A stretch of 64,000 nucleotides of DNA from Desulfofundulus kuznetsovii DSM 6115 (GTDB lineage: Bacteria; Bacillota; Desulfotomaculia; Desulfotomaculales; Desulfovirgulaceae): positions 384,501 to 448,500 of the forward strand of contig NC_015573.1 in assembly GCF_000214705.1 (NCBI RefSeq), given 5' to 3'. This document shows positions 1 through 64,000 of this stretch, piece after piece. A program made the position numbers and the translations under genes. The notes beneath the pieces were generated by a model. That model was not told the DNA's origin, made no database searches, and worked only from the letters and a program-made list of their open reading frames with translations. Numbering within the stretch: the stretch's first letter is position 1; every line of letters begins with the position of its first letter.

Positions 1-1
1 C

Positions 2-1159
2 CAGGTGCAACTGCCCGGTGGAGGAACGGGCTGGATTGTAGCCTGGTATGTCCGGGAGGAAGGCCAGGTTGCCGATCCGGGGGATGACCCCATTCCCGGG
101 GGGCCGGTGCCGGGGGATGAAAATTCCCGGGGGGTACCCGGCGGGCGCCCCCAGCCGGGCGATGACGGCAATCAGGGCCAGGATCCGGGCGGCATACCGG
201 GGCAACAACCGCAAGACCCCCTGCCGGGCAATGAAGGGGAACAGAACCAGGGTCCAGCCGTAACCAGGCTTGATGTTACCGTGGCGGGTAAGGTCACCCG
301 GGTTACGGTAGCGGCTGAAGGAGCCATGAGTTACAATGTGTTCAAGTTGACTTCCCCCGACCGCCTGGTGGTGGATTTAACGGGTGTGCGCCCGGGCAAT
401 GTGCCGCCGGAAATGTCCGTAAACACAGAGACGGTGAACAGGTTGCGGGTGGGCTGGTTCAGCCGGTCCCCCGATGTTACCCGCCTGGTCTTTGACCTGA
501 CAGGGCCTGTGCGCTACCGGGCCAGCCTGTCCGCAGACGGGAGAACGCTGGAAATGCAAATTTATATCCCCGATCCCGGTGATGTTTTGCGGGATGTGGT
601 TATTGCCATTGATCCCGGACACGGGGGTCCGGACCCCGGTGCCGTGGGCAACGGTTTAAAGGAAAAGGATATAACCTTGAGAATGGCCCAGCGGGTGGCC
701 GGCTTGCTCTCGGCAAAGGGAGCCCGCCCCCTGCTTACCCGTAATGCCGATTATGAAGTGGGCCTGTACGAGCGGACGGACATGGCCAACCGGGCGGGAG
801 CAGAAATATTTGTCAGCATTCATATTAACGCCAACATCAACCCCGCCGTCCAGGGTACGGCTACCTACATCCTCAGCCCTGCCGGAGGGGGAGATCCCAG
901 CCGCCGGGAGGAAAGCCGCAAACTGGCCAGTTATATCCAGGCCCGGCTGGTACAAAGGCTCGGTTTGGAAAATGACGGGGTTTTGGAGGCCAATTTTGCC
1001 GTCCTGCGCACTTCGGCAATGCCCGCGGTGCTGGTGGAAGTAGCCTACATCACCAATCCCCAGGAGGCCGCCCTGTTGATCCAGGACTGGTTTGTGGAGG
1101 AGACCGCACAGGGCATAGTCCAGGGTATTATGGATTATTTAAGCGAGCGCTGGGGCTGA
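2..1159 (+). CDS. N-acetylmuramoyl-L-alanine amidase, 5' end outside window
   Basis: Secreted cell-wall hydrolase that cleaves the bond between N-acetylmuramic acid and L-alanine of peptidoglycan. The reading frame is open to the window edge, so the N-terminus is missing; the first residues (GTGWIVAWYV) look like the end of a bacterial SH3 domain. Then follow a Gly/Pro/Asp-rich low-complexity linker (window residues ~20-85), an AMIN domain (~86-190) that in this family targets the enzyme to the wall, and an Amidase_3 catalytic domain (~198-378). Zinc ligands and catalytic residues are visible as DPGHGG, the Glu in GLKEKD, SIHIN and the Glu in LVEVAYITN. Family and catalytic residues are clear; whether it acts in division, sporulation or germination cannot be told. 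Confidence 0.93.
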   Translation, partial: QVQLPGGGTGWIVAWYVREEGQVADPGDDPIPGGPVPGDENSRGVPGGRPQPGDDGNQGQDPGGIPGQQPQDPLPGNEGEQNQGPAVTRLDVTVAGKVTRVTVAAEGAMSYNVFKLTSPDRLVVDLTGVRPGNVPPEMSVNTETVNRLRVGWFSRSPDVTRLVFDLTGPVRYRASLSADGRTLEMQIYIPDPGDVLRDVVIAIDPGHGGPDPGAVGNGLKEKDITLRMAQRVAGLLSAKGARPLLTRNADYEVGLYERTDMANRAGAEIFVSIHINANINPAVQGTATYILSPAGGGDPSRREESRKLASYIQARLVQRLGLENDGVLEANFAVLRTSAMPAVLVEVAYITNPQEAALLIQDWFVEETAQGIVQGIMDYLSERWG

Positions 1160-1185
1160 GAAAGTGGCAACTGGTTATTTTCCAG

Positions 1186-1384
1186 GTGAATGTTCAGCAA
1201 AACCGTAATGACGAGGATGCGGTGTGCATCTTACGCGAAGCACTGGAGTGAGCGAGGACCCAGCACTCACTGGAAACTAGCTTTTCCCAAAACCTGATGT
1301 GTCAATTAAAACTGAAACACCGGGAGCAGAGTTATATTTGGGTGAGTGCTGGGCCGCATCCAGCCGGGTTCGCTGAACATTTAC
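1186..1384. repeat. 199-bp non-autonomous inverted-repeat element
   Basis: The ends are near-perfect inverted repeats: GTGAATGTTCAGC on the left and the complement of GTAAATGTTCAGC on the right. The element is flanked by TTTCCAG direct repeats at 1179-1185 and 1386-1392, as expected of a target duplication. Inside, a second inverted pair (CCAGCACTCAC at ~1260 and GTGAGTGCTGG at ~1341) suggests a long hairpin. It has no coding capacity. Fragments with the same ends occur at ~31236-31275 and ~35589-35657. With the terminator that follows, this is what fills the gap between the amidase and murI. Confidence 0.65.
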
Positions 1385-1417
1385 CTTTCCAGAAGGAAAA
1401 ATCTATGTTATGATGAT

Positions 1418-1446
1418 ACAGGTCCTTTCACGGGCCTGTCTTTTTT
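1418..1446 (+). terminator. Rho-independent terminator
   Basis: Stem ACAGGTCC / GGGCCTGT (one G-T wobble) with loop TTTCAC, followed by CTTTTTT. It lies downstream of the amidase and ahead of murI. Confidence 0.75.
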
Positions 1447-1554
1447 GAACCGGAAAAAAGATCCTTGAACGAGTAAAAGCACGCCTCATTGAATAAATAT
1501 TAAGATGGTACTATCCTGAACATAATTAAAGAGGGACAAGGAGAGAGCCTAAAA

Positions 1555-2361
1555 TTGAGCGATCCCAGACCAATTGGTCTTTTTGATTCGGGAGTAGGGG
1601 GACTCACCGTTTCCCGGCAGATTTTTCGCCTGATGCCCGGGGAATCCACCGTTTATTTTGGAGACAACGCCCATGTACCCTACGGACCTCGCAAACCGGA
1701 AGAACTGATTGGGTTTGCCGAGAGCATCCTCACCTTCCTGGTGTCCTGCGGGGTGAAATACGTGATCTTTGCCTGCAACACCAACTCTTCCATTTCTCTG
1801 CCCGTGGTCAGGGAACGCTATGCGGTACCCATGATCGGCCTGATCGAGCCGGGGGTAAGGGAAGCGGTACGGGTGAGTACCGGGGGACGCATTGGGGTCA
1901 TTGCCACGGAAGCCACCATCAAAAGCGGCGCTTACCAGCGGGCGTTGAAGGCTTTAAATCCGGAACTGGCGGTGTTCGGCCAGGCTGCCCCCCGCCTGGT
2001 ACCCCTGGTGGAGGCGGGCCGGGCCGGTACCAGGGAGGCCCTGGAGGCGGTGTCCGAGTATGTGCAGCCATTAAAACAGGCCGGCATGGACACCCTCATT
2101 TTAGGTTGCACTCACTATCCGTTTCTGGAAGCCGAATTCCGGGAGGTGCTCGGCCCGGAGGTAAAACTGGTCGATCCCGCGGAAGCCACCATCATGGCCG
2201 CCCGGGAGGAGATGTCCCGGCTGGGGTTGTTAAACAATCCCGGCGGAGGGCCGGTGCAGCACCGTTATTTTGTCAGCGGTGATCCCCGGGTGTTTCAGGA
2301 GGCGGCCCGCCATTTTTTAGGGGAGGATATTCCATCCGTCCAGCAGGTGAAACTTGACTGA
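1555..2361 (+). CDS. murI: Glutamate racemase
   Basis: Interconverts L- and D-glutamate, supplying D-Glu for peptidoglycan precursors in the cytosol. 268 residues, the usual family length. The N-terminal signature LFDSGVGGLTV and both catalytic cysteines are present (FACNTNS near residue 74, GCTHYPF near residue 184). The start is TTG, preceded by an AAGGAGAG Shine-Dalgarno sequence. It is a stand-alone gene after a terminator, fitting the wall-metabolism theme of the preceding amidase. Confidence 0.96.
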   Translation: MSDPRPIGLFDSGVGGLTVSRQIFRLMPGESTVYFGDNAHVPYGPRKPEELIGFAESILTFLVSCGVKYVIFACNTNSSISLPVVRERYAVPMIGLIEPGVREAVRVSTGGRIGVIATEATIKSGAYQRALKALNPELAVFGQAAPRLVPLVEAGRAGTREALEAVSEYVQPLKQAGMDTLILGCTHYPFLEAEFREVLGPEVKLVDPAEATIMAAREEMSRLGLLNNPGGGPVQHRYFVSGDPRVFQEAARHFLGEDIPSVQQVKLD

Positions 2362-2445
2362 AGGTCGAATTCAGCGGCGGCAATGAAAAATTTAGTTATT
2401 TGGTGACATGGTGTGGTTGACAAGAGCAATGGGAGGGGAACCAGC

Positions 2446-3429
2446 GTGAAGTCCCGCCGGGTAGGCATTACCACCACCGTGCCCGTGGAGGTGATTTACG
2501 CCGCGGGTTGCATCCCGGTGGATTTAAACAACGTATTCATTACCGATCCCAACCCCGGGGGGTTGGTGGAGGAAGCGGAGCTGGCCGGCTACCCCCGCAA
2601 TGTTTGCGCCTGGATCAAGGGGCTTTACAGCACTGCCCTGCGCCACCGGGATATCCGCACCCTGGTGGCGGTCACCCAGGGGGACTGCAGTAATACCCAT
2701 GCCCTGATGGAAACTCTAGAATTAATTGGGGTGGAAGTGATTCCCTTTGCCTATCCCTTTGACCGGGACCGGGATCTCTTGGCCCTGCAGATTGAAAAAC
2801 TCATGGACCGCTTTGGAGTGGACTGGGCCGCGGTGAACGGGGCCCGGGAGCGTTTGGATCAAATCCGGCGCAAAGTATGGGAGATCGACCGCCTCACCTG
2901 GCAGGAAAACCTGGTGAGCGGGTGGGACAACCATCTCTACCAGGTGAACTGCAGCGATTTTAAAGGGGACCCGGACGCTTTTGAGCGGGAAGTGGATGAA
3001 TTTTTGGCCCGCCTGAAGGGGGCCGGGCCCCGCCGGGAAAAGATCCGCCTGGCTTACATAGGCGTGCCGCCGATCATGGACGATCTTTACGATTACCTGG
3101 AGGAGCGGGGTGCCCGGGTGGTTTATAACGAAACCCAGCGCCAGTTCACCCTGCCCTTTGAGACGGAGGATCTGGTGGAGCGCTACCGGTTGTACAGCTA
3201 TCCCTACGGCATCTTTTACCGCCTGGAAGATATCGTCCGGGAAGTGGAAAGGCGCCGGGTGCACGGTGTCATCCACTACGCCCAGAGTTTTTGCTTCCGC
3301 CAGATTGAGGATCTCATCGTGAGGCAAAGGCTCAGGCTTCCCATCCTTACCCTGGAGGGGGACAAACCCAATCGTCTGGATGCCCGCACCCGCATGCGCC
3401 TGGATGCTTTCATTGAAATGTTGCAGTAA
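2446..3429 (+). CDS. 2-hydroxyacyl-CoA dehydratase D-component (HgdB/YjiM) family protein
   Basis: 327 residues from a GTG start chosen because GGGAGGGG lies 7 bases upstream; the longer reading frame from 2413 lacks such a site. The protein belongs to the HgdB/BcrB/FldC superfamily, whose members carry iron-sulfur clusters and perform difficult reductions or dehydrations after ATP-driven electron transfer from a dedicated activase, encoded here by the next gene 14 bp downstream. Five cysteines are visible: AAGC, RNVC, GDCSN, VNCSD and SFCFR. There is no second dehydratase subunit (HgdA type) and no CoA-transferase nearby. The arrangement therefore resembles the stand-alone pairs such as E. 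coli YjiM/YjiL and double-cubane-cluster proteins rather than a fermentative dehydratase. Substrate unknown. Confidence 0.8.
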   Translation: MKSRRVGITTTVPVEVIYAAGCIPVDLNNVFITDPNPGGLVEEAELAGYPRNVCAWIKGLYSTALRHRDIRTLVAVTQGDCSNTHALMETLELIGVEVIPFAYPFDRDRDLLALQIEKLMDRFGVDWAAVNGARERLDQIRRKVWEIDRLTWQENLVSGWDNHLYQVNCSDFKGDPDAFEREVDEFLARLKGAGPRREKIRLAYIGVPPIMDDLYDYLEERGARVVYNETQRQFTLPFETEDLVERYRLYSYPYGIFYRLEDIVREVERRRVHGVIHYAQSFCFRQIEDLIVRQRLRLPILTLEGDKPNRLDARTRMRLDAFIEMLQ

Positions 3430-3443
3430 AGAGGTGTGTTCCT

Positions 3444-4217
3444 TTGTACTGTGGCGTTGACCTGGGCAGCCGCAATGTGAAAGTTGCTCTTATGGACGAA
3501 GAAGGCCGCCTGGAATTTTTCAAATTCGATACCGTCGCTTTTTACCGGGAGCACGGCCGGCTGGAAGAAGGCCAGCTGGCGGTGGATTTATCCGCCCTGC
3601 TGCCCGCTGGAACCAAACCCCGGGTGGTGGTCAGTACCGGTTACGGCCGCCAGACCGTAGCCTTGAAGGGAGCCAGGGTGATTCCCGAGATCAAGGCCCA
3701 CGTTCTGGGGGCGGTCCACCTTACCGGGTTGTCCGACTTCACCCTGCTGGACCTGGGCGGGCAGGACAGCAAGGTGGCCCTGGTGCGGGGCGGCCGGCTG
3801 ATAGATTTCCAGACCAACGACAAATGCGCCGCCAGTACCGGGCGTTACCTGGAAAATATGGCGGCCGTGCTCAACATCAGCCTGGACGAGCTCAGCCGCC
3901 ATCACCAGAACCCGGTGGATCTCAGTTCTACCTGTGCCATTTTCGGGGAAACGGAGCTAATCGGCAAGGTGTTGGAAGGCCACCCCATTGGTTCCCTGGC
4001 TGCCGGGGTGAATTACACCATCTTCAAACGCATCCGGGCCATGCTGCTGCGCCTTTTCAGCGACACCCTGGTTTTTACCGGCGGTGTGGCTCAGAACGCC
4101 GCTCTAAGGGAGATTTTAGCTAAAGAGCTGGGGGTGCGGGTGGTGGTTCCCGATCACCCCCAGTATACCGGGGCGGTGGGCTGCTGTGTGGAAGCCAAGT
4201 TGGGAAGTGAGAAGTGA
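3444..4217 (+). CDS. Acyl-CoA dehydratase activase (BadF/HgdC/YjiL family)
   Basis: ASKHA-fold ATPase that uses ATP hydrolysis to pass a low-potential electron to its iron-sulfur partner, here presumably the product of the preceding gene. 257 residues. The phosphate-binding motif GVDLGSRNVK is at the N-terminus. The two cysteines that hold the [4Fe-4S] cluster at the homodimer interface are in NDKCAASTGR and SSTCAIFGE, and the adenosine-binding FTGGVAQNA is near the C-terminus. TTG start with AAAGAGGTG upstream. The gene pair is evidently one transcription unit, and the following hydrolase gene starts 18 bp after the stop. Confidence 0.88.
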   Translation: MYCGVDLGSRNVKVALMDEEGRLEFFKFDTVAFYREHGRLEEGQLAVDLSALLPAGTKPRVVVSTGYGRQTVALKGARVIPEIKAHVLGAVHLTGLSDFTLLDLGGQDSKVALVRGGRLIDFQTNDKCAASTGRYLENMAAVLNISLDELSRHHQNPVDLSSTCAIFGETELIGKVLEGHPIGSLAAGVNYTIFKRIRAMLLRLFSDTLVFTGGVAQNAALREILAKELGVRVVVPDHPQYTGAVGCCVEAKLGSEK

Positions 4218-4235
4218 GAAGTGGGAGGTGTTATT

Positions 4236-5009
4236 ATGCGGATCACTGTTCTCGGTTGCTGGGCTCCTTATCCGGCCGCGGGGGGGGCCTGTTCCGGCTA
4301 TCTCCTGCAGGACGGCGGGGGCAATATCCTGCTGGATGCCGGCCACGGAACTTTCAGCCGCCTGGTACAGTTCATCCATCATTGCGACCTGCGGGCGGCG
4401 GTGATTACCCACCTGCATCCCGACCACTATGTGGACCTGCACTGTTTGCGCCACGCCACCGCCGCCGGGCTGCGGGAAAAACACCGCTGGCGTAAAGTGC
4501 AGCTTTTTTTGCCCTCGGAACCGGTACATATTTTTGAAGAGCTGTCCGCCTGTACCGATGCCTTTGATGTGGTGCCCATCGAATCCCTGCCGGAAGAAGA
4601 GGTGCCCCCGGGAATAAAGGTGCGCTGCGGGTCCGTAGGTCCGGTGCGGCTCTTCTTTTTGCCGGCCCGCCACAACCTGCCCGCCTATTCGGTGGGGGTG
4701 GAGGGATCGGGCTATTTTGTATATTCCGGGGACAGCGCACCCACCGAAGAACTGGCCGCCCTGGCCGAGGAAGCGGGCATTTTCCTTTGCGAAGCCTCGG
4801 GCCTGGACAAGGACGCTGAATTCCTGCGCTGCCGGCACATGACCGCCCGGCAAGCGGGAACCCTGGCCCGGCAGGCCCGGGTGAAGGAACTGATCATCAC
4901 GCACTTTTATCCTGAATACGATCTCGCCGTTTTAAAGGCCGAAGCCGAGGCTGGTTTTGGCGGAACGGTGGAACTGGCTGCCGAAGGGGATACGTATTTC
5001 CTGTATTAA
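4236..5009 (+). CDS. Metallo-beta-lactamase-fold hydrolase (RNase Z/YhfI-like)
   Basis: 257 residues from an ATG preceded by GGGAGGTG. The metal-binding motif [10 protein letters not shown] (HxHxDH) is clear, and further ligands are expected in the SGDS and ITHFYPEYD segments. The N-terminus ([13 protein letters not shown]) is like YhfI-type members of the RNase Z branch. Substrate not predictable. It sits directly after the activase with very short spacing and may belong to the same operon; there is also a run of GTGAGAAGTG-like repeats between the two genes. Confidence 0.82.
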
Positions 5010-5089
5010 TACTGAACCTGGACATACTAACTATATGGAACATAGGCACGGCAGCTTTTCAAAATAACAGATGTGTGGGAGGACGATTT

Positions 5090-5875
5090 ATGGAAAGGGT
5101 AGACGGGAGAAAACCCGGTCAGATGAGGCCGGTGAAGATTACCAGGCATTTTAACAAATATGCCGAGGGTTCGGTCCTGGTGGAGGTGGGCGATACCCGG
5201 GTTATTTGCACGGCCACGGTTGAGGACAGGGTGCCTCCCTTCCGCCAGGATACGGGTATGGGCTGGGTGACTGCCGAATACGGCATGCTGCCCCGGGCCA
5301 CAGGCGTGCGTACCTCCCGCGACCTTACCCGCGGCAAGGGCCGCACCCAGGAAATCCAGCGGCTCATTGGGCGCTCCCTGCGCTCGGTGGTGGATTTGTC
5401 CGCCCTTGGAGAGCGGACCGTGATCCTGGACTGCGATGTGATCCAGGCCGACGGGGGTACCCGCACCGCTTCCATTACCGGTGCCTTTGTGGCCCTGGTG
5501 GATGCCCTGGCCCACCTGGTGGGAGAGGGGTCGCTCCCCTATCTGCCTGTGAAAGATTTTGTGGCCGCTACCAGTGTGGGCCGGGTAAACGGAGAACTGG
5601 TTCTTGACCTGTGCTTTGCCGAGGATTCGGCTGCCGAAGTGGACATGAATGTGGTGATGACCGGTGAAGGCCGCCTGGTGGAAGTCCAGGGTACCGGGGA
5701 GGAAGCTTCCTTTACCCGGGAGGAATTGAACCGGATGCTGGACCTGGCAGCGGAAGGCATCAGGCTGCTGGTGGATTATCAGAAGGAAGTCCTGGGCCCC
5801 GCCCTGGTCAGCCAAATTGGACCCAAAGGGGAAATGAGTAATGAAACTGGTACTGGCCACACGCAATCAGGGTAA
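5090..5875 (+). CDS. rph: Ribonuclease PH
   Basis: Phosphorolytic 3'-to-5' exoribonuclease that trims tRNA precursors. 261 residues from the ATG at 5090, which follows a GGGAGGA site; the upstream GTG overlaps that site. Family motifs are present: [23 protein letters not shown] and the acidic [15 protein letters not shown]. The 3' end overlaps the next gene by 35 bp in another frame, the usual rph-rdgB arrangement of Firmicutes, so the two are likely translationally coupled. Confidence 0.96.
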
Positions 5876-6449
5876 GGTAAGGGAACTGAGCCAGCTGCTC
5901 TCCCCGCTGGGTTACGAGGTGGTTTCCCTGGATCAATATCCCGGTGTGCCGGAAATAATTGAGGACGGAGCCACGTTTAAAGACAATGCGGTGAAAAAGG
6001 CCACCGCGGTGGCCCGCTATACCGGCCAGCTGGCCCTGGCCGACGATTCGGGTCTGGAAGTGGATTATCTGGGGGGAGCGCCGGGGGTACACTCGGCCCG
6101 CTTTGCCGGTGAGGGGCATGACGACCGGGCCAACAATGAAAAGCTCTTAAGGCTTTTAGCCGGTGTTCCCCCCGAAAAGCGTACCGCCCGCTTTCGCTGT
6201 GTGGTGGCCGTGGCCACCCCGGAGGGGAGGGTTTTTACCGCGGAAGGAACCTGTGAGGGAGTGATTGCAGATAAACCCCGGGGTGAAGGAGGCTTTGGAT
6301 ACGATCCCCTCTTCTACGTACCCTCCTGCGGGAAAACCTTTGCCGAGCTGGACCCGGCGGTAAAAAACCGGATCAGTCATCGTGGCCGCGCCCTGGCCCT
6401 CATGCGGGAAATTCTGGCGGGTCTGCGCCATGAACTGGATGCAGGTTAA
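5841..6449 (+). CDS. rdgB: XTP/dITP pyrophosphatase (RdgB/HAM1 family)
   Basis: Removes non-canonical purine triphosphates (XTP, dITP, ITP) from the nucleotide pool. 202 residues, typical length. Signatures: [12 protein letters not shown] at the N-terminus, [13 protein letters not shown] with the metal-binding acidic pair, and FGYDPLFY. The start lies inside the 3' end of rph. Confident family assignment. Confidence 0.96.
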
Positions 6450-6470
6450 GCGGAAAGCAGGTGTTATTTC

Positions 6471-6941
6471 ATGCGCGTAGGTGTGGTTAGCGATACCCAC
6501 GGAAGGGTGGACCGGGCTATCAAACTATTAAATCAGTTAAAACCACTGGATTTATTGCTCCATGCCGGAGATTATTACCGCGACGGCCGGCTGCTGGCGG
6601 AGGCGCTGAAAGTGCCCGTGCATGCCGTGGCCGGCAACTGCGATTTTGAAACGGGCGGCCCGGAGGAAGAGGTGCTGGCACTGGAGGGGAAAAAAGTATT
6701 TCTCACCCACGGCCATCTGTACCACGTGCATTTTTCCCTGCAGAAGCTCCTCTACCGGGCCCTGGAACTGCAGGCGGACGTGGTGGTTTTCGGGCATACC
6801 CACGTCCGCTACTGCCAGGAGCACGAAGGCATTTTGTTTTTCAACCCCGGCAGCGTTTACGCCCCCCGGGGGGAACACGGCCCGGGATGCGGCCTTCTGG
6901 TAATGGAGGGGCGGGAAGTTAAGCCGGGTTTTGGACCCTAA
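6471..6941 (+). CDS. YfcE/MJ0936-family metallophosphoesterase
   Basis: 156-residue calcineurin-like phosphodiesterase. All metal-ligand motifs are visible in order: VSDTHG, LHAGD, AVAGNCD, THGH and GHTHVR. Family members hydrolyse model phosphodiesters; the cellular substrate is generally unknown. It follows rdgB by 21 bp and is the last gene of the rph-rdgB-yfcE operon, with two hairpins after the stop. Confidence 0.92.
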   Translation: MRVGVVSDTHGRVDRAIKLLNQLKPLDLLLHAGDYYRDGRLLAEALKVPVHAVAGNCDFETGGPEEEVLALEGKKVFLTHGHLYHVHFSLQKLLYRALELQADVVVFGHTHVRYCQEHEGILFFNPGSVYAPRGEHGPGCGLLVMEGREVKPGFGP

Positions 6942-6962
6942 GGAATGGAAGCCGTGAACCTC

Positions 6963-6986
6963 CCCCGGGACAAGCCCGGTTTTTTC
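6963..6986 (+). terminator. Rho-independent terminator
   Basis: Stem CCGGG / CCCGG with loop ACAAG followed by six T; ends the rph-rdgB-yfcE operon. Confidence 0.75.
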
Positions 6987-6999
6987 AATAAAAACATAC

Positions 7000-7028
7000 C
7001 CCCGGCGTCTCGACCGCCAGGGGTTTTT
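7000..7028 (+). terminator. Second hairpin terminator between convergent genes
   Basis: Stem CCCC-GGCG / CGCC-A-GGGG followed by TTTTT. It lies between the convergent yfcE-like and DUF47 genes and would act on plus-strand transcripts. Confidence 0.65.
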
Positions 7029-7041
7029 CTATGCCAGGTGT

Positions 7042-7656
7042 TTAGCTGCGCATGATGATGCCTTCCAGCGCGTTGGCCACGTCTTCGCAACAATCCAGAA
7101 TAGATTCCATCATGGCGTAAATTTCCTTGAACTGAATGATCTTTTTCAGATCACTATTTTCGTCAAAAAGGACCTGCAAACTTTCCCGGTAAAGCTGGTC
7201 TGCTTCTTTTTCCAGGTCGTTTATTCTAAACGTATGCCGGCGTATATCGTGGAGCTTTTTAGCAGCCAGCAACTGCACTGCTGCAACAATCTCTTCCGTG
7301 CAGTTTTCCACTATCCGGGCAAAAAGGCGCATGTACGGGTCCGGTTCTTTAATGCGGTATATGTCCAGCAGGTCGGCGCAGGCTTCCATGCCGTCCAGCA
7401 CGTCATCCAGCTTTACCGTCAGCAGCATAATGTCTTCCCGTTCCAGCGGGGTAATGAAGGTCTGGTTTAACGCTTTGAAAATGGTGTGGGTATACTCGTC
7501 ACCCCGGTCTTCCAAAAGCTTAATGTTTTCCGCGTAAGCTTCGGTGTTCTCCAGAAGCTCAACGTTTTCCCGGAAAAGCCTGGCCGCCTCCCTGATGTTT
7601 TCCGCAATCAGGAGGAAATGTTCGAAAAAAATATCGTGCTTGCGTTTTAGAATCAT
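7042..7656 (-). CDS. DUF47 / PhoU-like protein, partner of PiT transporter
   Basis: 204 residues from the ATG at 7656 (MILKRKHDIFFEHF); a GTG six codons upstream is an alternative. Predicted all-helical, with the PhoU-like pattern of two three-helix bundles containing acidic metal-binding segments such as DRGDEYTHTIF, KLDDVLDGMEACAD and DLEKEADQLY. Members of this family are usually encoded next to PiT-type phosphate permeases and are thought to control them. Here the permease gene lies divergently about 200 bp away, which fits that role. Confidence 0.88.
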   Translation of the reverse strand: MILKRKHDIFFEHFLLIAENIREAARLFRENVELLENTEAYAENIKLLEDRGDEYTHTIFKALNQTFITPLEREDIMLLTVKLDDVLDGMEACADLLDIYRIKEPDPYMRLFARIVENCTEEIVAAVQLLAAKKLHDIRRHTFRINDLEKEADQLYRESLQVLFDENSDLKKIIQFKEIYAMMESILDCCEDVANALEGIIMRS

Positions 7657-7852
7657 AGGAAAAATTGCCCCCACTTACTGTCCGGTGTTTGTTCTCCTGA
7701 ACCATTTTAAACGTTATGACGGTCAAAAGTCCAGAGGGTTCGGCATGTAGGGACAAAAATTTTATTATGGAATTATTAACAATCAGTGAGATCGGTGTTA
7801 ATATACAGAGGGAATAGCCTGTCCAAACTTGTTGAAGAAAGGGGAATACCGG

Positions 7853-8872
7853 GTGCCTGACCCTCACCTCTTGCTGATCTTCGTGGTAATCGTCCTGGCA
7901 CTGACCTTTGACTTTATCAACGGTTTTCATGATACGGCCAACGCCATCGCCACTTCCATTTCCACCAAGGCTCTGAGGCCCCGGACGGCCATCGTCCTGG
8001 CTTCGGTGATGAATTTTGTGGGGGCTATGACCTTCACGGGCGTGGCCAAGACCATCGGCGGCAAAATTGCCGATCCTTTAAGCCTGAGCAACGGGCTGGT
8101 TATTGTGCTGGCAGCTCTTCTGGCGGCCAGTGCCTGGAACCTGATCACCTGGTACTACGGCCTCCCCAGCAGTTCCTCCCACGCCCTGATTGGTTCTTTA
8201 ACCGGGGCTGTGATCGCCGCCGCCGGCTTCTCAGCGGTTAATTTCCACGGTTTCATCAATATCCTGAAAGCCCTGGTTTTCTCCCCGATCCTGGCCGTGG
8301 GCGTGGGTTTTACCATTATGACCTTAATCAAGCTAGTTTTTCGTAACGCCGTTCCTCACCGGATTAACCGGCGCTTCCGCATGCTCCAGGTCTTTACCGC
8401 CGCCTTCCAGGCCTTTTCCCACGGCACCAACGATGCCCAGAAAACCATGGGTATCATTACCTTTGCCCTGGTAGCCGGTGGTTTTCAAAGTTCACTTCAC
8501 GTTCCATTTTGGGTCAAGCTTTCTGCCGCCCTGGCCATGGCGCTGGGCACCTCGGTGGGCGGCTGGAGGATCATCAAAACCGTCGGCACGCGCATCATCA
8601 AGCTGGAGCCCGGCAGCGGGTTTTCCGCCGACTTGAGTTCGGCCCTGGTGATCCTGGGAGCTACTTTGCTCAAGCTCCCGGTGAGCACCACCCACGTGAT
8701 TTCCTCTTCGGTTATCGGCGTGGGTACGGCCAGGCGTTTTTCCACGGTCAAGTGGGGGACGGCGCAAAAGATCGTCCTGGCCTGGGTGGTGACGCTGCCA
8801 GTGACTGCCGTTCTGGCGGGGTTGTCCTACGGGCTGTGCGCCGGTATCGGCCGGCTGGCGGCAGTGTTTTAA
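7853..8872 (+). CDS. PiT-family inorganic phosphate (or sulfate) permease
   Basis: Integral membrane transporter of the inorganic phosphate transporter family. 339 residues from a GTG placed 7 bases after GAAAGGGG. Both halves carry the family signature: GFHDTANAIATSIST near residue 24 and AFSHGTNDAQKTMG near residue 197, with about ten hydrophobic segments. Divergent from the DUF47 gene. PiT homologues in sulfate-reducing and Gram-positive bacteria can carry sulfate (CysP), so the substrate is not certain; the DUF47 neighbour favours phosphate. Confidence 0.93.
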   Translation: MPDPHLLLIFVVIVLALTFDFINGFHDTANAIATSISTKALRPRTAIVLASVMNFVGAMTFTGVAKTIGGKIADPLSLSNGLVIVLAALLAASAWNLITWYYGLPSSSSHALIGSLTGAVIAAAGFSAVNFHGFINILKALVFSPILAVGVGFTIMTLIKLVFRNAVPHRINRRFRMLQVFTAAFQAFSHGTNDAQKTMGIITFALVAGGFQSSLHVPFWVKLSAALAMALGTSVGGWRIIKTVGTRIIKLEPGSGFSADLSSALVILGATLLKLPVSTTHVISSSVIGVGTARRFSTVKWGTAQKIVLAWVVTLPVTAVLAGLSYGLCAGIGRLAAVF

Positions 8873-8963
8873 AAAGGAAAAAGAGCAAAGTAATAGCTGC
8901 CAAGGTAGTTGGTTTTTTCCTTGCAAAAATAAAATAATTAGCCTGCCGCGTAAAACAAAAAGA

Positions 8964-8987
8964 AACCCCCGTAAAGGGGGTTTTGCG
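8964..8987 (+). terminator. Terminator after PiT gene
   Basis: Perfect AACCCCC / GGGGGTT stem with loop GTAAA and a T run. The hairpin is symmetric with A/T flanks on both sides and could work in both directions. Confidence 0.8.
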
Positions 8988-9044
8988 GGTACGTTGCTTA
9001 CCCGGGTATATATGAGCAAGGCGATTTTAACGGGGTTACTGGAC

Positions 9045-9071
9045 GTCGGTCACCAGACCGACCTTCTTTTT
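9045..9071 (+). terminator. Second hairpin terminator in PiT/RNA intergenic region
   Basis: Stem GTCGGTC / GACCGAC with loop ACCA, then CTTCTTTTT. Apart from this, the previous terminator and the minus-strand small RNA, nothing is seen in the ~580 bp between the PiT gene and the next CDS except a second RNA copy. Confidence 0.7.
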
Positions 9072-9096
9072 CCAAATGATGCCCCGGATGGGAGCA

Positions 9097-9177
9097 TACA
9101 AAAAGGCTGGCTCCCCGGCCTGCAGCCGGATTGCCAGCCTATCGTTGTTCGATTCGGCTGAAACCTAACTTACTACC
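9097..9177 (-). ncRNA. Small RNA copy A (promoter-hairpin-terminator)
   Basis: On the minus strand a promoter is present: -35 TTGACA at 9212-9207, 17-bp spacer, -10 TAACAT at 9189-9184. About 20 bases after the expected start lies a hairpin at 9159-9136: outer stem AGCC/GGCT, internal loop GA opposite A, inner stem ATCG/CGAT, pentaloop AACAA. Its 3' strand GGCT is also the 5' arm of a terminator (GGCTGGC / GCCAGCC, then TTTTT, 9111-9100). No gene lies downstream on this strand before the convergent PiT gene, so it appears to be a free-standing small RNA rather than a leader. I do not recognise the family. Confidence 0.6.
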
Positions 9178-9338
9178 GCTTTTATGTTACCAAAGGATCA
9201 AGCTCATGTCAATAGGTTTTTAACGTTTTTAACAAAAGCCCGTATCTCTGATATTTCATTGACGTTTGAGAACAATTATTCAGGAAAATTGTCCTAAAAG
9301 CTATTGACAGAGGCTTGTGATTTTGGTAACATGAAGCC

Positions 9339-9412
9339 AAAGAAAAAATAGGCCGAATGGAACAACCATAGGCCGGTTTTCCTGGATATATGCCAGGAAG
9401 CCGGCCTTTTTC
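9339..9412 (+). ncRNA. Small RNA copy B (promoter-hairpin-terminator)
   Basis: Promoter TTGACA at 9304-9309, 17-bp spacer, TAACAT at 9327-9332. Hairpin at 9351-9374: outer stem GGCC/GGCC, GA/A internal loop, inner stem ATGG/CCAT, pentaloop AACAA. The 3' GGCC is shared with a strong terminator whose arms begin GGCCGG (9371) and end CCGGCC (9406), followed by TTTTT. Compared with copy A the outermost pair changes from A-T to G-C and the inner C-G pair to G-C, both keeping pairing. The small-membrane-protein/TauE gene group starts 37 bp downstream, so a cis role there is possible for this copy. Confidence 0.62.
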
Positions 9413-9448
9413 TCTTCCTCAAAATTTTAACGAAAGGGGAGAACGCCG

Positions 9449-9667
9449 ATGGCGGGTAAACGTTCCCCTGCTGCCGTCCAAAGAGAGAAGATGGAAGACG
9501 TCGCCCTGCTGGCCGTCGACGTTGTGGGGGTATCCACTATTTCAGTTCTAACTATCATCCTTTACCTCAAGGCTTTCTCCCCCAATAATTACACTTTACT
9601 GGTTAATAAGCTGTTTTTTACGCTAAATAAACTGGAAAAACTTGCCGTACAAATGTCCACCTGGTAA
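9449..9667 (+). CDS. Small hypothetical protein, first gene of TauE cluster
   Basis: 72 residues with ATG start after AAAGGGGAG. One hydrophobic stretch (about residues 20-42, DVVGVSTISVLTIILYLKAF) probably spans the membrane, followed by a short polar/aromatic tail. I do not recognise the family. It is followed at 18 bp by a 30-residue membrane peptide and then two further genes in the same direction, so it is likely co-transcribed with the TauE/SafE transporter. Confidence 0.55.
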   Translation: MAGKRSPAAVQREKMEDVALLAVDVVGVSTISVLTIILYLKAFSPNNYTLLVNKLFFTLNKLEKLAVQMSTW

Positions 9668-9685
9668 AGAAAGGAGGTGAATCCC

Positions 9686-9778
9686 ATGGGGAAGCTTCTA
9701 ATCAGGATATTCATCGTGCTCTTCTGCACCACTTCCGTAGGCCTGTGGCTTTTCTGGTTGCTTAGTGGGCAGGTGTAG
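9686..9778 (+). CDS. 30-residue single-span membrane peptide
   Basis: Begins MGKLLIRIFIVLFCTTSVG and ends in GQV. The start has a strong AAGGAGGTG site 7 bases upstream, which is the main reason to believe it is translated. Nearly the whole peptide is one hydrophobic helix after two basic residues. It fits tightly between two other small genes upstream of the TauE/SafE permease and may be an accessory subunit; this is inference from context only. Confidence 0.5.
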   Translation: MGKLLIRIFIVLFCTTSVGLWLFWLLSGQV

Positions 9779-9832
9779 GGGCAGGGCTGGCTAAAAAAAG
9801 CCAGGGAAAATTTCAGAAAGGGGGAATCATGA

Positions 9833-10033
9833 ATGATTGGCGAGTACTTCACATGGGCTGCCGGGCTGGCCAAAACTTCACCCTTTACTTATGCCGTGGT
9901 GAATGTGGGAACCATGGTGGTATTGGGTGTAGCCATCGGCCTGATTGCCGACGGGATCTTCAGGTTATTGCGCGTGGATCTGGGCTCCTACAAGAAAGAA
10001 TTCGAAGATGAAAGCGCAGTTATCAAACAATAA
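9833..10033 (+). CDS. Small membrane protein, TauE cluster
   Basis: 66 residues; ATG at 9833 follows AAAGGGGG. It has a central transmembrane helix (about residues 20-44, YAVVNVGTMVVLGVAIGLIADG) and a charged C-terminal tail with LLRVDLGSYKKEFEDE. A second in-phase-shifted ATG four bases upstream gives a meaningless frame. Family not recognised. Position directly before the TauE/SafE gene suggests a joint function. Confidence 0.6.
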   Translation: MIGEYFTWAAGLAKTSPFTYAVVNVGTMVVLGVAIGLIADGIFRLLRVDLGSYKKEFEDESAVIKQ

Positions 10034-10100
10034 AACTCAAGCAATTATTCCGTTCATTCATGGGTTGCAATAATTGTCTTGAAGAAAGGGGTGTTGGGTT

Positions 10101-11303
10101 ATGATGCACATGCCTGTTAGCGGTGTGGATATGGCCTGGTGGCCGCTACTGCTGATTGGCTTTACCGTCGGGGTGGTGGGAGGCTTCTTCGGCATCGGCG
10201 GCGCCTGGATGGTCACGCCGGCATTAAACATCTTCGGTTTCCCCATGATTTATGCGGTGGGCACCGACATGACCCACCTGGTGGGTAAATCCATTATAGC
10301 CACCTTCAGACACTGGAAATTCGGCCACGTCAGTGCAATTATAGCGGTCGTGATGCTCATCGGCACCTTCTCCGGCATTGAAACCGGCGCCCAAGTTCTC
10401 CTCTGGCTCACGAAAAAGGGAATTGCCGGAAGTGTGGTGCGTTACATCTACATGGTGTTGTTGGCCTCCATCGGTATTTTTATGCTTTCGGAATACCTGC
10501 GGGTAAGAAAGCTGGAAAAGGAAGCGGGCAAGCAGGTTAAAGACGTCGTCGGCACCGCCTGGTCCCGCTGGATCCAGGACACCCTCAACATCTGGCCTAC
10601 CTTCTACTGCCCTGTAGCCAGGATGCGCGTCTCCATGTGGGCCATTCTCTTCGTGGGCGTAGTCACCGGTTTTGTAGCCGGTATCCTCGGGGTTGGCGGC
10701 GGTATCCTGCGAGTACCTGCGCTGATTTATTTGATGGGTGTACCGACAAAGATTGCCGTGGGTACCGACCTGTTTGAGGTTATGTTCTCGGGAGCTTACG
10801 GCGCCTTTACGTACAGCTTGAAGGGCGGTGTGGAACTGGTTGCCGCAGTAATCATGCTTCTGGGAGCCAGCGTGGGTGCCCAGTTAGGTACTGTTTGTAC
10901 CAAGTATGTGTACGGCATCACCATCCGCTTGGTCTTCTCAATTGCTACCTTCTTTGCCTGTACCTCGGTGATCCTTAAGGAAATTTCCTCCCGCTGTGCG
11001 GCGGTTTACAAGAAGCCTTTTGAGGCTTTCCTCGCGGAACAAGGGCTTACACCTGCTGAAATCTCCGCCATATACGCGAAAAAGAGCGCCGTTTATCATT
11101 ACATGGTAGAGGTAGCCAACAAGCCCGATTGGTGGGCCGCATACACAAAGTACTACCTCTGGAACCAGGCGGGGGGTATTATGATACTTACCGCCGCTGT
11201 GGGTATTACTGCCTACATTCTCATCCAGCTCTACCTGGGCGTGGCCAGAGAAGTCAAGGAAAAGCGCCTGCGCGAGCAGGAAGCTGCCAAGATGAAAGCA
11301 TAA
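10101..11303 (+). CDS. Sulfite exporter TauE/SafE family permease
   Basis: 400-residue membrane protein with two homologous halves, each opening with a glycine-rich signature (VGGFFGIGGAWMVTPAL near residue 30; VAGILGVGGGILRVPAL near residue 195). About eight to nine transmembrane segments; a cytosolic-looking stretch separates the halves (~residues 137-180) and another lies before the last helix (~300-350). The family exports sulfite, sulfonates or sulfoacetate. In an anaerobe of sulfate-reducer type a role in moving sulfite or a related oxyanion is plausible but unproven. Start ATG with AAAGGGGTG upstream. Last gene of the four-gene cluster. Confidence 0.88.
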   Translation: MMHMPVSGVDMAWWPLLLIGFTVGVVGGFFGIGGAWMVTPALNIFGFPMIYAVGTDMTHLVGKSIIATFRHWKFGHVSAIIAVVMLIGTFSGIETGAQVLLWLTKKGIAGSVVRYIYMVLLASIGIFMLSEYLRVRKLEKEAGKQVKDVVGTAWSRWIQDTLNIWPTFYCPVARMRVSMWAILFVGVVTGFVAGILGVGGGILRVPALIYLMGVPTKIAVGTDLFEVMFSGAYGAFTYSLKGGVELVAAVIMLLGASVGAQLGTVCTKYVYGITIRLVFSIATFFACTSVILKEISSRCAAVYKKPFEAFLAEQGLTPAEISAIYAKKSAVYHYMVEVANKPDWWAAYTKYYLWNQAGGIMILTAAVGITAYILIQLYLGVAREVKEKRLREQEAAKMKA

Positions 11304-11321
11304 AGCTTATCTCCCGCAGGG

Positions 11322-11358
11322 AAGGAGTCCCGGTATATAGCCGGGGCTCCTTATTTTT
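11322..11358. terminator. Bidirectional terminator after TauE gene
   Basis: Long stem AGGAG-CCCGG / CCGGG-CTCCT around TATATAG, followed by TTATTTTTA on the plus strand; sits exactly between the convergent TauE gene and the zinc-ribbon membrane protein. Confidence 0.8.
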
Positions 11359-11677
11359 ATAGACCCGGGGGCTTGGGGCGCCAGAACTTATCGGGTTCTT
11401 CCGGGTTCCAGTAGGCATCACAGTCCAGGCAGCAGTATTTCCCCAGGGGCGGGATAAGGCATACAAACAGGCCACAAAGTAAAGCAATGGGAATCATGTT
11501 GCGTATCCACGGGTAAAAGTAGCCCAGCAGGAAAAAGAATAGTGCTCCCCCAAATCCCAGGCCCAACCCGGCTGCCAGCCTGATAATACGTCCGCGGGTG
11601 GTGTTTTTTGAACCACAGGCGGGGCAAGGAGGCGTCTTGATTTTTAGAAAAGATAAACCCACAGCGGATTCCCCCAT
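11357..11677 (-). CDS. Zinc-ribbon membrane protein, hypothetical
   Basis: 106 residues. An N-terminal CPACGSKNT and a C-terminal CCLDCDAYW supply two CxxC pairs able to form a zinc ribbon, separated by two hydrophobic spans (about residues 33-52 and 57-76). No function is assignable. The start ATG lacks a good ribosome-binding site, so the exact N-terminus is uncertain. Convergent with the TauE gene. Confidence 0.6.
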   Translation of the reverse strand: MGESAVGLSFLKIKTPPCPACGSKNTTRGRIIRLAAGLGLGFGGALFFFLLGYFYPWIRNMIPIALLCGLFVCLIPPLGKYCCLDCDAYWNPEEPDKFWRPKPPGL

Positions 11678-11872
11678 TCATATGTTTGTGAAATAATTCG
11701 CTAATTATCTCGTTTTCCCTATTTAAATAACGTAAAAAATTTTTGGGAAGCCGAATTTTTTAATCTTTTAAATTTTGCGATTTCCATTGACCCTTGACAG
11801 GTGGTGTATTATTATTTAAGTTAAAGAAAATGTACCTTGAAAAATAAAAATGGGGTATTGGGGGGAAGATCC

Positions 11873-12019
11873 ATGTGGATGGGGGAGTGGGAGTGTTCTC
11901 CTAACCAGGTGGAAGAATCGAGCTTGCTGTGCGACCTTATTGACGTCCTGGGTTCTTTCGTCAGCGGCGCTCTAATGGTTATATGGCTTTCCCGTATGCT
12001 GGGACCAATCGTAGCATAG
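11873..12019 (+). CDS. Small hypothetical protein (48 aa)
   Basis: Starts at the ATG of MWMGEWECSPN, 6 bases after GGGGGAAG; a TTG 36 bases upstream extends the same frame but lacks such a site. The C-terminal half (about residues 25-45) is a single hydrophobic helix ending at PIVA. A promoter-like TTGACA (11794-11799) with TAAGTT 17 bp later lies upstream. No family recognised; a stand-alone short gene between the zinc-ribbon gene and RNA copy C. Confidence 0.45.
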   Translation: MWMGEWECSPNQVEESSLLCDLIDVLGSFVSGALMVIWLSRMLGPIVA

Positions 12020-12099
12020 TACTAAGGTTATACGCATTTTAAAAGAAATTTTCTTCACCTCCACTTTACAGAGGCTTGTCCTTTTGGTAACATAAAGAG

Positions 12100-12166
12100 A
12101 AAGGGCCGAATGGAACAACCATAGGCCGGTGTCCTGGTAATTACCAGGGTATCGGCCTATTTGTCT
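12100..12166 (+). ncRNA. Small RNA copy C (promoter-hairpin-terminator)
   Basis: Promoter TTTACA (12065-12070), 17-bp spacer, TAACAT (12088-12093); the spacer GAGGCTTGT-TTTTGG is almost the same as in copy B. Hairpin 12104-12127 has the same GGCC/GGCC, GA/A, ATGG/CCAT and AACAA elements as copy B. The terminator uses the shared GGCCG arm with CGGCC at 12153-12157 and a weaker TATTTGTCTT tail. The terminator arms differ completely in sequence from copy B yet stay complementary. The histidine kinase gene begins 258 bp downstream. Confidence 0.6.
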
Positions 12167-12423
12167 TGCAGACAACAACCCCCTCTCCCCTCACTTCACC
12201 CCCAAACCCGCATTTGAAATATTACCTTGAATGTGGCCTCCTTTTCAAGGGGCCTTTCCTTTTTGGTAACTACCACGGAGAAAAAATAAACCTTTAAGTT
12301 TAAAAAGATTTTTCACTGGCCGGAAGGCGAATATTTTTTACCCGTTAGAAGGAATGTTTACGGCACAAGCGAAATATTTCACAAGTAGGGAGTAATTGCG
12401 GGCGGGAAAGGGGAGGTGCCAGG

Positions 12424-13935
12424 ATGGTAAATTTCCGGCCCCAGAGTTTCAAGCTGCAGCTGATAAGTATAGTGGCCATATTGTTGATTGTTCCCGTGCT
12501 GGTGATGCTATACGACATTCTTTTTGCTTCCCGGACGGATGACCAGTTGATCAAGGACATGCAAAACCGGCTGGTTGCGCTGGGTGATCATCTGGGCGAA
12601 CAGATGGAGGCCCGTGCTCTGGAGCAATGGAAAGCCAATCCCCGCCCAGACTTAACCGGTTTTCTGGTGGATGAGTTTAACCGTTTGGCTGCCCCCCTCA
12701 CCAGCAGTCACCCGGGAATTCGTTGCGGTCTATATATCACCGGTCAGGAACGCATTTGGGTGCAGGGGTTTCTCCACGAATACCGGCCCCGCCAACCGGA
12801 AACGCCTGAAGAGCGGGTAGAACGCATTTTTAGGGAGGCTGAGGAAGGCATTAAGGCCGTGCTGGCCGGGGGGCAGCCGATTACCAGGATCGGCCAGACC
12901 TGGGATGACCAGTTTCTTGAGTACCTGGTGCCGGTGCGTATCCAGGGAAAAGTGGTGGCTGTGGTCTGGGTTGAGGAGCGGCTGCACCCCCTCTTTGCCC
13001 GGAGTGCCCGGGTGCGTCTTTTGCTGCGCTACGCCACTTTAGGGATCTTTAGTTTTGCGGTGGTGGCCACCCTCGCCAGCATTCTTTCCCTGGTACGGGG
13101 AGTGGGCCGGTTGAAGGAGGGATTGCTGGAACTGGAGAAAAACCTGGAAGCAAGGATCCCGGAAATGCCCGGGGAACTGGGGGAAATCGGCCGGGCCGTC
13201 AACCAGATGGCGGCAAACCTGGCGGAAAAGGAGCAACTGGTGGAGCACCTGCGTCGTTCCGAACACCTGGCGGCCCTGGGCCGGCTGGTTACCGATATTG
13301 CCCACGAGTTGCGCGCTCCCATCGGCATCATGCAGTCCACGGTGGAGGTGGTCAGGCCTTCCCTGGAGAAAGATGAGGGGATGAAAGAACCGCTGGCCAT
13401 CATAGAAGAACAAATTGGCCGCTTAAATGGGCTCATTGGCGAACTGCTGGACTTTGGGCGACCGGGCAGCGGCATGAAGGAAGTAAATCTGAACGATTTG
13501 ATATCCGAAATTGCCGTTGCCAGCAGAGCGTATTTGAGCCAAAACGGGGTGGAATTAAATTTATCCCTGGCCGATGGTTTGCCACCGGTAAGGGGCAACC
13601 GGGAGAAGCTCCAGCAGGTGTTTTTAAATTTGATCGTTAATGCTATACAGGCCATGTCCGGTGGTGGCCGCCTCGATATAGAAACTTTTGCTTCTAAAGA
13701 CGGGGTTTGCGCGGTTTTCAGGGATACCGGGGAGGGCATTCCTCCCGAGGATTTGGAGCATATCTTCCAGCCCTTCTTTAGCCGCAAAACCAGGGGGAGT
13801 GGTTTGGGCCTGGCCATCAGCCAGGAAATTGTCCGCATCCACGGAGGATCGATCACGGTGGAAAGCCATCCCGGCCAGGGCACGGTCTTTACCGTGTGCC
13901 TGCCGGTTAGGAGTAACGGAGAAAAGGAGGGTTAA
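12424..13935 (+). CDS. Membrane sensor histidine kinase
   Basis: 503 residues. Transmembrane helix 1 at ~13-35, an extracytoplasmic sensor region of about 165 residues (~36-198), helix 2 at ~200-222, a HAMP linker, then HisKA with the phospho-acceptor in DIAHELRAP (~residue 296) and a HATPase domain with NLIVNAIQA, RDTGEGIPPED and GSGLGLAIS. It is of the NtrB/AtoS-like class. The receiver gene follows after 3 bp, so the pair forms one operon. The signal is unknown; neighbouring genes (TauE/SafE transporter, DUF2292) only hint at sulfur. Confidence 0.93.
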   Translation: MVNFRPQSFKLQLISIVAILLIVPVLVMLYDILFASRTDDQLIKDMQNRLVALGDHLGEQMEARALEQWKANPRPDLTGFLVDEFNRLAAPLTSSHPGIRCGLYITGQERIWVQGFLHEYRPRQPETPEERVERIFREAEEGIKAVLAGGQPITRIGQTWDDQFLEYLVPVRIQGKVVAVVWVEERLHPLFARSARVRLLLRYATLGIFSFAVVATLASILSLVRGVGRLKEGLLELEKNLEARIPEMPGELGEIGRAVNQMAANLAEKEQLVEHLRRSEHLAALGRLVTDIAHELRAPIGIMQSTVEVVRPSLEKDEGMKEPLAIIEEQIGRLNGLIGELLDFGRPGSGMKEVNLNDLISEIAVASRAYLSQNGVELNLSLADGLPPVRGNREKLQQVFLNLIVNAIQAMSGGGRLDIETFASKDGVCAVFRDTGEGIPPEDLEHIFQPFFSRKTRGSGLGLAISQEIVRIHGGSITVESHPGQGTVFTVCLPVRSNGEKEG

Positions 13936-13938
13936 CCC

Positions 13939-14301
13939 ATGGCCCGGATTCTGGTTATTGACGACGAGAAGGGGATGTGCTGGGCGCTGAGAAAGGCTTT
14001 AATGGATGAAGGTTATGAGGTGCTCACCGCCAATAGCGGTCCGGAAGGGTTGAATTTACTGGCCAAAGAGGAAGTAGATTTAGTGCTTCTGGATATCAAG
14101 ATGCCGGGGATGAGCGGTCTGGAGGTCCTGGAGCACATCCGGAAGAAGGATGAAAAGCTGCCGGTAATCATTATGACCGCGTTAAGCAGCTTGCCCACCG
14201 CACTGGAAGCCCTGCAACGGGGCGCCAGTGGTTATGTAACCAAACCCTTTCAATTGAGCAATCTTAAGGATACGGTAACCAAAGTCCTTTCCGTTACCTG
14301 A
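13939..14301 (+). CDS. Single-domain response regulator (receiver only)
   Basis: 120 residues comprising just a CheY-like receiver: acidic pair VIDDE, phospho-acceptor LLDIKMPG (~Asp54), conserved Thr in MTALSS and Lys in TKPF. No output domain, so it must act through protein contact or phosphorelay. The last residues VLSVT run into the inverted-repeat element that begins at 14298: the TGA stop is made of the element's own first bases. In the pre-insertion sequence, reconstructed from the duplicated target, the frame would have gone on by a single Ser before TGA, so the product is essentially unchanged. Confidence 0.93.
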   Translation: MARILVIDDEKGMCWALRKALMDEGYEVLTANSGPEGLNLLAKEEVDLVLLDIKMPGMSGLEVLEHIRKKDEKLPVIIMTALSSLPTALEALQRGASGYVTKPFQLSNLKDTVTKVLSVT

Positions 14302-14557
14302 GTTATCCCCACTTTCCAACTACCCTGTTTTGGCTCCCGCTCGCTCCAGTGAGCCTCGCGGGCCAAACTAGTGCTCGGCTCAAAGCTCCGGCAGGCTTCC
14401 CGGCAAATTCGGCATCCTGCCTCAGTTGCCGGCCTCGGGCATCCATGCCCTCGGGCCTGCCTTCGCTTTTCGCCTCGCTAAGTTTGGCTAGCCGCTCGGC
14501 TCAAGTCGCTCGCTACCGAGCCAAAACAGGGGCTTAAAAAAACTGGGGATACTTCAG
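14298..14557 (+). repeat. 260-bp MITE-like element, copy 1
   Basis: Non-coding element with imperfect ~40-bp terminal inverted repeats: left CTGAGTTATCCCCA...CCTGTTTTGGCTC, right complement CTGAAGTATCCCCA...CCTGTTTTGGCTC. It is flanked by an exact 9-bp direct repeat TTCCGTTAC (14289-14297 and 14558-14566), a target-site duplication. Copies of the same length are at 35664-35923 and 60616-60875. A 62-codon open frame inside is shared by the copies but has no start signals. The -35 box of RNA copy D starts 12 bp after the right end. Confidence 0.9.
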
Positions 14558-14604
14558 TTCCGTTACCAGTTGACAATATTGCGCTGATTTGTTATCCTCA
14601 AAAT

Positions 14605-14720
14605 AGGTCGGGTTTCCGGGTTGGAACAGACAATCAAGCAATATGAGCAGCCGAATCGAACAACGATAGGCTGGCCTGTCCGGTTACTTGGGTGACCGGC
14701 GAGGTCAGCCTTTGTTTTTG
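14605..14720 (+). ncRNA. Small RNA copy D (promoter-hairpin-terminator)
   Basis: Promoter TTGACA (14570-14575), 17-bp spacer, TATCCT (14593-14598). The 5' leader is longer than in the other copies (~45 bases). The conserved hairpin is at 14649-14672 (AGCC/GGCT, GA/A, ATCG/CGAT, AACAA loop). The terminator reuses GGCT as GGCTGGCC with GGTCAGCC at 14703-14710, followed by TTTGTTTTT. The downstream DUF2292 gene has its own promoter-like sequence, which again suggests an independent small RNA. Confidence 0.6.
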
Positions 14721-14771
14721 CAGTTAAGTTTTTTAGAGAAAAAGTAAAAAAATTAAGACAAGGTAGAGTAG

Positions 14772-14800
14772 TTGACGGGAAGAGGGCGCTATGATATTGT
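14772..14800 (+). promoter_or_regulatory. Promoter-like sequence for DUF2292 gene
   Basis: TTGACG, 17-bp spacer, TATTGT. Located between the terminator of RNA copy D and the DUF2292 start codon. Confidence 0.5.
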
Positions 14801-14925
14801 TTTTGTGAAATAATACACAATTTCAGGCTATTTATTTCCTATCAGGGCTGTTCATCCTGAAGAAACCATAACTGGACAGTGAAAACGGGCCAGGCCGGGA
14901 AAACCTCCAGGGGAGGGGAAGTAAA

Positions 14926-15129
14926 ATGACAAAAGAGGTCGGTACCCCGCAGGGATTTACCAACCGGGAGATGCAGTTAATAAAATTCATCCGGGAACTG
15001 GGCTGGGGGGAAGTCAGGTTGCGGGTGGAAAACGGCCAGCCGGTTTTGATATACGAAGCCATCAGAACAGTAAAACTGGAAGAGGATGCCCTTTTCAGCA
15101 AGGGCCGCAAAAAACAGGCCCCCGTGTGA
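14926..15129 (+). CDS. DUF2292 (YezD-like) small protein
   Basis: 67 residues with ATG after AGGGGAGG. The core LIKFIRELGWGEVRLRVENGQPV matches the compact DUF2292 pattern (helix followed by a beta hairpin). Function unknown. Flanked upstream by RNA copy D and downstream by about 280 bp holding no gene that I can see except the tRNA-Gly promoter. Confidence 0.75.
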   Translation: MTKEVGTPQGFTNREMQLIKFIRELGWGEVRLRVENGQPVLIYEAIRTVKLEEDALFSKGRKKQAPV

Positions 15130-15344
15130 CATCCCCTTTTAAAAAATTAAAGGACATCCCATCGCGAGACGGCGGTGCTTAACGCAGGTCAGCCGGCATT
15201 CCCCGGATAACCCGGATGATCATCACCTTGGCCTTAAGGGATGCCACGCTAATGCCCTGGGAGCATTGAGCGCTCTAGGGAACGTATAATTCCGGTTTTG
15301 GTGATTTTAGCGGTTTAGTTATGTTTTATTTCCTGATAATTGTT

Positions 15345-15373
15345 TTGACTTCCACAGATGTTTTCGCTATAAT
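15345..15373 (+). promoter_or_regulatory. Promoter of tRNA-Gly
   Basis: TTGACT, 17-bp spacer, TATAAT; about 38 bp upstream of the mature tRNA 5' end. Confidence 0.8.
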
Positions 15374-15410
15374 ATAGTTGCTGCCGACAATTTATACTTT
15401 TTCTTATCGA

Positions 15411-15484
15411 GCGGGTGTAGCTCAATGGTAGAGCACCGGCCTTCCAAGCCGGGTACGTGGGTTCGATTCCCATCACCCGCTCCA
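15411..15484 (+). tRNA. tRNA-Gly (anticodon TCC)
   Basis: Complete cloverleaf of 74 nt including an encoded CCA. Acceptor stem GCGGGTG / CACCCGC, anticodon stem CCGGC/GCCGG with loop CTTCCAA (anticodon TCC), T-arm with GTTCGATTC. A consensus promoter lies just upstream. Confidence 0.97.
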
Positions 15485-15559
15485 GTTTTTGATCTTAATG
15501 CTTTTTACTGTACCCGGCAGAATATCTGTTTCATTTTTGCTATCAACTTCTATCAAGTA

Positions 15560-15990
15560 GCGATAAAAGCGACAGCAAAAGCAGTTCACGCTCTCCGAGA
15601 GGCCGGGCATCCCCACCTGCCCGGCTGACGGGGCAGGCGGACCGCGGGCTTCTGGAGTCCCGCCCGAAACAGTGACCGCTAAACCGGTACGTCATCCGGC
15701 AGACCCGAAAGGCCCACCGTCTTTATCCAGCCTGACGGCTTCCAAACGGCGGGGTGGTCTTATCGCCCAAAGGCTCCCACCTGAAGGACAGGAACGGTTT
15801 GGCCGACCGGAATGCCGTTTCCCGTACACCCCAGTGCAGGCTACCCGGCAGTGCTCAGTTCCCAAAGGAAACCTCATCGTTAAAGCCCGCTTCGCGTGCG
15901 CCACTGCCAGCCAGCGCACGTTCCATCGGAGCTTTCTCCCGCCGGGCCAGCCCCTGCCCTTTCCCGGGAACATCCCGGGAGAATGAAAGG
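15560..15990 (-). other. GC-rich structured non-coding region, possible orphan transposon right end / omega-RNA
   Basis: The 630 bp between tRNA-Gly and the TtuA-like gene hold no convincing CDS. On the minus strand the segment is dense in short inverted repeats, e.g. CCCGGGATG-TTCCCGGG near 15970, CTGCCCCG/CAGGTGGGG near 15620, and GGAAACGGCATTCCG near 15820. The terminal AAGCCCGC-hairpin-TGGGG pattern resembles 3' ends of IS200/IS605-type elements, where TnpB guide RNAs end. No tnpB gene accompanies it. The assignment is a guess from pattern memory; the structure-rich, non-coding nature is what the sequence shows. Confidence 0.3.
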
Positions 15991-16123
15991 TGAACATCAC
16001 CTGATATTAGTTTATATCATACAATATTGGTTGGCAATACCTATTTGAGATAATTGTTACAAGGTAAGAAGCTGTTTTCTACCTCCCCTTTCACTTTTGC
16101 CGGAGGAAAGAGGGTGGTTGACG

Positions 16124-17053
16124 ATGCGGCGCTGTGTGAAATGCAAAGGGGAGTCGGTAATAAATCTCAAATCGACCAATGCGGCCTTTTGTCAGGAACA
16201 TTTTATTGAGTACTTTTTAAGGCAGGTAGCCAGGGCCATCAAAAAATATAAAATGCTTGCCGAGGGGCAGCAGGTGCTGGTTGCCGTTTCAGGCGGGAAG
16301 GACAGCATGGCCCTGTGGGATGCCCTTTTGTCCCTGGGGTACAGGGCGGACGGGTTGCACGTGGACCTGGGCATAGGGGAATATTCCGAAGGTTCCCGGT
16401 TGATTTGTGAAAGGTTTGCCGCCAACCGGGGAGCCAGGTTGTACGTGCTTTCCCTGATGGACACATACGGCAGCAATATGCAGGAAATCGTCCGGCGTAC
16501 CCGCCGGGTGAGTTGTTCCGTTTGCGGTACGGTTAAAAGGTACCTGATGAACCTGGTGGTCCAGCAAAAGGGCTACCGGGTGGTGGCCACGGGACACAAT
16601 CTGGACGACGAAACAGCGGCTTTGCTTGGCAATTTATTTGGCTGGCAGGAAGGATACCTGGCACGCCAGTATCCACACCTGCCCTCCACCCATGCCCGCC
16701 TTCCCGCCCGCGTTAAACCGCTGGTCCGGTTGGGGGAAATGGAAACGGAATTGTATTGCCGGTTAAAGGGTATCGAGTTTCTTGCCGATGACTGCCCGCT
16801 GGCCAGGGGGGCGACATCTTTAGCTTATAAAGAATTAATTAACTCCCTGGAAGAGAAAATGCCCGGTACGAAACAAAGATTCCTCTTCGGTTTCTGGGAC
16901 AGGGGGCGCAGGAGTTTCATCGATACACCTGTGGAATTAAAAGGTTGTTCCCTGTGCGGCCAGCCGACCACGGCCGATACCTGCCTTTTTTGCCGCCTGA
17001 TGCAAAAGGCCGGCATCGATCCCCTGACCCAGCCGCAGGTACAGGAGATGTAA
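16124..17053 (+). CDS. TtuA/TtcA-family tRNA thiolase
   Basis: 309 residues from ATG 16124 (GGTGG upstream); an in-phase TTG at 16118 is possible. PP-loop ATPase with SGGKDS (~residue 56) for adenylating tRNA uridine or cytidine. An N-terminal CVKC...FCQEH zinc finger and a C-terminal CSLCG...CLFC finger frame the catalytic domain, and two catalytic/cluster cysteines lie in SCSVCG and DDCPLA. This double-finger layout is that of the TtcA group II enzymes such as TtuA, which make 2-thio-ribothymidine at position 54 of tRNA in thermophiles, rather than of classical TtcA. It sits between two tRNA genes. The substrate position is inferred from family architecture. Confidence 0.82.
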   Translation: MRRCVKCKGESVINLKSTNAAFCQEHFIEYFLRQVARAIKKYKMLAEGQQVLVAVSGGKDSMALWDALLSLGYRADGLHVDLGIGEYSEGSRLICERFAANRGARLYVLSLMDTYGSNMQEIVRRTRRVSCSVCGTVKRYLMNLVVQQKGYRVVATGHNLDDETAALLGNLFGWQEGYLARQYPHLPSTHARLPARVKPLVRLGEMETELYCRLKGIEFLADDCPLARGATSLAYKELINSLEEKMPGTKQRFLFGFWDRGRRSFIDTPVELKGCSLCGQPTTADTCLFCRLMQKAGIDPLTQPQVQEM

Positions 17054-17149
17054 AAAGCTTGTCACAGGCTGTTGCTGCGTAACACTTCGTATTGTATAAT
17101 ATAAGCACTGAGAATCAATAGGGGCTGCAGGCAACCTGCCCCCTATCAT

Positions 17150-17226
<77 letters not shown>

Positions 17227-17230
17227 GAAA

Positions 17231-17268
17231 AAAGACCGTCTTCAGGTTAAACCCTGAGGCGGTCTTTT
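17231..17268 (+). terminator. Terminator after tRNA-Arg
   Basis: Stem AAGACCG-CAGG / CCTG-CGGTCTT around TTAAA, followed by a T run; immediately after the tRNA. Confidence 0.85.
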
Positions 17269-17300
17269 ATTTGTCATTATGTCTTGCAATAAGTAAAGGA

Positions 17301-17963
17301 TCAATGACCGGACATTTCCAGGCGCAGGAGCCTGATTTCCCGGTCGTGCTCTTCCAGTTTGATAAAAGTTTCTACTTGTCTTCGTGCAAGGTGCTCGACT
17401 CTTTCTTCGATTCTGGCCACGGAGTTTCTGATGCTGACGAAATAATCCATGTGAACTGCGCGGGCATCGAAGAGGGCGCGGATCTTATCGATGATTTCGT
17501 TTTCGATAAGGGCTTCCATTCGTTCCATGCGCCCGGCGAGCTCCTGCTGGCCCTGCTCCAGGCCGCTGACGCGCTTAACAAGCTCGTGCTGGCCCTGTTC
17601 CAGGCTGCTGACACGCTTAACAAGCTCGTGCTGGCCCTGTTCCAGGCTGCTGACGCGCTTAACAAGCTCCTGCTGGCCCTGCTCAACGTTGCTGATGCGC
17701 TGTTCCATTCGTTCTATGCGCCCGGCGAGCTCCTGCTGGCCCTGTTCCAGGCCGCTGACGCGCTTGACAAGCTCCTGCTGGCCCTGCTCAACGTTGCTGA
17801 TACGCTGTTCCATTCGTTCCATGCGCCCGGCGAGCTCCTCCTGGCCTTGTTCGAGGCCGCCGATGCGCTGCTCCACGTTGCCGATGCGTTGATCCATATT
17901 GCCGACACATTGATTCAAGGCCTTTAATTCACCGAGGATTTCTTTCAGCAGTTGCTCGGACAT
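17301..17963 (-). CDS. Repeat-built coiled-coil protein, hypothetical
   Basis: 220 residues, mostly heptad coiled coil. Residues ~20-145 are made of near-identical units: 14-residue blocks of the type LEQGQHELVKRVSS occur in tandem and combine with MERMEQRISNVE blocks into a ~35-residue higher-order unit. At DNA level these appear as 42-bp direct repeats, so unit number may vary by recombination. The C-terminal ~70 residues (after ENEIIDKIRALFDARAVHMD) are not repetitive. No signal peptide or membrane span. Family members with this look are common in Clostridia but without known role. Start ATG after GGGGGAACG. Confidence 0.75.
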   Translation of the reverse strand: MSEQLLKEILGELKALNQCVGNMDQRIGNVEQRIGGLEQGQEELAGRMERMEQRISNVEQGQQELVKRVSGLEQGQQELAGRIERMEQRISNVEQGQQELVKRVSSLEQGQHELVKRVSSLEQGQHELVKRVSGLEQGQQELAGRMERMEALIENEIIDKIRALFDARAVHMDYFVSIRNSVARIEERVEHLARRQVETFIKLEEHDREIRLLRLEMSGH

Positions 17964-18079
17964 GGATCGTTCCCCCCTTTCAATTATATTTCCCTCGCGG
18001 GTAATCGTGGACTTACTAGAAAATCTAGGGATACATCGAAGAAGCCGGCGAAGACATCTCCACCTGCTGAGTTTTTGTT

Positions 18080-18826
18080 TTACAGGCCGACCCTGGCGCG
18101 GGCGAAAGGCTCCATGTGGCCGCGCACATTGAGGCTCTTGGACATGACGATCATTTCCCCGTCTTCCAGGGGGATACCCGTTTTGGGGTGGGGGCCTATC
18201 TGCTCAACCAACCATTCTTTGAACAACTGCAGGCCGCCCATGTTAACCGGGAACCCGCCCCACAAATCCCAGGCCCGGAAGTAGACGTAAAAGTGCATCC
18301 GGTAAACGCCCGCCTTTCTATCCATGCGGATTTTGGTGTCAATCAGCCTGAGGCAGGGCAGGGATTTACCTCTGGCCAGATCGGACGGAGAAGCGATTTC
18401 TATGCACCCCTTCACGTGGTCAAATCCATAGGTGCGGTAGTAGCGAATCAGGTCGTCCACCTGCTCGCAGATGCGTTCGCCGTAAGTGTACGACTCGTTT
18501 TCCGCTTTGTACGGGTTCAGGATATAGGTGGCAAAGTACTCCTCGATCTTGTCCATCGTGGTAGGGGGAGCTGGAATACCCAGTCCGGGTGGCAGGATAT
18601 CGCAAAGCGGTCGCTCCCAGGGGTGGGTGATCTGGCAGACTGCGAAATCAAACTCCCGCCGGCTGTTGTCGCACCGGCCGTGCTCGTCCGCGCCGCCGCC
18701 CCACTCGGGGAAATATGTATAGGCGTCAATTTCAAACAGCTTTTTTAAAAGCAGGTACCAGGCTTCAGGCAGGTTCCTGGCTCTAATAAAAACTGGCTCA
18801 AGGTATTCCCTCATATCTTCAGACAT
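18080..18826 (-). CDS. Thymidylate synthase (ThyA/dCMP hydroxymethylase family), archaeal-like
   Basis: 248 residues. The C-terminal half has the ThyA active-site order: nucleophile Cys158 in SLPCLRL, then the substrate-binding block FRAWDLWGGFPVN, which aligns residue by residue with R-x-x-D-x-x-x-G-x-P-x-N of bacterial ThyA. The N-terminal half (ITHPWERPLCDIL) is unlike typical bacterial ThyA and closer to the short methanogen-type enzymes. Expected reaction: methylation (or hydroxymethylation) of dUMP/dCMP with methylene-tetrahydrofolate. It stands alone next to an IS607-type element and may have been acquired. dTMP synthase versus hydroxymethylase cannot be settled by eye. Confidence 0.75.
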   Translation of the reverse strand: MSEDMREYLEPVFIRARNLPEAWYLLLKKLFEIDAYTYFPEWGGGADEHGRCDNSRREFDFAVCQITHPWERPLCDILPPGLGIPAPPTTMDKIEEYFATYILNPYKAENESYTYGERICEQVDDLIRYYRTYGFDHVKGCIEIASPSDLARGKSLPCLRLIDTKIRMDRKAGVYRMHFYVYFRAWDLWGGFPVNMGGLQLFKEWLVEQIGPHPKTGIPLEDGEMIVMSKSLNVRGHMEPFARARVGL

Positions 18827-18917
18827 TTCCGCCCTCTCCTTTTGCTGGTATGGCTACCGGTATGAATTTAACATTTGGGAGATTTTTGGTCAAGATATAT
18901 TTTTGTCCTGTCAACAG

Positions 18918-18946
18918 TTGACATATTCCCTGTACAATAATATACT
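18918..18946 (+). promoter_or_regulatory. Promoter giving a leaderless recombinase mRNA
   Basis: TTGACA (18918-18923), 17-bp spacer, TATACT (18941-18946). The ATG begins 7 bp after the -10 box, where transcription should start, and there is no Shine-Dalgarno sequence. Confidence 0.75.
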
Positions 18947-18952
18947 TACCTC

Positions 18953-19603
18953 ATGAAACATGATCTGGAAGTCTATTTACCAATGAGGAAAGCCTGCGAA
19001 ATTCTGGGCGTTGTACCCATAACTCTGCGCCGGTGGGAGAAAGCAGGTAAAATTAAGGCCATCCGCACTCCTTCCGGTCAAAGGCGCTACGCCCGGAGCG
19101 AGATCCTTCGCCTTTTGGGAGAAAATCAGCCCGAGGGCGTTCGGGCCGTAATCTATGCCCGGGTATCTTCGGCAAAGCAGGTCGGCGAAGGAAACCTGGA
19201 ACGCCAAAAGCAGCGTTTAGAAAGATATGCCCGGGAAAAGGGTTACGAGATAAAAGCAGTCATTACCGAACAGGGTTCAGGACTGAACGAGAAAAGAAAA
19301 GGCCTCGACCGGATTTTTAAAATGGCCCGCGAGGGGAAAATCGACCTGGTAGTAATCGAATTCAAAGACAGGCTGGCCCGGTTCGGCTACAATTACATCG
19401 AAAAATACCTCAACGCTTTCGGTGTCCGGATAGAAGTCGTCAACGGGGCAGAACCGAAATCCCTTCAGGAAGAGCTTGTTGCTGACATGTTAGCTATTCT
19501 TTCCAGTTTCAGTGCCAGGCTGTACGGCCACCGGAGTAAAGAGTTCCGAAAAAAAGTAAGGGAGGCCATGAAAGATATTGAAGCTGCCGAAAAAGCCGAA
19601 TAA
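18953..19603 (+). CDS. tnpA: IS607-family serine recombinase (transposase A)
   Basis: 216 residues. N-terminal MerR-type winged helix (LPMRKACEILGVVPITLRRWEKAGKI) reads DNA; the following serine-recombinase domain has the nucleophile in YARVSSAKQ (~Ser72) and the conserved arginine segments ERQKQRLERYA and FKDRLARFG. Uninterrupted, so probably active. Translation must start at the mRNA 5' end because the ATG coincides with the predicted transcription start. Confidence 0.93.
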   Translation: MKHDLEVYLPMRKACEILGVVPITLRRWEKAGKIKAIRTPSGQRRYARSEILRLLGENQPEGVRAVIYARVSSAKQVGEGNLERQKQRLERYAREKGYEIKAVITEQGSGLNEKRKGLDRIFKMAREGKIDLVVIEFKDRLARFGYNYIEKYLNAFGVRIEVVNGAEPKSLQEELVADMLAILSSFSARLYGHRSKEFRKKVREAMKDIEAAEKAE

Positions 19604-19604
19604 T

Positions 19605-21053
19605 ATGTTCACTATAAAAGGCATATTAACGGTGGACGAGCGCCTAGCGGCAACCCTGATTAATTTCATGCGCGTCTTTCAGGCGGCCAGGCGCACCGCC
19701 TACCAGGCCATCCGCCGGGGAGTGAAGAGAGAAGAAATTATTTTCTCCCTCCAGAATAAATTCATCCGCAACGCCCGCTGGTGCCAGTGGGCCTATGCCG
19801 AAGCGGAAGACACCATCCGCTCTCAGAAAGAACTCATCGACATGTACATACACGACCTGGAAGCGAAAATCAAAAAAGCTGAAGAAAAACTGGAACGGAC
19901 AAAAAACTCTATCCACCGCAAGGGGATTTTAAACAGAATCGAAAAACTGCAAAACAGACTTTCTTACTGGCAATCGCACAAAGAAAAAGGCACCGTTCCC
20001 CCCGCTGTCTTCGGCGGTAAGAAAAACTTCATCGCTTTAACGAAGGGTAAGCTTTCCTGAGAAGAGTGGAAAGAACTACGAAGCAATTCCTTTACCAGCG
20101 TCGGCCAGGCCAACCAGAAGGGGTTAAAAGGACAGCCGGGCAACGCCAACACGGAGATCTTCTTCGACGGGAAAAATTTCTTCTTGAACGTTTACCTGCC
20201 CCCGAAAGACGAAGATATAAAACTGGGCCGGGGCATCCCCCGCCGGGAAGAAGACTGGATCACGCTGCCACTGTCCATACCTGTTCCTTACGTCAAGTAC
20301 CTGGCTGAACATTTAGCCACCGGCCGGCCCTACACGGTGCAGGTCATCCACAAGAAGAACCGGTTTTTCTGCCACATTTCCTTTTCCCTGGAAGATGCCA
20401 GAGAAGTTGACCGGAGTTTAAAAATGGCCGGGATAGACCTGAACCCGCAGGTCATTTCGGTAACCATTGTCCATCCCAACGGCAACTATCTGGCTTCGCG
20501 CAATTTTCCCTGCCCGGACCTGCCCTATGTGAGCCACGAAAAGAGGTTACACATCATCGGCAACCTCTGCAGGGAAGTTGCCGGGTGGTTAAAAGAACAG
20601 GGTGTCGCCCAGGTTGCGTTAGAGGAGTTGTTTTTCAACCAGGACCACGACACCAACCGCTTCTTCAACCGGATGAGCCACAACTTTTCGCATAAAGCCA
20701 TGTTCACCAGCCTGGTCATCCGTTTAAGAAAAGAAGGGATTGCAGTTTTTACAGTAGCTCCGAAGTTCACTTCCCTCATCGGGTTTGCCAAGTATAAAGA
20801 TACCTACGGCCTGGCCGTCCACCAGGCCGCCGCCCTGGTCATCGCCAGGCGGGCGCTGGGTTACAAAGAAAAGCTGCCCAGGGAAATTAAAAAGCTGCTG
20901 GCGCCGAAGGAAGGACAGCCGCACCTTTCTACCTGGGGTAAGCTTTTCGGTATAGTCAAGACCACCCGCCAAAAAGCTAGGAAAAACGGTGATTATAAAA
21001 AGAGCTGGACGATCGAAAATTACCTGACTTATGCGAAGCTAAAAATTGTATAA
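19605..21053 (+). pseudogene. tnpB: tnpB of IS607 element with one in-frame TGA
   Basis: RNA-guided endonuclease-like accessory protein, 482 codons. A single TGA at 20058-20060 (codon 152) interrupts an otherwise intact frame; reading resumes in the same phase at EEWKELRSNS. The RuvC domain shows catalytic Asp in AGIDLNP and Glu in VALEELFF. There is no CxxC zinc finger, and in place of the usual DRDLNAA third motif there is KYKDTYGLAVHQAAALVIARR, a pattern seen in TnpB lineages with a rearranged RuvC-III region. Either a recent nonsense mutation or a sequencing difference would explain the stop. Internal restart is conceivable at ATG 20184. Confidence 0.8.
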
Positions 21054-21350
21054 ACTTTCAAGCCTGCCGTTCTTGCCTTATGCACGGCTTTCCTGGGAAG
21101 CCGGCGCCCGTGATAGAAAAGAGCAGGGTATCCGACCGGATGGAGCAACGTTCGCGGTTTAGTAACCGTTCAAGGGGAGAGCGGGGGCGGCAGGTAGGCG
21201 TGGTAACTCCCCCCTCCGGTATGTGCCCAAAGGGCAACTCCTTGCGTAAGCAGGAAGTTTGTTCTGCGGGACGGAAAAACGCTGGAGTGCCGCCTTAAAG
21301 CCACAAGCCTGCCAGGTGCATACCTGCTTTGCAAGTATGTGGGGCTTCCT
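21054..21350 (+). ncRNA. Candidate TnpB guide (omega) RNA and IS607 right end
   Basis: Non-coding segment directly after tnpB, where guide RNAs of these elements are encoded. Several hairpins are visible: CATAC-TGC/GCA-GTATG at ~21318-21339, TGCCCAAAGGGCA at ~21224, and the long GCCGGCGCC region near 21100. The last hairpin probably marks the end of the scaffold, with the guide reading into the flank. Limits are approximate. Confidence 0.4.
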
Positions 21351-21477
21351 CTTCTGGGGTTTAAGGTCGGGCCAGACGGTGACGGAGGTAGCCGTCGGTG
21401 GCAATGCCATCTGCACAATGAGTACCTTGGTACAGGGTATATTTAGTCAACTAATGTATAACTCTGTATAGGGAAAA

Positions 21478-22032
21478 TTGACCTCTCAAGAAGCGGCCCG
21501 GTCTGTAGAAACGTTAATCCAGGCCATAGAAAAAATAGTGCTGTTTGTAGATGCAATTAACGATATTGCCGAACAGACCAACCTCCTGGCCTTAAATGCA
21601 GCCATTGAGGCGGCCCGGGCCGGGGAGGCCGGCCGGGGGTTTGCCGTAGTGGCGGAAGAAGTGCGCAAGCTGGCGGAAAACTCCGCTCGCTCGGCAAAAG
21701 AAATAAGCTCCATCATCGGCGAGGTGCAGCAACAGTCCGCCCAGGCCGTGAGAATTATGGAAAGCGGCAAGGAAAAAACCGTTCAAGGCAGCCGGGTGGT
21801 GGAGGAAGTGGGACGGTCCCTGATGTCCATTATCGAGCTGGTCAAGGAGCTCAGCCAGAAGGCACAGGAAGTGGCTGTGTCTGCGGGGCAGATGTCCGAA
21901 GCGGTTCAAAACGTGGCGGCTACCACGGAGGAACAAACCGCGGCCATGGAAGAAGTTGCTGCTTCAGCCGCCGAGCTAAACAAAATAGCTGGTTCTATGA
22001 AGGAAATGGTCAGCCAGTTCAGGCTGGAGTAA
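21478..22032 (+). pseudogene. C-terminal fragment of a methyl-accepting chemotaxis protein
   Basis: 184 codons encode most of the cytoplasmic signalling domain of a chemoreceptor, with the hallmark hairpin tip [31 protein letters not shown]-type sequence near residue 40 and the adaptation helix [15 protein letters not shown]. Sensor, membrane and HAMP parts are missing; a stop codon lies two codons upstream of the TTG and the DNA before it is IS607-derived or unassigned. Probably truncated by rearrangement around the element. Expression as a short soluble receptor cannot be excluded, but the ribosome-binding site is weak. Confidence 0.75.
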
Positions 22033-22050
22033 GGGAGAATCAAAGAGAAG

Positions 22051-22082
22051 GCGGGCCTGCCTTTGGGGCGGCCCGCTTTTTT
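22051..22082 (+). terminator. Terminator after chemoreceptor remnant
   Basis: Stem GCGGGCC / GGCCCGC with 12-base loop and TTTTTT. Confidence 0.85.
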
Positions 22083-22100
22083 ACCGGCCACGTCACTTGT

Positions 22101-22205
22101 CAATCGGAGACGGTTGATTTCCTTCAAGCTATTGAGGTCGTTCATTTTAATCAAGTGATCCGAGACGGTATACAAAACGTTTTCAATATACAGCGCTCTT
22201 TTGAC
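22101..22205 (-). pseudogene. Remnant of a beta-propeller secreted protein
   Basis: A 35-codon stretch on the minus strand reads VKRALYIENVLYTVSDHL and continues IKMNDLNSLKEINRLRL, which resembles the C-terminal end of secreted Beta_propel-domain proteins. No start, signal peptide or remaining domain is present. Recognised by eye only; a small decayed leftover beside the chemoreceptor fragment. Confidence 0.35.
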
Positions 22206-22322
22206 CGGCGAGTTTTCACCAGCTCCCACTTTTAAAGGGCAGGGAAAAGGGTGGCTTGCAGAGAATTGGGACTTGTAGCCGGAATTTAAAGCCAAAATTT
22301 TAAGGATGGTTCACCAAAAGAC

Positions 22323-23582
22323 ATGCGAACACTCCCTTATCCGGAACAAAAAAAGAGCCCGGGATTTAAAGCCATTATTTCATCCCTGCGCCACCGGAAT
22401 TTTCGCCTTTTTTGGACCGGCCAGTGCATTTCCCTGGTGGGCACCTGGATGCAGAATATGGCTCAATCCTGGCTGGTGCTGGAACTGACCGGTTCCCCGT
22501 TTCTGTTGGGGCTGGTGGGGGCCTTGCAGTTCATCCCGTTGCTTCTCTTCGCCCTGTTTACCGGGGTGGTGGTCGACCGCCTGCCCAAGCGACCCCTGCT
22601 CCTGTTTGCCCAGGGCATGTCTATGCTCATTGCTCTTGTTCTGGGCCTGCTTACCCTTTTTAACGTGGTGCAGTACTGGCACGTGGCGGTGCTGGCCTTT
22701 CTTTTGGGGACCATGCATTCCCTGGACATGCCGGCACGCCAGGCCTTTATCATCGAGCTGGTAGGCCGGGATGATCTGATGAACGCCATTGCCCTCAATT
22801 CCTCCGTATTCAACGGGGCGCGCATCATTGGTCCGGCTGTGGCCGGCCTGGTGATCAGCACCGTGGGGATTGCGGCCTGTTTCCTGGCCAACGCGGCCAG
22901 CTTTTTGTTCGTGCTGGGCGGGCTTTTGTTGATCCAGGTACAGGAGGATAAGGCTGTCCGGGAGGGGCATAAAAAACTGTGGGAAGATGTACGGGAGGGC
23001 CTTGCCTATATTCTTTCCAACCCAACGGTGTTTACCGTACTGGCCATGGTAGGCAGTATGAGTACCCTGGCCATCAATTTTAACGTGCTGGTACCCGTTT
23101 TTGCCCGGGAGGTGCTGCACAGGGAGGCCCAGGGCTTTGGCTTTCTCATGTCTGCCACGGGGTTGGGGGCCTTTATGGGCGCACTTACCCTCGCCTACCT
23201 CAGCAACCGCGGCCCGCGGGTCAAATTGCTCCTGGCCGCCGCTTCAGGCTTTTGTTTGTGCGAGCTATTGCTGGCCCTGGTGCGCTACTACCCCCTGGCC
23301 CTGGTGCTGCTGTGCCTTGCCGGCTTTGCTGTGAGCACCTTTAGTGCTTCCGCCAACGCCACCGTCCAGATGAACGTTCCCGACCGCCTGCGGGGCCGGG
23401 TGATGAGCATTTATTCCCTGGTCTTTATCGGCCTGGTGCCGCTGGGCAATTTTTTCAGCGGTACTGTGGCCCACTTCTGGGGTGCTCCGGTCGGGTTCGC
23501 CCTGGGCGGCGGCCTGGCCTTGCTGTTCCTGCTTTTCCTTAGCCGCCGGTTGCTGCGGCATCAACATACCCCAGTCTCTTAA
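22323..23582 (+). CDS. MFS transporter (DHA3/EntS-like)
   Basis: 419 residues with twelve hydrophobic segments. The N-terminus NFRLFWTGQCISLVGTWMQNMAQSWLV and the loop VVDRLPKRPLLL are typical of the MFS_3 / enterobactin-exporter-like subgroup of drug:proton antiporters, as is DMPARQAFIIELVGRDDLMNAIALNS after helix 4. Likely a proton-driven exporter; substrate unknown. It stands alone, with an inverted-repeat element directly after its stop. Confidence 0.88.
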   Translation: MRTLPYPEQKKSPGFKAIISSLRHRNFRLFWTGQCISLVGTWMQNMAQSWLVLELTGSPFLLGLVGALQFIPLLLFALFTGVVVDRLPKRPLLLFAQGMSMLIALVLGLLTLFNVVQYWHVAVLAFLLGTMHSLDMPARQAFIIELVGRDDLMNAIALNSSVFNGARIIGPAVAGLVISTVGIAACFLANAASFLFVLGGLLLIQVQEDKAVREGHKKLWEDVREGLAYILSNPTVFTVLAMVGSMSTLAINFNVLVPVFAREVLHREAQGFGFLMSATGLGAFMGALTLAYLSNRGPRVKLLLAAASGFCLCELLLALVRYYPLALVLLCLAGFAVSTFSASANATVQMNVPDRLRGRVMSIYSLVFIGLVPLGNFFSGTVAHFWGAPVGFALGGGLALLFLLFLSRRLLRHQHTPVS

Positions 23583-23600
23583 TAAGCAGCAACCTTTGAC

Positions 23601-23857
23601 GGCACGGCGTTGTCCTGAGCGAACGACTTTGCGGAGCGCCGGTAACAGTACCCGGCGAAGCGAGGCTGCCGGCTCGGCTCTCGAGGACGCCAAACGCAAT
23701 CAAACGGAAGAACACCTATTGGAACACATCGGGCAGTTTGAGTGCGATTGAAAGGAAGTAGTGACGATGGTAATCCGCAGAGAGCCAGAGCCGGCCCGAA
23801 GCAAGCCGTGGTACTGTCGGCGCGGAGCACTGGAGTGAGCGTGGACAACGCCGTGCC
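23601..23857. repeat. 257-bp inverted-repeat element
   Basis: Outer ends GGCACGGCGTTGTCC and its exact complement (23601-23615 and 23843-23857), with further partly matching bases inward (GGAGCGCCG / CGGCGCGGAGC). No target duplication seen. It shares the internal motif CACTGGAGTGAGCG with the elements at 1186-1384 and ~35589-35657 although the ends differ. No CDS. Confidence 0.6.
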
Positions 23858-23869
23858 TCCTTCGAACAA

Positions 23870-23902
23870 TAAAAAACCGGGAAACTTCACTGAGTTTCCC
23901 GG
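23870..23902 (-). terminator. Terminator of the Na+-decarboxylase operon
   Basis: On the minus strand CCGGGAAACT / AGTTTCCCGG followed by TTTTTT. Confidence 0.88.
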
Positions 23903-23923
23903 CGCGCCAAAGGGGTTTTTCCC

Positions 23924-25051
23924 TTAGTGAATGGCCGTGATAAAGGCTCCGGCGGCCACGGCGGTACCGATTACCCCGGCTACGTTCGGCCCCATGGCGT
24001 GCATGAGCAGGTAGTTCTGCGGGTTGGCTTCCGAGCCCAGCTGGTGCACCACCCGGGCGGCCATAGGAACTGCGGATACTCCTGCCGCACCGATCAACGG
24101 GTTGACCTTGTTCGTCGTAAACAAGTTCATGATCTTGGCGATCAGGATGCCGCCCGCAGCTGCGAAGGCAAAGGCCACGACACCGAGAATGAAAATGTAA
24201 ATGGTTTGAGGTTTAAGGAAAGTTTCCGCCGACATGGTAGCACCAACACCCAGGCCCAAAAAGATGGTTACGATGTTCATCAGCTCATTGCGCGAAACGT
24301 CGGTGAGGCGCTGGACCACACCCGATTCCATGAACAGGTTGCCCAGCATGAACATGGCGATTAAGGGCGCCGATTTGGGCACCAGCAGGATAATCACCAG
24401 GCTGGCCAGCAGGGGGAAGAGGATTTTTTCTCCCTTGCTCACCGGGCGCATTTGTTTCATGACCATGGCCCGCTCCCTGGGTGTGGTCAGCAGCTTGGCC
24501 ACCGGCGGGATAATCAGGGGCACCAGGGCCATGTAGGAATAAGCAGCCACGGAAACTGCCCCCATCAGATGCGGAGCCAGGTTGGCCGAAAGGAAGATGG
24601 TGGTGGGTCCGTCCGCACCGCCGATAATGCCAATGACGGCCGCTTCGGCAACGCTAAAACCAAATAACAGGGCGGTAAAAAAGGCCGAGTAAACTCCCAG
24701 CTGGGCGGCCGCACCCAGCAGTAAAGTCTTGGGATTGGCAATTACCGGACCGAAGTCGGTCATGGCTCCCAGACCGAGGAAGATCAGGGGAGGGATTAAC
24801 TCGTTCTGGATCCCGTTATGGAAGAACAAGTAGTACAGCCCTCCCGGTTCCATCAGTCCAGTGAGGGGAAAATTGGCTGCAAAAATACCAAAACTAATCG
24901 GCACCAGCAGGAGGGGTTCGACCCCTTTTTTTATGGCCAGGTACATGAGACCAAAGGCAACGGCCCACATGATTAAATTGCCCGGGGTCAAACTGAGGAG
25001 CCCCGTGCTGTTGATGACCTCTGTCAACTGCTCCAGCATAGCCAGTTCCAC
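23924..25051 (-). CDS. Sodium-pumping decarboxylase beta subunit (OadB/GcdB/MmdB family)
   Basis: 375 residues, GTG start 2 bp after the preceding stop; an ATG at 25039 (better spaced AGGTGG) is equally possible. Highly hydrophobic, with family motifs PLIFLGLGAMTDFGPV and the sodium-site segments GIIGGADGPTTIF and NPLIGAAGVSAVPMAARV. The beta subunit decarboxylates carboxybiotin and pumps Na+ out of the cell, storing the energy of oxaloacetate, methylmalonyl-CoA, glutaconyl-CoA or malonate decarboxylation. The specificity-giving carboxyltransferase is not in this operon, so the substrate is open. Confidence 0.92.
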   Translation of the reverse strand: MELAMLEQLTEVINSTGLLSLTPGNLIMWAVAFGLMYLAIKKGVEPLLLVPISFGIFAANFPLTGLMEPGGLYYLFFHNGIQNELIPPLIFLGLGAMTDFGPVIANPKTLLLGAAAQLGVYSAFFTALLFGFSVAEAAVIGIIGGADGPTTIFLSANLAPHLMGAVSVAAYSYMALVPLIIPPVAKLLTTPRERAMVMKQMRPVSKGEKILFPLLASLVIILLVPKSAPLIAMFMLGNLFMESGVVQRLTDVSRNELMNIVTIFLGLGVGATMSAETFLKPQTIYIFILGVVAFAFAAAGGILIAKIMNLFTTNKVNPLIGAAGVSAVPMAARVVHQLGSEANPQNYLLMHAMGPNVAGVIGTAVAAGAFITAIH

Positions 25052-25053
25052 CT

Positions 25054-25269
25054 TTACTCCAAAGTTAAGATTACCGTATCCGGGTTGATTACATCGCCCG
25101 GATTGGCTTTAATTTCCTTGACCACACCACTGGCCGGAGCATAGATTTTGACATACATTTTCATGGCTTCAATAGTGGCCACGGGATCATTCTCCTTCAC
25201 CTGATCCCCCACTTTAACATCAACTGAAATCAGCTTGCCCACCATGGGTGAATTGACCGGAGTAGCCAC
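25054..25269 (-). CDS. Biotin carboxyl-carrier protein of decarboxylase
   Basis: 71 residues, essentially a bare biotinyl domain: biotin-acceptor lysine in IEAMKMYVKI near the middle, preceded by VGDQVKENDPVA and followed by ASGVVKEI. It would shuttle CO2 from the missing carboxyltransferase to the beta subunit. GTG start after AAAGGGGG. The usual Pro/Ala-rich linker of longer carriers is absent. Confidence 0.9.
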   Translation of the reverse strand: MATPVNSPMVGKLISVDVKVGDQVKENDPVATIEAMKMYVKIYAPASGVVKEIKANPGDVINPDTVILTLE

Positions 25270-25286
25270 TTACAGAACCCCCTTTC

Positions 25287-25475
25287 CTAGTGACTTGCAA
25301 CTGTTTTTCCCTGAGCAGGTGCCTGCTGGGATTGTTGGGCGGCAGCTTTTTTCCTGGCGCTGTAGGCAAAAAGCCAGCCGGAAAAGCTCACCACCGCGCT
25401 TAGTATGCCCAGGGCCAGAAACACCGAAACAATACCGCTGATGGCTACTACCAGAGCATTGGTCCAGTCGATCAT
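25287..25475 (-). CDS. Sodium-pumping decarboxylase gamma subunit (OadG-like)
   Basis: 62 residues: one membrane helix (~residues 8-38) followed by a basic and Gln/Ala/Pro-rich tail (ARKKAAAQQSQQ), the layout of OadG subunits that anchor the complex. ATG after AAGGAGGGTT. First gene of the three-gene minus-strand operon; regulatory sites may lie upstream. Confidence 0.8.
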   Translation of the reverse strand: MIDWTNALVVAISGIVSVFLALGILSAVVSFSGWLFAYSARKKAAAQQSQQAPAQGKTVASH

Positions 25476-25589
25476 TTGTTAACCCTCCTTTTTAATTTTT
25501 ATAAATTCCCGCTTTCATCAATCCCGCTTAAAATTCCCCGGTAAGAACCTTGTAAGATCAGCCGTTTGAAGATAACCAAATTTTGTTTA

Positions 25590-25620
25590 TTGTATTCAAC
25601 AAACAGTATATTGTATACAG
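25590..25620. promoter_or_regulatory. Paired palindromic operator-like sites
   Basis: TTGTATTCAA (25590-25599) and TTGTATACAG (25611-25620, containing the perfect palindrome TGTATACA) lie 21 bp apart, i.e. two helical turns, in the AT-rich region upstream of the minus-strand decarboxylase operon. GntR-family regulators often bind such sequences. No other gene is seen in 25476-26065. Confidence 0.35.
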
Positions 25621-25967
25621 AACAGAAATGCAATACATCTTTTTTCTAAAAAGAATATTCAAAATTCTAAATACCAGAAAGCACGCTCTCTTAGTTTTTG
25701 GAAAGGTATACCTTTTGCCGCTTTTCCGGTGCAGCCCGGAGCCCGCAATACCTGCAGCCTGCCGGGACTTTTCGGTATTTTAATTTTTGACAGAATTTCA
25801 TATTGCAGTTTTGGCTCTCTTCAGGTAAAATACCTTACTAGTGTATAATGCATATATCGGGCCAGCAAGGGCTTTTTTGGAAAAATTTTTGCCATAAATT
25901 TTTTGGGGGCTGGGAAATAAAAGGCCTTTTTTCTGGAGGAAATATCCTTGAACCGTAGAATTAAGTA

Positions 25968-26012
25968 TTTACCTTAAAAATGGTTACACTATAATACTGT
26001 TCGGCCTATAAT
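25968..26012 (+). promoter_or_regulatory. Promoter region of tig
   Basis: Two TATAAT boxes (25990-25995 and 26007-26012). The first has TTTACC 16 bp upstream; the second has TTACAC 17 bp upstream. Both are within 80 bp of the trigger-factor start. Confidence 0.55.
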
Positions 26013-26065
26013 GGCAAAAGGGGCTAAATTTGGTTATTTAAAAAGCTTTATAAGGGGGAGCATAG

Positions 26066-27382
26066 ATGAAAGCTAACGCGGAAAGGATAGAGAAAAATAC
26101 TGTTTTACTGGAAGTAGAGGTAGATGCCGATCAATTTTCCCAGGCAATGGATAGAGCCTACCGGAAGCTGGTCAAGAAGGTTAACGTGCCCGGCTTCCGG
26201 CCTGGTAAAGCTCCCCGGATTATCCTGGAGCGGCATATCGGCAAACAGGCATTGCTGGACGAAGCAGTGGAAATGCTGATTCCGGAAGCCTATTTTAAAG
26301 CAGTACAAGATACTGGTATCGAACCGGTGGCCCAGCCCCAGCTGGAACTGGTCCAGGTGGAAGAGGGTAAGCCGGTGGTTTTTAAGGCCAGGGTAGTGGT
26401 AAAGCCTGAAGTGGAACTGGGCCAGTACAAGGGTCTGGAAGTAACCCAACCCAGTACGGAAGTAACGCCCGAGGATGTACAAAAAGAACTGGAACGGTTG
26501 CAAAACCGCCATGCCAGGCTGGTGAGCCTTGACGAGGGTACGGTACAGCAAGGAGACCTGGTTACCATTGACTTTGAAGGCCGGGTGGACGGCGAGCCCT
26601 TTGAGGGCGGGCAGGCTACCGATTATACCCTGGAAGTTGGGAACGCCGGGTTAATCCCTGGTTTTGAGGACCAGCTTTTGGGGATGGCCATCAACGAGAC
26701 GAAGGAGATCACGGTCCGCTTTCCCGAAGACTATCCCAAGCCGGAGCTTTCGGGCAAGGAAGCCGTTTTTACCGTTACCGTGAAGGCCATCAAGCGCAAG
26801 GAGCTGGCCCCGCTGGATGACGAGTTTGCCAAGGACGTGAGTGAGTTTGATACCCTGGAGGAATTAAGGGCGGACCTGGAGAATAAATTAAAACAAGCTG
26901 CCGAAGCCAGGGCAAAGGCCGAAACCCGTCAGGCCGTCCTGAAGAAGGCGGTGGAAAATGCACAGGTTGACATCCCTGAGGAAATGATTCAAACCCGTCT
27001 GGCGGAAATGCTTCAAAGCCTGGAGCGGCGCTTAATGGTTCAGGGTCTCACTCTGGAAAACTATTTGAAGTACTCAAACAGCACCGTGGAGGAAATGGAA
27101 GAACGCCTCCGCCCGGATGCCCGGGAGAGCCTGAAGACCATGCTGGTGCTGGATGCCATCGCCAAAGCTGAAAACATCACCGTCACCGAAGAAGAAATAC
27201 AGGCGGAGATTGAGCGGATGGCTAAAGAAATGCAGCAGGATCCCGCGGTAGTGCGTAAAGTGGTGGAGGGCCAGGGTCAGCTGGAGGCGGTCACAACGGG
27301 GTTGGTGCGGGATAAGGTAATCCAGTTCTTAGTGGACCAGGCTAATATAGTCGCGCAGGACGGGCAACCGGCGACGGAATAA
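26066..27382 (+). CDS. tig: Trigger factor
   Basis: Ribosome-bound chaperone and peptidyl-prolyl isomerase acting on nascent chains. 438 residues. The N-terminal ribosome-binding domain has the signature VPGFRPGKAPR (the family's GFRxGKxP loop, ~residues 41-51). A central FKBP-type domain (~155-245) has GDLVTIDFEGRVDG, and a long helical C-terminal domain follows. ATG start after AAGGGGGAG. It heads the tig-clpP-clpX-lonB-lon-ysxC cluster, the usual Firmicutes order. Confidence 0.97.
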   Translation: MKANAERIEKNTVLLEVEVDADQFSQAMDRAYRKLVKKVNVPGFRPGKAPRIILERHIGKQALLDEAVEMLIPEAYFKAVQDTGIEPVAQPQLELVQVEEGKPVVFKARVVVKPEVELGQYKGLEVTQPSTEVTPEDVQKELERLQNRHARLVSLDEGTVQQGDLVTIDFEGRVDGEPFEGGQATDYTLEVGNAGLIPGFEDQLLGMAINETKEITVRFPEDYPKPELSGKEAVFTVTVKAIKRKELAPLDDEFAKDVSEFDTLEELRADLENKLKQAAEARAKAETRQAVLKKAVENAQVDIPEEMIQTRLAEMLQSLERRLMVQGLTLENYLKYSNSTVEEMEERLRPDARESLKTMLVLDAIAKAENITVTEEEIQAEIERMAKEMQQDPAVVRKVVEGQGQLEAVTTGLVRDKVIQFLVDQANIVAQDGQPATE

Positions 27383-27444
27383 GTTCCCGCTTGTGATCGC
27401 TGTAGTAATAATAATCCATCCTTTACGCAGGAGGTAGCGTTATC

Positions 27445-28038
27445 ATGTCGACTTTAGTGCCAATTGTCGTTGAGCAAACCAACCGCGGTGAGCGGGCATA
27501 CGATATTTACTCCCGTCTTTTAAAGGACCGGATTATTTTCATTGGCGGACCTATAGACGATCATGTGGCCAATCTGGTTATTGCCCAGATGCTTTTCCTG
27601 GAGGCCGAGGACCCGGAAAAGGATATCCATTTTTATATCAACTCCCCCGGCGGCGTTGTTACTGCCGGGTTGGCCATTTATGATACCATGCAGTATATTA
27701 AACCGGATGTTTCCACCATCTGCCTTGGGCAGGCCGCCAGCATGGGCTCCTTTTTGCTGGCTGCCGGCGCCAAGGGTAAGCGCTATGCCCTGCCCTACGC
27801 CCGGATCATGTTGCACCAGCCCCTGGGCGGGGTGCAGGGTCAGGCGACGGAGATTGAGATCCATGCCCGGGAGATCCTGCGCATAAAAGATATCTTGAAT
27901 GAACTGCTGGCCAAACATACGGGTCAGCCCAGGGAAAAAATTGCCCGGGATACTGATCGAGACTTCTTTATGTCCGCTGAAGAAGCAAAGGAATATGGTA
28001 TCATCGATGAGGTGTTGACCTATCGCAAGCCAAAATAA
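27445..28038 (+). CDS. clpP: ATP-dependent Clp protease proteolytic subunit
   Basis: Serine peptidase that forms the double-heptameric chamber of ClpXP. 197 residues. The catalytic Ser is in [11 protein letters not shown], His in MLHQPLGG and Asp in [12 protein letters not shown] after AGGAGGTAG. The gene is followed by clpX at 15 bp. Confidence 0.98.
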
Positions 28039-28053
28039 AAGAGGTGTTTAGCT

Positions 28054-29304
28054 ATGTTTAACGACAAAGGTCAGCTCAAGTGCTCCTTCTGCGGCAAACT
28101 CCAGGACCAGGTCAAAAAACTGGTGGCCGGTCCCGGGGTGTACATTTGCGATGAGTGCATTGAGCTTTGCAACGAAATTATTGAAGAGGAACTGAGCGAG
28201 GACCTTGGGCTTGACCTGGGGGACATCCCGAAGCCTAAGGAAATCAAAGAAATACTGGACCAGTACGTCATCGGCCAGGAGCAGGCCAAAAAAACCCTGG
28301 CCGTGGCGGTTTACAACCACTACAAGCGCATCAATCTGGGTGGCAAGATAGATGATGTGGAACTGCAGAAGAGCAACATCATCATGCTGGGGCCCACGGG
28401 ATGCGGTAAAACCCTGCTAGCCCAGACCCTGGCGCGGTTGCTCAATGTTCCCTTTGCCATTGCCGATGCCACATCCCTGACCGAAGCCGGTTACGTGGGA
28501 GAGGACGTGGAAAACATCCTCTTAAAACTCATCCAGGCGGCCGATTACGATGTGGAGAAGGCGGAAAAGGGCATTGTCTACATTGACGAAATCGACAAGA
28601 TCGCCCGTAAGTCGGAAAACCCGTCTATTACCCGGGACGTGTCCGGCGAGGGCGTACAGCAGGCCCTCTTAAAGATCCTGGAGGGTACCGTGGCCAGCGT
28701 GCCGCCCCAGGGTGGTCGCAAGCACCCCCACCAGGAGTTCATCCAGCTGGACACCACCAATATCCTGTTTATCTGCGGCGGTGCCTTTGACGGTATCGAG
28801 AAGATCATCCAGAACCGCATCGGGAAAAAGGGCTTGGGCTTTGGCGCCGAAATCCAGAGCAGGCGGGATCAGAAAATTGGGGAGATCTTAAGCCAGATCC
28901 TGCCGGAAGACCTGCTTAAATACGGTCTTATCCCCGAGTTTGTCGGCCGTTTGCCCATTATCGTCACCCTGGACGCCCTGGATGAGGAAGCCCTCATCCG
29001 CATCCTCACCGAGCCCAAGAACGCCCTGGTCAAACAGTATGAAAAACTGTTCGAGCTGGATGGGGTGAGCCTGGAGTTCCACCCCGACGCCCTGCGGACG
29101 GTGGCCCAGGAGGCCCTCAAGCGCAACACCGGTGCCCGGGGATTGCGGGCCATCCTGGAGGACATCATGCTGGACGTAATGTATGAAATTCCCTCCCGGG
29201 AAGATATCGCCAGGGTGATCATTACTAAAGAGACCATCCTGAAAAAGGAAAAACCCCTGGTGGTGGCCCTAGACCGCAAAAAGAAAAAGGAAGAAACGGC
29301 GTAA
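28054..29304 (+). CDS. clpX: ATP-dependent Clp protease ATPase subunit ClpX
   Basis: AAA+ unfoldase partner of ClpP. 416 residues: N-terminal zinc-binding domain (CSFCGK...CDECIELC), Walker A GPTGCGKT (Cys in place of the more common Ser), Walker B VYIDEIDK, and the IGF-type ClpP contact loop region near [13 protein letters not shown] after AAGAGGTG. Forms an operon with clpP. Confidence 0.98.
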
Positions 29305-29330
29305 TTGCCGGAAGGTAAAATAGATTGCAG

Positions 29331-29358
29331 GCACACGTAGTTATGCGTGTGCTTTTTT
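29331..29358 (+). terminator. Terminator after clpX
   Basis: Perfect stem GCACACG / CGTGTGC, loop TAGTTATG, six T. Confidence 0.9.
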
Positions 29359-29473
29359 GTTAGTTTCTTGGGGGATACTCAGTTAACTGTGAAAAATAGG
29401 GTAGCAGTGTTTTTTAGATGCATAAAAGGGCAATAATAGATCTTGCCAGAAATCAAGGCAAGGAGGCATGACC

Positions 29474-31210
29474 GTGGCAGATTTTCCCGGGGGACTGGGC
29501 AGCTTTATCACCTTTGTCCAGGTTTTCTTTGGAGTGATCATCGGCCTTTACTTCTGGAACCTGTTAAAGGCCCAGCAGGGTAATAGAACGGCCGTGGAAC
29601 GGGAATCTCGCAAGGAAATAGAAAAGCTGCAACGGTTGCGGTCCATTTCCCTCACCGAACCGCTGGCTGAAAAAACCCGGCCCAGCAAATTCGAGGAGAT
29701 CATTGGCCAGGAGGAAGGTTTGCGCTCCCTGCGGGCGGCCCTTTGCGGCCCCAATCCCCAGCATGTCATTATTTACGGGCCACCCGGGGTGGGCAAGACG
29801 GCGGCCGCCAGGCTGGTGCTGGAGGAAGCCAAAAAAAACCCCCATTCTCCCTTCAAAGAAAATGCGAAGTTTGTGGAGGTGGATGCCACCACCGCCCGCT
29901 TTGACGAGCGGGGGATTGCCGACCCCCTGATTGGTTCGGTGCACGATCCCATCTACCAGGGAGCCGGACCTATGGGCATGGCGGGCATACCCCAGCCCAA
30001 GCCCGGTGCGGTGACCAGAGCCCATGGGGGGGTACTCTTTATTGATGAAATTGGCGAACTTCACCCGATTCAGATGAACAAGCTGCTCAAGGTCATGGAG
30101 GACCGCAAGGTCCTTTTAGAAAGCGCCTATTACAGTTCCGAAGATCCCAATATTCCCGGCCATATCCATGATATCTTTCAAAACGGCCTGCCCGCGGATT
30201 TCCGCCTGGTGGGGGCTACCACCCGCACCCCGGAGGAAATTCCGCCGGCGCTGCGCTCCCGCTGTGTGGAGATCTTTTTCCGCCCTTTGCTGCCCCACGA
30301 AATTGAAATTATTGCCGCCAACGCCGCCCGCAAGGTTGGTTTTCCCCTGGATGAGCGGGGGCTGGCAGTCATTAAAAAATTTGCCACCAACGGACGGGAG
30401 GCGGTAAACATTGTACAGATCGCCGCCGGTATTGCTCTTACCGAGGGACGCCAGCAGATCAAAGCGGCCGATGTGGAATGGGTTGTGCACAGCGGCCAGT
30501 ACAGCCCCCGGCCCGAAAAGAAGGTGGCCTCCCAACCCCAGGTGGGTCTGGTCAACGGCCTGGCCGTTTACGGTCCCAACATGGGGGCGCTGTTAGAAAT
30601 TGAAGCCAACGCCCTGCCTGTCCCCCGTGGTCAGGGCAAGGTGATTGTTACCGGCGTGGTGGACGAAGAAGAGGTGAAAGGACGGGGGCGGACCATGCGG
30701 CGCAAGAGCATGGCCCGGGGGGCGGTGGAAAATGTCCTCACCGTTCTGCGCCGCACCACTGATGTGGACCCCCGCGACTACGACATCCATGTGAACTTCC
30801 CCGGCGGCATTCCGGTGGACGGGCCTTCGGCCGGGGTGGCAGTGGCTACGGCGGTATACTCGGCCATTACGGGCATCCCCGTGGATAACCGGGTGGCTAT
30901 GACCGGCGAGGTTTCCATCCGTGGTCTCGTGTTGCCCGTGGGGGGAATCGTGCCCAAAGTGGAAGCTGCCCGCCAGGCCGGGGCCAGGAAGGTTTTCATC
31001 CCCCGGGAAAATTACCAGGAGCTTTTCCGGGACCTGCCGGACGTAGAGGTGGTACCGGTGGACACGCTGGAAGAGGTGCTCAAAACGGCCCTGATGGAAC
31101 AACCCGGCGCCGCCTGCAAAGGCGTCCTGCCGGCGCCGCGGGATGTGCTGGCGGCAGCGGGACTGCTTTCTTCCCCCGGCCTTTCGTCAAACCACTGTCC
31201 CGGGAGTTAA
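29474..31210 (+). CDS. lonB: ATP-dependent protease LonB (sporulation type)
   Basis: 578 residues from GTG 29474; an ATG two codons upstream is too close to the AGGAGG site. N-terminal membrane helix (~residues 10-32, FVQVFFGVIIGLYFWNLL), AAA+ domain with Walker A GPPGVGKT and Walker B LFIDEIGEL, and a Lon protease domain with catalytic Ser in DGPSAGVAV and Lys in GGIVPKVEAA. It lacks the large N-terminal substrate domain of LonA. In Bacillus the equivalent gene is switched on in the forespore; the position between clpX and lonA is the same here. Confidence 0.94.
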   Translation: MADFPGGLGSFITFVQVFFGVIIGLYFWNLLKAQQGNRTAVERESRKEIEKLQRLRSISLTEPLAEKTRPSKFEEIIGQEEGLRSLRAALCGPNPQHVIIYGPPGVGKTAAARLVLEEAKKNPHSPFKENAKFVEVDATTARFDERGIADPLIGSVHDPIYQGAGPMGMAGIPQPKPGAVTRAHGGVLFIDEIGELHPIQMNKLLKVMEDRKVLLESAYYSSEDPNIPGHIHDIFQNGLPADFRLVGATTRTPEEIPPALRSRCVEIFFRPLLPHEIEIIAANAARKVGFPLDERGLAVIKKFATNGREAVNIVQIAAGIALTEGRQQIKAADVEWVVHSGQYSPRPEKKVASQPQVGLVNGLAVYGPNMGALLEIEANALPVPRGQGKVIVTGVVDEEEVKGRGRTMRRKSMARGAVENVLTVLRRTTDVDPRDYDIHVNFPGGIPVDGPSAGVAVATAVYSAITGIPVDNRVAMTGEVSIRGLVLPVGGIVPKVEAARQAGARKVFIPRENYQELFRDLPDVEVVPVDTLEEVLKTALMEQPGAACKGVLPAPRDVLAAAGLLSSPGLSSNHCPGS

Positions 31211-31235
31211 ACCCCAAAATATGGACGGGTGGTGC

Positions 31236-31275
31236 GCTGCATTCTCATCATAACGGTTTTACTGAACATTTACGA
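31236..31275 (-). repeat. Fragment of the 1186-1384 repeat family
   Basis: Read on the minus strand, GTAAATGTTCAGTAAAACCG followed by TTATGATGA-AATGC matches the left end of the 1186-1384 element for about 38 bases. No second end is visible. Confidence 0.5.
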
Positions 31276-31298
31276 CCAGTGAATATTAGCTGTTCCTG

Positions 31299-31331
31299 AC
31301 CCGGTGTCTTGCGCCGGGTTCTTGTTTTTCC
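31299..31331 (+). terminator. Terminator after lonB
   Basis: Stem CCCGG / CCGGG around TGTCTTGCG, followed by TTCTTGTTTTT. Confidence 0.65.
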
Positions 31332-31427
31332 GCACCACTTATTGCTATGGCAGGAACGTTAGGTGTATGTTAAAATAGTGGTGTGTGTGGCCGGAACGCA
31401 GAAACATACCGAGAAGGAGGTGCAGCT

Positions 31428-33863
31428 ATGGAGCCGGTAGTACGAATTTTACCATTGCTGCCGTTAAGAGGCATACTGGTATTTCCCTACATGGTCATCC
31501 ACCTCGACGTGGGTAGGGAAAAGTCGGTGCAGGCCATTGAGCAGGCCATGATGAACGACCGCATTATTTTTCTGGCCACCCAGAAGGAAGCCCAGACCGA
31601 CGATCCCGGCGTTGATGACATATACCGGATTGGTAGCGTAGCCGAGGTGAAACAGCTTCTCAAGTTGCCCGGCGGTACCATCCGGGTTCTGGTAGAAGGT
31701 CTTGCCCGGGGCCATATCCGGCGTTACCTGGCCTATGAGCCTTTCTTTAAAGTAGAAGTGGAACAATATAATGAAGATTTTATCAAAACCCCCGAAATTG
31801 AGGCGTTGATGCGCAGCCTGGTTTACCAGTTCGAGCAATACGTGAAACTCTCCAAGCGCATCCCGCCGGAAACGGTGGTTTCCGTGGTCAACCTGGAGGA
31901 ACCGGGACGGCTGGCTGATATCGTTGCCTCCCATCTGCCCCTGCGCATAGAGGAAAAACAGCAGGTGCTGGAAGCCGTGGACATTGTCAAACGGCTGGAG
32001 AAGCTGTGCGCCCTGGTGGCCAGGGAACTGGAGATCGTGGAACTGGAGCGCAAGATCAATATCCGTGTGCGCAAGCAGATGGAGAAAACCCAGAAGGAAT
32101 ATTACCTGCGGGAGCAGATGAAGGCCATTCAGCGGGAATTGGGTGAAAAAGACGAGCGCGTGGCGGAGGGTGAGGAATACCGGGAGAAGATTGCCGAAGC
32201 CAAGCTGCCCAAGGAAGTGGAAGAAAAGGCCCTCAAGGAGGTGGAGCGACTGGAAAAAATGCCGCCCATGGCGGCGGAATCGGCGGTTATTCGCAATTAC
32301 CTGGACTGGTTGCTGGCGCTGCCCTGGAGCAAGAGCACCCGGGACCGGCTGGATATCAAGGCTGCCGAAGCCATCCTGGAAGAAGACCATTATGGCCTCA
32401 CCGAGGTCAAGGAGCGGATCCTGGAGTACCTGGCCATCCGCAAGCTGAACAAGAAGATGAAGGGCCCCATCTTGTGCTTCGTCGGCCCGCCGGGGGTTGG
32501 CAAGACCTCCCTGGGCCGTTCCATTGCCCGGGCCCTTGAGCGCAAGTTTGTGCGCATTTCCCTGGGCGGCGTGCGGGATGAAGCGGAAATCCGCGGTCAT
32601 CGCCGCACATATGTGGGTGCGTTGCCGGGCAGGATAATCCAGGGAATGCGCAACGCCGGTTCCAAGAACCCGGTATTTCTGCTGGATGAAATTGATAAGA
32701 TGAGCATGGACTTCCGGGGCGATCCCTCGGCGGCCCTGCTGGAAGTGCTGGACCCGGAGCAAAACAACAGCTTCAGTGACCATTACATTGAAGTACCCTT
32801 TGACCTTTCCAATGTAATGTTCATCACCACGGCCAACGTCCAGCACAGTATCCCGCGGCCCCTTCTGGACCGCATGGAAGTGATCCAGATTTCCGGTTAC
32901 ACTGAAGAGGAAAAAGTGCAGATAGCCTTGAGGCACCTTTTACCCAAACAGCTGAAGGAACACGGGCTCACCCGGGAGATGTTCAGCATTTCAGAAAAAG
33001 CCATTCGCCGGGTTATCCGGGAGTACACCCGGGAAAGCGGCGTGCGTAACCTGGAGCGGCAGATTGCCACCCTTTGCCGCAAGGCCGCCCGGCAGATCGT
33101 GGCAGAGGAAACGAAAAAGGTTCGCGTTACCGTGCAAAACCTGGAGCACTTCCTGGGAACGCCCAAGTTCCGTTACGGGGTGGCCGAACAGGAAGATCAG
33201 GTGGGCGTGGCCACGGGTCTGGCCTGGACCGAGGTTGGGGGCGACACCCTGGCCATCGAGGTTACCGTTTACCGGGGTACCGGCCGGCTTACTTTGACGG
33301 GTAAACTGGGTGAAGTAATGAAGGAATCCGCCCAGGCCAGCTACAGTTATGTACGCAGCCGGGCGGGTCAGCTGGGCATAGATGAAGAAGTGTTTGACAA
33401 GCACGATATCCACATCCACGTTCCGGAGGGGGCCATCCCCAAGGACGGGCCTTCGGCCGGCATTACCATGGCCTGCGCCCTGGCTTCGGCCTTCACGGGG
33501 CGCAAGGTGCGCCATGATGTGGCCATGACCGGGGAAATTACCTTGAGGGGGCGCGTGCTGCCCGTGGGCGGCATCAAGGAAAAGGTGCTGGCCGCACACC
33601 GGGCGGGTATCACCACGGTGATTCTGCCCAAGGATAACCGCAAGGAGCTGGACGATATACCGTCCAACGTCAGGAGCAAGATGCAGTTCATCCAGGTGGA
33701 GCACATGGATGAAGTCCTGGAGATAGCCCTTTTAGAAAAGGAGCAGGAGCACGAAGCTGCTGAACTGGGCTCCTCCCCGGGGGAGGTTCCCGAGGTTTCC
33801 TACCAGCCTGTGATACCGGTTAAGGAGGATCCCGCCGCGATCCATGAACATCGTTTCTGCTGA
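31428..33863 (+). CDS. lon: ATP-dependent protease La (Lon, LonA)
   Basis: 811 residues from the ATG after AAGGAGGTG; a longer frame from 31383 has no such signal. Degrades damaged and regulatory proteins in the cytosol. N-terminal substrate domain (~residues 5-200), helical linker, AAA+ domain with GPPGVGKT and [11 protein letters not shown], and protease domain with Ser in DGPSAGIT and Lys in [10 protein letters not shown]. The last 20 bp overlap the ysxC start, so the two are coupled. Confidence 0.98.
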
Positions 33864-34428
33864 GTTTGTTAAAAGTGTAGTCGATTTGCAACGCTGCCCG
33901 GCCGGGGGCAGGCCCGAGGTTGCCCTGGCCGGGCGCTCCAATGTAGGGAAGTCGTCCCTGTTGAACTGCCTGGTCAACCGCCGGAATCTAGCCCGCACCA
34001 GCAATACCCCGGGCAGGACCCGTACCCTGAATTTTTACCTGATCAACAACCGGTTTTACCTGGTGGACCTGCCCGGGTACGGCTACGCACGGGTGCCGGA
34101 GAAGATGCGGGCCAGCTGGGGACCTTTGATTGAGGGCTACCTGTCCCGCCGCCCGGAGTTGCGGGGTGTAATCCAGATCGTGGACTTGCGCCATCCTCCC
34201 ACCGCCCAGGACGTGCAGCTGTACCAGTGGCTGAAACATCACCACCTGCCTGCAGTGGTGGTGGCTACCAAGGCGGACAAGCTTTCCAAAAGCCAGGGCC
34301 TGCGGCAGTTGCTGGTAGTCCGGCAGACCCTGGGTTTAACCGGGGACGACCCCCTGATTAAATTTTCCGCCCGCACCCGTGAAGGGCGGGACGAGCTCTG
34401 GCGCGTCATCGAGGGATGGATAAATTAA
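33844..34428 (+). CDS. ysxC: Ribosome biogenesis GTP-binding protein YsxC/EngB
   Basis: Essential GTPase for large-subunit assembly. 194 residues. G1 [10 protein letters not shown]3 DLPGYGYA and G4 TKADK are present. The start lies inside the 3' end of lon, preceded by AAGGAGGAT. The stop region overlaps by 4 bp the end of the convergent solute-binding protein gene. Confidence 0.97.
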
Positions 34429-35519
34429 ATCTTTAAACGTTCAAGCCAGCGCGGTTTTTCCTTTTCCGGAACGTACTCCACCATTTCCACGGCTTTTTGG
34501 GCAAACTGGTTGTTTACCATTTGTTCCGGGGGAATCCTTCTGGCTACTTCCCGGGATTGGTCCAGCAAATCCATGAGATAGTTGTACCTTTCGGGATCGA
34601 TGACCGGGTTGGTGGCCCAGGTTTCCTGGGCCCGGTAACGCTCAATGGCCCGCATGAGCAGGTTCTCGTTCATATCCCTTAAATAGGGGCTGACCACCCG
34701 GGCGGCCTCACGGGTGCCGTGATGGGCCAGCCAGAGCTGGGCCTTGTATACGGCATTGGTGAAGCGCTGCAGGGCGACGGGGTTTTTACGGATGAACTCC
34801 GTCCTGGCCGCGTAAACCGCCGCCGGCAGGGGGCCTGCTTCTTTGCCCAGGGAGACCACCACCCGGCCCAGTCCCGCGTTTTCCACCATTGAGGCCTGTG
34901 GTTCGGCCAGGATGATAAAATCCCCCGACCCTGCTGAAAAGGCACCTATGCGTAAAGATGCCGGAATGTTGGTATAAAGGGTTACCTCCCGGTAGGGGGC
35001 GATGTTGTTCTGCCTTAAAAGCCCCTCTAAAAGCACCGTTTCAATGCTTTCCGGCCAACCGGCGATAACGGTCTTTTCCTTCAAGCTGGCCCATTCAAAG
35101 GGGCCGTTTGCTTTGCGGGCCAGCAGGAAATGGCTGTCCTGCCGGGTCAGCGCGGCAAAGGCTACCACGTCGTCCAGCAATCCATCTGCCCGGCTGTAAA
35201 TGGCCTGTTCCAGGCCGACCAGGGCCACGTCGGCCCGTTCGCCGGCCAGGGCGGGCAGCAGTGTTTGTTCATTGGCTGTGTTTTCCAGAACCACTTCCAG
35301 TCCCTGCTCCTTGAAAAAACCCAGGGCCAGGGCTATGTAATGGGGCAGGTGGTAAACCGAACGCGGCCCTTCCATTAGCCGTATGATGTTGGTTTCCGGT
35401 TGTGGTTGGCTAAACCTTTTGATGATTATGGCGCCTGCCGACAGGGTCAGGCTCAAGAGCAGCAAAAGCACCAGCAACAACCTGGGCCTGCCCAATTTCC
35501 AACACCCCCCGCTCTTCAT
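34425..35519 (-). CDS. ABC transporter solute-binding protein (SsuA/NMT1-like), orphan
   Basis: 364 residues. An N-terminal signal/anchor helix (~residues 12-33, LLLVLLLLLSLTLSAGAIII) lacks a lipobox cysteine, so the protein is probably membrane-anchored or cleaved by signal peptidase I. The mature part resembles periplasmic-binding type II proteins of the nitrate/sulfonate/taurine/thiamine-precursor class (YIALALGFFKEQGLEV; GERADVALVGLEQA). No permease or ATPase gene is adjacent. Ligand unknown. The C-terminus overlaps the convergent ysxC stop, with no terminator between. Confidence 0.82.
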   Translation of the reverse strand: MKSGGCWKLGRPRLLLVLLLLLSLTLSAGAIIIKRFSQPQPETNIIRLMEGPRSVYHLPHYIALALGFFKEQGLEVVLENTANEQTLLPALAGERADVALVGLEQAIYSRADGLLDDVVAFAALTRQDSHFLLARKANGPFEWASLKEKTVIAGWPESIETVLLEGLLRQNNIAPYREVTLYTNIPASLRIGAFSAGSGDFIILAEPQASMVENAGLGRVVVSLGKEAGPLPAAVYAARTEFIRKNPVALQRFTNAVYKAQLWLAHHGTREAARVVSPYLRDMNENLLMRAIERYRAQETWATNPVIDPERYNYLMDLLDQSREVARRIPPEQMVNNQFAQKAVEMVEYVPEKEKPRWLERLKI

Positions 35520-35588
35520 GGCCTCATTTTCCCCTTTAACTATCTCTATGAGGTTATTAGCATTTCATGCCAGGAATTTGTTCCGGAG

Positions 35589-35657
35589 GGTGAGCATTCG
35601 CTGTCCGGCCACTGGAGTGAGCGGGGATAGCATCCAACGGGGTTTACTGAACATTTA
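35589..35657. repeat. Shortened copy of the 1186-1384 repeat family
   Basis: The right end GAACATTTAC, preceded by GCATCCAACGGGGTTTACT, matches the right end of the 1186-1384 element. The left end GTGAGCATTCGCTG is diverged; the centre keeps CACTGGAGTGAGCG. The 260-bp element copy 2 is inserted immediately at its right edge. Confidence 0.5.
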
Positions 35658-35663
35658 CCCCGG

Positions 35664-35923
35664 CTGAGTTATCCCCACTTTCCAACTACCCTGTTTTGGC
35701 TCCCGCTCGCTCCGGTGAGCCTCGCGGGCCAAACTAGTGCTCGGCTCAAAGCTCCGGCAGACTTCCCGGCAAATTCGGCATCCTGCCTCAGTTGCCGGCC
35801 TCGGGCATCCATGCCCTCGGGCCTGCCTTCGCTTTTCGCCTCGCTAAGTTTGGCTGGCCGCTCGGCTCAAGTCGCTCGCTAACGAGCCAAAACAGGGGCT
35901 TTAAAAAACTGGGGATACTTCAG
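35664..35923 (+). repeat. 260-bp MITE-like element, copy 2
   Basis: Same length and orientation as copy 1, differing at only a handful of positions. Flanked by an exact 9-bp direct repeat TTACCCCGG (35655-35663 and 35924-35932). The valS -35 box starts 12 bp after its right end. Together with the preceding short repeat it accounts for most of the 474-bp gap between the solute-binding protein and valS. Confidence 0.92.
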
Positions 35924-35935
35924 TTACCCCGGAGG

Positions 35936-35964
35936 TTGCTAAAAAGCGGGGATCACATTATAAT
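35936..35964 (+). promoter_or_regulatory. Promoter of valS
   Basis: TTGCTA, 17-bp spacer, TATAAT; only ~22 bp of leader before the Shine-Dalgarno region, so there is no room for a T-box. Confidence 0.75.
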
Positions 35965-35993
35965 GTTCACAGATTACAGGGAGGAGAGGCATT

Positions 35994-38639
35994 ATGACGC
36001 AATTTGACATGCCCACCACTTATGATCCCCGGGCCGTGGAGGAAAAGTGGTACCGCTACTGGGAAGAAAATAAATTCTTTCGTGCTGAGGTTGATGACCG
36101 GGAGCCTTTTTCCATTGTGATGCCCCCGCCCAACGTCACCGGGCAGCTGCACATGGGGCACGCCCTGGATAATACTTTACAGGACATTCTCACCCGCTGG
36201 CGCCGCATGCAGGGCTACAACACCCTGTGGCTTCCCGGCACCGATCATGCGGGTATTGCCACCCAGGCCAAGGTGGAAGAACAGCTGGCCAGAGAGGGCA
36301 AGAGCAAATATGACCTGGGCCGGGAGAAGTTCCTGGAGCGGGTCTGGGCCTGGAAGGAACAGTACGGGGGGCGAATAACGCACCAGCTGCGCCGCCTGGG
36401 GGCTTCCTGTGACTGGGACCGGGAGCGCTTTACCATGGATGAGGGGTGTTCCGAGGCAGTCAAAGAGGTTTTCCTGCGGCTTTACGAACAGGGTCTCATC
36501 TACCGGGATTATTACATCGTCAACTGGTGTCCCCGCTGCCATACCACCATTTCCGACATTGAAGTGGAGCACCTGGACAAGCCCGGGCAGCTCTATTACA
36601 TCAAATACCCCACCAGGGACGGCAGTGATGCCATTACCGTAGCCACCACCCGGCCGGAAACCATGCTGGGGGACGTGGCCGTGGCCGTTCACCCCGGGGA
36701 CGAACGCTACCGGCACCTGGTGGGCAAAACCCTGATTCTGCCTCTTTTGGGCCGGGAAATGCCCGTCATTACCGATGAGTACGTGGATCCCTCCTTTGGC
36801 ACCGGGGCGGTGAAGATCACTCCCGCCCACGATCCCAACGACTTTGAGGTGGGGCGGCGGCATAACCTGCCCCAGGTGCGGGTGATCAACAAGGACGCGG
36901 TGATGAACGAAGAGGCCGGCCCTTACCGGGGCCTGGATCGCTGGGAATGCCGCAAGAGGATTATCAAAGATTTAAAAGAGCAGGGTTACCTGGTAAAAAT
37001 AGAAGATCATCATCACGCCGTGGGGCACTGTTACCGCTGCAACACGGTCATTGAGCCCATGCTGTCCCGCCAGTGGTTTGTGCGCATGAAACCCCTGGCG
37101 GAGCCGGCCATCCAGGCGGTAAAGGAAGGACGCATCCGCTTCGTTCCGGAACGCTTCACGAAAATTTACCTGAACTGGATGGAAAACATCCGGGACTGGT
37201 GCATTTCCCGGCAGCTCTGGTGGGGACACCGCATCCCGGTGTGGTACTGCCGGGAGTGTGAGGAGGCTATTGCGGCCAAGGAACCGCCCCGGAAATGCAC
37301 CCATTGCGGCAGCTCTCGCCTGGAGCAGGATCCCGACGTGCTGGACACCTGGTTTTCCTCGGCCCTGTGGCCTTTTTCCACACTGGGCTGGCCGGAAAAG
37401 ACGCCTGAGCTGGGTTATTATTATCCCACTTCCGTGCTGGTGACGGGGCGGGACATTATCTTCTTCTGGGTGGCCCGGATGATTGTGAGCGGCCTTCATT
37501 TCATGCGGGAAGTGCCCTTCCGGGAAGTGTTCATCCACGGCCTGGTACTGGACGCCCTGGGGCGCAAGATGAGCAAGTCCCTGGGCAACGGGGTGGACCC
37601 CATTGACGTTATTGAAAGCCATGGCGCAGACAGCCTGCGCTTCATGCTGGTTACCGGGAACACGCCCGGCAACGACCTGCGCTTTCACTTTGAGCGCCTG
37701 GACGGGGCGAGGAACTTTGCCAACAAGATCTGGAATGCTTCCCGCTTTGCCCTGATGAACCTCCAGGATTACGATCCGGCCTCGGCCCCGGGCAGGGAAG
37801 CCCATACCCTGGCCGACCGCTGGATCTTGAGCCGCTACCAGGCCTGCGTGCAGGAAGTAACCAGGTTCCTGGATTCCTACGAACTGGGAGAAGCGGCCCG
37901 GGTTCTCTATGAATTCATCTGGGATGAGTTCTGCGACTGGTATATTGAACTGGTCAAACCCCGGCTTTACCACGGCCAGGACGGCCGGGACCGGGCCTGC
38001 GCCCAGGATGTGCTGGCCCGGGTGTTGCGGGGAACCATGGAGCTGCTCCATCCCTTTATGCCCTTCATCACCGAGGAAATCTGGCAGCGCCTCCCCCACC
38101 AGGGTCGCACGGTTATGCAGGCCCCCTGGCCGGTCTACCGGCCCGAGTTGCGGGATGAAAGGGCCGAGGCCGAGATGGCGGTGCTCATGGAGATAATCCG
38201 GTCCATCCGCCACATCAGAAGCGAAATGAATGTTCCCCCGGGCAAGACGGCGGACGTCGTTCTGGTTGTAACTGACGGCGATACCCGGGATTTGATCCGG
38301 AAGTGGTCCGGTTACATCCAGGGGCTGGCCCGCTGCCGGGTGCAGGTGAAACCTCAACTGGACCGGGTCCCCCCGCAGGCCGCCCACGGTGTGGCCAGGG
38401 GTGTGGAGATTTATGTGCCCCTGGCCGGACTCATCGACATTGACCGGGAACTGGCCCGCCTGAAAAAGGAACTGGAGGCAGTGGAAAAGGAGCTCAAGAG
38501 AGTGGAAGGCAAGCTGGGAAACGAAAGTTTCCTGGCCAAAGCGCCGGCGGAAGTGGTGGAAAAGGAACGGGCCAAAGAAGCGGAGCTGGCGGGCAAAGCA
38601 ACTGCCATCCGGGAAAGGCTGGCCATGCTCGAGGGATAA
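35994..38639 (+). CDS. valS: Valine--tRNA ligase
   Basis: 881 residues, the normal bacterial length. Class I synthetase motifs: LHMGHAL (HIGH variant) at ~residue 50 and KMSKS at ~residue 526; editing domain between, with [10 protein letters not shown]. The C-terminal coiled-coil arm (~815-880, [21 protein letters not shown]) contacts tRNA. ATG after GGGAGGAGAGG. No T-box leader, unlike many Firmicutes valS genes. Probably co-transcribed with folC, the usual partner. Confidence 0.98.
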
Positions 38640-38700
38640 AGTTTAAAGTGCCCCAGCGTTTAGAGGTGCAGAAATTCGAAGATTGTTTGGGGTGACAGCG

Positions 38701-40122
38701 GTGCAGTATGATGAAGCCATGACCTACCTGCAGAACCTGACCAAATTCGGGGTAAATTTCGGCCTGGGGCGGATAAAAGAGCTGTTGCGCCGGCTGGGGG
38801 ATCCCCAGGAAAAGCTCAAAGTGGTGCATATCGGGGGGACCAACGGCAAAGGTTCCACCACCGCCATGGTGGCTTCCGTGCTCACTGCTGCCGGCTATCG
38901 CACGGGCACCTTTACCTCACCCCACCTGCATTCCTATACGGAACGATACCAGATTGACGGAGTGCAAATCCCTCCTGAGCGGGTGGCCTCGTTGATCAGC
39001 CAGCTGAAGCCCCACCTGGAAGCCATGGTGGAAGAGGGTTTTGAGCATCCCACCGAGTTTGAGGTTAGCACGGCCATGGCCTTCAAGTATTTTTACGAAA
39101 AAGGGGTGGATTTTTTAATTCTGGAGGTAGGGCTGGGAGGAGCCATTGATTCCACCAATGTGGTGGAAAAACCACTGGTAACGGTCATTACCAACGTAGC
39201 CATGGACCACATGGATTACCTGGGCCAGACCATCCGGGAGATTGCCACTGTCAAGGCCGGAATTATCAAGCCCGGTGTGCCCCTGGTAACGGCCTGCCGG
39301 GGGGAAGCCCTGGAAGTGGTAGCAAAGTTTTGCCGGGAGAAAGGTTCGCCCATGGTGCTGGTGAACAGTGTGGGCCCCGCCATTGCTTCGGGGGCGGGAG
39401 TGACGGAGGAGACCGGCAACAGATTCAATCTCAACCCGGGAATTTCTTGCCGCACCGTTTTGTGGGAAGCAGCCGGGGGCGGGCTTGATCAGGGCGGCCA
39501 GTACCTTGCAGTGCACGGCCTGCGCCGCACCTACCGGGATCTCTTTATCCCCCTGCTGGGGAGGCATCAGCTGGTGAACGCCGCCGGGGCGGTGGCGGTG
39601 GTGGAATTGTTGATGGAGCAGGGGTTTGCCATTCCGGAGGAAGCCCTGTACCGGGGCCTGGCTGTGGTCCGCTGGCCGGCCCGGCTGGAGATTGTCTTGA
39701 ACCGGCCCCTGGTGCTCCTGGACGGTGCCCATAACTATGACGGCGCCCGCAGCCTGGCAAGGGCATGGGACGATTATTTCACCGGCAGGCAGGTGGTGCT
39801 GGTCATCGGTATGCTGGGGGATAAGGAACGGGGCCGGGTGGTGGCTGAACTGGCCCCCCGGGCCCGGGCGGTGGTGGTTACCCGGCCCAACAGCCCCCGG
39901 GCCGGCGACTGGCAGCGTCTGGCCGAAGAGGCCCGCAAATATGTAACCGAGGTCTACACCATCGAGTCGGTTCCCGAGGCTGTGGAGTATGCCTTGTCCC
40001 TGGCCCGTCCAAGTGAGCTGGTTTGCATAACCGGTTCACTGTACATGGTGGCCGAGGCCCGGGAGGTACTCATGGAGAAGGGAACAACGAATGGGATCCC
40101 GCACGCGGGTGGGAAAGGATAG
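38701..40122 (+). CDS. folC: Folylpolyglutamate / dihydrofolate synthase
   Basis: Adds glutamate to folates (and possibly to dihydropteroate), retaining the cofactor in the cell. 473 residues from GTG 38701, chosen for GGGGTGA upstream and because MQYDEAMTYLQNL is the usual family N-terminus. P-loop GTNGKGSTTAM, the SPHLHSYTER loop and the C-terminal domain with DGAHNYDGAR are present. It follows valS by 61 bp, a conserved pair in Firmicutes, and is closed by a strong terminator. Confidence 0.95.
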   Translation: MQYDEAMTYLQNLTKFGVNFGLGRIKELLRRLGDPQEKLKVVHIGGTNGKGSTTAMVASVLTAAGYRTGTFTSPHLHSYTERYQIDGVQIPPERVASLISQLKPHLEAMVEEGFEHPTEFEVSTAMAFKYFYEKGVDFLILEVGLGGAIDSTNVVEKPLVTVITNVAMDHMDYLGQTIREIATVKAGIIKPGVPLVTACRGEALEVVAKFCREKGSPMVLVNSVGPAIASGAGVTEETGNRFNLNPGISCRTVLWEAAGGGLDQGGQYLAVHGLRRTYRDLFIPLLGRHQLVNAAGAVAVVELLMEQGFAIPEEALYRGLAVVRWPARLEIVLNRPLVLLDGAHNYDGARSLARAWDDYFTGRQVVLVIGMLGDKERGRVVAELAPRARAVVVTRPNSPRAGDWQRLAEEARKYVTEVYTIESVPEAVEYALSLARPSELVCITGSLYMVAEAREVLMEKGTTNGIPHAGGKG

Positions 40123-40172
40123 CATTAATTTGAATTAAAGAATTAAATGAAATTATGGAACAACTTCGTAAT

Positions 40173-40202
40173 AAAGCACCGGATGATCCGGTGCTTTTTT
40201 TA
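40173..40202 (+). terminator. Terminator after folC
   Basis: Stem AAGCACCGGAT / ATCCGGTGCTT with a one-base loop region and seven T. Confidence 0.92.
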
Positions 40203-40299
40203 ATTGGTACGTTTGGATAAAACCCCTCCGGCCAACTCATAATACCATCTCGAAGGGTTAATTCATGAAGGAGGTATAGTCTTCCCGGGAGGTGTTCTT

Positions 40300-41961
40300 T
40301 TGGTCCGTATTTTAAAAAAGTTTGCCCGGATTTTACCCCGGAGCAACAAAAAACCCCAATCCTTCAAGGAAAGCCACACTCAATGGGAGCAAAGCTTCGA
40401 GGCCGGGGAATTGAAAAAAATGCCCCTGAGTTCCCGGTTAAAGGATAACCTGGCTCTTATTAAGCAAATCCTGGGGCACAGCAGCGATTTGGTTATCCGC
40501 GAGCTTCAGCTTGGTGTTGACGGGGGTGTTCCCGGGGCCGTTGTTTTTATTGACGGCATGACGGACAAGGGTACGGTCAACGACACCTTGATCAAGGGCC
40601 TGACCCTGGAGTCCCGCATGGCCGGCCTGGGGGGGAAGGCGGCCGGGAATTTGTTCACCCTGGTCCGTAATTTCATGATTAATGTGAGTTCGGTAAAGGA
40701 AGCTGTTACTGCTTTTGAACTTCTGGACGGGATTCTTTATGGTGACGCAGCCGTACTCGTTGAAGGGGAGGCGGTGGCCCTCCTGGCCACCGCTCCCGGA
40801 TGGCCGGTGCGGGGCATCGAGGAGCCCACCAGCGAGAGCCTGGTGCGGGGGCCCCGGGAGGGGTTTACCGAGTTGTTGCGCACCAACACCTCCCTCATCC
40901 GCCGCCGCCTGCGCAATCCCAACCTGGTGGTGGAGAAGATCACCCTGGGGGAGCGCACCCGCACCTTTGTGGAGATCGTTTATGTCAGGGGACTGGCCGA
41001 TCCCCGGCTGGTACAGGAAGTGAAAGACCGCCTTTCCCGCATCAAGGTTGACGGTATAATCGAAAGCGGCAATATCGAAGAATTAATCGAGGATCACCCG
41101 TATTCTCCCTTCCCCCAGGTGTTCCGCACCGAGCGTCCCGACCGGGTGGTGAGCATGCTTCTGGACGGGCGCGTGGCCATTATCACCGACGGCACCCCTT
41201 TTGTGCTCATCATGCCGGCGGAGTTTGTCGTTTTCGTACAGTCTTCCGAGGACTACTACGAACGCTTTTTTCTGGCCACGGCCGTACGCTGGCTTCGTTA
41301 CATTGCCTTTATTGCATCTTTGATATTACCTTCGCTTTACATATCCATTACCACCTTTCACCAGGAAATGATTCCCACCCGGCTTTTGATCAACATAGCC
41401 GCCTCCCGGGAAGGGGTGCCCTTCCCGGCCTTTGTGGAGGCCTTCCTGATGGAGTTTACCTTTGAAGCCTTAAGGGAGGCCGGTATCCGCCTGCCCCGGA
41501 ACGTGGGCCAGGCAGTGAGCATTGTGGGGGCCCTGGTGATCGGCCAGGCGTCCGTGTCGGCCGGGATTGTGTCCAGCCTGATGGTTATAGTCGTGGCCTT
41601 GACCGGTATCAGTTCCTTTGTGGCGCCGGTTTTCAGCATGGCCATTGCTGTGCGAGTGTTGCGTTTCCCCATAATGGTCCTGGCGGCCACCCTGGGGATC
41701 TTCGGGGTGATGATGGGGCTTTTGGCTATCCTGGTGCACATGGCTTCCATGCGTTCCTTCGGCATCCCTTACCTGGCCCCCCTGGCCCCCCTGCACGCCA
41801 GGGATTTAAAGGATGTGGTGATTCGGGCGCCCCTGTGGGCCATGGAAGCCCGCCCTTCAGAGCTGGCCAAAGAAGATCCCATTCGTCAGACCACGGGCTT
41901 GAAACCCGCCCCACCAACCCAGAAGGGGCAAAAGGGAGGCGGCGGTGGGCAAAGAAGGTAA
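40300..41961 (+). CDS. Spore germination receptor subunit A (GerA family)
   Basis: 553 residues, TTG start after GGGAGGTG. The N-terminal two thirds form the soluble germinant-receptor A domain (with ILGHSSDLVIREL and GDPFP-like EDHPYSPFPQVFRTERPDRV); the last third holds about five membrane helices. In the inner spore membrane the A subunit works with B (permease-like) and C (lipoprotein) subunits to sense nutrients. The C-terminal tail after the last helix is basic and Gly-rich. The stop overlaps the gerC-like frame. No gerB homologue is in this operon. Confidence 0.93.
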   Translation: MVRILKKFARILPRSNKKPQSFKESHTQWEQSFEAGELKKMPLSSRLKDNLALIKQILGHSSDLVIRELQLGVDGGVPGAVVFIDGMTDKGTVNDTLIKGLTLESRMAGLGGKAAGNLFTLVRNFMINVSSVKEAVTAFELLDGILYGDAAVLVEGEAVALLATAPGWPVRGIEEPTSESLVRGPREGFTELLRTNTSLIRRRLRNPNLVVEKITLGERTRTFVEIVYVRGLADPRLVQEVKDRLSRIKVDGIIESGNIEELIEDHPYSPFPQVFRTERPDRVVSMLLDGRVAIITDGTPFVLIMPAEFVVFVQSSEDYYERFFLATAVRWLRYIAFIASLILPSLYISITTFHQEMIPTRLLINIAASREGVPFPAFVEAFLMEFTFEALREAGIRLPRNVGQAVSIVGALVIGQASVSAGIVSSLMVIVVALTGISSFVAPVFSMAIAVRVLRFPIMVLAATLGIFGVMMGLLAILVHMASMRSFGIPYLAPLAPLHARDLKDVVIRAPLWAMEARPSELAKEDPIRQTTGLKPAPPTQKGQKGGGGGQRR

Positions 41962-42007
41962 CAGACCCCGCATCTGTATCCTTGCAAGCTTAAAGGGTAG
42001 TGGCCAA

Positions 42008-43357
42008 ATGAGCAGGTTTCGTTTTGATTGCAACGCAAAACAGCCGGAACCAGTCCCGTATCATCGTTTCCGACTTTTTCCCCGGGGCGGGCGGATTAAG
42101 GTGTTGGTGTTTCTGTTGTTGTTTATGCCTTTCATCCTCACTGGCTGCTGGGACCACCGGGAAGTGGAAGATCTGGGCATTGTTTTGCTCACGGCCGTGG
42201 ATGCCGCCCCCGGGGGCAAGATACGCCTGGTAGTGCAGACCCTGGTTCCCACGGCCGTTGCCGGCGGAGGTGGAATTACAGGTATGGGCGGTGGTGGTGG
42301 AGGTGGCGGAGGTGGCGGACGTAAGCGCTACCTCAACCTGGCTACGGAGGGTAGGACGGTTTTTGAAGCCATCCGCCGGTTGTCCATGGAAAGTCCCCGG
42401 GAGCTTTTTTTCGCCCACAACCAGGTGGTCATTATTTCCGAAAAACTGGCCCGGGAAAGGGGGGTTGCGGAAGTGCTGGATTTCTTTGAGCGCAACCGCC
42501 AGTTCCGGCGGGATACCTGGATCCTGATAGCCAGGGGGGATCCCAGGGATATCATGGAGGTTCCCGTCCACCTGGAGGTCACCCCGGCACAGAATATCGT
42601 GGGGGTAATCAACAACCAGGAACTTTCCGCCCGTTTCGCCCCCACCCACCTGGGGGAATTTGCCGAGATGCTGGAGAGTTCAGGCGAGGAGCCCTATACG
42701 GCCATTTTGGAAGCAGTGCCCAACGCCGCTTTTAGCCGCGTGTCCCTGCACCCCGGGGGGGCAGGGCCTGCGCCCTTTCATAACATCAAACTTACCGGAA
42801 CGGCCGTCTTTCGCCGGGACAAACTGGTGGGATGGCTTAACGAACGGGAAGCCCGGGGATTGTTGTGGGTGCGGGGTGAAGTGCGGGGCGGGCCAATCAC
42901 CTTTTCCCTTCCCGGCCCCCGGGGTGAACAGAAACTGGCCGTGGAAATTTTGCGTGCCGGCCGGGGGGGAGTGAAGCTGGAACCGTTTCTGGCCGGCGGG
43001 CAGCCGGGCATGAAGGTGGAGATCACCACCCGCGTGAACCTTACCGAATCGGAAAACCTGGAGCTTGATTTAAGGAATCCCCAGGTCATTTCCCGGCTGG
43101 AAAAACAGCTGGCCGGGGTAATCAAGCAGGAGGTTATGGCCTGCGTGACCAGGCTGCAGGAGGAATACCGGGCCGATGCCCTCGGCTTTGGTGAAGCGGT
43201 GCACCGCAAGTATCCCCGGGTATGGAGGCAGGTAGAAAGGGAATGGGAGGATGTTTTCGCGACCATGCCCGTGACGGTGGAGGTAAAAACGGTGATCCGG
43301 CGCATCGGCCTGATCAATAAACCCTTACGGCCTCCCAGGATGCAGGAAGCTCAGTGA
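42008..43357 (+). CDS. Spore germination receptor subunit C, lipoprotein (Ger(x)C family)
   Basis: 449 residues from ATG 42008; the frame is open to GTG 41945. After a basic stretch comes a signal peptide ending in a lipobox (FILTGCWDHREVEDL), with the WDxREVxxL start typical of mature GerC proteins. A glycine-only tract of eleven residues (near residue 100, GITGMGGGG...) interrupts domain 1 and is coded by GGT/GGC/GGA repeats at ~42290-42318, so it could vary in length. The rest follows the three-domain GerC fold. Paired with the A subunit. Confidence 0.9.
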   Translation: MSRFRFDCNAKQPEPVPYHRFRLFPRGGRIKVLVFLLLFMPFILTGCWDHREVEDLGIVLLTAVDAAPGGKIRLVVQTLVPTAVAGGGGITGMGGGGGGGGGGGRKRYLNLATEGRTVFEAIRRLSMESPRELFFAHNQVVIISEKLARERGVAEVLDFFERNRQFRRDTWILIARGDPRDIMEVPVHLEVTPAQNIVGVINNQELSARFAPTHLGEFAEMLESSGEEPYTAILEAVPNAAFSRVSLHPGGAGPAPFHNIKLTGTAVFRRDKLVGWLNEREARGLLWVRGEVRGGPITFSLPGPRGEQKLAVEILRAGRGGVKLEPFLAGGQPGMKVEITTRVNLTESENLELDLRNPQVISRLEKQLAGVIKQEVMACVTRLQEEYRADALGFGEAVHRKYPRVWRQVEREWEDVFATMPVTVEVKTVIRRIGLINKPLRPPRMQEAQ

Positions 43358-43381
43358 ACATATCAAGGAGGGTGATCTACG

Positions 43382-43612
43382 ATGGAGATTGCTTTGCTCA
43401 GCCTGCTCTTTATCGCCATCATCGCCCTGCAGGTGCCACCCCTGGTGAAAAAGAAAATGTGGCGGGAGTTGGTTGCTTTCAGTGTCCTTTTGATCTTGGG
43501 CATGATCTACAGCTTTGGCCTGGTTCTGGGATTACCGCTGCCCAATCCGGCCAGGGCCGTGGAGGCCGTTTTTACTCCCCTGACCGGCTTGATCCAGAAG
43601 GCGCTCACGTAA
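43382..43612 (+). CDS. Small two-span membrane protein in germination operon
   Basis: 76 residues; ATG after AAGGAGGGTG, 24 bp after the gerC stop. Two hydrophobic segments (~residues 2-20 and 31-52) flank a basic KKKMWREL loop; the C-terminal part PARAVEAVFTPLTGLIQ is amphipathic. Small membrane proteins (GerD-like or 'GerX/D' peptides) accompany some germination receptor operons; this may be such a partner, but I cannot name a family. Confidence 0.6.
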   Translation: MEIALLSLLFIAIIALQVPPLVKKKMWRELVAFSVLLILGMIYSFGLVLGLPLPNPARAVEAVFTPLTGLIQKALT

Positions 43613-43716
43613 AAAAAGAGGTAAAGATGTACCGGCGCCGGACAGTTTGGCCGGGCACCCCCAGGGCATAAGGCTGGACTTTGCCGGCCAATGGGGCTAT
43701 AATTAATTCCAGACGT

Positions 43717-43749
43717 AAGGCCCGTCGTTTTTTGGCGGTGGGCCTTTTT
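43717..43749 (+). terminator. Hairpin with T run upstream of cation exchanger gene
   Basis: Stem AAGGCCC / GGGCCTT with a 15-base loop and TTTTT. A TATAAT lies at 43697-43702, so the hairpin would begin within ~10 bases of a transcript start and would end just before the Shine-Dalgarno sequence of the next gene; it may be the terminator of the ger operon or an attenuator. Confidence 0.6.
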
Positions 43750-43766
43750 ATGTGGAGGGAGCTTCA

Positions 43767-44762
43767 ATGGTTTTGGATCTTGCCCTGTTATTGATCAGTC
43801 TGGGGGTTATCCTGGTTAGCGCCGGTTTTTTTACCAACGGTGTGGAATGGCTGGGAAGGAAGCTTTGCCTGACCGAGGGGGCGGTAGGGAGCATCCTGGC
43901 TGCGGTGGGTACGGCCATGCCGGAAACGGTCATTCCCCTGATCGCCATCCTTTTAGGCAGCGGTGAGGTGGGGGAAGAAATAGGCATCGGAGCCATTCTT
44001 GGCGCACCCTTTATGCTGGGAACCCTGGCTTTACTGATCAGCGGGGGGGCCGTGCTGGTCTTCCGCCGCACGCGCCTGGAGCCCGATCCCCACGTGATCC
44101 GGCGGGACCTGTTTTTCTTCCTGGTGGTTTATACATTGGCCATTGCGGCTGCTTTTCTACCCCGTCCGTTAAAGCTGGTGGTGGCCCTGGGGCTGGTTGT
44201 CGCCTACATTTATTTTGTATATGAAACCATTACCAAGGGGCGCACCCTGGACCAGGAGGAGGGGGAATGCGAACCCCTTTACCTGTGTAAAAGGGTCGAC
44301 AATCCTCCCCTGGTTCTGGTAATCGTCCAGGTGCTCCTGGCCTTTTTGGGGATCGTGGCCGGGGCAAAGGTTTTTGTAGATGGCGTGGCGGATCTCTCGG
44401 CCATACTGGGGGTGCCTGCTTTTGTTTTCTCCCTTCTGGTTGCCCCGCTGGCCACAGAGATGCCCGAAAAATTTAACAGTGTCATCTGGCTTGCCCAGCA
44501 CAAGGATACCATGGCCCTGGGTAATATCACCGGGGCGATGGTTTTTCAGAGTTCCGTTATTCCAGCCATCGGCATTATCCTGACCCCATGGGTGCTCACC
44601 GAAACGGCCTTTTTAAGTGCGCTTCTGGCGCTGGCTTCCGGGCTGGTGACTTACCTGTTGCTTTTGCGGCGCGGTTTTCTTGATGCACGGCTTCTGGTGG
44701 CCTACGGCGGGGTTTTTTACGCTGCCTTTGTGGCGGCGGTGCTTACCGGAACAATAGGGTAA
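43767..44762 (+). CDS. Sodium/calcium exchanger family (CaCA) protein
   Basis: 331 residues from ATG 43767 (GGAGGGA upstream); the ATG at 43752 precedes that site. Two homologous halves with alpha-repeat motifs: GAVGSILAAVGTAMPETVIPL in the first and the equivalent PLATEMPEKFNSVIW in the second, about ten membrane segments. Likely a cation:proton or Na+/Ca2+ antiporter in the cytoplasmic membrane; ion specificity is not readable. Confidence 0.85.
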   Translation: MVLDLALLLISLGVILVSAGFFTNGVEWLGRKLCLTEGAVGSILAAVGTAMPETVIPLIAILLGSGEVGEEIGIGAILGAPFMLGTLALLISGGAVLVFRRTRLEPDPHVIRRDLFFFLVVYTLAIAAAFLPRPLKLVVALGLVVAYIYFVYETITKGRTLDQEEGECEPLYLCKRVDNPPLVLVIVQVLLAFLGIVAGAKVFVDGVADLSAILGVPAFVFSLLVAPLATEMPEKFNSVIWLAQHKDTMALGNITGAMVFQSSVIPAIGIILTPWVLTETAFLSALLALASGLVTYLLLLRRGFLDARLLVAYGGVFYAAFVAAVLTGTIG

Positions 44763-44898
44763 GATCCCCCCACCCTACCGCCGGGCGAAAAACGCCGGTG
44801 CAAGAGTGGAAATGCTTTACAGGGCGGAATTGCAGCTTGTCACAAAAGAGGCAAAATGATAAACTAGTACAGATAAGTGGTCAATTTTCGATGGCCGG

Positions 44899-45165
44899 GT
44901 GATAGCTGTGGCTGCTGTGTACAAGCCCCAGAGAAACTTCTGGTTGCTGGTAATTCTTATGCTGGCCGGGGCACTGGTGGGTGATGCGCTGGGAGCAGTG
45001 CTCATTCCTTTTTTGCCCGCACTCAAGCCTTTTACCTCCGTGGGCCTTGCCCCGGCTACTTTGGATCTTCATTTTGCCCGGCTCACCTTTGGTTTTACCC
45101 TTACCTTGGGGCCTCTCACGGCGCTGGGCTTACTCCTGGGATATCTTTTATACCGTAAACTTTAA
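44899..45165 (+). CDS. DUF4321 membrane protein
   Basis: 88 residues with two membrane helices (~residues 14-36 and 62-84). The segment LTFGFTLTLGPLTALGLLLG resembles DUF4321 proteins, which are commonly found just before maf in Clostridia, as here (17 bp spacing). Function unknown. GTG start; a downstream start is possible. Confidence 0.65.
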   Translation: MIAVAAVYKPQRNFWLLVILMLAGALVGDALGAVLIPFLPALKPFTSVGLAPATLDLHFARLTFGFTLTLGPLTALGLLLGYLLYRKL

Positions 45166-45181
45166 ATGCGGAGGTTCAAAA

Positions 45182-45775
45182 GTGCTGCCTATTTACCTGG
45201 CTTCTTCTTCGCCGCGCCGGAGCATGTTGCTGGAACAGCTGGGCTTGCCTTTCACCGTAGTGGTGCCCGAGGTCGAGGAAGAGGTGCAAGAAGGATTGCC
45301 CCCCCATCAACTGGTAGAGACGCTGGCCTTAAGAAAAGCCGGGGCCGTGGCGCCCTCCATTTCCAAAGGGTTGGTGGTGGCGGCGGATACTGTAGTGGTC
45401 TGGCAGGGCAAGGTCCTGGGCAAACCGGCCGACGCCCGGGAGGCCGCGGAGATGCTCAGCCTCCTGGCGGGGAATGAGCATGAGGTTTTCACCGGCGTGG
45501 CGGTGATGGAAAAACCCTCGGGGCGCCGGGTGGTTACCCACGAGCGCACCCGGGTCAGGTTCAGACCGCTGACCACAGAAGAAATTGCCAGGTATGTGGC
45601 CACCGGTGAACCCCTGGACAAGGCAGGGGCCTATGCTGCCCAGGGACTGGGGGCAATTTTTATTGCCGGAATCAGGGGATGCTATTTTAATGTGGTCGGC
45701 CTTCCCCTGGCCCGTTTGGCCCAGGTGCTGAAGGAATTTGGTGTGGATCCCCTGGAGTATGTTCAAAACAACTGA
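45182..45775 (+). CDS. maf: Maf-family nucleoside triphosphate pyrophosphatase
   Basis: 197 residues from GTG 45182, 7 bases after GGAGG; longer frames have no signal. Hallmark N-terminus LASSSPRRSMLLEQLG and central VAADTVVVWQG with the catalytic Asp, then GPF-like AGAYAAQGLG. Hydrolyses modified or canonical pyrimidine triphosphates (dTTP/UTP in YhdE-type enzymes). Start of the maf-radC-mreB series. Confidence 0.93.
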   Translation: MLPIYLASSSPRRSMLLEQLGLPFTVVVPEVEEEVQEGLPPHQLVETLALRKAGAVAPSISKGLVVAADTVVVWQGKVLGKPADAREAAEMLSLLAGNEHEVFTGVAVMEKPSGRRVVTHERTRVRFRPLTTEEIARYVATGEPLDKAGAYAAQGLGAIFIAGIRGCYFNVVGLPLARLAQVLKEFGVDPLEYVQNN

Positions 45776-45847
45776 GATTTTCCCCGAAAGTTTCCCCGGG
45801 AACCCTTTCGGGTATCTTTTAAGTGTGTTTGGAGGCTGCAAGAAGCC

Positions 45848-46543
45848 TTGGATTCCCCAACGTACCGCATTACCATTAAGGACATGCCCGTGGATCTGCG
45901 CCCCCGGGAGCGTATTTTGCGGGATGGCGCCGGGGTGCTGACGGATCTGGAGCTTTTGGCCGTTCTCTTGCGCACAGGTACACCCACGGCCAGTGCTATG
46001 GAACTGGCGGCGGCCCTTTTGGGGCATTTCGGCGGCCTGCGGGGCCTGGTTGATGCCTCCGTGGAGGAGTTGAGCAGTGTCCGGGGGGTCGGGCCGGCCA
46101 AGGCGGCCATGTTGAAAGCGGCCCTGGAGCTGGGCCGCCGCATTGCCCAGGCCGGCGGGGAAACCCGGCCGGTGATCAGGAGTCCCGAAGATGCCGCCCG
46201 TTTGGTCATGGAGGAAATGCGCCATCTGGACAGGGAGCATTTCCGGGCGTTATTGTTGAATACCAAAAACCAGGTGATTGCCCGGGAGATCATTTCCATC
46301 GGTACCCTTAATTCCTCCACGGTGCATCCCCGGGAATTGTTTAAGAATGCCATCCGCCGCAATGCGGCGGCGGTAATCCTGTTGCACAACCACCCCAGCG
46401 GGGATCCAACCCCCAGCCAGGAGGACCTGGAGGTGACCAGGCGCCTGCTGGAAGCCGGGCGCATTATCGGCATTGAGGTTCTGGATCACCTGATTATTGG
46501 GGATAATAAGTACATCAGTTTCAAGGCCAAAGGTTTGATTTGA
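45848..46543 (+). CDS. radC: RadC/YsxA family JAMM-domain protein
   Basis: 231 residues, TTG start with GGAGG 12 bases upstream. An N-terminal helix-hairpin-helix region (LSSVRGVGPAKAAMLKAAL) and a C-terminal JAB/MPN domain with metal motif HNHPSGDPTPSQED. Despite the name no repair role is established. The maf-radC-mreB order is typical of Firmicutes. Confidence 0.93.
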   Translation: MDSPTYRITIKDMPVDLRPRERILRDGAGVLTDLELLAVLLRTGTPTASAMELAAALLGHFGGLRGLVDASVEELSSVRGVGPAKAAMLKAALELGRRIAQAGGETRPVIRSPEDAARLVMEEMRHLDREHFRALLLNTKNQVIAREIISIGTLNSSTVHPRELFKNAIRRNAAAVILLHNHPSGDPTPSQEDLEVTRRLLEAGRIIGIEVLDHLIIGDNKYISFKAKGLI

Positions 46544-47602
<1,059 letters not shown>

Positions 47603-47619
47603 ACTGAAACAAAAGATAG

Positions 47620-48468
47620 GTGTTGATCCCGTTGACTTCGGGTAAGAGGCTTTTTTTTCTGGTTATTTTGCTGGTCCTGGTCCTGTACGTGATGCGGGTG
47701 ACCGCCTTCAGCCGGGTGGAAGTAACGCCCCTGGAAAAGATACTGGTGGATACCTTTGCCCCTTTAGAACAGGTAACCGCCAGGCTGGGCCGGGGGGTCA
47801 GGGATATAGTCACCTTTCCCTTCTCCCTGGTGAACGCATCGCGCCGGGCAAGGGAGTTGTCGGAGCAGGTGGCCCGGCTGGAAGGCGAGCTTCACCGGGC
47901 GAGGGAATACCGTTTGGAAAATGAGAGACTGAAAAAGCTGCTGGATTTTAAAAGCGGTCCCGCTGCCGACTCCGGACTTAAAGTTACCGCGGCGGCAGTA
48001 ATAGGCCGGGATCCGGGGAACTGGTTCAGCACCATTACCATCAACAAAGGCCGGGCTGAAGGCATCAGAGAAAACATGACGGTATTGACTCCCCGGGGTC
48101 TGGTGGGGCGGGTGATTGCCGCCACCGACCGTACCGCCACCGTTTTATTAATTACCGACCCCCGCAGTGCGGTCAGCGCTTTAGTGCAGGACAGCCGTAC
48201 GCCGGGTATGGTTGAGGGCACCGCCGGGAGTGCCGGAAGCCTGCGCATGATCCACATACCAAACGACATGCCCACAAGACCCGGGCAGGTGGTGGTTACT
48301 TCCGGTACGAAGAGCATTTTTACCAGGGGCATCCCCATTGGCGAGATAACCAGTGTGAAGAGGGATCCGACCGGTCTTTTCTTTGAAGCCTCCGTGCGGC
48401 CCTTTGTGGATTTTAACCGCCTGGAGGAAGTGCTGGTGATTACCGGGACGCACCCCCCGGCTTCTTAA
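47620..48468 (+). CDS. mreC: Rod shape-determining protein MreC
   Basis: 282 residues: short cytosolic tail, one membrane helix (~residues 8-26), a coiled coil (~62-105, ARELSEQVARLEGEL) and the beta-barrel MreC domain beginning near GRDPGNWFSTITINKG. It links MreB to the RodA/PBP2 synthase outside the membrane. Start taken as GTG 47620; TTG three bases later is also possible. Confidence 0.95.
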   Translation: MLIPLTSGKRLFFLVILLVLVLYVMRVTAFSRVEVTPLEKILVDTFAPLEQVTARLGRGVRDIVTFPFSLVNASRRARELSEQVARLEGELHRAREYRLENERLKKLLDFKSGPAADSGLKVTAAAVIGRDPGNWFSTITINKGRAEGIRENMTVLTPRGLVGRVIAATDRTATVLLITDPRSAVSALVQDSRTPGMVEGTAGSAGSLRMIHIPNDMPTRPGQVVVTSGTKSIFTRGIPIGEITSVKRDPTGLFFEASVRPFVDFNRLEEVLVITGTHPPAS

Positions 48469-48516
48469 GCCGGGCCGTGTACCGGACATTTTTCCTGGAA
48501 AGTCGCGATTGAAAAG

Positions 48517-49044
48517 ATGACCGTGCGGGAGGTTTTTTCTTTGTTGGGCTTGCTGGTCCTGCCCGGGTTTTTATTGCTGGCTCTGCTGCTGCAGGTAACG
48601 GTGGTGGATTTGATCCGCATTAAGGGTGTGGTGCCCGATCTGATTTTTTTACTGGTAGTTTTTTATGCGTTCTGGAGAGGGCAGCGGGAAGGGGCCTTCT
48701 GGGGGTTTGTTGCCGGTTTGATGAAAGATTTTGTCACCGGCAACTATTTTGGCCTCAACGCCCTCTCTACTGCTGTAGCCGGTTATCTGGTGGGCTGGTC
48801 GGAAACCCGGTTGTACAAGGACAGCAGTCTGGTAGTAGCAGCCTTGACTTTTCTGGCCACCCTGATCAGTCAACTGGTTTATTATCTTCTGCTGGTATAT
48901 TTGCAGATCAAAATTTCCCTGGGGCTGGCCCTGTTCGGGGTGATCCTTCCTTCAGCCGTGTACAATGCACTGCTGGTGCCGTTTTTTTACCGCAAGTTTT
49001 ACCGCCTTTACCTCAGGGGATGGTTCAGAATGGGTCAGTTTTAA
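48517..49044 (+). CDS. mreD: Rod shape-determining protein MreD
   Basis: 175 residues with five to six membrane helices and the family segment VPDLIFLLVVFYAFWRGQREGAFWGFVAGLMKD-like pattern (R-x-x-x-G-x-x-x-G-F-x-x-G-L-x-x-D). Works in the elongasome with MreC. The ribosome-binding site is weak. Followed by mrdA after 16 bp. Confidence 0.92.
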   Translation: MTVREVFSLLGLLVLPGFLLLALLLQVTVVDLIRIKGVVPDLIFLLVVFYAFWRGQREGAFWGFVAGLMKDFVTGNYFGLNALSTAVAGYLVGWSETRLYKDSSLVVAALTFLATLISQLVYYLLLVYLQIKISLGLALFGVILPSAVYNALLVPFFYRKFYRLYLRGWFRMGQF

Positions 49045-49060
49045 TAGGGAAGGATGCGCC

Positions 49061-51412
49061 GTGGCAACAAACGGGGTAACAGCTAAAAGTCTGGAGAAAA
49101 AGCTACGGGTGCTGCTGGGCATGGTGATCGCCGCCTTTACCGTGCTTGTTATCCGCCTGGCCTATTTGCAGCTGGTGGAGGCGGACAAATATCAGATGAT
49201 GGCCCAGCAGAACCACCTGCGCTTGATTCCCATCATGGCCCCCCGGGGGGAAATTCTCGACCGCAACGGCGTGCGCATCGTGGGCAACCAGCCGGTTTAC
49301 ACCATTTCCTTTGCCTATTTAGGCATCGAGGATACCGACCGGGTGATTGCCAGGCTGGCCCGTATTTTGGTGGGGGAAAAAACCTTCCAGGGCATGAGCG
49401 TGGCGGAGATCGAACAGGAAATTCATAAAAAACTCAACGAACAGAAGTTGCGTCTCTATGAACCGGTGCCCATAGCCGATAAGGTGTCCAGTGAAACGGT
49501 AAGCCGGATTGAGGAACAGCGGCTGGAGCTGCCGGGAGTGCTCATCGATGTGCGGCCGGTGAGGCACTATCCTTACGGGGACCTGCTGGTGCCCACCCTG
49601 GGTTACGTGGGCATCATGGATCAGAAGGAACTTGAGGAGAATAAAGACAAGGGTTACAGGCTGGGGGACTCCTGGGGCAAGGACGGCCTGGAGAAATCCT
49701 TTGAGTCCTATCTGCGGGGCCAGCGGGGTGCCCGCCAGGTGGAGGTGGATGCCCAGGGGCGCCCGGTAAGGGATCTGGGCATAAAGGAGCCCGTACCGGG
49801 TAACAACCTGGTGCTAACCATTGATGCCCGGCTGCAGCGGGCGGTCCAGGATGCCCTGGCCCGGGGTATCGCCCGGGTGCAAAAAGAGGGTTACAGCCAG
49901 GCCAGGGCCGGGGCGGCGGTGGTGCTGGACGTCCGCACCGGGGAGATCCTGGCCCTGGCCAGCCACCCCACCTATGATCCCACCATTTTCACCCGGGACC
50001 TTTCCCGGCAGGAGTGGAATGCGGCCTGGGCCAAAATTGCCCGGGATCAATCGCTGCTCAACCGGGCCATAGCCCTGTATCCCCCGGCTTCTACCTTTAA
50101 AATGGTGGTGGCGGCAGCCGCGCTGGAACTGGGCAAAATAACTCCCCAGTTCGCCATTAACGATACCGGGCGTTACAAATACAAAGTCGACTGGAAACCC
50201 GGCGGGCACGGGCGGGTGGATGTGGTGCGGGCCCTTAAGGTATCCTGCGACACGTTTTTCTGGACTGTCGGGGCAATGCTCGGCCCCGAACCCATTGCCC
50301 GCTATGCCCGGGAATTCGGCCTGGGACAAAAGACGGGGCTGGAGTTGCCCGGGGAGCATGCCGGCCGCATTCCGGGACCGGAGCAAAAATACAACCTGTG
50401 GAAGCCCCTTCTGGACAGTGTACAAAAACAAATGGACGATATCCGCAAGGAGTATGAGAAGCGCCTGGCCAGTGCGGGTGAAGGGGAAAAGGCGACCCTG
50501 GAGCGGGAAATGAACAGGCGTCTGGCCCCTTTGCAGGACAGGTACAACAAGATAGAGTGGGAATTGAAATGGCGGGAATACGATACCCTGGATATGGCCA
50601 TTGGCCAGGGCAACAACTACTATACTCCTCTCCAGCTGGCCAATTACGTAGCGGCCATTGCCAACGGAGGCGTTCTTTACAAACCTTACCTGGTTAAAAA
50701 GGTTGTGGCTCCCGATGGCCAGACGGTGGCCCAGTTTTCACCCCAGGAAATCCGCCGGGTCAACGTCTCCGGCCGTACGCTGGAGATATTACGCCGGGGT
50801 ATGCACGAAGTTACTTTACCGCCCGACGGCACCGCCGCAGGCGTGCTTGCGGGGACCGGGTACAGTTCCGCTGCCAAAACCGGAACTGCCGAGGTACATG
50901 GCCACGACAACCACGCCCTTTTTGTGGCCTTTGCCCCCTATGAAAAACCGGAAGTGGCCCTGGCCGTAGTGGTGGAATATGGCGGCCACGGGAGTTCCGC
51001 CGCCGGTTCCGTGGCCCGGGAGATCCTGGATGCTTACTTTAATCTGAAAAACGCTCCTCCCACTGCGGGCCTGTCGGTGGAGCGGGCAACGGGAGCCCTT
51101 CGCGCCGCACCTGTACCTTCCCGGCGTCCTGCCGGTGGGTCCGGGTCCGGGAATGTCCAGCCCCGGCGCACCACGACACCACCCGATGCATCTCCCGGGG
51201 AACAGAGACAGGGCGTTTCTCCCGGGCGGCCCGCAGGTGAGTTCCCACCTGGTGCCGGCAACGAGCAGAGTACCCCGCCCGATGTTCTGCCCCCGGCTGG
51301 AGGGGGTGGGGCCGTTCCGCCGTCAAATACAGGTAACCAGCCGCCAAACAACGGCAGTCCACCTCCTTCTCAGGACGTTCCGGGGATACCCGGGCATGAA
51401 AGTAATGAATAA
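49061..51412 (+). CDS. mrdA: Penicillin-binding protein 2, elongasome transpeptidase
   Basis: 783 residues from GTG 49061 (AGGGAAGGA upstream). Class B PBP: membrane helix (~18-40), pedestal domain, transpeptidase domain with nucleophile PASTFKMV and KTGTAEV. Two oddities. First, a highly charged helical insertion of about 65 residues (nt ~50391-50590, residues ~444-510: DSVQKQMDDIRKEYEKRLAS, then KATLEREMNRRLAPLQ) between the G-x-IPGP segment and DTLDMAIGQG, where the family normally has a short link. Second, a ~95-residue Pro/Gly/Ser-rich C-terminal tail. Partner of RodA, whose gene lies 1.7 kb downstream. Confidence 0.95.
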   Translation: MATNGVTAKSLEKKLRVLLGMVIAAFTVLVIRLAYLQLVEADKYQMMAQQNHLRLIPIMAPRGEILDRNGVRIVGNQPVYTISFAYLGIEDTDRVIARLARILVGEKTFQGMSVAEIEQEIHKKLNEQKLRLYEPVPIADKVSSETVSRIEEQRLELPGVLIDVRPVRHYPYGDLLVPTLGYVGIMDQKELEENKDKGYRLGDSWGKDGLEKSFESYLRGQRGARQVEVDAQGRPVRDLGIKEPVPGNNLVLTIDARLQRAVQDALARGIARVQKEGYSQARAGAAVVLDVRTGEILALASHPTYDPTIFTRDLSRQEWNAAWAKIARDQSLLNRAIALYPPASTFKMVVAAAALELGKITPQFAINDTGRYKYKVDWKPGGHGRVDVVRALKVSCDTFFWTVGAMLGPEPIARYAREFGLGQKTGLELPGEHAGRIPGPEQKYNLWKPLLDSVQKQMDDIRKEYEKRLASAGEGEKATLEREMNRRLAPLQDRYNKIEWELKWREYDTLDMAIGQGNNYYTPLQLANYVAAIANGGVLYKPYLVKKVVAPDGQTVAQFSPQEIRRVNVSGRTLEILRRGMHEVTLPPDGTAAGVLAGTGYSSAAKTGTAEVHGHDNHALFVAFAPYEKPEVALAVVVEYGGHGSSAAGSVAREILDAYFNLKNAPPTAGLSVERATGALRAAPVPSRRPAGGSGSGNVQPRRTTTPPDASPGEQRQGVSPGRPAGEFPPGAGNEQSTPPDVLPPAGGGGAVPPSNTGNQPPNNGSPPPSQDVPGIPGHESNE

Positions 51413-51479
51413 ACTATAATTATTAGCAGGATTTGGTTGCTGCCTGTAGAATTTAAAGCACCACTGGGGGGAATGCACC

Positions 51480-51863
51480 TTGGGCAGGGAGCGGCCGTCT
51501 TACGCCGGGGAAATGGTAGATGATAACACGATTTTAATTCAGCGCACCTTGCGTTCCGGACAAAAGATCCATTACGACGGCAATATCGTCATTATTGGCG
51601 ATGTTAACCCGGGGGCGGAGGTGGTGGCGACGGGCAACATCATTGTAATGGGGGCCGTACGGGGGGTTGTTCACGCCGGTGCCGGTGGAAACGAAAGGGC
51701 CATGGTGCTGGCCTTTCGCCTGGAGCCCACCCAGCTTCGCATTGCCGGTCACATTACGCGTCCCCCGGACGAGCAGAGCTTAAAACCCGAACAGCCTGAA
51801 GTGGCCCGGATAAAGAATGGTGTAGTGACGATCGAAATTTTTAATGGGGAACGCCACGGATGA
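51480..51863 (+). CDS. minC: MinC-like protein, C-terminal domain only
   Basis: 127 residues, TTG start after GGGGGGAA. It begins directly in the region that joins the two domains of normal MinC (TILIQRTLRSGQKIHYDGN) and continues through the beta-helical C-terminal domain (IVIIGDVNPGAEVVATGNII, then MVLAFRLEPTQLRIAG). MinC is usually ~210-230 residues; the N-terminal domain that inhibits FtsZ is absent, and the 67 bp upstream cannot encode it. The remaining domain should still dimerise and bind MinD. minD and minE follow closely. Confidence 0.88.
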   Translation: MGRERPSYAGEMVDDNTILIQRTLRSGQKIHYDGNIVIIGDVNPGAEVVATGNIIVMGAVRGVVHAGAGGNERAMVLAFRLEPTQLRIAGHITRPPDEQSLKPEQPEVARIKNGVVTIEIFNGERHG

Positions 51864-51895
51864 AGATAGAAAACTGCTAAAGAGGAGGCTCTCAT

Positions 51896-52690
51896 ATGGG
51901 TGAGGTCATCGTAGTTACTTCCGGCAAGGGAGGAGTTGGTAAAACCACCACCACGGCCAACCTGGGTGCAGGCCTGGCCGCTCACGGGCACCGGGTGGTA
52001 CTGGTGGATGCCGATATCGGGCTGCGCAACCTGGACGTGGTCCTGGGGCTGGAAAACCGCATTGTTTACGATATAACCGATGTTACCGGCGGGCATTGCC
52101 GCCTGCGGCAGGCTTTGATCAAGGACAAGCGCTTCGAGGGGCTGTTCCTTTTGCCCGCCGCCCAGACCAAAGATAAAACGGCGGTCAGTCCGGATCAGAT
52201 GAAGGCCCTGTGTGAGGAACTCAAACAGGAATTCGACTATGTGATTATTGACTGTCCGGCAGGGATTGAGCAGGGCTTTCGCAATGCCATTGCCGGGGCG
52301 GACAAGGCCATCGTGGTGACTACCCCCGAGGTAGCTGCCGTACGGGATGCGGACCGGATCATCGGTCTTCTTGAGGCGGCCGAACTGCGAGACCCCAAGT
52401 TGATTATCAACCGCATTCGCCCGCGCATGGTGCGCCACGGGGACATGATGAGCATAGAGGATATTATCGACATCCTGGCCATCGATCTTTTGGGAGTAGT
52501 GCCGGAAGACGAGGCGGTGGTAATCAGCACCAACCGGGGGGAACCCGTGGTCCAGGATGAGCGTTCCCGCTCGGGACAGGCTTACCGCAATATTGTCCGG
52601 CGGATTAAAGGTGAGCCGGTACCGATGATGAATCTGGACGAAGGCGGTTTTATGTCTCGCTTTTTACGGCGCATGATCGGTTTATCCTGA
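51896..52690 (+). CDS. minD: Septum site-determining ATPase MinD
   Basis: 264 residues. Deviant Walker A GKGGVGKTTTTAN, Walker B YVIIDCPAGIE, and C-terminal amphipathic membrane-targeting helix (FMSRFLRRMIGLS). Membrane-bound ATPase that recruits MinC and is released by MinE. ATG after AGAGGAGG; 32 bp after minC. Confidence 0.97.
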   Translation: MGEVIVVTSGKGGVGKTTTTANLGAGLAAHGHRVVLVDADIGLRNLDVVLGLENRIVYDITDVTGGHCRLRQALIKDKRFEGLFLLPAAQTKDKTAVSPDQMKALCEELKQEFDYVIIDCPAGIEQGFRNAIAGADKAIVVTTPEVAAVRDADRIIGLLEAAELRDPKLIINRIRPRMVRHGDMMSIEDIIDILAIDLLGVVPEDEAVVISTNRGEPVVQDERSRSGQAYRNIVRRIKGEPVPMMNLDEGGFMSRFLRRMIGLS

Positions 52691-52708
52691 TCTACTGGTA
52701 AGGGGGGG

Positions 52709-53002
52709 TTGGCCTTGCTGGAGTTTTTAAATCGCGTTTTTGGGCGGGAAGCCGGTGGGAGCAAAAATGTGGCCAAGGAGAGGTTGCGCCTGGTACTGGT
52801 GCACGACCGGGCCAGTGTTTCGCCCCAGCTGTTGCAAACCTTAAAGACGGAGTTAATCAAAGTTATTGAAAAATACATGGATATTGACGAGGAGGCACTG
52901 GAGATCAACCTGGACAGCAATGAAACTCAGGTGGCCCTGGTGGCCAGCATTCCGGTAAAGGGTATGAAACGGGTAACGAGGCACCTGGCGTCGGGTATTT
53001 AA
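52709..53002 (+). CDS. minE: Cell division topological specificity factor MinE
   Basis: 97 residues from TTG 52709, or 95 from TTG 52715, which is better spaced after AGGGGGGG. N-terminal amphipathic helix LEFLNRVFGR, anti-MinCD segment KNVAKERLRLVLVHDRA, C-terminal topological domain with LEINLDSNETQVALVASIPV. Drives MinD oscillation. Confidence 0.94.
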   Translation: MALLEFLNRVFGREAGGSKNVAKERLRLVLVHDRASVSPQLLQTLKTELIKVIEKYMDIDEEALEINLDSNETQVALVASIPVKGMKRVTRHLASGI

Positions 53003-53132
53003 GGTGTAACCGCATAATCACCAGCCTGACCCTGTGGTAATTTGGTATTACCCCGGGGCTTTTTTTGTCTTTGGAGGTGGTATATAATTAAACCTGTAGT
53101 TTTAGAACATCATCCAGAAGCGGTGATTTTAC

Positions 53133-54461
53133 TTGGTTAGTAAGCGGTTTGTACGCAGTGTCGATCATATCCTCCTCCTGGCAGCCGGCATGGTGGTTCT
53201 CTTTAGTCTGGTGGCCATCGGCAGCGCCACCCTGGAATTTACCGACGAATCATTCAGCCGGTTGAAGAATCTTTTTTTTGCCGTAAAACTCCTGCACCTC
53301 GACTATACCTATGTCACGAGGCAACTGGCCTGGATTTTTGCCGGAATACTGGTTATGGCGGCCATCATGTATATACCCTACGAAGATCTTTGTAAACACG
53401 CCCGGGGGCTTTATATACTCAACTTGATCATGCTCATTGCGGTGATCTTTTTGGGACGGGAGGCCCTGGGGGCCCAGCGCTGGATTTCTATCGGTCCCTT
53501 GAGCTTTCAGCCTTCCGAGTTTTCCAAGCTGATCATGATCATCACCTTTGCCAGTTTTCTGTCCGCCCGGGAAGGCCGCTTAAACCGCCTGCGGGATCTC
53601 CTGCCCTGTTTCGTGTACGTGGGGATACCCACTCTTTTGATTTTGAAGCAGCCGGATCTGGGTACTTCCCTGGTGTTTGTGGCCATCATGTTCGGTATGC
53701 TCTTCCTGGCCGGAGCCAGGCCGGGTTTGCTCCTGGCCCTGATCGGCGCCGGCCTGGTCCTGACGGTTGGCCTGTTTGTCCTGCATATGTACCTGCATAA
53801 TGCCGACGTTGACCTGGAAAAACAGCTGCTGGACCTGGAACAGCAAAAAAAGGCGGCCGTTTCCGAAACGGCCAGGCAGGAGCTCCAAAGAAAATATCAA
53901 CAGGTGGAGAGGGATTACCGGGAAGCCCACCGCCGGCATGAGTCCTTTCACCGGCACACCCTCAAAGAATACCAGGTGACGCGGCTGACCGTTTTTTTAG
54001 ATCCCCAGAGCGATTTGCTGGGGGCGGGCTACCATGTGTGGCAATCGCTCATTGCCATTGGCTCCGGGGGGTTCCTGGGCAAGGGGTTGCTGGGCGGCAC
54101 CCAGAGTCACCTCACCTTTCTGCCCATCCGCCATACCGACTTTATTTTCTCGGTTGTAGGCGAGGAATTCGGGTTCCTGGGAGCGGTGGTGCTCCTGAGC
54201 CTGTACCTGGTCCTTTTATACCGGGGGTTGAAGATTGCTTCCCAGGCCAGGGACCTGCAGGGGACGCTGCTGGCCGGGGGAGTGGTTTGTATGTTTGCTT
54301 TTCATATTTTTGTCAATATTGGCATGACGGTCGGGATTATGCCGGTGACGGGTATCCCGCTGCCCCTTTTCAGTTACGGCGGCAGCAACATGATCATGAA
54401 CCTGGCGGCGCTTGGGATTTTGCTGAACGTCTACATGAGGCGCAAGAAAATCCTGTTTTAG
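53133..54461 (+). CDS. rodA: SEDS peptidoglycan glycosyltransferase RodA
   Basis: 442 residues (family usually ~370-400), TTG start. Ten membrane segments with the SEDS signatures GAQRWISIGPLSFQPSEFSK, LKQPDLGTSLVF, and GAGYHVWQSLIAIGSGGFLGKGL, FGFLGAVVLLSLY and GIPLPLFSYGGSNM. An extra ~60-residue charged helical segment (nt ~53796-53979, residues ~222-282: DLEKQLLDLEQQKKAAV, then ARQELQRKYQQVERDYREAH) sits in the large extracytoplasmic loop just before LKEYQVTRLTVFLDP. Polymerises glycan with PBP2, which has a comparable insertion. Confidence 0.94.
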   Translation: MVSKRFVRSVDHILLLAAGMVVLFSLVAIGSATLEFTDESFSRLKNLFFAVKLLHLDYTYVTRQLAWIFAGILVMAAIMYIPYEDLCKHARGLYILNLIMLIAVIFLGREALGAQRWISIGPLSFQPSEFSKLIMIITFASFLSAREGRLNRLRDLLPCFVYVGIPTLLILKQPDLGTSLVFVAIMFGMLFLAGARPGLLLALIGAGLVLTVGLFVLHMYLHNADVDLEKQLLDLEQQKKAAVSETARQELQRKYQQVERDYREAHRRHESFHRHTLKEYQVTRLTVFLDPQSDLLGAGYHVWQSLIAIGSGGFLGKGLLGGTQSHLTFLPIRHTDFIFSVVGEEFGFLGAVVLLSLYLVLLYRGLKIASQARDLQGTLLAGGVVCMFAFHIFVNIGMTVGIMPVTGIPLPLFSYGGSNMIMNLAALGILLNVYMRRKKILF

Positions 54462-54611
54462 GATGCTGTCCCGATCGCCGTCCTGATACGCGGTAAATTT
54501 TGTGCGTCACCGCCGGGCGGACCAGAAGAATGTCGCGGCATAATTAAGACCGGGGCTTGTCATATTTGTCCCCCCTGTCCAATATATTTTTTCCAGCAGG
54601 GGGGATGAATC

Positions 54612-55349
54612 TTGCTTTGGAACAGGCGTAAAAGAAAATACCCTACCTCTGAATATCCACGTACCGAAGACTGGCCATACCGGTACTCCCCTTCCAGGGG
54701 GGGCCGGGGTAACAGCTGGTTCTGGCGGGGTATGGTGGCGATGATTATCTTTGCCATTCTGCTCCTGGCCCGGGAACTTCCCTATCCGGGAGGGGAACAG
54801 GTGCGGGAAGGCCTGCGCTACCTTTTGACCACCGAGTGGAACTATCAGCCCGTAGTACAAAAGGTGGTGCAACTGGCCCTGCAAATGGTTAACGTGGATC
54901 AGCCCTTCCCCGAAGATATACCCCCGGGCACCCGCCAGACCCTGGGTCCTGCCGGTGAAGATGGACGTTTCCAGATCCCCGTGTCGGGCAAGGTGGTACG
55001 GGGTTTCGGGTGGCTGCGGGATCCCCTGGACGATCTGGAACGTTTCCATGCAGGTATTGATATTGCAGCGCCAGTGGGTACGCCCGTGAAAGCGGCCCGG
55101 GAGGGCCGGGTGGCCAGGGTGGGAGAGGATCCTTCCCTGGGCCGGTTTGTGCTCCTGGATCACGGGGAGGGGGATTATACTTTATACGCCGGGTTGACCG
55201 GAATCGCCGTGACCTCCGGGCAGCAGGTGGCCGCGGGGCAAAAACTGGCTGAAGTGGGGGATAAGGGGGATGTGGCCGGCGGCGGTTTGCATTTTGAAGT
55301 GCGGGAAAAGGGAAGGTTGATCGATCCCCTGATGAAGTTGCAGTTTTGA
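54612..55349 (+). CDS. spoIVFA: SpoIVFA-like protein with degenerate LytM (M23) domain
   Basis: 245 residues, TTG start after GGGGGGATG. Basic, tyrosine-rich N-terminal tail, one membrane helix (~residues 43-60), and a C-terminal LytM fold. Of the zinc ligands only HAGID of the first motif is kept; the second-motif YAH is YAG (TLYAGLTG) and the terminal HLHFE is GLHFE, so peptidase activity is unlikely. In Bacillus SpoIVFA holds and inhibits the SpoIVFB protease in the mother-cell membrane around the forespore; the next gene is the SpoIVFB-type protease, 10 bp away. Confidence 0.85.
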   Translation: MLWNRRKRKYPTSEYPRTEDWPYRYSPSRGGRGNSWFWRGMVAMIIFAILLLARELPYPGGEQVREGLRYLLTTEWNYQPVVQKVVQLALQMVNVDQPFPEDIPPGTRQTLGPAGEDGRFQIPVSGKVVRGFGWLRDPLDDLERFHAGIDIAAPVGTPVKAAREGRVARVGEDPSLGRFVLLDHGEGDYTLYAGLTGIAVTSGQQVAAGQKLAEVGDKGDVAGGGLHFEVREKGRLIDPLMKLQF

Positions 55350-55359
55350 GGTGGTTTCC

Positions 55360-56241
55360 ATGCGCCTGGGGCGAATCATGGGGGTGGATTTATACCTGAA
55401 TACCTTTTTCCTGGCCCTTTTGGGCCTCTTCTTTGTGGCCGGCATCCTGGGCAAGGGGCTGGTGGCTTTTGCCGTAGTGCTACTTCATGAGCTTGCCCAT
55501 GTGGCCTGCGCCCGGTATCTGGGCGTGCTGGTAACCGAAGTGGAACTGCTGCCCTTCGGCGGGGTCACCCGCATGGGCAGCGAACTGGTCCTGGATCCCG
55601 TCAAAGAAGTTTATGTGGCTGCGGCCGGACCGTTATGCAATGTGATTATGGTCCTTCTGGGCCTGGCCATGAAGAACTACGGTTTATGGCATGACGAACT
55701 GGGGCCTTTTTTTCTCCAGTGCAACTTGCTCATTGCCGCCTTCAATCTCCTGCCCGCCCTGCCCCTTGACGGCGGCCGGGTTTACCGCGCCAGCCTGGCC
55801 GGCCGGATGAGCATAAAGGAGGCCACCTACCGGGCGGCCACCCTGGGGCAGGTCTTTGCCGTGGCCGTGGTCCTGCTGGGATCCCTCGGGTTGTTCCTTG
55901 GTTTTACGGGTTTAGATATTTTGTTTACGGGGCTGTTTTTGTTTTTTGCCGCCACCCGGGAGCGGGGCATGGCCCCCTACCTGTTCATGGGTCAACTGGC
56001 CGGTAAAAAAGGAGAAATCCTGAGGGTCGGGGTGCTTCCCGTGCAATCGCTGATTGCCCTGGAAGACGTCCCCCTGGGCAAGATTGTCAAACCCTTTTTA
56101 CCCCAGAAGTTTCACCTGGTGCTGGTTCTTGACCGTCAGTGGCAGTATAAAGGGTTTCTTACCGAAGCCCAGATTATCGATGGTTTGTTGAGCCACGGGG
56201 TGGACCTGCCCGTGGGCCGCCTGCCTTTGCACCCGCTTTAG
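55360..56241 (+). CDS. spoIVFB: Site-2 intramembrane metalloprotease SpoIVFB
   Basis: 293 residues from ATG 55360, after GAGGTGG. M50 family: zinc motif LLHELAHVACA (HExxH) in a membrane helix and the third ligand in ALPLDGGRVYRA, with about six membrane spans; the C-terminal ~75 residues form a CBS-like domain that senses ATP in the Bacillus enzyme. Expected to cleave pro-sigma K during sporulation. Operon with spoIVFA. Confidence 0.92.
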   Translation: MRLGRIMGVDLYLNTFFLALLGLFFVAGILGKGLVAFAVVLLHELAHVACARYLGVLVTEVELLPFGGVTRMGSELVLDPVKEVYVAAAGPLCNVIMVLLGLAMKNYGLWHDELGPFFLQCNLLIAAFNLLPALPLDGGRVYRASLAGRMSIKEATYRAATLGQVFAVAVVLLGSLGLFLGFTGLDILFTGLFLFFAATRERGMAPYLFMGQLAGKKGEILRVGVLPVQSLIALEDVPLGKIVKPFLPQKFHLVLVLDRQWQYKGFLTEAQIIDGLLSHGVDLPVGRLPLHPL

Positions 56242-56320
56242 TGTTTACAACTTTTGGTTAAACAGGTAAAATAATTTTAAGGTGTGCCTTCCCGGGCAAT
56301 AATACAAGTAGGAGGATTTT

Positions 56321-58180
56321 ATGTTCGAACTGGAACAGGTACTGCACCGGGTGCAAAAACCGGCCCGCTACGTGGGCGGGGAATGGAACGCCATATACAA
56401 GGACTGGGACAAAACTGCCGTAAAGGTGGCCTTTGCCTTTCCCGATGTATACGAGGTGGGCATGTCCCACCTTGGCTTGCAAATCCTTTATCATGTGGTG
56501 AACAGCCGGGAGGACGCGCTCATGGAGCGCACCTTCGCCCCCTGGGTGGATATGGAGCGGGAGATGCGCCGCCGGGGCATACCCCTCTTTACCCTGGAGT
56601 CCCACCGGCCCGTAAGGGATTTTGATATCCTGGCCTTTACCCTGCAATATGAAATGACTTTTACCAATATCTTAAATATGCTGAACCTTGCAGGTATTCC
56701 TTTGCGCAGCCACCAGCGGGGTCCGGAACATCCCCTGGTGATTGCCGGGGGGCCATGTGCCTTTAACCCTGAACCCCTGGCCGGTTTTATTGACCTGTTT
56801 GTAATCGGCGAGGGGGAAGAAGTTTTTCATGAACTGCTGGACCTGTACCTGGAGCTGGGCGGGCACCGGGCCGACCGCAGGCATTTTTTGCGCCGGGCGG
56901 CGGGAATTGCCGGTATTTATGTTCCTTCCCTGTACCGGGTGGAATATCATGCGGATGGAACAATTTCCGCCATTGAGCCCGCTGCCGACGGCGTGCCGCC
57001 AAAGGTGATCAAACGGGTCATCCGCAATTTCGACCGGGCTCCCTTTCCCGTGAAACCGCTGGTTCCTTACCTGGGTGTGGTTCATGACCGGGGTATGCTG
57101 GAGGTGCAGAGAGGGTGTACCCGGGGTTGTCGCTTTTGCCAGGCCGGGGTAATTTACCGGCCCGTACGGGAAAAAAGCCCGGCCACCCTGTTGCAACAGG
57201 CCAGTGAAATTGTCAAACATACGGGGTATGACGAGATCTCCCTGGTATCCCTGAGTACGGCCGACTACTCCCGGGTTCAGGAAGTGGTGCGCTCTTTGCT
57301 TGATCAATTGGGGGATATGGGGGTAAGCGTATCCCTGCCCTCGCTGCGGGTGGATGCCTTTTCCGTAGCCCTGGCCCGGGAAGTACAGCGGGTACGCCGG
57401 GCCAGCCTGACTTTTGCCCCCGAGGCCGGTACCCAGCGTCTGCGGAATGTGATCAATAAGGGCGTGACAGAAGAAGACCTCATGGAGGCGGTTTCGGCGG
57501 CTTTTGCCGCCGGTTGGCAGGCCATCAAGCTTTACTTCATGATCGGCTTGCCTGCGGAAACCGGAGAAGACCTCCGGGGCATCGCCGAACTGGCCCGGCG
57601 GGTGCTGGCCCGGGGAAGGGAACTGGGTGTGCCCGGGAACAGGTTAAAAGTAACGGTCAGCGCCTCCTCCTTTGTGCCCAAATCCCACACCCCGTTCCAG
57701 TGGGAGCCCCAGGTGGAAATGGAGGAACTGCGCCGCCGGCAAAAGACCCTGCGGGGATTGTTAAAGGAAAAAGGGCTGGTTTTCCACTGGCATGAGGTGG
57801 AAACCAGCTTCCTGGAGGCAGTTCTGGCCCGGGGAGACCGGCGCCTGGACCGGGTGCTGGAAGAGGCCTGGCGGTTGGGCTGCCGGTTTGACGGTTGGTC
57901 CGAGTGCTTTGACTTTGACAGGTGGCAGGAAGCATTTCGTATGGCCGGCCTGGATCCGGCCTGGTATGCTTACCGGCGTTATGCTTACGATGATCTTTTG
58001 CCCTGGGATCACATTGATGCCGGGGTGAGCAGGAAGTACCTGGTCCTGGAACACAAAAGGGCCATGGAGGGGAAGGCTACGCCCGACTGCCGTACCGGCA
58101 GGTGCCCGGGCTGCGGGCTCTGCCCCACCCTGGAAATCGAACCGGAAGTGCTGGACCGGGCAGAGGGTGTATCCGGATAA
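56321..58180 (+). CDS. B12-binding-domain radical SAM protein (TIGR03960 type)
   Basis: 619 residues. An N-terminal cobalamin-binding-like domain (AFPDVYEVGMSHLGLQILYHVVN), radical SAM core with GCTRGCRFCQAG (CxxxCxxC), and C-terminal metal-binding CRTGRCPGCGLC. Members are paired with the DUF2344 protein encoded next; the reaction is unknown, though a role in RNA or ribosome modification has been suggested by its position beside RNase G and L21. ATG after AGGAGG. Confidence 0.9.
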   Translation: MFELEQVLHRVQKPARYVGGEWNAIYKDWDKTAVKVAFAFPDVYEVGMSHLGLQILYHVVNSREDALMERTFAPWVDMEREMRRRGIPLFTLESHRPVRDFDILAFTLQYEMTFTNILNMLNLAGIPLRSHQRGPEHPLVIAGGPCAFNPEPLAGFIDLFVIGEGEEVFHELLDLYLELGGHRADRRHFLRRAAGIAGIYVPSLYRVEYHADGTISAIEPAADGVPPKVIKRVIRNFDRAPFPVKPLVPYLGVVHDRGMLEVQRGCTRGCRFCQAGVIYRPVREKSPATLLQQASEIVKHTGYDEISLVSLSTADYSRVQEVVRSLLDQLGDMGVSVSLPSLRVDAFSVALAREVQRVRRASLTFAPEAGTQRLRNVINKGVTEEDLMEAVSAAFAAGWQAIKLYFMIGLPAETGEDLRGIAELARRVLARGRELGVPGNRLKVTVSASSFVPKSHTPFQWEPQVEMEELRRRQKTLRGLLKEKGLVFHWHEVETSFLEAVLARGDRRLDRVLEEAWRLGCRFDGWSECFDFDRWQEAFRMAGLDPAWYAYRRYAYDDLLPWDHIDAGVSRKYLVLEHKRAMEGKATPDCRTGRCPGCGLCPTLEIEPEVLDRAEGVSG

Positions 58181-58215
58181 TATCTCATGTAAATATAATA
58201 CAGGAGGTACCCATT

Positions 58216-58902
58216 TTGCCCCGTTACCGGATTGAGTTTCGCAAAGAAGGCCCGGCCCGTTTCATCTCCCACCTGGACCTGGTGCGCACCCTTGAGCGGG
58301 CCATGCGCCGGGCCGGGCTGCCCCTGGCCTTCTCCCAGGGGTTCAACCCCCACCCCCGCTTCAGCCTGGGGGTGCCTTTACCAGTGGGAGTGAAGGGGGA
58401 AAAAGAGTATTTAGACCTGGAACTGGTGGCCGCGCTCCCGGTGGATGAAATGCTTAAGCGCATGAACGTTCAGCTTCCCCAGGGACTTAAGGTGACCCGG
58501 GTATGGCGCATTCCCGATGACGCGCCGGCACTGATGGCCACTCTTGAAAAAGCCACCTACCGGGTGGACGTATCCCTGGCACGGGAAATTACGCAGGAAG
58601 ACCTGCAAAGAAGCATTGACGGGCTGCTGGAGGCCCCGGAAATCATTATTAGCCGCCGGACCGGGGGAAACAAGGAAAAGGTCCTGGATATCCGCCCGGG
58701 CATTTATGCCCTGTCCGGCCGGCTGGAAGATGGCCGCGTCAGGCTGGAGATGTGCCTTGCCGTGGGCAACCGTGGAGCCGTGCGCCCGGAAGAAGTGGTC
58801 CAGGTGCTGGCCAGATTCGGGCTTCCGGTTAAGGACGAGCAGCTCGAGGTGACCCGGACGGGTCTATATCCGGCGGAACCGGAAATATCCTATGGAGGTT
58901 AA
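58216..58902 (+). CDS. DUF2344 protein (TIGR03936 type), partner of the radical SAM protein
   Basis: 228 residues from TTG 58216, 7 bases after AGGAGGT; the longer frame overlaps the previous gene. N-terminal block YRIEFRKEGPARFISHLDLVRTLERAMRRA and FSQGFNPHPR are family signatures. In many bacteria it is fused to or adjacent to the radical SAM partner. Function unknown. Confidence 0.9.
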   Translation: MPRYRIEFRKEGPARFISHLDLVRTLERAMRRAGLPLAFSQGFNPHPRFSLGVPLPVGVKGEKEYLDLELVAALPVDEMLKRMNVQLPQGLKVTRVWRIPDDAPALMATLEKATYRVDVSLAREITQEDLQRSIDGLLEAPEIIISRRTGGNKEKVLDIRPGIYALSGRLEDGRVRLEMCLAVGNRGAVRPEEVVQVLARFGLPVKDEQLEVTRTGLYPAEPEISYGG

Positions 58903-58923
58903 TTTTGAAAGAAGGTTTTAGTT

Positions 58924-60606
58924 TTGTTTAAGGAAATTGTCATTAATGCGGGAGAAGAGGAAACCCGGGTAGCGGTGCTGGAAGACCGGGTGCTGGTGGA
59001 AATGTATATTGAACGTTCATTCCAGCAGCGCCTGGTGGGTAATATTTTCCGCGGCCGGGTGGAAAATGTTCTGCCCGGTATGCAGGCGGCCTTTGTAGAC
59101 ATTGGTTTGGATAAGAACGCCTTTTTATATGTGGAGGACGCCCTGCCGCCCCGTGGAGGCAACGGTTTCCATCATCACGGACTGGGGACCAGCATTACCG
59201 ATATACTAAAAAAGGGCCAGGATGTGATTGTCCAGATTGTTAAGGAACCGATTGGCACCAAAGGGCCGCGGGTGACCACCCACGTTACCCTGCCCGGGCG
59301 TTATGTGGTTCTAATGCCCACCATGGATTACATCGGTATTTCCCGGCGCATTGAACAGGAGCGGGAAAGGGAAAGATTAAAAGAGCTGGCCGCCCGCTTC
59401 AAACCTGAAGGCATGGGGTTAATCGTGCGTACGGTGGCCGAAGGGGTTGGAGAGGAAGACATAGCCCAGGACGTGCATATGCTTACCCGGCTCTGGCACA
59501 AGATCCTCCACCGGGCCGGTCAGGGACCGGTGCCCAACCTGATCCACCGGGATCTGGAGCTGATCCAGCGTATCCTGCGGGACGTTTTTACCGAGGATGT
59601 GGACCGCCTGACGGTGGATTCCCGCTCCGAGTATGAAAAAATCATGGAACTTCTGGACGTCACTTCTCCGAAGCTGAAATACAAGGTGTTTTTAGAAGAA
59701 AGGGAGAATATCTTCCAGGACTACGGCATTGAACAGGAAATAGAACGGGCGCTTAAGCGTAAAGTCTGGCTCAAGTGCGGCGGTTACCTGGTTATCGATC
59801 AGGCCGAGGCCTTAACCGTGATAGATGTAAACACGGGCAAGTATGTAGGTAGCACCAATCTGGAGGACACGGTGCTGAAAACCAACCTGGATGCGGCAGT
59901 GGAAATAGCCCGCCAGCTGCGCCTGCGCAATATAGGCGGGATCATCATTATCGACTTCATCGACATGCAGCAGGAAGGCCACCGGCGGCAGGTTCTAAAA
60001 GTCCTGGAAGAAGAGATTAAAAAGGACAAGACCAGGACCAACATCCTGGGCATCACCCAGTTAGGGCTGGTGGAAATGACCCGCAAGAAGGTCCGCCCCA
60101 GCCTGTCCGAGGTGTTGCAGCGCCCCTGCCCTTACTGTGAGGGGCGGGGTAAGGTGCTCTCAGAGGAAACGGTGGGCATTCATTTCAAGAACCGCATCAT
60201 TGAACTGGCCCGGCGTACCAGCGCGGACACCATTCTGGTGGAGGCCCACCCCCTGGTGGCTGCCCGGCTAATTGGCAGCGGGGGTGTTAACCTGCGGGAA
60301 TTGGAGCAGAAAACGGGCAAAAACCTGTACATCCGCGGTTCCCAGGGGCAGCATATAGAATCGGTAAGCATCCGGCCGCTCTACAATAAAGAAGAAGTTA
60401 TTGCCCACACTTTGCCGGTCAAGCCCGGCCAGGTGCTGGAGGTGAAGGTGGAAGAACCCCATATCTCCAACACCAACGATGGGATTGCCCGCATTGACGG
60501 CTTTATCCTGGACATTGAAGGAGCCGGTTCCCTGGTGGGCGAAACGGTGCCTGTGGAGGTAAGCAAGGTCTACCGCACCTACGCCCGGGCCCGGCTGGTG
60601 AAGTAA
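58924..60606 (+). CDS. rng: Ribonuclease G/E family endoribonuclease
   Basis: 560 residues, TTG start 22 bp after the previous stop. S1 RNA-binding domain near the N-terminus (GNIFRGRVENVLPGMQAAFVDIG), catalytic DNase I-like subdomain with the two metal-binding Asp in VIDVNTGKYVG and IIIDFIDMQ, and the zinc-link CPYCEG. It lacks the long C-terminal scaffold of RNase E, so it is RNase G-like; processes rRNA and mRNA 5' monophosphate ends. The 260-bp repeat copy 3 begins 9 bp after the stop. Confidence 0.95.
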   Translation: MFKEIVINAGEEETRVAVLEDRVLVEMYIERSFQQRLVGNIFRGRVENVLPGMQAAFVDIGLDKNAFLYVEDALPPRGGNGFHHHGLGTSITDILKKGQDVIVQIVKEPIGTKGPRVTTHVTLPGRYVVLMPTMDYIGISRRIEQERERERLKELAARFKPEGMGLIVRTVAEGVGEEDIAQDVHMLTRLWHKILHRAGQGPVPNLIHRDLELIQRILRDVFTEDVDRLTVDSRSEYEKIMELLDVTSPKLKYKVFLEERENIFQDYGIEQEIERALKRKVWLKCGGYLVIDQAEALTVIDVNTGKYVGSTNLEDTVLKTNLDAAVEIARQLRLRNIGGIIIIDFIDMQQEGHRRQVLKVLEEEIKKDKTRTNILGITQLGLVEMTRKKVRPSLSEVLQRPCPYCEGRGKVLSEETVGIHFKNRIIELARRTSADTILVEAHPLVAARLIGSGGVNLRELEQKTGKNLYIRGSQGQHIESVSIRPLYNKEEVIAHTLPVKPGQVLEVKVEEPHISNTNDGIARIDGFILDIEGAGSLVGETVPVEVSKVYRTYARARLVK

Positions 60607-60615
60607 TTCCCGTGT

Positions 60616-60875
60616 CTGAAGTATCCCCAGTTTTTTAAAGCCCCTGTTTTGGCTCGGTAGCGAGCGACTTGAGCTGAGCGGCTAGCCAAACTTAGCGAGG
60701 CGAAAAGCGAAGGCAGGCCCGAGGGCATGGATGCCCGAGGCCGGCAACTGAGGCAGGATGCCGAATTTGCCGGGAAGCCTGCCGGAGCTTTGAGCCGAGC
60801 ACTAGTTTGGCCCGCGAGGCTCACTGGAGCGAGCGGGAGCCAAAACAGGGTAGTTGGAAAGTGGGGATAACTCAG
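60616..60875 (-). repeat. 260-bp MITE-like element, copy 3 (inverted)
   Basis: Same length as copies 1 and 2 but in the opposite orientation. The flanks share ATTCCCGT (60606-60613 and 60876-60883), with two extra bases between it and the left end, an imperfect target duplication. The rplU -35 box starts 13 bp after the right edge. It fills the gap between rng and the L21 operon. Confidence 0.88.
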
Positions 60876-60888
60876 ATTCCCGTTTTGC

Positions 60889-60916
60889 TTGACAAAACTA
60901 CCGGTTGTGTTAAAAT
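60889..60916 (+). promoter_or_regulatory. Promoter of the rplU-rpmA operon
   Basis: TTGACA, 16-bp spacer, TAAAAT. Lies just downstream of MITE copy 3. Confidence 0.75.
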
Positions 60917-60922
60917 GTTATA

Positions 60923-61020
60923 CCGTAGGCAGTTTTCGCGCTGCCGCAACCGCACGAAAGGGGTTTTATAAAAGGGTAAAGGTCCCTACCTGCTTTCGGC
61001 GAGACCTGAGAAAGGGGAGG
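60923..61020 (+). promoter_or_regulatory. Ribosomal L21 leader RNA element
   Basis: About 100-nt leader before rplU with hairpins GGCAG/CTGCC (~60927-60944) and GGTC/GACC around CTGCTTTCGGCGA (~60981-61006). Position, size and hairpin layout correspond to the L21 leader known from Firmicutes, presumed to mediate autogenous control. Identification by eye. Confidence 0.6.
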
Positions 61021-61028
61021 TTTTATCC

Positions 61029-61340
61029 TTGTACGCCATAATTGCCACAGGCGGCAAGCAGTACCGCGTGCGTGAAGGGGACACCCTTCTGGTAGAAAAA
61101 CTGGCGGTGGAGCCCGGTGAAGTGGTGGAAATCGACCAGGTGCTGGCCGTGGAAAAGGACGGGGAGCTCCGCGTGGGCAGCCCGGTGGTGGAGGGAGCAA
61201 AGGTAATTTTAAAAGCCGTGCGCCACGGCCGGGGTCCCAAGATTATCGTCTTTAAGTATAAGCCCAAGAAAAACTACCGCCGTAAAAAAGGACACAGGCA
61301 ACCTTTTACCGAGGTTATCGTTGAAAAAATCGAAGCCTGA
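61029..61340 (+). CDS. rplU: 50S ribosomal protein L21
   Basis: 103 residues, TTG start after GGGGAGG. Begins [18 protein letters not shown] and ends with the basic [17 protein letters not shown] tail typical of L21, which binds 23S rRNA together with L20. First gene of the operon with rpmA. Confidence 0.98.
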
Positions 61341-61383
61341 AGGAGCCGCGCTTTGGGCCGGTCCTTAACAGGAGGTGAATTTT

Positions 61384-61653
61384 ATGGCGCATAAAAAAGG
61401 TGTTGGCAGCTCGCGTAACGGCCGGGATTCCAATCCCAAGTTTCTCGGCGTAAAACGTCAGGACGGTCAGTTTGTCACCGCCGGAAGCATTCTGGTACGG
61501 CAGCGGGGAACCCGCATTCACCCGGGGCGTAACGTAGGTAAAGGCGGCGACGATACCCTGTTTGCCCTGGTAGACGGTGTGGTTTCCTTCCATCGCAAAG
61601 GGCGCAATAAAAAGCAGGTTAGCGTGATTCCGGTGGCGGCATTGCAAGCTTAG
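61384..61653 (+). CDS. rpmA: 50S ribosomal protein L27, short N-terminal form
   Basis: 89 residues; ATG after AGGAGGTG. The protein begins [16 protein letters not shown], i.e. directly with the mature L27 N-terminus that reaches the peptidyl-transferase centre. Most Firmicutes L27 proteins have a ~9-residue extension (ending in ...FFA) removed by the protease Prp, encoded between rplU and rpmA. Here the 43-bp rplU-rpmA gap has no such gene and the extension is absent, so the two losses agree. Confidence 0.97.
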
Positions 61654-61666
61654 GAGAATTGATACG

Positions 61667-61696
61667 GGCCAGCTCTGAGGCTGGCCTTCATTTTTT
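61667..61696 (+). terminator. Terminator after rpmA
   Basis: Stem GGCCAGC / GCTGGCC, loop TCTGAG, then TTCATTTTTT. Confidence 0.85.
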
Positions 61697-61783
61697 CGCT
61701 AGACTTTTTTAAACCGGCAGGGATTCCCTTTTTCTGTATAGAAAAAGTTAACCTGTCGAGTATAATGCTGGAGGAAGGTTTTC

Positions 61784-62365
61784 ATGGAGCTACAGTCCCT
61801 GCTGGAATTTATTCGCCTGCAAAGGCACGATTTTCTCAACCATTTACAGGTAATCTCCGGGTTTATTCAAATGAATAAGGGGGAAAAGGCGCGGGAATAT
61901 CTCCTGGAAGTGGCCCGGGAACTGGAGCGCCTGGCGAAAATCATCCATTTGCAGGTGCCCGAGGCCACCGCGGTATTCCTGGCGGCCCTCGCCGAGGCCG
62001 CCAATTTACAGGTGGAAGTAGACTACGACATTCAATGCAATCTGGGCGATTGTTCCGTTCCCGGGGCACAGGTGGGTACAGCCCTGGAAACAGCTTTTTC
62101 CCTTGCTTTGTCCACCCTCTCATCGCCCGGGGTTGCCCACCCCCGCCTGGAGATCAGCCTGCAGGAGTCAAAAGGGTGTTACACATGCCGTCTGGTTTTT
62201 CCGGCGGTGGCCCCCTTAGAAGCGCTAAAAGAGAAAATATGCGCCATAGATAGGATTCTCGCCGGTCATGGTGGCCGGGCAGAAGTGGTTGCGGTTCAGC
62301 AGAACGGCGAAAGTTTCTATGAAATTTTACTTGTTTTTCCCGCCGGGAGTCGTGAACCGTTTTAA
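61784..62365 (+). CDS. spo0B: Spo0B-like sporulation phosphotransferase
   Basis: 193 residues. The N-terminal helical hairpin has the phospho-acceptor histidine in LQRHDFLNHLQVISGF; the remainder is a degenerate ATPase-like fold. Its position before obgE matches Bacillus spo0B-obg. In the phosphorelay Spo0B passes phosphate from Spo0F to Spo0A; in Clostridia, where Spo0F is often absent, the role of such proteins is less clear. ATG after GGAGGAAGG. Confidence 0.82.
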   Translation: MELQSLLEFIRLQRHDFLNHLQVISGFIQMNKGEKAREYLLEVARELERLAKIIHLQVPEATAVFLAALAEAANLQVEVDYDIQCNLGDCSVPGAQVGTALETAFSLALSTLSSPGVAHPRLEISLQESKGCYTCRLVFPAVAPLEALKEKICAIDRILAGHGGRAEVVAVQQNGESFYEILLVFPAGSREPF

Positions 62366-62396
62366 TGGGGTACATAATAAGCAAAGGTGAAAGAGT

Positions 62397-63662
62397 ATGT
62401 TTTTTGATACCGCAAAAATTTATGTCAGGGGAGGAGACGGCGGAAACGGGTGCGTTGCTTTTCGCCGGGAAAAATACGTCCCCGAAGGCGGGCCGGCGGG
62501 GGGTGACGGCGGCCGGGGAGGGAACGTGATCCTGAAAGTGGATCCGGGCCTGCGCACCCTGGTGGATTTCCGCTACCAGCGTCATTACAAGGCCGGGCGG
62601 GGCCAGCACGGCATGGGCAAGAACATGCATGGCAGGCAGGGGGAGGACCTGATCCTCAGGGTCCCCCCGGGTACGCTGGTGCGGGATGCCGCTACCGGGG
62701 AAGTGATTGCCGACCTGGTATACCCGGGGCAGGAAGTGGTGGTGGCCCGGGGAGGACGGGGAGGACGGGGTAATGCCCGTTTTGTCAGTGCGGTGAACAG
62801 GGCTCCCCGTATGGCCGAAAAAGGCGAGCCGGGAGAGGAACGCTGGCTGGAGCTTGAACTCAAGCTGCTGGCCGATGTGGGTCTGGTGGGCTTTCCCAAC
62901 GCCGGCAAGTCCACCTTGATTGCCCGGGTATCGGCCGCCCGCCCCAAAATTGCCGACTACCCCTTCACCACCCTGGTGCCCAATCTGGGCGTCGTGCGGG
63001 TGGACGAGGGGCGCAGTTTTGTCATGGCCGACATACCCGGCCTCATTGAAGGGGCCCACGCCGGTGCCGGGTTGGGCCACCAGTTTCTGCGCCACACGGA
63101 ACGCACGCGCCTTTTAGTGCACGTCCTGGATATTGCCGGGAGCGAGGGGCGGGATCCCCTGCAGGATTTTGAAATCATCAACCGGGAGCTGGCCCTCTAT
63201 GACCCGGCCCTGGCGACGCGTCCCATGGTGGTAGCCGCAAATAAAATGGATTTGCCCGGGGCCAAGGAAAATCTGGGCCGTTTGGGCATAGCCCTGGGTG
63301 ATAGGTACGAAATTTTCCCCATCAGTGCCTTGAACGGGGAAGGGATAGCTCCCTTGATCTACCGCCTGGCCGAGCTGCTGGACCAGCTCCCGGCCCCCGA
63401 GCCATTGGCTGAGCAAAAGGTGCGCGTAACCAGGGTGGAGGGACCCCGGTTTACCGTATCCCGCCAGGATGGAGTGTTTTTAGTGGAAGGGCGGGAGATC
63501 GAGCGCCACGTGGCCATGACCGACCTGGAGAACGAAGAGGCGGTGGAAAGGCTGCAGCGGATCATTTCCCGGATGGGGCTGGAGGACGCCTTGAGGGAAG
63601 CTGGTATCCGGGAAGGGGACACGGTGCGCATCGGGAAATTTGAGTTTACTTATATGGAGTGA
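62397..63662 (+). CDS. obgE: GTPase ObgE/CgtA
   Basis: 421 residues. Glycine-rich Obg fold at the N-terminus ([31 protein letters not shown] region), G domain with [19 protein letters not shown] and NKMD, and a C-terminal OCT domain (~345-420). Essential GTPase in large-subunit assembly and stress/sporulation control. ATG after AAAGGTGAAAG; 31 bp after spo0B. Confidence 0.98.
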
Positions 63663-63665
63663 AGT

Positions 63666-63699
63666 AAAGGCCTTCCCCACTTTAAGGGAAAGGCCTTTT
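63666..63699. terminator. Terminator after obgE (bidirectional)
   Basis: Nearly palindromic AAAGGCCTTCCC / GGGAAAGGCCTTT hairpin followed by TTTT; located between convergent genes. Confidence 0.75.
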
Positions 63700-63731
63700 A
63701 AAAAGGTGTGAACCCCCCCGGGACAGGCCCT

Positions 63732-64000
63732 CTAAAAAGGTATAAAAATCAGGTTGATGGGCAGGTAGGACGCTGCCGGGGGCATAAAACGCAGGGTCTT
63801 TTGCTGCCCGGCTTCGATGATGCCCACCAGGGCTCCCTGGCCGGGTGGGTTCAGCACGCCCCGGTTGGGCAGGTAGAAGGGCTGGCCGTCCCAGGTGGCC
63901 GCGCCGGCAAAGGGCCCGCCCCGGGGTGAGAAAAACACGCCCATGCGGTGCTTCGACTCAATGGTTATTTCGTAAGACACGCCGTAATTGCCCTTGTTGT
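63732..64000 (-). CDS. Hypothetical protein, C-terminal part only
   Basis: The frame is open to the window edge on the minus strand, so at least 89 residues of the C-terminus are visible (upstream part begins NKGNYGVSYEITIESKHR). The sequence GVFFSPRGGPFAGAATWDG and RFMPPAASYLPINLIFIPF suggests a beta-rich, probably extracytoplasmic domain; similar tails occur in secreted Clostridia proteins with copper-amine-oxidase-like repeats, but I cannot assign a family. Convergent with obgE. Confidence 0.55.
   Translation of the reverse strand, partial: NKGNYGVSYEITIESKHRMGVFFSPRGGPFAGAATWDGQPFYLPNRGVLNPPGQGALVGIIEAGQQKTLRFMPPAASYLPINLIFIPF

Follow-up and report, generated by a model that had tools for sequence, protein, structure and literature searches.

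The window analyzed here, a 64,000-nt stretch of the Desulfofundulus kuznetsovii DSM 6115 genome, carries four copies (A to D) of a short hairpin element, located around genes for a TauE/SafE family permease, a two-component pair, and a small DUF2292-like protein that we term F2 (Table 1). The copies correspond to four occurrences of the 22-mer GCCGAATSGAACAACSATAGGC, at 9137–9158 on the minus strand and at 9352–9373, 12105–12126, and 14650–14671 on the plus strand; with three mismatches allowed, 0.01 occurrences per window are expected by chance. No other copies occur in the 3.6-Mb genome. A preliminary description of this DNA had proposed that each copy combines the same hairpin with a promoter of 17-bp spacing and an overlapping terminator. 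This organization was confirmed for all four copies, and the predicted promoters were in each case also flagged for a TG before the -10 element. As likewise described, copy A has no downstream gene on its own strand until the 3′ end of a PiT-type phosphate permease gene (7829–8872), and a further promoter-like site lies 3′ of copy D, from which the next gene could receive basal expression. The TauE/SafE permease gene is the likely target of copy B.

Table 1. Hairpin copies and neighboring genes in the window.
Feature	Position	Strand	Description
Copy A terminator	9100–9140	-	intrinsic; 5′ arm formed by the hairpin 3′ strand
Copy A hairpin	9136–9159	-	AGCC GA ATCG AACAA CGAT A GGCT
Copy A promoter	9184–9212	-	TTGACA-17-TAACAT
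Copy B promoter	9304–9332	+	TTGACA-17-TAACAT
Copy B hairpin	9351–9374	+	GGCC GA ATGG AACAA CCAT A GGCC
Copy B terminator	9370–9411	+	overlapping; leader of small-membrane-protein/TauE operon
Small protein	9449–9667	+	72 aa, no Pfam match; first ORF 3′ of copy B
TauE/SafE family permease	10101–11303	+	PF01925, E 3.1e-41
Copy C promoter	12065–12093	+	TTTACA-17-TAACAT
Copy C hairpin	12104–12127	+	
Copy C terminator	12123–12166	+	overlapping
Sensor histidine kinase	12424–13935	+	target of copy C; occurrence not restricted to hairpin genomes
Response regulator	13939–14301	+	receiver domain only by Pfam; no ANTAR or DNA-binding output
Copy D promoter	14570–14598	+	TTGACA-17-TATCCT
Copy D hairpin	14649–14672	+	
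Copy D terminator	14668–14719	+	overlapping
Second promoter-like site	14772–14800	+	TTGACG-17-TATTGT; 3′ of copy D terminator
F2	14926–15129	+	67 aa; DUF2292-like; candidate RNA-binding partner

The 24-nt hairpin follows the consensus RGCC-GA-ATSG-AACAA-CSAT-A-GGCY. Of 113 genomes of the class, 33 contain the motif according to a covariance model; they are distributed over 22 genera that include Desulfofundulus, Desulfovirgula, Desulfoscipio, Desulfotruncus, and Pelotomaculum. Its copies occur clustered. Conservation extends far beyond near-identical duplicates, and the family is not a local duplication. Weak model matches in four genomes (G021, G100, G053, and G002) were rejected on inspection. 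The compensatory exchanges noted among the window copies, G-C/A-T at the outermost pair and G-C/C-G in the inner stem, covary in the family too, with double-sided changes at six of the eight pairs, a level reached in none of 500 shuffles. The loop AACAA, reported as invariant, is so in the four window copies, but AAAAA, GACAA, and AAGTA are also found in the wider family.

The proposed competition of a terminator for the 3′ strand of the hairpin was observed in the window copies as well as across the family. All seven overlapping bases pair in 82 of 94 copies, compared to 1.2% in shuffles, and at least six pair in 90 of 94, compared to about 12%. The shared strand covaries with both of its predicted partners, as illustrated by the three-way examples AACT/AGTT/AACT and GGTC/GACC/GGTC. 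The hairpin has a median energy of -7.5 kcal/mol and the terminator one of -24 kcal/mol. Three copies (L113 and L114) contain a separate terminator instead of a shared one.

Class-wide, a co-oriented gene is located directly downstream in 80 of 92 copies, and for this reason we regard the family mostly as leader attenuators; the earlier suggestion that the copies look like independent small RNAs and not like ordinary leaders was not borne out. The family shows the arrangement of a generic transcription attenuator: a terminator close to the promoter, situated in the leader of a co-oriented gene and preceded by a mutually exclusive structure. The downstream genes encode TauE/SafE or DASS anion permeases, a histidine kinase, a formate/nitrite channel, or a DUF2292-like protein, and a link to anion and sulfur transport, initially offered as speculation, holds across genera. 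Since the targets are mostly anion permeases, our guess is that the signal is sulfur or anion availability. Rfam searches with gathering and relaxed thresholds identified no family that reaches its gathering score at the four copies, the sole listed overlap being a chance mir-5583 match at copy C (E 3.9), in line with the initial impression that the element belongs to no known RNA class. The open literature that we searched contains no description of the motif and none joining DUF2292 to a riboswitch. An attenuator family in sulfate-reducing bacteria and close relatives, previously undescribed and uncatalogued, is well supported, and it appears to control genes for probable sulfate or anion uptake in sulfate reducers of environmental importance.

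The assignment of F2 to DUF2292 in the preliminary description is weak for the window protein alone, which falls below the Pfam cut-off (E 0.027, 14.5 bits against a curated 22 bits), though 16 of 30 homologues match PF10055 at E ≤ 1 (best 7.8e-5). Three of the 30 members weakly match the NCBIfam OscA model (best 0.016). F2 resembles the DUF2292/OscA sulfur-starvation proteins in these matches and forms a distinct subgroup. In Pseudomonas corrugata, OscA adjoins sulfate transport genes (PMC2996968); the literature searched describes no RNA link for OscA. A crude scan, in which about one third of the loci were read on the wrong strand, mostly showed no leader terminator at canonical DUF2292 genes from other parts of the phylum. 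Structure prediction for F2 yielded a low-confidence model (mean pLDDT 65) without a match to any RNA-binding fold, and Foldseek with this model returned nothing significant.

At E < 1e-20, each of the 33 hairpin genomes contains F2, as does one of the 80 other genomes of the class (phi 0.98), a co-occurrence across genomes that is new here. Eight genera include genomes with and without the hairpin, and in seven of these genera F2 and the hairpin co-segregate; the exception is G053 (g28), in which F2 is present and no hairpin was detected. In many genomes, the F2 gene has a hairpin upstream. Physical linkage confounds the co-occurrence in most genomes, and only six genomes (f16) from two genera clearly break it: here, the hairpin lies in front of an FNT operon, and F2, encoded alone on another contig, has no hairpin of its own. 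This distribution suggests F2 as the protein partner of the hairpin.

We favor, with a probability of roughly 55%, a reading in which the elements are protein-responsive transcription attenuators, F2 is the antitermination factor, and sulfur or an anion provides the signal. RNA polymerase would start at the sigma-A promoter and soon transcribe the 24-nt hairpin. By default, the stronger terminator stem would capture the GGCY strand, and transcription would stop after about 65–115 nt. A trans-acting factor on the hairpin would keep the terminator from closing at its base beside the U-tract, and the downstream operon would be read. F2, which in many genomes belongs to the regulon itself, is the candidate for this factor. 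We infer that it binds the RNA and that binding leads to antitermination rather than termination, as with LicT and SacY, but with unrelated RNA and protein. If true, this would constitute a very compact protein–RNA switch of ~67 residues and 24 nt, and would provide a molecular role for part of the DUF2292/OscA group, which is known mainly from sulfur starvation. More tentatively, and at somewhat less than even odds, DUF2292-like proteins (about 60–75 aa, helix plus β-hairpin) might represent a new family of sequence-specific RNA-binding transcription antiterminators, with this hairpin as their first recognized target.

Compared with the RAT sites of BglG, SacY, and LicT, the hairpin differs in sequence from what we take to be the RAT consensus, the candidate protein (~67 aa, weakly DUF2292-like) contains no CAT or PRD domains, and the targets are anion permeases instead of sugar PTS genes. 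Shared features are a small hairpin whose internal loop is asymmetric and whose 3′ part overlaps the foot of an intrinsic terminator, an overlap described for RAT (PMC9981650); mutual exclusion of the two structures, as in BglG/SacY-type systems; a protein thought to stabilize the hairpin and thereby permit readthrough; and a site that often controls the regulator's own operon. ANTAR antitermination (EutV, NasR, AmiR) similarly involves a terminator-excluding hairpin and a nearby two-component pair. ANTAR substrates, however, consist of two hairpins with hexanucleotide loops carrying A1 and G4 (PMC3369931), whereas the family has a single hairpin whose loop comprises five bases (AACAA, or variants that lack G4), and the response regulator at the locus lacks an ANTAR domain.

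The foremost alternative, possible although we consider it unlikely, is a very small riboswitch, in which a ligand (an anion, sulfur metabolite, or metal) binds the hairpin and blocks the terminator, and F2 is a target or an accessory of sulfur metabolism. Loops and internal loop are nearly invariant and 51 of 94 hairpin cores identical, the transporter targets are typical of riboswitches, and the hairpins preceding F2 would mark it as one more regulated gene. Leader position and terminator competition are likewise shared with transcription-attenuating riboswitches; the lack of an Rfam class match, the very small element, and the indicated protein partner set the family apart from them. To our knowledge, a single 24-nt hairpin with an 8-bp stem is smaller than known single-aptamer riboswitches. 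The stem is, moreover, conserved in sequence besides pairing, as for a protein site, and F2 is kept where the sole hairpin regulates another gene elsewhere.

A shade less probable is another trans-acting factor, i.e., a different RNA-binding protein or the response regulator acting via a partner, with F2 as an effector that travels with the regulon. A two-component system is part of the cluster in many genomes, and signal-responsive antiterminators of the EutV type operate under two-component control (PMC3369931). The histidine kinase, however, was rejected as partner for being too unspecific (phi 0.34–0.74) and is missing from nine hairpin genomes, and the window regulator is receiver-only. 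Profiling covered F2 and the histidine kinase, and a further factor that matches the hairpin as well as F2 does is possible.

Independent trans-acting small RNAs are improbable as an explanation of the family. Copy A, like its counterparts in two sister genomes (G004 and G001), has no downstream gene and could be an orphan or sRNA-like copy, and a terminated transcript of the predicted length would be in keeping with this. Copy A alone, however, combines its own promoter and terminator with the lack of a cis target; most copies are leaders. Least probable is that the motif serves a dimeric DNA-binding protein as a DNA operator (dyad ATSG-N5-CSAT), with incidental terminators: the core is a DNA palindrome and a dyad would also produce symmetrical changes, but the terminator overlap is exact and covarying, the stem tolerates G-U wobbles, which at one pair occur in 21 of 82 distinct rows, conservation includes the asymmetric GA/A internal loop, and the hairpin is always 5′ of the terminator on the transcribed strand, with no strand-swapped or terminator-less copies seen apart from three variant platforms.

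Outside the class, F2 reaches its in-class level in no sampled genome, and one 84%-complete genome (G186) contains a single strong hairpin at a contig end and no F2. Pattern matches on contigs of Xenorhabdus, Clostridium carboxidivorans, a Bathyarchaeota MAG, and others lack a terminator and were dismissed as coincidences. The Xenorhabdus matches have a conserved flank in common that resembles coding sequence.

A 22-mer, GCCGAATSGAACAACSATAGGC, was found four times in the window (copies A to D, see table), where chance would give 0.01 occurrences with up to three mismatches; no further copies turned up when the complete 3.6-Mb genome was searched. Each copy lies downstream of a sigma-A-like promoter with a spacing of 17 bp and a TG ahead of the -10 hexamer, and contains a hairpin with the consensus RGCC-GA-ATSG-AACAA-CSAT-A-GGCY, the 3' strand of which (AGGCY...) also serves as the 5' arm of an intrinsic terminator. 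Motif, promoter and structure analysis thus bore out the arrangement given in the preliminary description, and its remark that the elements were not recognized as a known class agrees with a comparison to Rfam, in which no family covers the hairpin copies.

The covariance-model search that the preliminary description had proposed was run with a model built from 17 hairpins of the bacterial family. Across all 113 profiled genomes of the class Desulfotomaculia, strong matches (E below 1e-5) were obtained in 33 genomes from 22 genera, usually as 2–7 copies within a few kb. Hairpin genomes in a separate pattern scan include Desulfofundulus, Desulfovirgula, Desulfoscipio, Desulfotruncus, Desulforamulus, Desulforudis, Ammonifex and Pelotomaculum; among sampled phylum genomes beyond the class, only G186 carries a convincing hairpin, at a contig end. 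Standard pairs make up 96.6% of the pair cells in an alignment of 97 copies, and six of the eight pairs change on both sides, values that no shuffle matched.

Of 94 copies, 82 have a shared strand that pairs perfectly (7/7) with a 3' arm leading into a U-tract, and 90 reach 6/7 or better, compared with ~1% and ~12%, respectively, for shuffled downstream sequence. The shared strand covaries simultaneously with both partners (AACT/AGTT/AACT, GGTC/GACC/GGTC and AGCC/GGCT/AGCC; hairpin 5' strand/shared strand/terminator 3' strand), direct sequence evidence that hairpin and terminator form two mutually exclusive structures. Since the median energy is -7.5 kcal/mol for the hairpin vs -24 for the terminator, of which ~-13 is left when the first five arm bases are blocked, the terminator should win by default unless something holds the hairpin. 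Three copies, at loci L113 and L114, use another terminator that is separate from the hairpin; partial anti-terminator pairing between GGCCGCTTT and AAAGGCGG is suggestive of an inverted expression platform there.

Independent small RNAs or terminator switches rather than ordinary leaders had originally been favored. The next gene is co-oriented, however, for 80 of the 92 copies that have one, so most copies are leaders rather than small RNAs. The targets that recur encode TauE/SafE permeases, DASS-type anion symporters, formate/nitrite channels, a sensor kinase paired with a receiver-only regulator, CBS proteins, UspA proteins and F2, a 67-aa DUF2292-like protein; a glycine-betaine ABC transporter occurs once. 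In sulfate reducers, both TSUP and DASS proteins are candidates for sulfate transport (PMC5840216). In the window, copy B precedes the TauE operon, C the kinase and D F2. No gene follows copy A or its counterparts in two sister genomes; the non-coding stretch downstream, conserved in both and ending in another strong terminator, is possibly a small RNA controlled by copy A through readthrough. Often found 3' of the hairpin is F9, a ~146-aa protein family with no Pfam or NCBIfam match, whose sequence style (CYVCIFEKPxYQGxYxIIGPGE) is reminiscent of beta/gamma-crystallin domains.

F2, profiled across the same 113 genomes (E below 1e-20), is present in all 33 hairpin genomes and one other (phi 0.98), the kinase being far less hairpin-specific (phi 0.34–0.74). 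F2 and hairpin co-segregate in seven of the eight genera with both hairpin-bearing and hairpin-free genomes, the exception being G053 (genus g28), with F2 and no hairpin. Sampled genomes outside the class gave no F2-level matches, including G186, an incomplete genome. Physical linkage could explain most of this co-occurrence. It is broken in six genomes of two genera, where the only hairpin lies ahead of a formate/nitrite channel operon and F2 sits by itself on a different contig without its own hairpin. F2 has weak likeness to DUF2292 and weaker still to OscA, a small protein of unknown function from a sulfate-transport cluster tied to sulfur starvation (PMC2996968). A positively charged tail occurs in 25 of 30 F2 proteins; the low-confidence AlphaFold model, a helix plus beta-hairpin, gave no significant match in a Foldseek search.

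Family, structure, terminator overlap, leader position and F2 co-occurrence are read from sequence; on the mechanism we propose, F2 would bind the hairpin, binding would cause antitermination, and the signal may be sulfur or anions. The main rival to such a protein-responsive attenuator is a tiny riboswitch. The proposed protein-responsive attenuator resembles BglG/SacY RAT sites (PMC9981650) in that the hairpin overlaps the terminator foot, but differs in sequence, candidate protein and targets. The hairpin does not fit the definition of an ANTAR substrate (PMC3369931).

Coordinates of hairpin copies and other features
Feature	Location	Positions	Strand
GCCGAATSGAACAACSATAGGC, copy A	window	9137-9158	-
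GCCGAATSGAACAACSATAGGC, copy B	window	9352-9373	+
GCCGAATSGAACAACSATAGGC, copy C	window	12105-12126	+
GCCGAATSGAACAACSATAGGC, copy D	window	14650-14671	+
Hairpin without shared terminator strand	L113	6162-6188	
Hairpin without shared terminator strand	L114	6485-6511	
Hairpin without shared terminator strand	L114	6737-6763	
Non-coding stretch downstream of copy A	window	8960-9060	-
F2	window	14926-15129	+
F9 example	L103	9150-9644	
F9 example	L105	5914-6354	
209-bp GC-rich stretch	window	14323-14531	
Its end sequence again	window	35692; 60829	
Coiled-coil protein gene	window	17301-17963	
Ribosomal protein L21 leader	window	60938-61016	

A GC-rich stretch of 209 bp with perfect 14-bp inverted repeats at its ends (CCCTGTTTTGGCTC/GAGCCAAAACAGGG) separates the response regulator gene from copy D; its end sequence recurs twice in the window, which makes a MITE-like dispersed element probable. 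The window also holds an Rfam ribosomal protein L21 leader, slightly above the gathering score, and a 220-aa coiled-coil protein with near-identical repeats (QGQ/HELVKRVSxLE), opposite whose gene run long antisense ORFs.
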